Below, one piece after another: positions 1 through 30,787 of a DNA stretch of 30,787 nucleotides. The position numbers were made by a program, and so were the translations under genes. The DNA lies in IMG/VR virus record IMGVR_UViG_3300029993_000022, positions 1-30,787 of that record; one strand, given 5' to 3'. How positions within the stretch are numbered: the first letter of the stretch is position 1; each line of letters begins with the position of its first letter. This DNA comes from a virus. Below the pieces are notes generated by a model. The model did no database searches. It was not told the origin of the DNA and worked only from the letters and a program-made list of their open reading frames with translations.

Positions 1-2
1 TC

Positions 3-56
3 CATGAGATCGAGCTGGAAGCACCGCCGGCTGACGGCGTTCCTGAGGTAGCTTAA
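3..56 (+). CDS. C-terminal fragment of an unidentified rightward gene
   Basis: The frame starting at base 3 is open to a TAA at 54-56 and encodes 17 residues ending APPADGVPEVA. The residues are acidic and proline/alanine-rich, like a disordered tail, and this frame has more G/C at third positions than the other two. The gene begins outside the window and its product cannot be named. It ends 7 bases before the tRNA gene. Confidence 0.45.
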   Translation, partial: HEIELEAPPADGVPEVA

Positions 57-63
57 CCTTTCT

Positions 64-150
64 GGGCCGGTAGCAAAGTGGTTAAATGCGCCAGACTGTA
101 AATCTGGTCTCTTCGGGGTACGATTGGTTCGAATCCATCCCGGCCCACCA
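64..150 (+). tRNA. tRNA-Tyr (anticodon GTA), with one extra base in the T arm
   Basis: The 7-bp acceptor stem (64-70 with 140-146) pairs perfectly and is followed by discriminator A147 and an encoded CCA. The anticodon stem 91-95/103-107 is perfect and the loop reads CTGTAAA, giving anticodon GTA at 98-100 for tyrosine. The long variable arm (about 108-121) is as expected for a bacterial type II tRNA-Tyr. The T loop TTCGAAT is canonical. The 5' strand of the T stem, however, is six bases (GATTGG) facing five (CCATC), so one T must bulge. The tRNA may supply tyrosine codons to the phage, or may be partly impaired. Confidence 0.9.
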
Positions 151-249
151 CCATTTAAGGAGATTGGCATGTGTCATGACCCTTACATACCATCCCCAAG
201 GCCAAGGGGGTATAAATCTTGGTCAAAACCACGGAAGAGGACTACCAAT

Positions 250-699
250 ATGGCTTTGAAAGCCTTCAAGCAAACCTTCGGGCAAGCGAGCTATCCGAGC
301 GACATGCGCCGGCAACTGTGGCCCCTGTGCTGCGGTGCGGCGATCATCAGCGGGTTCAAGAACGTGAACCAACTGTCGGACGACGAGCTGGTCGCCGACA
401 TCGAGGCGTGCGTCAAGACCGTTCCGGACATGCAGGTCTTCGGCGGCGAGACGATCAACCCGAAGTTCACCTTCCTGACCCTGAACAGCGGTCAGACCGG
501 AAGCCCGAAGATCATGGCGGCGCTCGACAAGGCCGACTTCTTCCTGATCGGCACCGGCACGCCTCGCGGCGGCAAGCAGTCGTTCTTCCTGCGCGACGAC
601 ACCCCCGGCAGCTGGTCGCCGGTGATGAACACCAAGCATGATCGCGTCACCGACATCAACGGCGTCAAGATCGCCGCGAAAGCCGAGGTGGCCGCCTAA
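250..699 (+). CDS. Conserved-looking phage protein of unknown function, 149 aa
   Basis: No family is recognised. The 149-residue product is a mixed globular sequence with a glycine-rich middle (FFLIGTGTPRGGKQSFFLRD, about residues 98-117) and no obvious membrane segment. I chose the ATG at 250 because a GGAAGAGG ribosome site lies about 8 bases upstream and because third-position G+C rises sharply from this codon. An in-frame ATG at 169 follows a very good AAGGAGA (157-163) and would add 27 odd residues rich in Pro, Arg and Lys; it cannot be excluded. An ATG at 174 in another frame could instead encode a 27-residue leader peptide. The gene is G+C-richer than its neighbours. It stands alone between the tRNA and a terminator, so it may be an independently acquired single-gene unit. 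Confidence 0.65.
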   Translation: MALKAFKQTFGQASYPSDMRRQLWPLCCGAAIISGFKNVNQLSDDELVADIEACVKTVPDMQVFGGETINPKFTFLTLNSGQTGSPKIMAALDKADFFLIGTGTPRGGKQSFFLRDDTPGSWSPVMNTKHDRVTDINGVKIAAKAEVAA

Positions 700-719
700 G
701 TCCGCGGGCAAAAACTACT

Positions 720-757
720 AGGGGTGGCAATTTAACCCAGGTTGTCACCCCTATTTC
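720..757 (+). terminator. Probable intrinsic terminator after the orphan gene
   Basis: AGGGGTGGCA (720-729) pairs with TGTCACCCCT (743-752) in a 10-bp stem with one G-U pair and a 13-nt loop. Only a short T run (ATTT) follows. It lies 20 bases after the stop of the 149-residue gene and just before the promoter at 768, so it would insulate the two transcription units. Confidence 0.6.
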
Positions 758-767
758 GTGAATGACA

Positions 768-795
768 TTGACATATTATATTTTCATGTTATAAT
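768..795 (+). promoter_or_regulatory. Consensus sigma70 promoter for the rightward block
   Basis: TTGACA (768-773) and TATAAT (790-795) are both perfect consensus hexamers with a 16-bp AT-rich spacer. The predicted start near 802 gives a leader of about 120 nt before the gene at 924. It is probably an early promoter read by host RNA polymerase and used for the amidoligase operon and genes beyond. The downstream repeats at 810-865 lie in the leader and may modulate it. Confidence 0.8.
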
Positions 796-809
796 ACCTC
801 TAAGGGGTC

Positions 810-834
810 CCTATATATAGTACTTATATATAGG
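810..834. repeat. Perfect 10-bp inverted repeat in the leader
   Basis: CCTATATATA (810-819) is followed by a 5-base centre (GTACT) and its exact reverse complement (825-834). It begins about 8 bases after the predicted transcription start. It could be a DNA operator bound by a dimer or a weak RNA hairpin; the lack of G+C in the stem argues against a terminator. Confidence 0.7.
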
Positions 835-839
835 ATATA

Positions 840-865
840 CATATATAATACATCATATATAATAC
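840..865. repeat. Tandem 12-bp direct repeat containing TATAAT
   Basis: CATATATAATAC occurs at 840-851 and again at 854-865, identical, with a period of 14 bases. Each copy contains TATAAT, so each could act as an extra -10 element. Alternatively they are paired binding sites for a phage regulator. No good -35 is seen at the right distance from either copy. Confidence 0.65.
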
Positions 866-923
866 TTCTTTACCTTTGTTGTAAGAGTGTACGTCAACAT
901 TCCGACAGAGAAGGCCACTGAGG

Positions 924-1922
924 TTGGCAGCTAAAAATCCCCTGAGTCTACTTCCGGACGGTGTCGTGAAAGCGAACCTTCCCGAGTTCTTTAAGTCTTA
1001 CCCTAGTCTTTGTGCAGCTTCCCCGTCTTCTTGGTTTGCCTGGTCGATTGATGAAAAGAAGGTCATCGCACACAATAACCATGTATGTCATGCTAATCTG
1101 TGTTATGATGGACCTGGCTTTGATGAACTTATCACTGCTGTTCCATATTCTGACGAATTGTCTCTTGAGTATATTCGTATGCTCATTAGGGGCCCTTTCC
1201 GCTCTGTGTCTGATCTAATCCGATTGGAACGCCTAGGTAACAAGTATTTCCTTCGTTGTCTGAACCTTGACCGCTGGCCTGGTAACGTCCTGATGAACTT
1301 CTGCATCGCCACCAGAGTTACGATTGAACATCGGTTCATTCTAGAGCCTTGGGGCGAACGTTGTGAGAAAGGGTTTGATCCAGTTCTTGCGTTTCTTCTT
1401 ACATATTCGTATGGTTCATCTCGTGGCTATAATGGTTGTGCTTGTATCATTGGTACACATCGTTCCTTTGATCATTGGCGAACTGCACATTTCTGGCTCG
1501 ATCCGTCGTCAAACTGGTCTAACATTCTTCAAGGTAACATGGTTGGGCTTTCTAAGTCCTTCAAGATTGCCCCTGAAGACAGTCGGCCTACCAACTGTAT
1601 TTGGGGTGTCTGTAAAGACTACATTAAATTGAAGGCGATGACGGACGATGAGATCGCAGCTTTCTATACCATGCCGGTGCAGAAGCTCGAAGCTCCTGAA
1701 CCGATGCCGCTTTCGAAGACGGCCCCGAAGAAGAAACCTGTACCGTTTCTGTATCAATTTCCCGCAGGACAATTTAATCCTAATATTTGGCCACAACCAA
1801 TGCCTCAGTTTAATGCACAACTTCAACAACCAATTCACGACGAGGAGCCCATCCCCAATGAACTTGAAGAACAACCAGACATCGATGACTTCGATGACGA
1901 GCCGGATCCTGAATGGAACTAA
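924..1922 (+). CDS. Unidentified protein, 332 aa, with Pro-rich acidic tail
   Basis: No family is recognised. Residues 1-240 look globular and contain many Cys, Trp and aromatic residues. From about 245 the chain becomes low-complexity: proline and glutamine first, then an acidic end (DIDDFDDEPDPEWN). The TTG at 924 is the best start: an in-frame TAA lies at 882-884, no ATG or GTG follows it before 924, and GAGAAGG lies about 10 bases upstream. It is the first gene after the leader and overlaps the class I amidotransferase gene. It may therefore be a partner of the biosynthetic operon or an early host-interaction protein; both are guesses. Confidence 0.75.
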   Translation: MAAKNPLSLLPDGVVKANLPEFFKSYPSLCAASPSSWFAWSIDEKKVIAHNNHVCHANLCYDGPGFDELITAVPYSDELSLEYIRMLIRGPFRSVSDLIRLERLGNKYFLRCLNLDRWPGNVLMNFCIATRVTIEHRFILEPWGERCEKGFDPVLAFLLTYSYGSSRGYNGCACIIGTHRSFDHWRTAHFWLDPSSNWSNILQGNMVGLSKSFKIAPEDSRPTNCIWGVCKDYIKLKAMTDDEIAAFYTMPVQKLEAPEPMPLSKTAPKKKPVPFLYQFPAGQFNPNIWPQPMPQFNAQLQQPIHDEEPIPNELEEQPDIDDFDDEPDPEWN

Positions 1923-2580
1923 GTTTCACTCCTTTCTAGAGAATGAAGGAGCCGACCAAGGCATGGCCAACCTGTTCACCATGGCCGGCAGCCAAGAAAC
2001 GTCCGTTGAGAACGCCGACGTGATCATCTTCAATGGTGGTGCCGACTTGGGTACCATCCTGTACGGTGAACATCCAATCCAACGTGGCATCCCCGAGCAA
2101 CCCAGCCGCCGTGATCGGATGGAGATGGACCTGTACTACAGGTTCAAGGGCGGCTCCAAGCTGCTCCTAGGCATCTGCAAGGGTGCTCAAATGTTGAATG
2201 TTCTCAACGGTGGGACACTGTGGCAAGACGTTAACAATCACGGTCGTTCCCACAACATGACGGTGCTGGCGACGGGCCAGACAATCTACGTTACTTCAAC
2301 GCATCACCAGATGATGCGCCCCAACCTGAAAACCAGTAAGGTCTTGGCCACGGCGGACTGTGCCACCAAGAAGTATGCCGATCCGGACACCTGGAACGCC
2401 AACGGCGGCGTGTTCTATCCTGACGATCACAAAGACACCGAGATCGTCTGGTACCCGAGCACCGGCAGCCTGTGCATTCAGGGGCATCCGGAATATGTTC
2501 CCAACAGTGAATTCGCCACGTTCTGTCTGGACATGGTGGTTCATTATCTCGAAGAGGTGCGCGTTAAGTGTGTGGTCTAG
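1894..2580 (+). CDS. Class I glutamine amidotransferase-like protein (peptidase C26/PuuD type)
   Basis: This triad-type amidotransferase fold hydrolyses glutamine, or a gamma-glutamyl amide, through a cysteine. The nucleophile elbow reads LLGICKGAQML with Cys about 95 (numbering from 1894), and the catalytic His-x-Glu pair is in IQGHPEYV (His about 198, Glu about 200). Around residue 55 the acidic motif NGGADLG matches the PuuD/C26 branch. At about 228 residues the length fits a single-domain enzyme. The start is uncertain: ATG 1885, ATG 1894 and CTG 1909 are in frame inside the previous gene and none has a strong ribosome site. The gene overlaps the class II amidotransferase by 13 bases. Inferred role: to supply ammonia or to trim gamma-glutamyl groups for the ligases downstream. 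Confidence 0.85.
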   Translation: MTSRILNGTKFHSFLENEGADQGMANLFTMAGSQETSVENADVIIFNGGADLGTILYGEHPIQRGIPEQPSRRDRMEMDLYYRFKGGSKLLLGICKGAQMLNVLNGGTLWQDVNNHGRSHNMTVLATGQTIYVTSTHHQMMRPNLKTSKVLATADCATKKYADPDTWNANGGVFYPDDHKDTEIVWYPSTGSLCIQGHPEYVPNSEFATFCLDMVVHYLEEVRVKCVV

Positions 2581-3668
2581 TCGGCGTTTGTGGCGACTGC
2601 TCAGGCAGTTGGAAGGACGTTTTTCAAGAACTATTGCTCGTTGATGTCGTTCGTGGCTCACACAGCACTGGTGCAGGGTTCGTCGGACGTGGTACTGAAG
2701 AGTTTATGTTGGCCAAGCGTATTGGTCATCCGTTTAAGCTCTTCGGGGAAGAGGACTTCGAGAAGGCTATGGCTATAGCTCATCCTCAAAAGGTCCTCAT
2801 GGGTCATAACCGCTTTGCCACTCTCGGTGAGAAGACAGAAGCCAACGCCCACCCATTTATATTCCCGAATGTTATGGGGGCGCATAACGGTACTCTCGAT
2901 AAGTTCTGCATCAAGGATCTGACCGGTGCTGACCTATACGGGACCGACAGCCAAGCCATCTTCGCCACTATCGAAGAGAAGGGCATCGACGAAACACTCA
3001 AGTTGATGTCGGGCGCTTGGGCTCTGGTCTATTTTGATAAACGTGATCATACGTTGAACATGATCCGTAACGGCAAGCGGCCGCTGTGGTACACGTACAG
3101 CAGTGATCGTACAACGCTTGTCTGGGCGTCTGAACCGGAGATGCTTGAGTATGTCCTCAATAGACGTAAGAAGGCCATCCAGAAGGGCGACGACGGCAAA
3201 CCGCAGTACTTCCAGCCGCCGTCTGACATGTTGTATACTTTCACCATCCCGAACCTTCCGTCGAAGAAGATCGAGACACCGGTTCAACGGAAGATCGAAG
3301 GGAGGACTTGGACTGCCTCCTACTCAGGCCCTTTTCACCTTGGGAAGAAGAAGCGGCATGGTACACAGATTACCCATCTCACGAACGGGTTCCAGGCTTC
3401 TTTTTCTGATACGATTATGCCGTTCGACAAACGGCCGAAGTCGGATAAATTTCGCCAGCCGTACAAGGATAAGTACGGTCGGATCGTGATCAAGAAAGAG
3501 TTCGACGCCATGGTTGAGGAAGGTTGTATGTTCTGCAACGCTAACGGCCAACACTGGAATGATTTTGTCCAGATCGTCGGACCCTACATCGGTTATCATA
3601 CTCCTTATATGTGCGAAGAGTGTTACAATAGCGAAGAACAATTCGAAATAGCTCAGTACGCAATCTAG
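2568..3668 (+). CDS. Class II (Ntn) glutamine amidotransferase, 366 aa
   Basis: The GTG start gives MCGLVGVCG, so removal of Met would expose the N-terminal Cys nucleophile typical of GlmS/PurF-type glutaminases. Further family motifs follow: RGSHSTGAGF near 30, GHNRFATLG near 79, AHNGTL near 105 and TDSQAIF near 126. Residues after about 185 do not match a GlmS isomerase or PurF transferase domain. The C terminus instead has paired cysteines (CMFC near 322, CEEC near 351) that could hold zinc. It probably releases ammonia for a partner ligase. GAAGAGG lies about 10 bases before the GTG. It sits between the class I amidotransferase and the first amidoligase. Confidence 0.9.
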   Translation: MCGLVGVCGDCSGSWKDVFQELLLVDVVRGSHSTGAGFVGRGTEEFMLAKRIGHPFKLFGEEDFEKAMAIAHPQKVLMGHNRFATLGEKTEANAHPFIFPNVMGAHNGTLDKFCIKDLTGADLYGTDSQAIFATIEEKGIDETLKLMSGAWALVYFDKRDHTLNMIRNGKRPLWYTYSSDRTTLVWASEPEMLEYVLNRRKKAIQKGDDGKPQYFQPPSDMLYTFTIPNLPSKKIETPVQRKIEGRTWTASYSGPFHLGKKKRHGTQITHLTNGFQASFSDTIMPFDKRPKSDKFRQPYKDKYGRIVIKKEFDAMVEEGCMFCNANGQHWNDFVQIVGPYIGYHTPYMCEECYNSEEQFEIAQYAI

Positions 3669-3678
3669 GAGATTTGGC

Positions 3679-4524
3679 GTGCATAAACTACCAGTACTCG
3701 TGGGTGCAGACCCCGAGTTGTTTATGAGGAACCCGAACAACGGGGAATTCATTTCAGCCTCCGACAACGACTGCCTAGCCCGTATTCCGGGTACCAAGTG
3801 GAAACCTTTTCCGGTTCCCCATGGGGCTGTCCAGATCGACGGTACTGCGCTGGAGTTCAATATTGACCCGGCGACGTCCGTTGATGAGTTCGTCGGTTAC
3901 ATTCATTCCGTCCGCAGAACGCTGACGGAGATGGTTCCCGGCTACAATGTGGTGGCCGAGCCCGTCGCTCGTTTCGACGCTGAGTACTTTAGGTTCGAAG
4001 TGCCGACGAGCGCCCAAGAATTGGGTTGCAACCCCGACTACAACGGCTGGACGCAGGGCCAAAACCCCCGACCGGACCCCGCTGGTGAGCCTTTCCGAAC
4101 TGCCAGCGGTCACCTCCATATCGGTTGGACCGAAGGAGCCGACGTTGAAGATAAAGATCATTTCCTCTTCTGTTGTAAGGTGGCCCGACAACTTGATTAC
4201 TATCTCGGTATTTATTCGTTGCTTTGGGATAAGGACGGGACTCGGCGTAAGCTTTACGGTAAGGCTGGGGCATTTCGTCCCAAGTCATATGGACTGGAAT
4301 ACCGTGTACTATCGAATAAGTGGCTCGATAGTGAACCTTTGATGCGCTGGGTGTACAACACCATTCAGTGCGCCATGGCAGACGCTTTCAACGGCGACTT
4401 CGCTGAAGACTTTTATGGTGATATGGCTCAACATATCATTGACATGAACGACATTGATTGGCCTGAAGGTCTTGTCGACTTTGACCTTGGGTTGGAAGAT
4501 CTGCCGGAGGGAGTGGCAGCGTAG
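3679..4524 (+). CDS. phiEco32-type COOH-NH2 ligase (amidoligase type 2), 281 aa
   Basis: This is a glutamine-synthetase-fold enzyme expected to join a carboxylate to an amine using ATP. Family-type motifs are GADPELF (residues 9-15), VQIDGTALEFNIDPA (near 51-65), the metal-binding-type SGHLHIGW (near 142) and SYGLEYRVLSNKWL (near 207). The acidic and histidine positions match the nucleotide/Mg site pattern described for amidoligases. The GTG start follows TAGGAGA by 6 bases. It is flanked by amidotransferases and more ligases. Substrates are not predictable from sequence. Confidence 0.85.
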   Translation: MHKLPVLVGADPELFMRNPNNGEFISASDNDCLARIPGTKWKPFPVPHGAVQIDGTALEFNIDPATSVDEFVGYIHSVRRTLTEMVPGYNVVAEPVARFDAEYFRFEVPTSAQELGCNPDYNGWTQGQNPRPDPAGEPFRTASGHLHIGWTEGADVEDKDHFLFCCKVARQLDYYLGIYSLLWDKDGTRRKLYGKAGAFRPKSYGLEYRVLSNKWLDSEPLMRWVYNTIQCAMADAFNGDFAEDFYGDMAQHIIDMNDIDWPEGLVDFDLGLEDLPEGVAA

Positions 4525-4526
4525 AA

Positions 4527-5135
4527 ATGGCCGACTTCGATATGCTGGAAGAAGTGAATTCTAAGTTTACTGGCACCGTTGTTATGTATGATAAGAAAGC
4601 CGCCACGGTGAAGACAGTGGATAAGACTAATGATGGTTTCATTCTTGTGCTTGGCCTGCAAAGTTCCAGAGCATACAAATCTGTATCTCTCAATGATCCG
4701 GCGTTGGATTATAAGAACTACAAGATCGGTTACGTTAATGGTGGGAATTACGCCGGTTGGTGGTATCGTAAGCCACAGAAGCAGTGGCAACAGGGGCTTA
4801 AATCCAGCCAACTTGGTTATGTATTTTCGACACCTGGTGCTGGACCGCATGACAACTTCGGTTTCTCTGGGCCGTTTATCAAGATGCTGGAGAATATTTA
4901 TCCCAGCGTTGAAGAGGTGAAGAAAGTTCTGATGGACGGTGAATATAGTAGCCGTGCTTGGCACCGAGATTTTGCTCTTTCCTATGATCAAATTCATGAA
5001 GACTGCATTCTAGAATATCACGGTCGTAAGATTGGGATGTCGATCAGTCCTGACCTTGCTAAGTTCAAGATTTTGTCAGAAGCTCGGCATCTTCAAGAGG
5101 CGCTAGAGGAGGCGCGATACAATGTACACCCATAA
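4527..5135 (+). CDS. Uncharacterised protein of the amidoligase operon, 202 aa
   Basis: No domain is recognised. The N-terminal half looks beta-rich. The middle has an aromatic stretch (NYAGWWYRKPQKQWQQG, near 72-88) and the C-terminal quarter is probably helical and charged. It begins 2 bases after the preceding stop, with GGAGGGAG 13-20 bases upstream, and overlaps the next amidoligase by 14 bases, so it is translated with both. Its position between two amidoligases suggests a substrate, carrier or scaffold for the same pathway (inference only). Confidence 0.75.
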   Translation: MADFDMLEEVNSKFTGTVVMYDKKAATVKTVDKTNDGFILVLGLQSSRAYKSVSLNDPALDYKNYKIGYVNGGNYAGWWYRKPQKQWQQGLKSSQLGYVFSTPGAGPHDNFGFSGPFIKMLENIYPSVEEVKKVLMDGEYSSRAWHRDFALSYDQIHEDCILEYHGRKIGMSISPDLAKFKILSEARHLQEALEEARYNVHP

Positions 5136-6051
5136 GATGAACCTTATGGATAAGCTTGCTGTTCACATGCCCATTCAACAGAATGCAATGGATTATGCCG
5201 ACGCATACGGCATTGAGATGGAGATCGAAGGGGCTAATATCCTCAAACCCCCAATTGAAGTGATGCAATACTGGACCACTACAAAGGACGGTTCACTTCG
5301 CATCAAGAACCCTGGTGATGAGGCGATCGAATATCTATTCCGTATGCCATTCGGTCCGGCCCAGACTGAAAAGGCTATCGGCTATTTGTTTGCATATTTG
5401 AACAGCCCCGGTGTTACGGTGTACGAATCATATCGCACATCTATTCACGTTCATGTCAATTTTGCAATGGAAGAATACCGTACCATCTATAATTTCATCT
5501 GTCTCGCACTTCTGTTTGACGAACTTCTGGTGTCTCAGAACGGTGAACACCGGGTTGGCAACAACTTCTGTCTGCGCGCCAAGGACGCAATGGGTCAACT
5601 TCAAGAGTTGATGTCCAGTGTGAATAATGGCCACGGTTTCTTTGATATAAACCAGAACCATCGTTATAGTTCAATCAACTTTGCCAGCCTGATGAAGTAC
5701 GGAACCATCGAGTTCAGATCGCTGGAGTGCACCACGCATGAAGGCCGTCTGATGCACTGGATCGGTACTTTGCAGGCTCTGAAGAACAAGGCTAAGATCT
5801 TCAAGAACCCGACCGAGATCATCCAAGCATTTAGCGGTCTCGGACCTGAGGCTTTCCTTAAGGATGTTCTTGGTCCATATGCTGCCAAGTACGTTGCTGT
5901 TGAAGGTGCAACCGACATGCTCTTCAATGGTATGCGTATTGCCCAGGACTTCGCTTATTGTTCCGAATGGAACGAATTCACGGCTGAAGAACTCACCAAT
6001 GGTGCGAAGCCAAAGATCATTAACAAGAAAAAGGACCCTTACGGATGGTAA
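5122..6051 (+). CDS. Second amidoligase (Amidoligase_2-like), 309 aa
   Basis: The glutamine-synthetase-fold motifs differ from those of the type 2 ligase upstream: YGIEMEIEG (near 29-37, metal-binding glutamates), DGSLRI (near 56), TSIHVHVNF (near 106) and YGTIEFRSLE (near 194-203). Together these form the ATP-dependent amide-ligase site pattern of the Amidoligase_2 family. AGAGGAGG lies about 8 bases before the ATG. The C-terminal 40 residues are basic (KPKIINKKKDPYGW). It overlaps the ATP-grasp gene by 7 bases. Having two unlike amidoligases suggests at least two successive amide bonds. Confidence 0.8.
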   Translation: MYTHKMNLMDKLAVHMPIQQNAMDYADAYGIEMEIEGANILKPPIEVMQYWTTTKDGSLRIKNPGDEAIEYLFRMPFGPAQTEKAIGYLFAYLNSPGVTVYESYRTSIHVHVNFAMEEYRTIYNFICLALLFDELLVSQNGEHRVGNNFCLRAKDAMGQLQELMSSVNNGHGFFDINQNHRYSSINFASLMKYGTIEFRSLECTTHEGRLMHWIGTLQALKNKAKIFKNPTEIIQAFSGLGPEAFLKDVLGPYAAKYVAVEGATDMLFNGMRIAQDFAYCSEWNEFTAEELTNGAKPKIINKKKDPYGW

Positions 6052-6815
6052 TCTGGGTTTATACCGCTGGCCGTGCCAGTGAAGGTGCCTATGCGTTGGC
6101 ACACGAAGCTGGCTTCAAGCGGATGACGCTTGGCAAGGGTGTCAAGAGCGGCGACATCATCGTTAATTGGGGTGTGGGTGATGACACCAAGTTTCCTGAA
6201 CTAGAGAAGGACTTCACCCTTTTCAACTGCCCGGACGCTGTCGTACGCGCAGTCAATAAGCGCACGGCCTTCAAGATTTGGGCCGGACACAATGTTCAGA
6301 CAGTTCCGTGGACCGCAAACAAGGCGATCGCACAAGGCTGGCTCGACACTGGTTGTACGGTTATTGCCCGAAAGATCTTGACAGGTCATGAGGGAAATGG
6401 TATTGTTGTTATAGAGAAGGGTGAGAAGTTGATTGACGCCCCGCTTTATTCCAAGTATGTTTTCAAGGTGCGTGAGTTCCGGGTGCATGCCACACGGACG
6501 CAGGCGTTTGCATCTCACATGAAGATCAAGGACCCCAAGCAAGCTGGTCCACCCAAGACTTGGAAGGTTCGCAGCTATGCAAACGGATTCATTTTCCAAC
6601 GCAATAATGTCCCTGCATCCGCCGCCCGAGACGCTTTGGCCGTTCAAGCCGTCGAGGCCCTCGGTCTGGACTTCGGCGCTGTCGACATCATCGAAGACAA
6701 GTTCGGCAATTTTTACGTACTTGAGGTCAACACTGCTCCGGGTATTGAAGGGCAATCTACCGGAGCCTATGCCGCTGCCATCAAGGACCTTGTATATGCC
6801 ATCGCGCATGCTTAA
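6045..6815 (+). CDS. ATP-grasp ligase, 256 aa
   Basis: The ATP-grasp fold is indicated by the lysine- and glycine-rich loop VIARKILTGHEGNGIVV (near 107-123) and by the metal-binding C-terminal motif FYVLEVNTAPGIEG (near 226-239), which has the usual Glu and Asn. The short N-terminal part resembles a pre-ATP-grasp domain. Such enzymes make carboxyl phosphates and couple them to amines or thiols. AAGGA lies 9 bases before the ATG, which overlaps the amidoligase stop. It is the third ligase in the operon and fits the amidoligase/ATP-grasp combinations known from phiEco32-like phages. Confidence 0.87.
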   Translation: MVIWVYTAGRASEGAYALAHEAGFKRMTLGKGVKSGDIIVNWGVGDDTKFPELEKDFTLFNCPDAVVRAVNKRTAFKIWAGHNVQTVPWTANKAIAQGWLDTGCTVIARKILTGHEGNGIVVIEKGEKLIDAPLYSKYVFKVREFRVHATRTQAFASHMKIKDPKQAGPPKTWKVRSYANGFIFQRNNVPASAARDALAVQAVEALGLDFGAVDIIEDKFGNFYVLEVNTAPGIEGQSTGAYAAAIKDLVYAIAHA

Positions 6816-7230
6816 GATGCGGCACGACTTCCCTGCGTACATGGAGAACCGTCTGGTTCAGAAGTGGAACTATGCGGTGGACAAGCGCGTGTGGAAGGAT
6901 TGCATTATATTCAAGAAGTCTTATATCTCCGACAAGGAGTCTAAAGATCCGCTTGCTGGTGTTCGTTCAACTATTCGAGCGTCAGCGAACGACACTGTTG
7001 GACCAGTAAATCTTAACAGTCATCGTGATGAACTTTCGGCGTACCAGAAGAGGACACTGGAACGTCGGTGTGATAACATTGTGAATCATTTCCCCGACCC
7101 GTACAGTGCGGTAATACCCATCCGTATACGTCTTCACAATGTTGCTCAGGCGCTGATGCCCCTTGAGCGAGCCTTCATTGAAGAATTTATGGAAGAGAAT
7201 TTTCCACTTACGCTAGTTGAGGCCAAGTGA
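6808..7230 (+). CDS. Uncharacterised protein, 140 aa
   Basis: No family is recognised. The protein is mostly helical by appearance and charged, with many Arg, Lys and Asp, and ends in an acidic helix (ERAFIEEFMEENF). ATGs at 6808 and 6817 are both possible. The first overlaps the ATP-grasp stop by 8 bases and neither has a strong ribosome site, which suggests coupling to the upstream gene. It follows the ligase operon and may belong to it. Confidence 0.7.
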   Translation: MLKMRHDFPAYMENRLVQKWNYAVDKRVWKDCIIFKKSYISDKESKDPLAGVRSTIRASANDTVGPVNLNSHRDELSAYQKRTLERRCDNIVNHFPDPYSAVIPIRIRLHNVAQALMPLERAFIEEFMEENFPLTLVEAK

Positions 7231-7392
7231 ATGCATTGTGCGATCTGCGATAAAGACGACGATCTTGTTTCTATTAAGCCAAATGATATTTGTTCTCAAT
7301 GCCAAGCAATCATACAAGAAGCTCTAGAAGAGTTCGACCAGGAGCCGGAAACTGAAGGTTCTACTGAACTGGATTACGCCGAAGACGGATGA
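7231..7392 (+). CDS. Small zinc-finger-like acidic protein, 53 aa
   Basis: ATG directly follows the TGA of the previous gene (TGAATG). The product has two CxxC pairs, CAIC at 3-6 and CSQC at 21-24, in a spacing that could bind one zinc. A strongly acidic C-terminal half follows (EEFDQEPETEGSTELDYAED). The last 41 bases overlap thyX. It may be a small regulator or an adaptor protein; nothing in the sequence decides this. Confidence 0.65.
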   Translation: MHCAICDKDDDLVSIKPNDICSQCQAIIQEALEEFDQEPETEGSTELDYAEDG

Positions 7393-8035
7393 GAAGATCG
7401 CCTATATGGCGAGAGTTTCAAATCCAACGGCGAAGCCCGAAGACCCCGCTACAAAGCTTATTGCTTATCTTTTAGGCCATAAACATTGGTCGCCGTTCGA
7501 GATGGCGTGCATGTGTGTCGAGATCTATACAACTCGGGACATTGCACGCCAGGTACTTCGACATCGTTCCTTCCACTTTCAAGAGTTTAGCCAACGCTAC
7601 TCTGTGGTAGATGAAGATCCCGAGTTTGCTGACGCTCGGATGCAAGATCACAAAAATCGTCAGAACTCCATCCCCGTTGAAGACGAATATATCTCCAAGG
7701 AATGGGCAGCCCTCCAGAATTGGGTCTGGGATGTCTGTTGGTTTGCGTATCAGTCTGCGCTGCGACTTGGTATCGCCAAGGAGCTTTCGCGTAAACTCTT
7801 GCCAGAAGGGCTCACTCGGACGCGGATGTACATGCAGGGCACAATTCGTGACTGGCTGCATTATGTCTCAATCCGGGCCGGTACCGAGACTCAAAAAGAG
7901 CACCGCGAAGTTGCCAATGCCATCCTTGAACTTATGTGGGATCACGCACCCATTACCACTCAAGCTGCAACACAGGCAGGTGTGTTACCAGAGAAGATCA
8001 ATCTGGAGCCCATTAGTACAGGAGACCGGACTTAA
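7352..8035 (+). CDS. thyX: Flavin-dependent thymidylate synthase ThyX, probably started at CTG
   Basis: ThyX makes dTMP from dUMP with FAD, NADPH and methylene-tetrahydrofolate. The signature RHRx7S is present at residues 70-80 (RHRSFHFQEFS). A second family region, LSRKLLPEGLTRTRMYMQGT, lies near 147-166. The first ATG (7406) would remove an N-terminal strand and helix that read like ThyX (KVLLNWITP...KIAYMARVSNP). The only usable codon between the in-frame stop at 7325 and that segment is CTG at 7352, with GGAG 7 bases upstream (7341-7344). From CTG the protein is 227 residues, a normal ThyX length. Confidence 0.92.
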   Translation: MKVLLNWITPKTDEKIAYMARVSNPTAKPEDPATKLIAYLLGHKHWSPFEMACMCVEIYTTRDIARQVLRHRSFHFQEFSQRYSVVDEDPEFADARMQDHKNRQNSIPVEDEYISKEWAALQNWVWDVCWFAYQSALRLGIAKELSRKLLPEGLTRTRMYMQGTIRDWLHYVSIRAGTETQKEHREVANAILELMWDHAPITTQAATQAGVLPEKINLEPISTGDRT

Positions 8036-8166
8036 TGTACCCACTCATGGGAAACGCTACGCGGGCCATTAACTCGGTCCGAAATCTTCAACGCACTTTC
8101 AATCGGCAACATCGCCGACATCTCATGCTGGACGTCTGGAGCCAAGTTCTCGGTGCACGCCAATGA
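8035..8166 (+). CDS. Small basic protein, 43 aa
   Basis: The ATG overlaps the thyX stop (TAATG) and AGGAGA lies about 9 bases upstream. The ORF ends in an ATGA overlap with the next gene, so the spacing at both ends is what a real gene would show. The product is rich in Arg and His (FNRQHRRHLMLDVW) and has no recognised domain. It fills what would otherwise be a 127-base gap. Confidence 0.6.
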   Translation: MYPLMGNATRAINSVRNLQRTFNRQHRRHLMLDVWSQVLGARQ

Positions 8167-8660
8167 AGGTACTATTTCTCGACATTGACGGCCCGATGAT
8201 TCCCGGCCGGGCGTACGACATGCCTGGACAGACACGACCAACGGTGATGAACTTCGATCAGTGTGCCGTCGGTATGCTGAATACATTCTGTGGTCGCTGG
8301 GGTTGGCGCATCGTTCTTCATACTAGCTGGGTGAAAATCCTTGGTGGTAAGGAGACATACGATCACTGCATCAAGCAAGGTCTGGACCCTCAGTACTTTG
8401 CCAAGGACGCTTGGTGTGACGAAGACATCAACTGGCGTTACAGTCGTGTGGCGAAGTATCTGGAAACTCATCCAGAAATCAATCACTACTTGATACTGGA
8501 CGACGAACCGTATCAAGTGGACTTCCGCGAAGGTATTGAACATCCTTCTGACATGAAGGATCATCTAGTGTTGGTCAGTTTTGAAGATGGGATCACCACA
8601 GACATTATGTATCAACTAGGGGATAAGGATGCTGGGACCATCCCACTCATCTTCCATTAA
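8163..8660 (+). CDS. HAD-fold hydrolase-like protein, 165 aa
   Basis: HAD motif I is clear at the N terminus (FLDIDGP, Asp7 and Asp9). A motif II-like LHTSW lies near 57 and motif IV (YLILDDEP) near 110. The short form without a cap resembles the HAD domain found in phage nucleotide or RNA end-repair proteins. It would remove phosphate from a small molecule or a nucleic acid end. It starts in an ATGA overlap with the 43-residue gene and lies between thyX and the replication genes, consistent with nucleotide metabolism. Confidence 0.8.
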   Translation: MKVLFLDIDGPMIPGRAYDMPGQTRPTVMNFDQCAVGMLNTFCGRWGWRIVLHTSWVKILGGKETYDHCIKQGLDPQYFAKDAWCDEDINWRYSRVAKYLETHPEINHYLILDDEPYQVDFREGIEHPSDMKDHLVLVSFEDGITTDIMYQLGDKDAGTIPLIFH

Positions 8661-8856
8661 GTCTGAAGAGTTTATCAAAGGTTACAACGCATGTGCCGTC
8701 GGTATCTCGCGTCCTCACAACCCTTATCTGGCCGGTCAACCGTGGCTCTGGGAGTTTCCACCTAAGAACTGGAAACAGAATTCAGACGACTGGCACGACG
8801 GTTGGAACACTCGCTTCTATGGCGAGAAGATCTATGAAGGAGAACCAGACCCTTGA
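8629..8856 (+). CDS. Small protein resembling ribosome modulation factor, 75 aa
   Basis: The product contains GYNACAVGISRPHNPY and later DDWHDGWNTRF. Ribosome modulation factor (RMF) has the same order of features: GYxAGxxG, then a C/N-P-Y element, then W..GW. An insertion of about 15 residues separates them here. RMF binds 70S ribosomes and promotes inactive dimers. The similarity is by eye and short, so a different tryptophan-rich protein is possible. AGGGG lies 6 bases before the ATG, and the gene overlaps the HAD gene by 32 bases. Confidence 0.6.
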   Translation: MLGPSHSSSIKSEEFIKGYNACAVGISRPHNPYLAGQPWLWEFPPKNWKQNSDDWHDGWNTRFYGEKIYEGEPDP

Positions 8857-9026
8857 AAATTCCCTTAGAGTATCGTAAAGAATCTCAATACCCATTTGAT
8901 GCCAATATTGATTGGTCTATTGACAAGGGTTGGCACGGTTGGGGTTGGGAAGACGAGACAGAACGATGGGAGATTACCTGCTCTCATTGGGGTCTGTACT
9001 ATATTCAAACGGACGCGGGTGGCTAA
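8853..9026 (+). CDS. Small tryptophan-rich protein, 57 aa
   Basis: The TTG start overlaps the preceding TGA (TTGA), and GAAGGAGA (8836-8843) lies upstream at good distance. The product has six tryptophans (for example KGWHGWGWEDETERW) and no recognised domain. Its end overlaps the metallophosphoesterase start by 8 bases. Overlaps at both ends and the ribosome site support a real gene. Confidence 0.65.
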   Translation: MKIPLEYRKESQYPFDANIDWSIDKGWHGWGWEDETERWEITCSHWGLYYIQTDAGG

Positions 9027-9555
9027 AACCTGGGTTTGTGCTGATCACCATTTTGGCCACAGAAATATTCTTACGTTTTTACGGGACGACGGAACCCCGC
9101 TTCGTCCGTTCACGACTATTGAGGAGCACGATGAAGAAATCATCGCAAGACACAACGAACTCGTGGCCCCTGAAGATCGGGTCTACCTTCTTGGCGACGT
9201 GTGTATTAATCGCCGGAATTTGTTTCTACTCGGTCGCCTTAAGGGCCGGTTAGTACTTGTCAAAGGCAACCATGACATCTTCAAACTCAAGGATTACCTC
9301 CCCTGGTTTGATGACATTCGATCCTATGTCGTCCAGAAAGATCATGAGGGGAACAAAGTCATTTTGTCGCATATACCCATTCATCCAGAGTCCGTTGGCA
9401 GGTTTGGAACTAATATCCACGGGCATACCCACTATCAATCCGTTGACGATGAGAGATATGTCTGCGTAAGTCTTGAACATACGGACTACAAGCCAATCCA
9501 AATTCACGAAGCACTTGCCTTGCGAAAATCCCGAGTGCGGCAGCAGCGACGCTAA
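9019..9555 (+). CDS. Calcineurin-like metallophosphoesterase, 178 aa
   Basis: All five metal-binding motifs are present from the GTG at 9019: ADHHFGH (9-14), GDVC (Asp60), GNHD (83-86), SHIPIHP (His118) and HGHTH (134-138). The enzyme would cleave phosphomonoesters or diesters with two metal ions. Its small size and HFGH start resemble phage and YfcE-like phosphoesterases. The GTG overlaps the stop of the previous gene and has only a weak ribosome site. The 3' end overlaps the primase-helicase by 83 bases. Confidence 0.9.
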   Translation: MAKTWVCADHHFGHRNILTFLRDDGTPLRPFTTIEEHDEEIIARHNELVAPEDRVYLLGDVCINRRNLFLLGRLKGRLVLVKGNHDIFKLKDYLPWFDDIRSYVVQKDHEGNKVILSHIPIHPESVGRFGTNIHGHTHYQSVDDERYVCVSLEHTDYKPIQIHEALALRKSRVRQQRR

Positions 9556-11110
9556 TTCGCTGTACGACGATGGTCACACGTATTGCTTTTCGTGTGGCAT
9601 AACCACATACCCAGATGGAGAAGACAAGAATGACCGACGGTTGACAGGCGAACTAACTGCACTCAAAACCAATTTCGTTGAACTAACTGATCGTAAGATT
9701 TCCCGTGCCACAGCGGAGAAGTACGGTGTGTGGCGAGATGGCGGAACGACGTACTTCCCATATTACAATGACGGAAAACACCTTGCAAATAAGGTCAGGT
9801 ATCCGGACAAAGAGTTCTCTGTTCAAGGCGATCTTAAACATTCAGGGCTATTCGGTAGCAACCTATTCCCTCCCGCAAGTGCGAAGTTTGTTACGCTTGT
9901 CGAGGGCGAGTACGACGCACTGGCTGCTTTTGAGCTTGTTGGTTCGAGATGGCCCGTCGTCTCTGTCCGGAATGGAGCGGATGGCGCTTGCCGGGATGTG
10001 GCCGACAATTTTGAATACCTCAACAGCTTCCCAAGCATTGTGGTGTGCTTTGACAAGGACCAAGGTAAGCTAAATGCCAAGGGTGAGATACGTTACCCCG
10101 GGCAGGAGGCGGCTGTCGCTGTGGCGGGGATGTTCCCAATCGGCAAGGTTAAGGTTCTTACTCTTGCAGACGGCAAAGACGCGAACGACTATCTTAAGAG
10201 CGGTAAGCGCGAGCAGTTTAACCGTGAGTGGTGGGCTGCGCCTAGCTTTACTCCGACGGGTCTTAAACTCGGGCGTGACATGTGGTCAGAAATATCTGAA
10301 CGGAAGTCATATGAGACAGTTCCGTATCCCTGGGACGATCTTAACAATCAGACTTATGGGATTCGGCTCTCCGAGTTCGTGGTCGTCACCGCCGAAACCG
10401 GTGTGGGCAAGACATCTGTCCTTAAAGAGATTGAGTTTAATATTAGAAAAGTATCACCGGATGCGGGTATCGGGCTTCTCCACTTGGAGGAAACGAATGG
10501 CGACACTGCACTCGGCTTGATGTCCATTGAGGCGAATCTCCCCTTGCATCTCCCAGATGTGAGGGAATTCGTCAAGCCTGAAGAAATGCGTGGATACTTC
10601 GATAAGGTAATCGATACCGAGAAGATCGTTTTGTATGATCATTTCGGGTCTAATTCTATCCAAGAAATCCTTAATAAAGTACGACATATGCACAATCTCG
10701 GATGCAAGTACATCATCCTTGATCACCTTTCTATTGTGGTGTCTGATCAAAGCGGTGACGAACGCAAGCAACTAGACGAGATTGCTACTAAACTTAAGAC
10801 TTTGTGTATGGAATGTAATCTGGCTATTATTGCAGTTATCCACGTCAATCGGCAGGGTCAAATTAGGGGCACTGCTGGCGTGGAACAACTGGCTAACATT
10901 GTAATCAAACTTCATAGAGAAAAGCTCTCCGAAGACTCATGGAGACGCAACGTAGTCAAGCTAGTCGTGGAAAAGAATAGATTCTGCGGCAGGACTGGTC
11001 CGGGTGCCTATTTGTGGTATAACCCCGACACTGGGCGACTTAACGAACTGACTAAAGAACAGATCGCAGCATACAATAGCGGAGGTAACGCACCTGACCA
11101 CCAATGGTAA
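9473..11110 (+). CDS. T7 gp4-like primase-helicase, 545 aa
   Basis: The enzyme unwinds DNA at the fork and makes RNA primers. A zinc-binding domain with Cys17, Cys22, Cys38 and Cys41 and the T7-like phrase DGHTYCFSCG opens the protein. A TOPRIM-type primase follows (VEGEYDALAAF near 143, CFDKDQG near 194). The RecA-like helicase has Walker A AETGVGKTS (Lys313) and Walker B YIILDHLSIV (near 421). The TTG at 9473 keeps the whole zinc domain; TTG 9515 is a possible shorter start that still keeps all four cysteines. The order of parts and the length match T7 gp4. Confidence 0.95.
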   Translation: MNIRTTSQSKFTKHLPCENPECGSSDANSLYDDGHTYCFSCGITTYPDGEDKNDRRLTGELTALKTNFVELTDRKISRATAEKYGVWRDGGTTYFPYYNDGKHLANKVRYPDKEFSVQGDLKHSGLFGSNLFPPASAKFVTLVEGEYDALAAFELVGSRWPVVSVRNGADGACRDVADNFEYLNSFPSIVVCFDKDQGKLNAKGEIRYPGQEAAVAVAGMFPIGKVKVLTLADGKDANDYLKSGKREQFNREWWAAPSFTPTGLKLGRDMWSEISERKSYETVPYPWDDLNNQTYGIRLSEFVVVTAETGVGKTSVLKEIEFNIRKVSPDAGIGLLHLEETNGDTALGLMSIEANLPLHLPDVREFVKPEEMRGYFDKVIDTEKIVLYDHFGSNSIQEILNKVRHMHNLGCKYIILDHLSIVVSDQSGDERKQLDEIATKLKTLCMECNLAIIAVIHVNRQGQIRGTAGVEQLANIVIKLHREKLSEDSWRRNVVKLVVEKNRFCGRTGPGAYLWYNPDTGRLNELTKEQIAAYNSGGNAPDHQW

Positions 11111-11303
11111 GGGGAAGGTAACATGGGGTAAGAAAGCTGGGTTATCTGGTCCTCGACGATTTAGGATCTACCAGGAAACTCCAGAAGAGACTATTATTCG
11201 TTCCGTTGAGTATGTTAAACGATTCGGAAATTCATCCTATCCAGCACGTTTGATAGATAAACTCCTTTTAGACAACGGTATCACTACTGAAATACCTTCC
11301 TGA
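11094..11303 (+). CDS. Small basic protein, 69 aa, probable CTG start
   Basis: The frame encodes a coherent basic sequence (SGPRRFRIYQETPEE, then SYPARLIDKLLLDNG) but contains no ATG, GTG or TTG upstream of it. CTG at 11094 has GGAGG (11081-11085) 8 bases upstream and overlaps the primase-helicase end by 17 bases. An ATG at 11123 has a fair ribosome site but reads ATG GGG TAA in another frame and could enter this frame only by +1 slippage. No domain is recognised. It overlaps the DNA polymerase start by 17 bases, so it may couple the two translations. Confidence 0.5.
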   Translation: MTTNGKGKVTWGKKAGLSGPRRFRIYQETPEETIIRSVEYVKRFGNSSYPARLIDKLLLDNGITTEIPS

Positions 11304-13113
11304 CCCTAATGACTGGCACAAATACTGGTATATTGACATTGAGACAAACAGTCTAACACCCGATACTATCTGGATGATGTGCGCCAGCCGGATGGATCAA
11401 GAGACGGTGCACAGCTTTGTAGGCCATGAGGCAGTTTGGAGGTTCTTTGACGAACTTCGCGGGAGTGACGTTTACTTTGTCGGGCATAATGCGATCAGTT
11501 TTGATGGCCCTGTCACGAGCAAGCTTGTTCAGGGTTTTGCTGACACTTCTAATATTGTTGATACTCTGGTTCTGTCTTACCTGTACGATCCCGCTCTTGT
11601 TGGTGGTCACAGTCTGGAAGCTTGGGGTGATCGTCTCGGAGACCCTAAAGGTGACTTTAGTGACTGGTCTGGCTACAGTCCGGAGATGGATTCTTATTGC
11701 CAGCAAGACGTAAAGCTTGGTAAAAAGGTCACACGAGCCTTGTGGGCACGTATGCGGCGTATGGGATTCAGTGAGAAATCCTGTGAGATCGAACATGAAA
11801 TCAGGGTAGTAGTAAATGAACAACAGCGAAACGGATGGTACTTTGACATCCCAGGGGCGCAATCTCTCGTATCTCAACTTAGATTTGAACAAGCAGCTCT
11901 CGAAGGCCCTATACTTGATCTCTTTCCACCACGACTTGAAGTGCAAGGCACGTATATCCGGCGAACTACGAAAGGCGGAGAAGACTTTGCAAGCTACGAT
12001 AAACACGTTGCAAAGTATCCAGAACTTCGTGACAATGGAGACGGAACCTACAGCACTCTCGACTGGGAATCTTTCAACCTTGGCAGCCCGAAACAAAGAG
12101 TTGCAAGGCTTCTAGAACTTGGCTGGGAACCTCAGAATTTCACAGAAAAAGGTTTCCCAAAAGTTGATGAAGAAGCACTCGTCAGTTTTGCTGAAACGTC
12201 TGGTAGACCAGAAGCGCAAGCCCTTGCAGATTGGCTCGTCTTACAGGGGCGTGCCAGTATGGTTGACGGATGGCTGAACAACGTCAACTACGACGATCAC
12301 TGTATGCATGGTTTTATTCTGACATGCGGTGCTACGACTCGCCGAATGATCCACAACAGCCCCAACACGGCCAACATCCCGAAGGCCAAGAAGAAAGTAA
12401 AGTATGGTATTGAGTGTAGACAGCTTTGGCAATGTAGGCCCGGACGAAGAGAAGTTGGCTATGATGCCAGCGGGCTTGAATTGCGTTGCTTTGCTGAGTA
12501 TCTTGCAAATGATGAAGCCACCATTCTCTTCACAACAGGCGACCCACATCTCGTTAACACTAGAAACCTCGATCTCCCAGATGAAATGCGTGATCTCACC
12601 GTCAAAAACGGTCTCTACTGCTATCTCTATGGTGGTGGAGATGGAAAACTCGGGGTCACGCTTAGGCCTGAGCTTCGAGGGGACGACGCTAGAAGATATG
12701 GCAAATGGGCTCGTGAACGCCTTGAAAAAGGTACACCCGGACTTGCTAAGCTTACAAGTTCTATTCAAGATGAGTTTCGAGGAAATGGCGGACTATTGCG
12801 CACCATTGATGGGGGATTTGTCCGGTGCCATTCCCAAAACGCTAGTCTCAACTATAAACTACAAAGCGCCGGTGCGATCCTGATGAAGAAGGCAGCAATC
12901 TTTGCAAGAAACGAAATATACCGGCGTGGACTCGATGGGTTCTATGTGGGTAATATCCACGATGAGGGGCAACTTGACTGCTCTGCACGAGATGCCGAGG
13001 AAATCGGAAAGGTATGTGTTCAAGCCATTTCCGAGGCAGGCGAAGATTTGGGATGTAAAGTCCCGTTCACCGGAAAGTACATCGTAGGGGATAATTGGGC
13101 TACCTGTCACTAA
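11287..13113 (+). CDS. T7-like family A DNA polymerase with 3'-5' exonuclease, probable CTG start
   Basis: The replicative polymerase is about 608 residues. Exo I is WYIDIETNSL (Asp17, Glu19), Exo II is VGHNAISFDGP and Exo III is the YCQQDV region. Polymerase motif A is YDASGLELR (Asp393), motif B contains NGLYCYLYGGGDGKLG, and motif C is NIHDEGQ (Asp559). The first ATG, at 11374, would delete Exo I. Upstream the frame is open only to a stop at 11269-11271, and CTG 11287 (CTG AAA TAC) is the best near-cognate codon. Its own ribosome site is weak, so coupling to the preceding small ORF is likely. Confidence 0.95.
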   Translation: MKYLPDPNDWHKYWYIDIETNSLTPDTIWMMCASRMDQETVHSFVGHEAVWRFFDELRGSDVYFVGHNAISFDGPVTSKLVQGFADTSNIVDTLVLSYLYDPALVGGHSLEAWGDRLGDPKGDFSDWSGYSPEMDSYCQQDVKLGKKVTRALWARMRRMGFSEKSCEIEHEIRVVVNEQQRNGWYFDIPGAQSLVSQLRFEQAALEGPILDLFPPRLEVQGTYIRRTTKGGEDFASYDKHVAKYPELRDNGDGTYSTLDWESFNLGSPKQRVARLLELGWEPQNFTEKGFPKVDEEALVSFAETSGRPEAQALADWLVLQGRASMVDGWLNNVNYDDHCMHGFILTCGATTRRMIHNSPNTANIPKAKKKVKYGIECRQLWQCRPGRREVGYDASGLELRCFAEYLANDEATILFTTGDPHLVNTRNLDLPDEMRDLTVKNGLYCYLYGGGDGKLGVTLRPELRGDDARRYGKWARERLEKGTPGLAKLTSSIQDEFRGNGGLLRTIDGGFVRCHSQNASLNYKLQSAGAILMKKAAIFARNEIYRRGLDGFYVGNIHDEGQLDCSARDAEEIGKVCVQAISEAGEDLGCKVPFTGKYIVGDNWATCH

Positions 13114-13137
13114 CGCGCTTTGAATTGAATATTTAGC

Positions 13138-13165
13138 TTGATTATTCCGGCGCGTATGCTATAAT
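13138..13165 (+). promoter_or_regulatory. sigma70-type promoter giving a leaderless HNH transcript
   Basis: TTGATT (13138-13143), a 16-bp spacer and a perfect TATAAT (13160-13165) form a good promoter. Six bases separate the -10 hexamer from the ATG at 13172, so the expected transcription start is the A of the ATG itself. The HNH gene has no ribosome site, which agrees with leaderless translation. The promoter lies in the 58-base gap after the polymerase gene, probably brought in with the endonuclease. Confidence 0.65.
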
Positions 13166-13171
13166 TATCGT

Positions 13172-13519
13172 ATGGGATTAAGTAATAGAGATCGACAAAG
13201 AGCATACAGGAAATTGCATCCTGAAATGCAATTATGGAGCAGTGCTAAATCTCGTGCTAAACGAGATGGTGTTGAGTTTGATATTACACGTTCAGATATT
13301 ATAATCCCGGATATATGCCCTGTATATGGTATACCTTTAATACCCTCTAAAAGTAAAGGTCCATCTCTTAATTCACCTACATTAGATCGTGTAAACCCTC
13401 TAAAGGGATATGTCAAAGACAACGTGAGAGTAATCTCACATAAAGCAAATGCAAGAAAACAGAACAATACCGTAGAGGATTTAGAACTCCTCTTGAGGTA
13501 TGCAAAAGGAGAACTATAA
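13172..13519 (+). CDS. Free-standing HNH homing-type endonuclease, copy 1, 115 aa
   Basis: The C-terminal half has the phage HNH/endonuclease VII-like pattern: ICPVYGIPL, then LDRVNPLKGYV, NVRVISHKAN and a closing helix. Such enzymes cut DNA at a specific site and spread their own gene. The gene is clearly more AT-rich than the flanking polymerase and SSB genes, a common sign of a mobile insertion. It has its own promoter but no ribosome site. Its last codons carry the AAAGGAG used by the SSB gene, so its insertion kept downstream expression. It is paralogous to the HNH gene at 13933-14343. Confidence 0.85.
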   Translation: MGLSNRDRQRAYRKLHPEMQLWSSAKSRAKRDGVEFDITRSDIIIPDICPVYGIPLIPSKSKGPSLNSPTLDRVNPLKGYVKDNVRVISHKANARKQNNTVEDLELLLRYAKGEL

Positions 13520-13520
13520 A

Positions 13521-13973
13521 TTGCTGATCCAAGGTAAATCGAAGTGGACGAAGGTTCTTGGTGAACCGGTTTGGGGCTATCAAAATGCCCATAAAGAGTG
13601 GAGCGTTGATGTCTATCCTAACGAGGATAGCCTTGAACGTTTGAAGGTAGAGGGACTTGAACCTAAATTGAAAGATAAGGGTGCAGGAGTTTACATCACC
13701 TTCAAGCGCCGTGAGAAGAAGCAAGACGACACCCCCAACCAACCCATCCGCGTGGTGGATCATCACGGTGAAGCGTGGAACCCGGCCGTTAAGATCGGCA
13801 ATGGTTCGACTGTCAATGTTAACTTTGCCGTCAATGAATACGGTAAGGGTCAGAAGTCTGCTAATATCCTGTCTATGCAGGTCTGGGATCTTGTGAAGTA
13901 CGACGGCGGTAATGAGTTCCCCACCCGCGAAGATGCTGAAGGTGAGAAGACCTGGGCCGAAGAGGCTGGTTAA
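13521..13973 (+). CDS. Probable single-stranded DNA-binding protein, 150 aa
   Basis: The sequence fits phage SSB proteins. A beta-rich core includes GVYITFKRREKK, QPIRVVDHHGEAWNP and IGNGSTVNVNF, then a conserved-looking SMQVWDLVKY near the end, and an acidic tail (EDAEGEKTWAEEAG) like those that recruit replication partners. It would coat single strands at the fork. ATG 13500 lies upstream in frame, but TTG 13521 follows AAAGGAG by 9 bases and comes right after the HNH stop, so TTG is preferred. The position after the polymerase fits the role. Confidence 0.7.
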   Translation: MLIQGKSKWTKVLGEPVWGYQNAHKEWSVDVYPNEDSLERLKVEGLEPKLKDKGAGVYITFKRREKKQDDTPNQPIRVVDHHGEAWNPAVKIGNGSTVNVNFAVNEYGKGQKSANILSMQVWDLVKYDGGNEFPTREDAEGEKTWAEEAG

Positions 13974-14343
13974 TTTCGTTAAAATAAACGGTAAGTGGCA
14001 GAATATTCGGGAATACACGCGTAAACGATACAGGAATAATTGGTCTCATAATCAAGTCGTAGCAAAACGTTCTCTAAGCAAGAGAAAGGATTTGCCATTT
14101 GACTTAGATGAGTCTGATTTAATTATTCCCGAATTCTGTCCAGTTCTTGGGATACCTATCTTTTTTGAAGACGGTAATGGCCCGAAATCTCATAGTCCAT
14201 CTATAGATCGTTTGATTCCTTCAAAAGGATACGTGAAGGGAAATATTCACGTAATTTCTCGGAAGGCTAATAGAATTAAGAATGATGCAACATTAGATGA
14301 ACTTGAGAAGGTTTATAAATGGCTAAAGAACAAACTCTCGTAA
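13933..14343 (+). CDS. Free-standing HNH homing-type endonuclease, copy 2, up to 136 aa
   Basis: This is a paralogue of the gene at 13172: FCPVLGIPI, SPSIDRLIPSKGYVKGN, VISRKANRIKNDAT and a final helix align with it without gaps over about 65 residues. It is AT-rich compared with both neighbours. The start is unclear: ATG 13933 or GTG 13942 would lie inside the SSB gene, and no start with a good ribosome site follows the SSB stop. Family-like sequence begins near 13990. The 3' end overlaps the next gene by 25 bases and carries its GAGAAGG ribosome site. Confidence 0.8.
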   Translation: MLKVRRPGPKRLVNFVKINGKWQNIREYTRKRYRNNWSHNQVVAKRSLSKRKDLPFDLDESDLIIPEFCPVLGIPIFFEDGNGPKSHSPSIDRLIPSKGYVKGNIHVISRKANRIKNDATLDELEKVYKWLKNKLS

Positions 14344-15170
14344 AGGATATTTACAGGGTATTGAGTGAAGGTTGTGAAATTTCTGATGCCCAAGCTACAG
14401 AATTTGGGTCGGAGATTGCAGCACTAATTCAAGATCGGCTGGCAGAACGTATGAAGCCTGCCCGAGAATTTACTTTGCGTATGAGTAACATCGGAAAGGG
14501 TACAAGGCAACTTTGGTATGACAAACGATATGGGCGCGAAGAGAACCTTCCGCCAGCAACTATCTTCAAGTTCATCTACGGCGATCTTATCGAATCCCTC
14601 CTTCTCTTTCTTGCCAAGCTTGCGGGCCACAATGTTACGGAACGCCAAGCTGAGGTGGTTGTCGACGGAATTAAGGGACATATCGATGCGGACATCGACG
14701 GAGTAACAGTTGATGCAAAGTCAACCAGTACACACGCTTTCCGTAAGTTCGCTGATGGCAGTCTTATCGATGACGACCCTTTCGGGTACATTGAGCAGAT
14801 CGCCGGGTATTGTGAGGCTCGCGGTACGCCAGGAGCCTTCCTTGCTGCCGACAAGCAAAACGGTCACATTACATATCTCGAAATCCCCCTAGAAGAGCTA
14901 CAGGCTGTCGTTAATGTTAAGGAACGTATTGCCTATATCAAGCAAGCAGTCGAGTCAGATGACATCCCCGAGCGTTGCTACGACGACCAGCCGGAAGGCG
15001 AGTCAGGTAATCGTGCACTCGGTGTCAACTGCTCTTATTGCCCTCATGCAAGACGTTGTTGGTCTGATAGTAATGGTGGTCTTGGTCTTCGGACTTTTCT
15101 TTATTCTAGCGGCCCTAAGTTCCTTACTCAGGTAAAACGAGAACCAAAAGTACGAGAAGTAAGCTTCTAA
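14319..15170 (+). CDS. PD-(D/E)XK nuclease, Cas4/RecB-like exonuclease, 283 aa
   Basis: The nuclease core shows a conserved Glu in IYGDLIESLL (near 87-96), GHIDADIDG (near 117), the catalytic VDAKS (near 128) and a helix with EQIAGYCEA (near 157), the usual QxxxY motif. Four cysteines, one in PERCYDD (near 219) and three in NCSYCPHARRC (near 238-248), are spaced like the Fe-S or zinc ligands of Cas4/AddB nucleases. In phages with T7-like replication such a nuclease may take the place of gp6 in degrading host DNA and in recombination. GAGAAGG lies just upstream of the ATG. Confidence 0.8.
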   Translation: MAKEQTLVKDIYRVLSEGCEISDAQATEFGSEIAALIQDRLAERMKPAREFTLRMSNIGKGTRQLWYDKRYGREENLPPATIFKFIYGDLIESLLLFLAKLAGHNVTERQAEVVVDGIKGHIDADIDGVTVDAKSTSTHAFRKFADGSLIDDDPFGYIEQIAGYCEARGTPGAFLAADKQNGHITYLEIPLEELQAVVNVKERIAYIKQAVESDDIPERCYDDQPEGESGNRALGVNCSYCPHARRCWSDSNGGLGLRTFLYSSGPKFLTQVKREPKVREVSF

Positions 15171-15195
15171 AGCTTAACGGAAGGAATAGACGGAT

Positions 15196-15468
15196 ATGGA
15201 CGACAACGAAAACACTGGTGAAAACGTCTTTAAGTTTGGCGCCATTACTGGTGGTAAGGACAATGAAGCAGAAGACACGATCCCGCAGAATGACTACTTT
15301 GTGGTTGACGTTGATGATATTGAGTACGATATTAATGGCTTCCTCATTTTTACGCCGCATCACCTCGCTATCATGCGTGATGAAGGCAAGGGTGCAGTTC
15401 CTGCTCTAGTCTTGCCGATTGCTCGTGTGAAGACTGCGGTTCTGTCGAAGTTTGTAGACAATAGTTAA
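15196..15468 (+). CDS. Uncharacterised acidic protein, 90 aa
   Basis: No family is recognised. The N terminus is acidic (MDDNENTGENVF) and the remainder looks like a small beta domain (YFVVDVDDIEYDINGFLIF) with a C-terminal helix. AAGGA lies 10 bases before the ATG. The stop overlaps the endonuclease I start (TAATG). It may assist either flanking nuclease, but nothing in the sequence proves that. Confidence 0.75.
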   Translation: MDDNENTGENVFKFGAITGGKDNEAEDTIPQNDYFVVDVDDIEYDINGFLIFTPHHLAIMRDEGKGAVPALVLPIARVKTAVLSKFVDNS

Positions 15469-15818
15469 TGGCGTTTAAGTCTGGCTTCGAGCGTACTGTC
15501 GATGCCAATCTGAAGTCTCGTGGGGTGAAATATACCTACGAGACTTTGGAACTTCCCTATATTCTTAACGGGACATACCATCCCGATTTTATCCTAGACA
15601 ATGGTATCATCATCGAGGTCAAGGGTAAACTTGATCGTGAAAGTAAACGTAAGATGATTGCCGTTAGAAAACAATATCCCGACCTAGACATCCGCTTCCT
15701 TCTAATGGAGGCTAATAAAAAGGTTCCGGGCACAAAGCAAACTCATGAGGCGTGGTGTAGCCGTAATGGGTATCTTTGGGCAATAGGGACAGTGCCGCAG
15801 GAGTGGATTGATGCCTAA
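15468..15818 (+). CDS. T7 endonuclease I-like Holliday junction resolvase, 116 aa
   Basis: The enzyme cuts branched DNA such as four-way junctions and helps resolve replication and recombination intermediates before packaging. Residues E8, D40, E50 and K52 match the T7 endonuclease I active site; the D-to-E and E-to-K spacings (10 and 2) are the same as in T7 (D55, E65, K67). Further shared phrases are YHPDFIL, IIIEVKGK and DLDIRF. It is somewhat shorter than the T7 enzyme (149 residues). The ATG overlaps the upstream stop, so translation is coupled. Confidence 0.93.
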   Translation: MAFKSGFERTVDANLKSRGVKYTYETLELPYILNGTYHPDFILDNGIIIEVKGKLDRESKRKMIAVRKQYPDLDIRFLLMEANKKVPGTKQTHEAWCSRNGYLWAIGTVPQEWIDA

Positions 15819-16515
15819 AATCCTAGTTATTGATATTGAAACGCGACCAGCATTGGTGTACACCTTTCAGATGTACGACACTAATATCAGCCCCGATCAA
15901 ATTGTAGACAGTGGTGGTATGCTCTGCTTCTGTGCTCATTGGGTCGGCTCAAAGGAATATATGTTCTATTCAGATTGGAACGACGGTCATCAAGCAATGA
16001 TTGAAGCCGCTCATAAACTCCTAAGTGAGGCTGATGCTGTTGTGTCTTACAACGGTAACCGATTTGATCTCCCCAAACTTCGGGGCGAGTTTATCCTATC
16101 TGGTCTTGTCCCGCCGCCCCCTCCTACGTCCATTGATCTAATCAAGACGGTCAAGCAATTTGGACTGGACATGAACAAGCTGGCTTTTGTCGGCCCTCTG
16201 CTCGGTGTCGGTAAGAAGCTCAAGCACGAGGGCTTCGGTCTTTGGCGGTCTGTCTTGGAAGGTAATACCAATGCTCAGAAGCGTATGGAACGTTATTGTG
16301 TACAGGATGTCAAGGTTACTACCCGTCTGTATAATCGAGTACTACCGTTCATTCAAGATCACCCGCACCTAGGGGACAACAAATCAGACTGTGGTGCTTG
16401 TGGTTCTAGTCATCTTCAGATGCGTGGCTTCAGGCGTACTAAGTACTTCAAGGTTCAACGACTTCAATGTCAGGACTGCGGTGGATGGCAAACAGGAACG
16501 CGGAAGAAAGTGTAA
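15811..16515 (+). CDS. DnaQ-like 3'-5' exonuclease with C-terminal zinc ribbon, 234 aa
   Basis: RNase H-like DEDD exonuclease motifs are present: LVIDIETRP (Asp8, Glu10), SYNGNRFDLPKL (near 82-93) and YCVQDV (near 167). Between these a loop carries five prolines in a row. After about 190 the chain has DCGACGSSHLQ and LQCQDCGGW, four cysteines that should bind zinc. A separate proofreading or degrading exonuclease beside a polymerase with its own Exo domain suggests a role in host DNA breakdown or RNA/DNA processing. ATG 15811 follows AGGAG by 7 bases; TTG 15808 is less likely. Confidence 0.85.
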   Translation: MPKILVIDIETRPALVYTFQMYDTNISPDQIVDSGGMLCFCAHWVGSKEYMFYSDWNDGHQAMIEAAHKLLSEADAVVSYNGNRFDLPKLRGEFILSGLVPPPPPTSIDLIKTVKQFGLDMNKLAFVGPLLGVGKKLKHEGFGLWRSVLEGNTNAQKRMERYCVQDVKVTTRLYNRVLPFIQDHPHLGDNKSDCGACGSSHLQMRGFRRTKYFKVQRLQCQDCGGWQTGTRKKV

Positions 16516-16658
16516 TGTACGACCCAATTGAGGCTTTGTACGATTGGTTGTCTGACCGGGGTATTCCTCGCGCGGACTTTGAAGATAGTTTGACGGAACT
16601 TGATTTGATACTTGTACCGATTGAAGATCCAACTAACCTGAGGTTCGGAGTTGAGTGA
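16515..16658 (+). CDS. Small acidic protein, 47 aa
   Basis: The ATG overlaps the exonuclease stop (TAATG) and a purine-rich GGAAGAAAG lies upstream. The product is acidic and amphipathic (YDPIEALYDWLSDRGIPRAD). Its end overlaps the next gene by 8 bases. No domain is recognised; the tight overlaps are the main evidence. Confidence 0.6.
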   Translation: MYDPIEALYDWLSDRGIPRADFEDSLTELDLILVPIEDPTNLRFGVE

Positions 16659-16974
16659 TGTCCCGCAAGGCCCACCTGGCGCAGTTAAATATGACGCAGG
16701 AAAAGCTCCTGTCTTCCGTGGAGCAGTTGCTTACTTCCCAAGGGCAATTCAAGCAGTGGCTTCCGTCAGCGCTTTCGGAGCAACTAAGTACGCTTGGTCG
16801 GGGTGGCGACACGTCCCCGATGGCCTTAATCGATACTCTGATGCAATGGTACGACACATGCTCGCCGAAGCAGAAGGCCAAGACTTGGACCCTGATTCTG
16901 GACTTCTGCATGCTGCTCACACCGGCTGGAATGCCCTCGCGAAACTCGAACTAATCCTACAGGAGAAGCAATGA
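16651..16974 (+). CDS. MazZ/DUF5664-like dATP/dGTP diphosphohydrolase-type protein, 107 aa
   Basis: The sequence follows the DUF5664 pattern: VKYDAGKAPV (near 12-21), a helix with FGATKYAWSGWR (near 42-53), RYSDAMVRHMLAEAEGQ (near 61-77) and DSGLLHAAHTGWNALAKLEL. This all-alpha family is related to MazG pyrophosphatases; a phage S-2L member removes pyrophosphate from dATP and dGTP. Here it may clean or bias the dNTP pool. The TTG start overlaps the previous stop. No PurZ-like gene is visible in this window, so a modified-base role is not shown. Confidence 0.7.
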   Translation: MSDVPQGPPGAVKYDAGKAPVFRGAVAYFPRAIQAVASVSAFGATKYAWSGWRHVPDGLNRYSDAMVRHMLAEAEGQDLDPDSGLLHAAHTGWNALAKLELILQEKQ

Positions 16975-17135
16975 CTACCGAACTTGAGATTGAGACTGCC
17001 AAGCAAGAGGCTATTACTGCTGTAACCGATTTGGTTATTAAATGTAAAGACAAGGATGAAGATACAATTCGGATGATTGTTGAGATCTTCATATCGTACA
17101 TGATCAATAAGGCTAAAAAGGCGGGAATGATTTGA
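16971..17135 (+). CDS. Small helical protein, 54 aa
   Basis: The ATG overlaps the previous TGA (ATGA), and AGGAGA lies 4-9 bases upstream. The product is a charged helix followed by an isoleucine-rich stretch (MIVEIFISYMINKAKKAG) ending in lysines. The hydrophobic stretch is short, about 11 residues, so membrane insertion is uncertain. The TGA overlaps the next start. Confidence 0.6.
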   Translation: MTTELEIETAKQEAITAVTDLVIKCKDKDEDTIRMIVEIFISYMINKAKKAGMI

Positions 17136-17503
17136 AAGTTTATCTAAGCGGTCCCATGCGTGGGATTGAGAACTTTAACTTCCCGGCCTTTGATGCTGCA
17201 GCCGAGTATCTTCGCTCACACGGTCACATTGTTTTCAACCCAGCAGACAAGGACCGGGAACGTGATCCGAGTGGTGTAAGTTGGCAAAGCAAGACTGGTG
17301 ACATCAAAGCGGCTGAAGATTCTGGTCTATTCAATCGTCGTGTAGCTATTCGAGATGATCTGAATTGGATCATGGACCATGCAGATGCTATTGCACTCCT
17401 ACCCGGTTGGGAGAAGTCGAAAGGTGCTCAAGCCGAACTATGGCTTGCCCGCTTCCTTGATCTAGTTGAATGGAACCTAGTTGAGGAACCCATCGAAGGC
17501 TAA
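17132..17503 (+). CDS. DUF4406 / nucleoside 2-deoxyribosyltransferase-like protein, 123 aa
   Basis: The Rossmann-like start VYLSGPMRGIENFNFPAF, the following GHIVFNPADKD, and the DADAIALLPGWEKSKGAQAE region (near 86) match DUF4406 proteins. These are relatives of nucleoside 2-deoxyribosyltransferases and act on nucleosides or nucleotides. The TTG start overlaps the previous TGA. It neighbours a MazZ-like protein and ribonucleotide reductase, consistent with nucleotide salvage or dNMP turnover. Confidence 0.85.
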   Translation: MKVYLSGPMRGIENFNFPAFDAAAEYLRSHGHIVFNPADKDRERDPSGVSWQSKTGDIKAAEDSGLFNRRVAIRDDLNWIMDHADAIALLPGWEKSKGAQAELWLARFLDLVEWNLVEEPIEG

Positions 17504-17506
17504 ACT

Positions 17507-17671
17507 ATGGTTGGACTAAATAAGTTCACTGATAAGGAGCGTCGGAAAGCCCGGCGCTCTTTTCAGTTTGATATGTACAAGGAAGACCTACGTCAACCAA
17601 AGTACCGCGAAAGAACAATACCCAATAAGAAACGACAACAGGAGCGGGAAATAGACTACGATGATGAATGA
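17507..17671 (+). CDS. Small basic protein, 54 aa
   Basis: AAGG lies 7 bases before the ATG. The product is very rich in Arg and Lys (KERRKARRSFQFDMYKEDLR) and ends in acidic residues. It could bind nucleic acid, but no fold is recognised. Its last 11 bases overlap the ribonucleotide reductase start, suggesting coupled translation. Confidence 0.6.
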   Translation: MVGLNKFTDKERRKARRSFQFDMYKEDLRQPKYRERTIPNKKRQQEREIDYDDE

Positions 17672-19779
17672 CTACTCGAAATTTATTCATACATCTCGGT
17701 ATGCTCGATGGCTCGATTCAGAAGGTCGACGAGAAACCTGGGAAGAAACGGTTGATCGTTATATCGTATGGATGTGCGAACATATAAAAGCTCAACACAG
17801 TTTTGAGGATTATAAATTATTTGATGAGGCACGAAATGCTATAATTAACCTAGATCTTGTACCCTCTATGCGTTGCCTCATGACTGCTGGTCCTGCTCTT
17901 TCCAGGAATCATATAGCCGCGTATAATTGTGCTTATCTACCCATAGACAGTCTTAGAAGTTTTGATGAAGCTATGATGATCCTCATGTGCGGAACGGGAG
18001 TAGGATTTAGTGTTGAACAAAAGTACGTCGATTGTCTTCCCCAAGTGGGGCAAGCTATCGACGGAGAACAGCCTATCGTCGTTGTCCCAGATAGTAAAGA
18101 GGGATGGGCTAGTTCACTCCGGCGAATCATTGCCTACCTCTATCAAGGTTACACTCCAAGATGGGACACAAGTGGAGTACGACCTGCTGGAGCTAGACTT
18201 GTTACATTTGGAGGACGTGCTAGCGGACCTGGACCACTTGAGGAACTTTTTGAGTATGTTACGGAAGTTCTGGTTAAGGGACGAGGACGGAAACTTACTC
18301 CCCTTGAATCCCATGATATAATGTGTAAGATTGCTGAGGTCGTCGTCGTTGGTGGTGTCAGACGATCGGCAATGATCAGTCTTAGCGATCTATTCAATGA
18401 GTCGATGCGCTATGCAAAACATGGAGAATGGTGGACTAACAATGCCCAACGAGGACTATCTAACAACTCTGCGGTGTACATGGGAAGACCATCCGTCGGA
18501 GAATTCCTACGTGAGTGGCAATCTCTTTACGACAGTAAGAGTGGCGAGCGAGGAATATTTAATCGCCAAGCGAGTGACCGACAGGCTGCTCGAAATGGAC
18601 GAAGAGAAGCCTGTGACGATTTTGGAACAAATCCCTAAGCTTTGAGTGGGGATTCAAAACTTCCTCTGATTGACTTGGAAGCCGAAGGTACGGCGACAGG
18701 GCGCAAGCAAGAGAAATCTGTGCAGCGTGAGAGACTAAGCGAGGAAGACATTATGTACTGTGATCAGCCAGATTAAGTCTGGTAAAAATTGGTCACACAT
18801 AACTGTATGCGATAGTCCAGCGCACGTTGGGTTAATACCGACTAATCCCAATGTGTGAGGCAGTGAAATCATTCTTAGACCATATCAATTCTGCAATCTC
18901 ACCGAAGTTGTGGTACGACCTGGGGATGACCTGGGAGCCCTGGAACGAAAGGTGCGATTGGCCACCACTCTTGGGACCTTTCAATCCACTCTTACTGACC
19001 TTAAATATCTCCGACATATCTGGCGGAAGAATACTGAGGAGGAACGTCTACTCGGCGTGTCTCTCACAGGCATCCTCGACCACCCAACACTCGGGCGTGA
19101 CGGTGAGGGTTGCGAGTGGCTCCGGCATCTAAAGCAGGTAGCAATTGAGTGCAATAAAGAACTCGCTGCAAAGCTTGGGATACAGTCTTCTGTCGCTATC
19201 ACTTGTGTTAAACCTTCGGGTACTGTCAGCCAGTTGGTGGACAGTGCTAGTGGCATTCACCCTCGGCATAGCGCTTACTATATTCGAACTGTACGAGGGG
19301 ACATTAAAGATCCGCTCACACAATTCCTCCGAGATTGCGGAGTGCCAAACGAACCGGACCACTCAGCACCGACATCCACTGTCGTCTTCTCATTTCCTCA
19401 GGCTGCACCAACCGGGGCAATGGTTAGAGACGATCTATCCGCAATCGAACATCTCAAGATCTGGGCTAATGTCCAAGAACACTGGTGCGAACATAAACCG
19501 TCCATCACAGTCAACGTAAAAGAGGATGAATGGATTGAGACCGCGAATTGGGTCTGGGCTAACTTCGATATTCTTAGTGGCGTTGCTTTCCTTCCTTACA
19601 GTGAGCACACCTATCGCCAAGCCCCTTATCAGGAGTGTAGCGAGTCCGAGTACAATGAGTTCATGTCGAGGATGCCAAAGTCAATCGACTGGAGTCAACT
19701 CTCCAAGTATGAAATTGATGACAATACCACTGGTTCACAAGAGTATGCCTGCGCAAGCGGGTTTTGTGAAATCGTCTGA
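17661..19779 (+). CDS. nrdJ: Class II B12-dependent ribonucleoside-triphosphate reductase, join(17661..18636,18860..19779)
   Basis: The enzyme makes dNTPs from NTPs using an adenosylcobalamin radical. The unspliced sequence looks broken: exon 1 reaches a stop at 18638. Joining 18636 to 18860 restores one 631-residue frame with the text FGTNPCSEIILRPYQFCNL. Cysteines match the monomeric Lactobacillus leichmannii reductase. Cys90 (YNCAYL) is the first redox cysteine. Cys326, the thiyl-radical residue, and Cys337 are 11 apart, as are C408 and C419. Cys623 and Cys628 are 5 apart at the C terminus, as are C731 and C736. Conserved VVRPGDDL and TCVKPSGTVSQL are present. Start ATG 17661 (or 17664) has only a distant GGAG. 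Confidence 0.93.
18637..18859 (+). ncRNA. Compact ORF-less group I intron in the reductase gene
   Basis: Exon 1 ends in U (AATCCCT, 18630-18636) and the intron ends in G (18859), as for group I introns. The 5' exon AATCCCT pairs with the internal guide GGGGATT (18648-18654) in a 7-bp P1 whose last pair is the required U-G. AGAGACTA (18730-18737) and ATAGTCC (18812-18818) match the conserved R and S elements and form P7. A P9-like hairpin pairs 18824-18831 with 18847-18854. The length of 223 nt is near the minimum and leaves no room for a homing endonuclease. Splicing would rebuild the TGC codon of the catalytic cysteine. Confidence 0.93.
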
Positions 19780-19867
19780 ACCATATCAACACTTTGAATG
19801 TATTGCTCAGTGGTCTTGGACCCAAGAATGCAAATCAGTTGATGCGATTGATCTGCGAATAGTCTAA
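19745..19867 (+). CDS. Possible small protein after the reductase, 40 aa
   Basis: The ORF overlaps the last 35 bases of the reductase gene in another frame and ends 5 bases before the terminator. The product has two cysteines and two tryptophans (HFECIAQWSWTQECKS). An internal GTG at 19766 would give 33 residues. No good ribosome site is seen for either start. It is listed because it fills the space exactly up to the terminator. Confidence 0.35.
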   Translation: MPAQAGFVKSSEPYQHFECIAQWSWTQECKSVDAIDLRIV

Positions 19868-19871
19868 AGAA

Positions 19872-19906
19872 AAAGGCCACCCGGGGGATTTCCCTAGGTG
19901 GCCTTT
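19872..19906. terminator. Bidirectional terminator between convergent gene blocks
   Basis: AAAGGCCACC (19872-19881) pairs perfectly with GGTGGCCTTT (19897-19906). The stem is preceded by an A run and followed by a T-rich stretch (TTTACTTTT), so it can end transcripts on either strand. It lies between the last rightward ORF and the first stop of the leftward block, as expected where two blocks converge. Confidence 0.9.
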
Positions 19907-19910
19907 ACTT

Positions 19911-20048
19911 TTAGTCTTCGCCTATTCGCTTTCCGAGTAAGGCTACACTGGTATTTCTACCTTCATGAACAGTTGTATTAGTGGCTGCTCCAATTGCAAC
20001 AGCAACGGGAGCATTAGGTGGGGTCTTATACGGCGTTGTCTCAACCAT
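19911..20048 (-). CDS. Small protein, 45 aa, tandem paralogue B
   Basis: Read leftward, an ATG at 20048 opens 45 codons ending at TAA 19913-19911, just before the terminator. The N terminus METxPYxTPPxAPVxVxIGAA pattern (MVETTPYKTPPNAP here) matches the gene immediately upstream, which also has exactly 45 codons. The C-terminal halves differ; this one ends in KRIGED. The ATG overlaps the upstream TGA by arrangement ATGGTTGA. No function is recognised; it is the last gene of the leftward block. Confidence 0.6.
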   Translation of the reverse strand: MVETTPYKTPPNAPVAVAIGAATNTTVHEGRNTSVALLGKRIGED

Positions 20049-20178
20049 CTACTGGATCTTCTGCAATAGGTTCTTCATCAGGTGTTGCAACCACCACGAC
20101 AGCTTGTTCAGCCGCTGCACCAATTGGTACGTCGACCGGAGCCAGCGGCGGGGTCACATAAGGTTCAGTCTCTAGCAT
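20041..20178 (-). CDS. Small protein, 45 aa, tandem paralogue A
   Basis: ATG at 20178 begins one base after the stop of the 69-residue gene. The start MLETEPYVTPPLAPVDVPIG aligns without gaps to its neighbour at 19911-20048, showing a small tandem duplication. The C-terminal half is different and acidic (ATPDEEPIAEDPVDG). A longer in-frame ORF begins at 20238 but would overlap the preceding gene and lose the shared start, so the shorter form is chosen. Function unknown. Confidence 0.65.
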   Translation of the reverse strand: MLETEPYVTPPLAPVDVPIGAAAEQAVVVVATPDEEPIAEDPVDG

Positions 20179-20179
20179 G

Positions 20180-20389
20180 TTAAGCTGCCGGCTTAGCAGT
20201 CGCCGTCTCCACGACCGTAGCAAGGGCCGTGACGGCATCTACAACGTGCGGAGCTACTGCATTAACGGCAGCAATGGTCGGGGCTGCAGCAGGGTCCACA
20301 GCGGCTACAATGCCACCTACCTCAGCCGCCACTGGTTCAGCTTGCTTGATAATGCCAAGCAGCTCTTCGAGGAACTTAATGAAGTCCAT
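20180..20389 (-). CDS. Small Ala/Val-rich protein, 69 aa
   Basis: A GGAG followed by a GA-repeat lies just upstream of the ATG at 20389. The N terminus is an amphipathic helix (FIKFLEELLGIIKQAEPVAA). Most of the rest is alanine and valine with few charges (IVAAVDPAAAP, VDAVTALATVV). It could associate with membranes or form long helices, for example as a lysis accessory, but there is no clear transmembrane segment of 18 or more residues. It lies in the small-gene set after the holin candidate. Confidence 0.7.
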   Translation of the reverse strand: MDFIKFLEELLGIIKQAEPVAAEVGGIVAAVDPAAAPTIAAVNAVAPHVVDAVTALATVVETATAKPAA

Positions 20390-20405
20390 AATCTCTCTCT
20401 CTCCT

Positions 20406-20642
20406 TTAGATGTTGTTCATTGGTAGACGTTTGTTAGTTAGTCCCTTGGACATCGGCCTCTTACCCTTCGGCTGTACGTACTTCGGCGGTCCATTCGGGA
20501 GCGGGGACGAGTTACCACCAGGGTTGAAGTTGGCTTGAGGCGAGCCAAGGGTCGGTGTGGGAAGCGGGGGATGCCCGTCCACGAAGCTGTTGTCATTAAC
20601 GATCGGTGACCGTTGACTGTAGTTTGGTTTAACTAGTTGCAT
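20406..20642 (-). CDS. Proline/asparagine-rich small protein, 78 aa
   Basis: The product is low-complexity and probably disordered, rich in Pro, Asn, Gly and Ser in the middle (PPLPTPTLGSPQANF) and basic near the end (KGKRPMSKGLTNKR). No signal peptide or lipobox is visible, so a spanin is not supported. The start overlaps the holin candidate's end by 14 bases and AAGGAAAAG lies upstream. It may be a small virion or scaffold-like protein; unknown. Confidence 0.6.
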   Translation of the reverse strand: MQLVKPNYSQRSPIVNDNSFVDGHPPLPTPTLGSPQANFNPGGNSSPLPNGPPKYVQPKGKRPMSKGLTNKRLPMNNI

Positions 20643-20805
20643 TTGGTTTCTTTTCCTTAGACCGAAGATAACTGAGCACTTGACTACTGGCCCCAGCTAT
20701 CGCTGCTATCGTTGATAGTATAATACAAATATCACTCACATGTAACCCCGTAAGTGCAAAAGTTACTACTGTAGCTGGGTACGTTAGAAAGCCTGAGTGG
20801 CTCAT
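20629..20805 (-). CDS. Holin candidate with two hydrophobic helices, 58 aa
   Basis: The ATG at 20805 overlaps the stop of the 1765-residue gene in an ATGA junction. The product has two hydrophobic stretches, about residues 6-21 (FLTYPATVVTFALTGL) and 24-46 (SDICIILSTIAAIAGASSQV), followed by a lysine-rich tail (YLRSKEKKPN). This is the layout of small class II holins such as T7 gp17.5, which open the inner membrane to release the endolysin. No endolysin gene is adjacent in this window, so the call rests on topology and position after the virion genes. Confidence 0.6.
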   Translation of the reverse strand: MSHSGFLTYPATVVTFALTGLHVSDICIILSTIAAIAGASSQVLSYLRSKEKKPNATS

Positions 20806-23800
20806 TTGATCTGCTCCCTTATAGCCTGAGCTGCTGCTTTTTTACTGTCTGTCTCGATTGAACGAACTTCTTCAACTCGTTGGTCGTCTGTCATCTTTGC
20901 CCAGCTTCCATCGTCTAGATCTTGCTGAACATAGTACACAAGGGACTTACCAGCCAGTCGTTGATACTCTTCAATCTGTGCAGGCTTAAGAGCAATCTTA
21001 CCTTGGCTACTGTCGTCCGGGTCTGCTGAAATAGTATGTGTTACAGGTGTAACGATAGCGCTAGTTGTCATAGAAGATAGACGATCAAGCTCACGTTCCG
21101 CGGGGTCTTGCGTCTCAGTCGTTCCATTGCCAGATAAGCCAGGAACGATTGTATGGACACCAGTCAAGCTGGTACCAGCCGCAAGTGGGTCTCCATAGAC
21201 ACTATACTTGATCGGTAGATTACTCCTGAATGGAGTTTCATTCAGTATCTCATTAGCCGCCGTTCCACTGATAGAGCCGGGGGCTGAGGTGTCCCGCTGA
21301 ACGGGGTCTGCAAGCTGACTGGCTTGACGGACACCGCCGGGCACCCATGTCGCAGCTTCGTGACCTATGAAGCTGTTGACCGTGCTCTGACCTTCTTGGC
21401 CATGAGCCCTAGCCGCATCGACTGCAGGCTGAATATCAGAAATCCAAGACATACCAGCAAGGTTCGACAACACGGACCCCAAGCCCATCTTGAATGCATT
21501 GCCCCACCCTTGTGCAGACATACCAGCGTCGTAAGCCTGTCGAGCGGACGCAACCAGTTGAGCCGTCTTGTTATGCACGTCAAAAGGATTGACAGACATA
21601 CCAAGTTGACCGCCAGTGTTGTAGCCACCATTCTCATGTACAGCATCGGGACGCCAACCAGATGCAATCTTCTCTTTGTACTTGTTTACATTGTCTGGTC
21701 CAGCACCTGTTAGCGGGGTGTTCTTCTGGCCAGCCAGCATCCAGTACATACCCATCAGAACTGAACCGTACATGATGCGGGTCATCGCTATGTCAGATTT
21801 GGCACCACCAGCACGAAGATCCGATCTGGGGTCCATCAATTGATACAAACCAAGCGGTGAGCGATTAATTACACGCTCAAGTAAAACGTTAGATTCAATA
21901 CGAATAAACGGAGCAAGATTGGAAATGGAGAAGTTCAACCCACGCTCGAAGGGGTTCATATTTGGCTTATATATACGACCTTTGTTGATCAATGTATTCA
22001 ACGGGTTGTCATTCAACAGCAAGGTTCTATTAGCTTCCTTGAATGCTTCACGCAGCATGCTGGGGTGCGGATTCTGAGCGATCTGACGACCAAGAGTCAT
22101 GATGTCAGACGTCGTGCCACCTGGCATCTGTAGACGTGCTTCACGCGTAGCAATAGACAGTAGATGGGCATTGGTGGCCACAGAGCGGAACACAGTATCT
22201 TGTGCGGAGATAAGGTCAGTCGGTTTATTCAATAGACCAACAGCCTTACCGGCAACAGACGTAGTATTACCGAGTCTCGGGTTTGAAATAGCACCGAACT
22301 GATTGGCGAACTGGGTTGGTGTACGTTGTCCGTTAGACACGAAGGAAGACTCACCCGTCCGTAGTGCATGAGCAGCCGCACGGTACACTTCCATGTCTGT
22401 TACAGCAGCCATGATACCATGGATGTGATTGAACAACTCAGCCACTTCTACACCAGGTTCCACAACCTTACCGGTCATGGCTTGATACATCTGTCGAGCT
22501 TTAGACACGGGAATGCTGAGTGCCTTCTCAAGCACTTCGCGGGTGATACCCGTCGCCATGTCTACTGGGGCCTTGACGTGAGTGCTCAGAGCAGACAGCA
22601 TTGCGTTCATATGGAACGTGGTGAGGTACTGCTCCCAGTACGGCTTGACGACATTCTGCATCAGTGCATTAGCACCCTTGGGGTTGCTGTTCGACTGAAG
22701 TGCTTGCTTCAACTGTCGGGCAAACTTGAGAGCTTCTGGGTTCGTCGGGTCGGCCAATGCAGCCAGACCGGAACCTTCTTCACGCAGACGGTCCATGATC
22801 TCAGACAGATGTCCGTTGGTCAGTTCCTTAAACACCTTAGCGGTGGCCAGAGCACGACCAAGTTCGTTACCTTCACCCTTGAACATCGACACAAGTGCAT
22901 TGCGCTGGGCAATTGCTTCGGCCAACTTTACGTGATCTTCCGGCTTCCAGTTCGGGGTGTCCAGCCGGTCAAGAATACCACCAACCTTAATAGCTGCGTA
23001 TCGTGCAGCATAACCGATTTTAGATAGGCGTGTAGCAAGTTCACCGACATCACGCCCCTTCAAATCATTCGGATTGATACCGTTCTCAATGGCAGCCGTA
23101 CGCACCTCGTCGCGGGACATCACATTGGGCGTATAGTTAGCCTCAACGTGAGCAGCCACGCCTTCAAGGTCGTCCATGTCATAGTTGGTCTTGGTAGCAC
23201 GAGACCTAGCTAATTGGGCGCGAGTAATGAACTTATTGCTCATACTTAGGCGAGGCGGAAGGTCTCCATTTTCATCAATGTTCTTTTCAAGATGATCAAT
23301 GAGATGACGTGGCATATTCTCCAGAATACCACCCGGAGTCTTAGCCTCGTGTAATGCATCCATTTGTTGTTGCTTGACAATTTCGTCAGTTTTCAACCTA
23401 GTTAATAGTTGCGTAACAGCATTATCCGGTCCACGCGTAGTATCACTCATTGCACGAATAAGCCTACGCCCAGCAGGTTCCTGCACTATTGGGTGGTTCT
23501 GCTCCGTGAAATCCTGCAGAATGGCATGCGTGTCAGTCCCGAGTAGGTGTTTATTGTTTTCAACAAATCTACTCAGACGATCAAATTGATTAACTGCAAC
23601 ATTCCAATCACTGAGATGGCTGCGCATACCGGCTTGTCGCCACTCTTCTTGAGATTCAGGCGGCAGTTTTGTGAATGCATCATTAAGCGCCGAAGAACGC
23701 ATGAACTTATTGCCACCATTCTCTTGCTGGGTAGCACGTACACGAGCCATCTCATTGACGTTAGCTCGGTATTCAGGGTCCTGCCAATAACGCGGATCAG

Positions 23801-26099
23801 CCTTCAGACGATCAATCTCATCCAAGTGTTCGGGATCAGTGATCTCACGACCGAGTTGATCGGTGTGCATAAACTTGGGCAGATAACGTTCTTGAGCACC
23901 CTCACGCATACGTATACGTTGTTCAACAGCCCGAGCTTCTTGTTCAGAAGGATGGTCAGCATAAGAGTATAGAGGATCATGACCTGTACCACCAGACTTC
24001 ATCGCACGAACGAAGTCAGGATACTTTTCAATATCCTGGATGGCATGTTGAGTTTCATGCAGAACTACACCGAGTGGATCCATATTATGATAGAATGAAC
24101 CTCGATTGAGATACATCTTACCACCAGTTCCTGTTTCCGGATTGTGAGGATCATAACCCCCAGCAAACTTAGAATTAGGGTTGTACTCATGGACAACAGG
24201 TAGACTGTGAAGTTCTGGATATTGTTCAAAGAGTTCAGGGTGATGAAGAGTAGATCCAAGTGTATCACCCGGAGATTCATAGAGACGAGCTTCTCTATCA
24301 CTTATCTCATTTCGAGTGATACCGTCTTTCGCCGTATATACTGAAGGATGTTCTTTGTCAAATCCGGTAGCCATTTGACCAGTGAACATGAACTTGTTGT
24401 TCGGGTCTTGCGTTGCACCACGGAACCCGTTCTCTTGGACGGACTTACCCTTAACAACAGCATCGTGAGCCATCGACAAGACATGCTGAACCTCAGCGTC
24501 GTTCATGTCCAACTTCATCCCCATGCGGCGACCGAAGCGACGAACAACACTGTTAAGGGCTAGTTGCCAAGATGGTTTGATCTGGCCATTCTGCGACTGC
24601 TCGGCGAGGACTTCCTCAGCAGACAGCGCACGACTTTCACCCGGGTTTGCAGCCTGACGTGCTTCAACGAGCTTGCCGAACTGTCCGACATTGCTGTCAG
24701 CCATAGACACAAGCGTCTGATTGAGTTTATTGCCGAACAGTTGACTTAGACCGTAGTGCCCGAGACCTTCGTGGAACAGTACGGCAGACGCTACGTCCGG
24801 GTCAGTAATCCGACCACTGAACATATGCACTTGACCATCAGACCCAAAGAGACCGAGAGCGTTCCCCTGAGGGTCAGCCTTGAGCACGGAGTCACGAACC
24901 GCAGGATCAGCAATATCCTCTGGTCCATGAACAACATTCACGTCAGGCGCATTGGCCCAACCCTTAGTGATGTTGTCTACGTGGTCTTGAACGGCCTGAC
25001 GCTGGGTGTCACGGTAAGTTTGTTCTGCATGCTGGTTATATTCATCTTGGTAGTTGAAATCTGGCATCCGGCTAGGATCAGCACCAGCCACACCATTAGT
25101 AGCCGCAGGCGGATTGTCACGATGTTCAACCCAAGTATTGACATCCGTCCAAGACGGTTGAGGGCCTTGACGTCCTTGAAAGAATTGCTTGATGTCATCG
25201 ACGTTCCCCGTTTGCAGAAGTTGTTGATACTGCATGTGATCGGCTGCATTCATAGCAACATGATCACCAGTCATTGGCTGAATGGTACCACCAGTTGGAT
25301 TGGCACCAGGGGTTGTGTCCATACCACGATTAGCGTAAAGATTCTTTACGAATGGAGTAGCCTCAACTGCTCCATGTAGCGCAGCACCGAATAGACCAGA
25401 AGTTAATGTGGCTTGCAATGATTGATTGACATCGTAGTTCTTCTTCTGACCTTCAGCAATATCCATGAGCTGAGCCGCTGCATCAGACACACCACCAACT
25501 GCGGCGTTCCCAAGGCCAGCCGTAGCCACACGGGTAGCAATATTGCCGCCCACACCCATACCAGGAAGCATGAAGTATTGGGGGTTTGCGACAATGCCCG
25601 CTCCTGTATTAACAGCTTGTTGACTGAAACGTTCTAGTGCATCAAATGGGTTACCGTCGGTATAAGAGCCGACAGTATTATTCTGCATCTGTTGCTGGGC
25701 AGACTGGCGAGCCTGAGTAATCGCACCATTATAGCGTGCATGCAAACTGGCATTAGACTCACCTTGTTGACGACCAACCCCAAGAGCTTCCATAGACGCA
25801 CGCACCGGTTCCATGAAGAGACCGGTATTCACAGCCTGCTGGTAATTGGCTTGAAGGGATTGGATCGGCTTACTGTACGTCGCACCAATCAGGGTTGACT
25901 CGATAGCGTTGGGATCATGATTTGGGTGATTGGGATCGGTAAGGTCTTGGAACGTCTGACCAATCATGTCAAACGGGTTCGTCGCCCCAGCCGGCCTTTG
26001 AGGGGCAGCAGCGGGGGTGTGACTATCGAACTGATCGAAGGGGTTACCAGTAGATGCAGGTGGCTGAACTGCATCAAACTGATCGAAGGGATTTGCCAT
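20802..26099 (-). CDS. Giant internal/ejected virion protein with zincin-like motifs, 1765 aa
   Basis: This is the longest gene in the window and probably encodes an internal virion protein delivered into the host with the DNA, like the large ejection proteins of podoviruses. The N terminus repeats NPFDQFD/NPFDMIG three times (residues 3-46). A HEGLGHYG site is at 443-450 and a true HExxH motif, HETQHAIQ, at 681-688. Both resemble metalloprotease-like domains found in large polyvalent phage and mobile-element proteins (LPD23-like for the second). The remaining two thirds are mainly helical. Cleavage of cell wall or host protein is possible but unproven. It starts in a TAATG overlap with the upstream gene. 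Confidence 0.8.
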   Translation of the reverse strand: MANPFDQFDAVQPPASTGNPFDQFDSHTPAAAPQRPAGATNPFDMIGQTFQDLTDPNHPNHDPNAIESTLIGATYSKPIQSLQANYQQAVNTGLFMEPVRASMEALGVGRQQGESNASLHARYNGAITQARQSAQQQMQNNTVGSYTDGNPFDALERFSQQAVNTGAGIVANPQYFMLPGMGVGGNIATRVATAGLGNAAVGGVSDAAAQLMDIAEGQKKNYDVNQSLQATLTSGLFGAALHGAVEATPFVKNLYANRGMDTTPGANPTGGTIQPMTGDHVAMNAADHMQYQQLLQTGNVDDIKQFFQGRQGPQPSWTDVNTWVEHRDNPPAATNGVAGADPSRMPDFNYQDEYNQHAEQTYRDTQRQAVQDHVDNITKGWANAPDVNVVHGPEDIADPAVRDSVLKADPQGNALGLFGSDGQVHMFSGRITDPDVASAVLFHEGLGHYGLSQLFGNKLNQTLVSMADSNVGQFGKLVEARQAANPGESRALSAEEVLAEQSQNGQIKPSWQLALNSVVRRFGRRMGMKLDMNDAEVQHVLSMAHDAVVKGKSVQENGFRGATQDPNNKFMFTGQMATGFDKEHPSVYTAKDGITRNEISDREARLYESPGDTLGSTLHHPELFEQYPELHSLPVVHEYNPNSKFAGGYDPHNPETGTGGKMYLNRGSFYHNMDPLGVVLHETQHAIQDIEKYPDFVRAMKSGGTGHDPLYSYADHPSEQEARAVEQRIRMREGAQERYLPKFMHTDQLGREITDPEHLDEIDRLKADPRYWQDPEYRANVNEMARVRATQQENGGNKFMRSSALNDAFTKLPPESQEEWRQAGMRSHLSDWNVAVNQFDRLSRFVENNKHLLGTDTHAILQDFTEQNHPIVQEPAGRRLIRAMSDTTRGPDNAVTQLLTRLKTDEIVKQQQMDALHEAKTPGGILENMPRHLIDHLEKNIDENGDLPPRLSMSNKFITRAQLARSRATKTNYDMDDLEGVAAHVEANYTPNVMSRDEVRTAAIENGINPNDLKGRDVGELATRLSKIGYAARYAAIKVGGILDRLDTPNWKPEDHVKLAEAIAQRNALVSMFKGEGNELGRALATAKVFKELTNGHLSEIMDRLREEGSGLAALADPTNPEALKFARQLKQALQSNSNPKGANALMQNVVKPYWEQYLTTFHMNAMLSALSTHVKAPVDMATGITREVLEKALSIPVSKARQMYQAMTGKVVEPGVEVAELFNHIHGIMAAVTDMEVYRAAAHALRTGESSFVSNGQRTPTQFANQFGAISNPRLGNTTSVAGKAVGLLNKPTDLISAQDTVFRSVATNAHLLSIATREARLQMPGGTTSDIMTLGRQIAQNPHPSMLREAFKEANRTLLLNDNPLNTLINKGRIYKPNMNPFERGLNFSISNLAPFIRIESNVLLERVINRSPLGLYQLMDPRSDLRAGGAKSDIAMTRIMYGSVLMGMYWMLAGQKNTPLTGAGPDNVNKYKEKIASGWRPDAVHENGGYNTGGQLGMSVNPFDVHNKTAQLVASARQAYDAGMSAQGWGNAFKMGLGSVLSNLAGMSWISDIQPAVDAARAHGQEGQSTVNSFIGHEAATWVPGGVRQASQLADPVQRDTSAPGSISGTAANEILNETPFRSNLPIKYSVYGDPLAAGTSLTGVHTIVPGLSGNGTTETQDPAERELDRLSSMTTSAIVTPVTHTISADPDDSSQGKIALKPAQIEEYQRLAGKSLVYYVQQDLDDGSWAKMTDDQRVEEVRSIETDSKKAAAQAIREQIK

Positions 26100-27448
26100 T
26101 AGTGTCCTAGAATTCTAACGGACGCACCGGCTCCATACTTAGCGTCGAAGGCCGATCGCAATCCAGGGTTAGCATGTAGCATCGCTACAGCGGCAGCCGG
26201 CGGAGCATGAGCACCACCAGGGGTTAGACCGGGAGCCAGACCACGACCACCACCATGACTAGTCTGTGTGTAGTGCGCCCACTCTTGCTGCTGTCCGGGT
26301 GTAGCCTTACCACTGTCGATCAATGGTTGAAGCTCTCGAACACGCGCTTGAGTAGTAGCACCGGCTTGGATGTTAGCACCGGCAACGTGAGCACCAGCAG
26401 AGATGCCGGCCGCTCTTGTACGCGAACCGGCAGCAATCTCTGCATTAGTCTGAGATTGTCCACGTTGAAGACCACGGTCAGTCGACATCAATTGTTGGCC
26501 GGCCGTCTGACCATAACCATCAGTCAGTTCTGGGGTCCAAGCACCGGGTTCGGGAATGGACCATACAGACGCAGGAGTAGCATCGGGGCCACCAAGTTGC
26601 TTGGCCAAGGGTGCAAGACTCTGATACTTAGTATTGTACGTAGCTGCGTCTTTAACACCAGACAACATACCGCCAACTTGAGGGCGGTAACGATCAGCAA
26701 CAGCAGCCGCCTGAGCTTGTTGGGCAGCTTGTCTCACACCAACCATCTGTTCACGGTAACTCTGGTTGTATTCCATGTACTGCTTGCGAAGGGCAGCTTG
26801 CTCACCCTGTTGAGTGAGTTTATCGGCCATCTCTTGAGCACCTGGGTAACCAGTAGCAGCGATTCGTTGGGCAGCTGCCTGTACAGATTGCGGATCATTG
26901 ATGTCCACGCCGGCCATAGCATTACCTTCAGCCTGACCTTGCATATGCTGTTCGTACTGAGGTGCCTTCCCGCCAGACACAAGGAAGGCATCCCCCAGAG
27001 CCCCTAAGACGTTACGTAGAGTACCGTGTTGGAGGTTCTGGGGGAGCAGGCCATAAAGGCCGGGGTTAGCCATTCCGCCTTGCGGCGCAGGTTCACCAGC
27101 AACAGCCGATTGAACATCTTGGGCCTGTTGACTGTTATTGTAATTGATACCGCTGGGTGTGGCACCCTGAGGGGTGCTAGTGTCTGCAGGTGCTGATGCA
27201 ATTGACGGAGACTGCGGTGAAGGCATCATTGTTGCGCTCGGAAGACCCGTAGTAATCGGCGGAGGAGCCAACGGACCACCAGCCTTACCGGCTTTACCCT
27301 GAACGATAAGCTCGCTTAGGGGCGTGGACGATTGAGCACCCGGACCAGTTGCCTGACCAGGATCGATGGCCCCAGCTGTCTGGCCAAATGCAGTTGACCC
27401 ACTGGGCGGGGCCGAAAGTAGAGATGATAGAATGTCTGCTAGAGCCAT
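26099..27448 (-). CDS. Probable internal virion protein, Gln/Ala-rich, 449 aa
   Basis: No named domain is recognised. The first 140 residues are low-complexity Pro, Ser, Gly and Ala. Residues about 180-400 look like long helices rich in Gln and Ala (AQQAQAAAVADRY, TQQGEQAALRKQY). Such composition is common in podovirus ejection proteins. It sits between a smaller injection-like protein and the 1765-residue protein, the usual order of internal virion genes. Its stop overlaps the next start (TAATG). Confidence 0.75.
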   Translation of the reverse strand: MALADILSSLLSAPPSGSTAFGQTAGAIDPGQATGPGAQSSTPLSELIVQGKAGKAGGPLAPPPITTGLPSATMMPSPQSPSIASAPADTSTPQGATPSGINYNNSQQAQDVQSAVAGEPAPQGGMANPGLYGLLPQNLQHGTLRNVLGALGDAFLVSGGKAPQYEQHMQGQAEGNAMAGVDINDPQSVQAAAQRIAATGYPGAQEMADKLTQQGEQAALRKQYMEYNQSYREQMVGVRQAAQQAQAAAVADRYRPQVGGMLSGVKDAATYNTKYQSLAPLAKQLGGPDATPASVWSIPEPGAWTPELTDGYGQTAGQQLMSTDRGLQRGQSQTNAEIAAGSRTRAAGISAGAHVAGANIQAGATTQARVRELQPLIDSGKATPGQQQEWAHYTQTSHGGGRGLAPGLTPGGAHAPPAAAVAMLHANPGLRSAFDAKYGAGASVRILGH

Positions 27449-27453
27449 GTGAT

Positions 27454-27939
27454 TTACTTCTGCAGCAGTTGACCAATGCCAGCGGGAACACCGCCGGATC
27501 CGAACATATTGTTGGTAGACGTGCTCGTACCACCAGCACTGCCGATGATACCAGCCGACTGATTACCAGCACCCAGCAGTTGTTGGAGTTGGTTGGTGTA
27601 ATTGCCATACTGCGTATTAGCATAGTTCTGGCCGTAAGTATCTAGGGCCTTGAGAGTACCGCCAGAGTTCAGTAGGCCATTCGTGGCTGCATTACCATTG
27701 ATGGACTGCATACCTTGGTTCAGACCAAACTGATAACCAGTAGAGTTCTGCCAGTTGGAGAAACCTTGGTTCTGGGCAGGTCCGCCATTAAGACCAAGCA
27801 TATCGGCGATCTGGTTACCAGCACCAGAACCATTACTTACATTGCCGCTGAGAGCACCCTGTAGATAGGGGTAAGCTTGATTGAGCTGACTAGTACCGCC
27901 AGCAGCAGCATTACTCCCGCTACCAAAGAGGCTACTCAT
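27454..27939 (-). CDS. Probable DNA-ejection/internal virion protein, Gly/Asn/Gln-rich, 161 aa
   Basis: The sequence has the feel of phage DNA-transfer proteins: STGYQFGLNQGMQSINGNAA, then LLNSGGTLKALDTYGQNYAN, then YGNYTNQLQQLLGAGNQSAG. It is almost free of charged residues and rich in Gly, Asn, Gln and Ser. It probably joins the two larger internal proteins downstream in forming an ejection apparatus. It overlaps the end of the GNAT-like gene by 8 bases. Confidence 0.7.
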   Translation of the reverse strand: MSSLFGSGSNAAAGGTSQLNQAYPYLQGALSGNVSNGSGAGNQIADMLGLNGGPAQNQGFSNWQNSTGYQFGLNQGMQSINGNAATNGLLNSGGTLKALDTYGQNYANTQYGNYTNQLQQLLGAGNQSAGIIGSAGGTSTSTNNMFGSGGVPAGIGQLLQK

Positions 27940-28369
27940 TATTGAATTCCTTCCGAGTCAATATAAAGAGTTCATATTGTTTGCCTCTAGCTTCTTCTAA
28001 GCCGTAGGACTTAAATCCTAGTTGTCGGGTCATCCACTTGACATCTTTACGTTCAATTGGAACCATACCCATGAGTATACTAACATTATAACATGAATTA
28101 AATAGTACGTCAAGAAACTCATGTGCGGCTGTAATAGCTGCCCGGCCTCTTGATTTGAAGAAGTAGTGACCTGAGTATATCCGCCTAGTTGGAAGACCAT
28201 ACTCAAAGATTGCTAGGTCACCACGATCATTTTCTAATACAATATTAGATGAATCACTAAGCCATTCAATGACATCAACTTGTTCTTCAGTACCAAGAAA
28301 ATGTTTGATAGACGCAGCAATCTTTACTGCATCAAAGATCCGATTAACGGATACCGAGTTCACCCTCAC
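27932..28369 (-). CDS. GNAT-like acetyltransferase fold protein (phage DUF2824-like), 145 aa
   Basis: Strands and helices follow the GNAT order, with the likely acetyl-CoA-binding region in FFKSRGRAAITAAHEFLDVL (near 72-91) and a closing MTRQLGFKSYGLEEA (near 114-128) typical of acetyltransferase C termini. Homologous genes occur among virion genes of podoviruses with unknown targets. The start is GTG 28369 or GTG 28363, both inside the upstream gene. The gene is more AT-rich than its neighbours, which may mark a later insertion. Confidence 0.7.
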   Translation of the reverse strand: MRVNSVSVNRIFDAVKIAASIKHFLGTEEQVDVIEWLSDSSNIVLENDRGDLAIFEYGLPTRRIYSGHYFFKSRGRAAITAAHEFLDVLFNSCYNVSILMGMVPIERKDVKWMTRQLGFKSYGLEEARGKQYELFILTRKEFNNE

Positions 28370-28754
28370 CCTCGATGGTCAGAGCAGTAGCCGTCTGAGC
28401 ACCACCAACTAGGAAGTCGGCAACTTCAATCGGCAAAGCACCATACCAGTCAAAGACTGAGTTAGCGGCTACAGTGACACCGGTGTTGGTTGTCAAAGCA
28501 CCAGCAGACGCAGCACCACCTGCGATACTTTCAGTACCAGCAGCATTGGCACCAGTAGCACCAAGCCACAAAGCAAAGTTGCAGGCAACGTTAGTCTTAT
28601 TCACGACACGAAGATGCCGAAGAACGAAGTAGGTATTGGTACTGGTACCGTGAACACCCGTACCACCAGTAAGGGTAGGTGGGTTGAAGATATTCGTGGT
28701 CGTGGTCGTAGTAAGGGCCACAGGACCAAATGAGATGAGTTTATTTTGAGCCAT
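28344..28754 (-). CDS. Beta-rich virion protein, possible head decoration, 136 aa
   Basis: AGGAGA lies 5 bases before the ATG. The sequence is rich in Thr, Ala, Gly and Val with hydrophobic alternation (YFVLRHLRVVNKTNVACNF) and few charges, as in small beta-sandwich capsid or decoration proteins. Similar RHLRVVNKT and ALTIEGEGELG phrases occur in phage structural proteins of unknown role. It is in the virion block upstream of the ejection proteins. Confidence 0.65.
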   Translation of the reverse strand: MAQNKLISFGPVALTTTTTTNIFNPPTLTGGTGVHGTSTNTYFVLRHLRVVNKTNVACNFALWLGATGANAAGTESIAGGAASAGALTTNTGVTVAANSVFDWYGALPIEVADFLVGGAQTATALTIEGEGELGIR

Positions 28755-28763
28755 GAGGTTCTC

Positions 28764-28967
28764 CTATTGAATTGAAGCGGGGACATTAGCCCCGTTCAGA
28801 AGTGTCGCGATTGCCGTTGCGTCGGTGGTGGATTGACCAGTTGCCTGAAGATTTGCTATTGCTTGGTTAAGAGTAACGATCTGTGCATTGGCCGCTGCCA
28901 GTTGATTCTGTAGAAGTGAGATGTAGTCTAGAGCACGTTGTATCTGTGCAAGAACATCTGGGTCCAT
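28764..28967 (-). CDS. Small coiled-coil protein, 67 aa
   Basis: Residues 5-42 form a likely coiled coil with regular Ile/Leu spacing (LLQNQLAAANAQIVTLNQAI). The C-terminal 25 residues are Ala/Thr-rich and flexible. It ends 9 bases before the beta-rich virion gene and starts 3 bases after the fibre stop. It may be a trimerising or assembly accessory of the fibre or decoration protein. Confidence 0.65.
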   Translation of the reverse strand: MDPDVLAQIQRALDYISLLQNQLAAANAQIVTLNQAIANLQATGQSTTDATAIATLLNGANVPASIQ

Positions 28968-28970
28968 TGT

Positions 28971-30554
28971 TTATCCTACTCTAAACCAAGTTGTGATAGA
29001 AGCCACGTATTTCCATCTAATGTAACCATTAGCGAGAAGAGTGTTAGGACCTCCGCCTAGGATTGTCTGCCCAGCGTTGGCATTGACCGTTAGTGTGGTG
29101 ATCGTCTGTGAACTTATGATAGAAACCTCTTGCCCATCATCAGGAGCCGCTGGCATTGTAAGGGTACCAGCAGCAAGAGTCCCAGCGGGGTTCATAATGT
29201 AGAAATTGATTGCATTCCCGATCACATGACTAAAGCCGGTGGCTGGGACAATGTACGAGTATGGGGATGCCAGAATACCAACGATACCACCTAGAGCGTC
29301 CACAACAGGCTGACCAGCAATGTTGCCAGCATACAGAACACCAGCATCAATAGTAAAGTCAGGTTGCAGCGATCCACCATGGTATGTCCTAAAGATGATC
29401 TCGCCCTCTTCAGAGCCAGCTGTAGGAACCCGTGCGGTAAGATCGATCTGTGCCCAAGTGTTCGCTGGAAGTGATCCAGTCGAGTTTGGTCCTTGTCCAA
29501 GTATAGAACAGCATGTGTAGTTAGTACCTAGAGTGGCTTCAGCGCGTTGGCCATAATATTGACAAGCTTGTCCAGTTGCCACAACAGACCAAGAGTGGGC
29601 TGATAATTCTCCAACCGTTCCGTTGGTACCATTGATCGTAAGGAATAGGTTAGTGCCGTCTGTGTAGAAGCCAGCAGGATTAGTATTGGCTCCTATGTTG
29701 ATTGCTGGAGCAGCCTTGGTACCGTCTGGCGTAGTTATTGGACCAGTCATTATGCCACCAGTCAGTGGCAGGAAACCCATCAGTGGTTGATAGCCATAAC
29801 TGTCGTCAGCATCAGCACCATCAAGACCGAAGCCAATAGGACCCTGAGGACCCGTTGCACCCTGAGCACCAGTTAGACCCTGAGGCCCAGGAGGTCCACG
29901 ATCCCCCACGTCGCCATCACTACCATCAAAGCCCATAAAGCCAGCGGGACCCTGAGGGCCAGTAGCCCCAGACGTACCAGTAAGACCTCTAGGACCAGGA
30001 ATAGACGCTCCTTCAGGACCCTCATCACCATCCAACCCCGCCATTCCCATGATCCCCTGGAGACCTTTGGGACCAGTTGCACCAGTAGAACCCTGAGGAC
30101 CAGTGGGGCCTTGCGGACCGGGAGGCCCAGGAGGACCCATCTCTCCGTCGTCCCCGTCGAGTGGCATCATACCACCACCACCTGAGCTTGAGGTGGGCGA
30201 GTTTACGAACGTTAGACCAGTGGCACCGGGATTAACGGCTACGAACTTGTTAGCCGCACCCGCGTATGAACTTGGAGTATCGGCCAATTGCAGGAAGGTA
30301 TCTACACCCACTTGATGCCAGGTACCACCATTAGCCACATACAGAATGTATGGGGTAGTTGCAGTATTCACATACTCAGAACCATCAGCCGGGTCTGTAG
30401 ACGTAGGCACACCCGCTCCAAACGTGATGGAGTTAATCAACGCATTGTTATTGCGCTGAATAGCCCATCTACGCTGGAACTCTGGCGTGGGTCTGCCTGT
30501 CTTATCGACAATGGCAATCCGCCAGTCTAGGGGGCCGAGGTCTTCAACAGTCAT
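28971..30554 (-). CDS. Collagen-like tail or head fibre protein, 527 aa
   Basis: Residues about 1-130 form an N-terminal region likely to attach to the virion ([17 protein letters not shown] near 25-41). From about 130 to 255 there are Gly-X-Y collagen repeats ([16 protein letters not shown] and more), interrupted by acidic [14 protein letters not shown] and [11 protein letters not shown] stretches. The C-terminal half is beta-rich and ends in a [16 protein letters not shown]-type domain seen in phage fibres. It probably forms a trimer used for adsorption. The ATG overlaps the upstream stop (TAATG). Confidence 0.87.
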
Positions 30555-30787
30555 TAGTGCGGTTGTCCATCTTGCGCGATTCCGCTATCAGCACCACTGC
30601 CTTCTGTCAGCACAGCGTCGACACCATCGAGGCGGATGGGGCCGGAGTAGTCGGTGAAACGGAACACACGACCAGGGGCAGAATAAGACCCGAGAGCTGG
30701 CCATAGGAGCGTTTGAGTGCTCACATCGGTCAGCGGCAGATCAAACTCTTCAGACCAGGTTACACCATTGTCATCACTAAAGGCGAG
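30554..30787 (-). CDS. C-terminal part of a probable head-completion / DNA-stabilisation protein
   Basis: 77 codons run from the window edge to TAA at 30556-30554. [17 protein letters not shown] followed by [10 protein letters not shown] and [14 protein letters not shown] is a beta-repeat pattern seen near the end of podovirus packaged-DNA stabilisation (head closure) proteins. The gene is upstream of the fibre, where such a gene is expected. The assignment rests on a fragment only. Confidence 0.55.

Follow-up and report, generated by a model that had tools for sequence, protein, structure and literature searches.

What would a phage make with two GS-fold ligases, an ATP-grasp ligase and two glutaminase-fold proteins encoded side by side, and by what chemistry? 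The question is raised by a 30,787-base virus record (the window, by which we mean this whole stretch of DNA), in which eight consecutive open reading frames, overlapping or nearly touching as a preliminary description of the DNA had seen and all on the + strand, occupy positions 924-7230. The features of this region are the following.

768-795, + strand: putative sigma-70 promoter that would drive the operon (TTGACA and TATAAT spaced by 16 nt, a TG preceding the -10; 12/12 consensus)
924-1922, + strand: X, core protein with a TTG start, invariant Cys55 and Arg131, a conserved His and an acidic C-terminal tail
1894-2580, + strand: GAT1, class I GATase fold of the Peptidase_C26 type, predicted gamma-glutamyl hydrolase
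2568-3668, + strand: GAT2, class II GATase that starts at a GTG and has Cys in second position, with a C-terminal CxxC...CxxC
3679-4524, + strand: CNL, phiEco32-type COOH-NH2 ligase with a GTG start
4527-5135, + strand: Y, partner whose gene lies between those of the two GS-like ligases; beta-rich and barrel-like in its AF2 model
5122-6051, + strand: AML2, Amidoligase_2-type GS-fold ligase
6045-6815, + strand: GRASP, RimK-like ATP-grasp ligase
6808-7230, + strand: Z, accessory protein of near relatives only

An intact operon of amide-bond enzymes

Over the 9.5 kb scanned, the highest-scoring sigma-70-like site is that at 768-795, which agrees with the consensus at 12/12 positions and has an extended -10, and the close relatives L021, L024 and L031 have promoters of 11-12/12 located 130-145 nt upstream of X. 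On the basis of this consensus site and its counterparts, 924-7230 is probably one early operon that starts there, and host RNA polymerase probably transcribes it early in infection. Scores of at least 11/12 occur in 6 of the 86 loci with X, compared with 1.9% of random positions. The preliminary description had let the operon run from 1894 to 7230; the enzyme set holds, but the start most likely lies at the promoter at 768-795, and X (924-1922) is included.

Family membership was judged by curated Pfam cut-offs and then by PHROG profiles as a second check. The five enzymes that had been named from the sequence lie where they had been placed: each is an open reading frame that exceeds its Pfam cut-off (the ATP-grasp ligase marginally), and the PHROG matches of all five are far stronger than the Pfam ones, so that the assignments are not due to chance. 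CNL matches COOH-NH2_lig (PF14395, 34.8 bits with a cut-off of 25, 1.3e-8; phrog_3815, 5.5e-73) and has the conserved residues, and AML2 matches PF12224 (44 bits, cut-off 22, 3.2e-11; phrog_7469, 1.2e-55), its Glu/His/Arg residues being conserved in 99%; PDB searches with these two ligases returned no credible relative. GAT1 scores as Peptidase_C26 (PF07722, 61.4 bits, cut-off 20.5, 1.4e-16; phrog_7218, 8e-32), with its Cys/His/Glu triad and an S-x-HHQ motif conserved at 97-99%. Catalytic residues are intact in the window and conserved across 98-159 homologues.

GAT2 matches GATase_6 (PF13522, 66.1 bits, cut-off 27, 4e-18; phrog_4736, 9e-63), and its start at 2568 reads GTG TGT, which makes Cys residue 2; H80, R82, H106-N107-G108 and D127 of the glutamine-binding motifs are conserved. 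In 14 related phages only ATT or ATC, just before the catalytic Cys, is usable as the GAT2 start, an observation that serves as a warning that some GAT2 annotations lack this Cys. GRASP matches RimK marginally (PF08443, 22.2 bits, cut-off 21) and phrog_2599 strongly (3e-62), and D214, E227 and N229 are conserved in 99%. It resembles the RimK/MptN ATP-grasp glutamate ligases in fold and in its metal/ATP residues but falls far below their equivalog cut-offs, with 46 bits (3e-12) versus 350 for NF040720 (MptN) and 22.7 versus 331 bits for PRK10446, the RimK S6-glutamate ligase; it is therefore a superfamily member only, to which their substrate cannot be transferred.

The module recurs in phages of very different hosts

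Four IMG/VR scans gave about 200 loci, and the 158 that were left after duplicate removal were analysed with iterated HMMs. CNL is present in 158, GAT2 in 153, AML2 in 152, the ATP-grasp ligase in 147, Y in 136, X in at least 94, GAT1 in 93, a gamma-glutamyl cyclotransferase (GGCT) in 73 and Z in 16; all trees mentioned below are gene trees, and some loci are fragments. Two gene orders are commonest, X-GAT1-GAT2-CNL-Y-AML2-GRASP and CNL-Y-AML2-GAT2-GRASP-GGCT. A set of 105 well-flanked loci was defined by flanks of no less than 5 kb on the upstream and 6 kb on the downstream side (the window was included despite its shorter upstream flank), and a second GS-fold amidoligase, a class II GATase and an ATP-grasp ligase stand beside CNL in 103-104 of them. 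The window operon holds the same three, as phiEco32-type clusters do, and by this gene content it belongs to the phage amidoligase clusters that were reportedly described by Iyer, Aravind and colleagues.

The link to phiEco32-like clusters drawn in the preliminary description is borne out by phiEco32 (Kuravirus) itself and by LUZ24 (Bruynoghevirus), which have homologues of CNL, Y, AML2, GAT2 and the ATP-grasp ligase. They differ from the window in gene order (CNL-Y-AML2-GAT2-GRASP-GGCT), in having GGCT, annotated after the ATP-grasp ligase, in place of GAT1, and in X-like proteins that are much diverged. Closer to the window are clusters of Zobellviridae (PA11/K4/O4 of Pseudomonas, CVT22 of Citrobacter, CW02 of Salinivibrio, and KZY1-k141_1938105), which share the order X-GAT1-GAT2-CNL-Y-AML2-GRASP and whose CNL is 45-54% identical to the window's. 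The gene order of K4 and KZY1-k141_1938105 is as in the window, whereas in CVT22, CW02 and Pecta small ORFs are interspersed between the cluster genes, CW02 has GGCT in addition, and Z did not turn up in any of the named Zobellviridae isolates. Synteny and best hits suggest that the window phage is a member of the Zobellviridae. An IMG/VR contig of 49.7 kb (L008/L020) carries a CNL identical to the window's.

Clusters were also found in crAss-like phages, with rearranged gene order, and in cyanophages, and the hosts are very diverse, with phages of Pseudomonas, E. coli, Vibrio, Cellulophaga and Leptolyngbya represented. A scan of 84,980 genomes returned 7 relatives only, each located on a MAG contig no longer than 50 kb that could well be phage sequence, and thus neither an unambiguous cellular counterpart of the cluster nor an informative cellular operon.

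On function, the literature that we found offers just a suggestion, that of cell-wall modification or superinfection exclusion, made by Iyer et al. (2009) as quoted in PMC10580990; PMC11318856 gives it as if it were fact. Our search found neither an experiment on the cluster nor a demonstrated function, and the earlier statement that related clusters have unknown products is upheld to the extent of these sources. The published suggestion, made for phiEco32, corresponds to a cluster that alters peptides of peptidoglycan or LPS and blocks superinfection, and wall synthesis in general does use peptide ligases. We nevertheless consider this quite improbable, as no membrane, lipid-carrier or glycosyl-transfer partner was recognised among the recurrent cluster genes and as the clusters occur in phages of such different hosts. 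Decoration of DNA or of the virion appears very improbable indeed: the operon does lie in the early region, just before the genes for ThyX, primase-helicase and polymerase, but the cluster genes include no recognisable base-modifying enzyme such as a hydroxymethylase, a DpdA-type transglycosylase or a base kinase, and the virion genes form a separate module on the opposite strand.

X and Y are conserved partners

Three partners had been singled out in the preliminary description, at 924-1922 (with a "perhaps"), 4527-5135 and 6808-7230. The first two, X and Y, are conserved members of the module; the third, Z, is accessory, and has no match in Pfam, PHROG, NCBIfam or phage records. Cys55 and Arg131 are invariant over 63 aligned X homologues, in which a His is frequent. 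Both proteins evolve faster than CNL, with identities to close kin of 29-43% for X and 34-52% for Y versus 58-75% for CNL. When the phage collection was searched by tblastn, neither X nor Z gave a match (CNL homologues, by the same method, were found in 315 phage records), and the families were therefore built by iteration on the loci; distant X members lie upstream in phiEco32- and Proteus/LAh_6-like clusters (hhalign probability 80-96%). X members match three different unnamed PHROGs and Y matches phrog_11055 (7.6e-22), and Pfam scans of all X and all Y homologues gave no credible family. The acidic tail of X was considered as a RimK substrate and core feature of the module and was dropped, most X proteins being without it.

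Structure prediction with AF2, which had been proposed for the partners, gave a local resemblance for Y and none in the PDB for X. The model of X (pLDDT 79.6, with 201 residues at or above 90 and low-confidence loops and tail) had no PDB match at E<=0.001, and in BFVD it matched nothing but unnamed proteins and proteins from related phages, including CW02, CVT22, GAP52 and LAh_6. The model of Y (pLDDT 94) had local Tudor/SH3-like matches, among them the PcrA/UvrD C-terminal domain (5dma, prob 0.99, TMt 0.71), and a full-length PDB match was not found. Y adjoins CNL in 136/136 instances and AML2 in 135/136, usually with overlapping genes, an adjacency that suggests a CNL-Y-AML2 complex.

These partners bear on the possibility that the module adds chains of glutamate or peptide to a protein of the host or of the phage, with X itself or, for example, RNA polymerase as target and Y as targeting adaptor. 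Tudor/SH3-like domains occur in UvrD/PcrA and RapA, and some Tudor-like domains of the kind that Y locally resembles bind RNA polymerase; a RimK-like ligase is present, X is fast-evolving with an invariant Cys and, in the window's clade, an acidic tail, and some clusters have several X-like proteins. Yet Y matches Tudor domains only locally and at E values above 0.07, the tail is missing from most X proteins, and X is recognised in 67 of the 105 well-flanked loci, not in all, so that we regard modification of a protein as unlikely.

GAT1 and GGCT seem to stand in for each other

The preliminary description had taken the class I GATase for an amidotransferase, a reading that its scores do not sustain: GAT1 is of the gamma-glutamyl hydrolase type (Peptidase_C26) and, at 21.9 bits, just misses the cut-off of 22.8 of the generic GATase family (PF00117). 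One locus among the 105 well-flanked ones, L201, is an orphan CNL only; in all of the other 104 genomes GAT1 and/or GGCT is present (GAT1 only in 51, GGCT only in 34, both in 19), so that every cluster examined, this orphan aside, has at least one enzyme of a gamma-glutamyl-cleaving type. In 4 of the 34 GGCT-only genomes GGCT was found elsewhere in the genome. Whole-record searches, in which some records are fragments, failed to detect GGCT in 46 GAT1-only genomes and GAT1 in 25 GGCT-only ones, the positive controls of the latter search being found. GGCT is likewise absent from the near-identical 49.7 kb contig and from the window's close kin, where GAT1 (C26) is present instead. Conversely, in Slicky01 (L017) GGCT sits exactly in the GAT1 slot, giving the order X-GGCT-GAT2-CNL-Y-AML2-GRASP, and in 275E43-1 (L019) it occupies the same slot and is followed by an inserted homing endonuclease.

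Pagel's test of dependent evolution of GAT1 and GGCT gave p 0.013, 0.002 without the orphan and 0.011 when four long branches were also left out, on a tree that is the CNL gene tree rather than a phage tree and whose midpoint root is arbitrary. An independent-pairs test, with only 3-6 informative pairs, was not significant, and the pattern mostly reflects one deep split between Zobellviridae-like and LUZ24/phiEco32-like clusters. Separately, a simulation of the number of loci with neither gene was uninformative. The complementarity speaks with moderate weight for a role that GAT1 shares with GGCT, in which GAT1 would release a gamma-glutamyl group rather than supply ammonia, and the two seem to be interchangeable.

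The same data bear on a scheme in which both GATases are ammonia donors, one for each GS-fold ligase, and the module makes carboxamides on a metabolite or protein to which the RimK-like ligase adds glutamates, GGCT being unrelated housekeeping (glutathione or peptide recycling). Two glutaminase-fold proteins do stand beside two GS-fold ligases, and the N-terminal Cys of GAT2 is intact. However, GAT1 is missing record-wide from the 25 GGCT-bearing phages, which have both ligases, and is thus not an obligate donor of either; together with the better fit of GAT1 to Peptidase_C26 than to the generic family and with GGCT in the GAT1 slot inside the cluster of two phages, this leads us to doubt the scheme and to rate it as improbable.

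A proposed gamma-glutamyl route

The reading that we tentatively prefer, giving it somewhat less than an even chance, is that of an early module which makes ATP-dependent amide bonds with glutamine and glutamate as currency, by protecting with a gamma-glutamyl group, extending and deprotecting. PuuA/PuuD, EgtA/EgtC and BtrJ/BtrG each pair an ATP-dependent gamma-glutamyl ligase with a cleaving enzyme (a hydrolase of the C26 or of the class II GATase-like type, or GGCT), and glutamate is there a handle, or protecting group, that is later removed; PuuD has the Peptidase_C26 fold. This pairing in characterised pathways is what suggests a temporary glutamate handle in the phage module, as read from its sequence; the combination of two GS-fold ligases, an ATP-grasp ligase, X and Y is without counterpart in those systems.

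In the route that we infer, in its substrates and succession of steps as much as in its product and benefit, Y would hold CNL and AML2 together, and one of these two would first join the gamma-carboxyl of glutamate to an acceptor amine to give a gamma-glutamyl amide. Activation of a carboxylate and addition of the next amino acid or amine would then fall to the other GS-fold ligase, to the RimK-like ATP-grasp ligase or to both, and GAT2 would hydrolyse glutamine to provide ammonia for a ligase or, alternatively, act as an EgtC-like gamma-glutamyl hydrolase. Finally, GAT1 or, in other phages, GGCT would remove the gamma-glutamyl group. X may be a dedicated thiol-bearing core partner, whether catalyst, carrier or acceptor, and the product, formed in the course of infection, would most likely be a small peptide-like compound or conjugate. 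Against this model we count the 19 genomes that keep both GAT1 and GGCT, the chance that GAT1, with its GATase I fold, might serve a ligase as glutaminase, and the chance that GGCT could simply recycle gamma-glutamyl by-products.

Clusters of this kind were already known; what is added here are X and Y as core families, the GAT1/GGCT rule and the observation on the GAT2 start codon. A bolder form of the gamma-glutamyl model, which we hold to be possible but doubtful, is a widespread, phage-specific pathway that makes a new peptide-like molecule on, or with the help of, a novel-fold Cys protein, X, and with C26 hydrolase and GGCT as interchangeable deprotection modules, and that would alter host physiology or defeat defence. 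Hundreds of phages carry the module (CNL occurs in 315 records), therapy-relevant Pseudomonas phages among them, at a cost of about 6 kb. X and Y are two core partners that any reconstitution should include, and the comparative results turn the cluster into concrete testable chemistry, that of gamma-glutamyl amides and of a swap between C26 hydrolase and GGCT.

Start codons of the class II amidotransferase genes

Among the 116 readable genes for GAT2, the class II glutamine amidotransferase of the amide-bond cluster, 14 contain no ATG, GTG or TTG between the in-frame stop and the codon of the catalytic Cys, and in these 14 the codon immediately 5' of the Cys is ATT (n = 11) or ATC (n = 3), preceded at short distance by a GGAG-type ribosome site in most of them. 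Judging from the sequences, AUU or AUC seems to serve as the start codon of these 14 genes. They are found in L002 (phage K4), L019 (275E43-1), L024, L030, L031, L047, L073, L079, L082, L085, L086, L093, L095 and L115. As annotated, K4 gp24 has its start placed too late and lacks the catalytic Cys. The GAT2 gene of the window starts with GTG at 2568.

Other genes of the window

The ribonucleotide reductase gene of the window is interrupted: its first part ends in ...FGTNP, the sequence picks up again at ...SEIILRPYQFCNL about 0.2 kb downstream, and stops occur in all frames between, a pattern that would fit a small intron or an insertion. Rfam revealed no known intron at this split. The following features were noted:

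17661-18638, ORF, first part of ribonucleotide reductase
approx. 18636-18850, interruption
13172-13519 and 13912-14343, two mutually similar ORFs
20802-26099, - strand, 1765-aa protein on the virion side, almost no family match
28971-30554, - strand, collagen-like tail-fibre protein

Inspected by eye, the two similar ORFs resemble small HNH-type endonucleases (motif CPVxGIP...DRxxPxKGYVKxNxxVIS).

Tails and copies of the X protein

X, a core protein of the cluster, carries in the clade of the window a strongly acidic C-terminal tail of up to about 30 D/E-rich residues; most X proteins outside this clade have none. Acidic C-termini are located at:

window 1800-1922
also L027 (L009) and L031

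X-like proteins seem to have multiplied in some clusters. Upstream of the ligases, Aeromonas phage LAh_6 (L018 2583-6987) encodes four ORFs of the size of X that resemble it in an N-terminal C-F/Y/W motif. For one of the four, related proteins matched the X profile, and the BFVD matches of the X model include a 266-aa LAh_6 protein.

Genes adjoining the clusters of relatives

In both Slicky01 and Lbo-JY46, the amide-bond cluster has PRPP synthetase and nicotinate phosphoribosyltransferase genes as neighbours, and a PRPP synthetase gene is also present in LAh_6. The regions of these genes are:

L017, 1-2269
L014, 1733-5942
L018, 14006-14687

The gene pair in Slicky01 and Lbo-JY46 matches that of phage NAD+ salvage.
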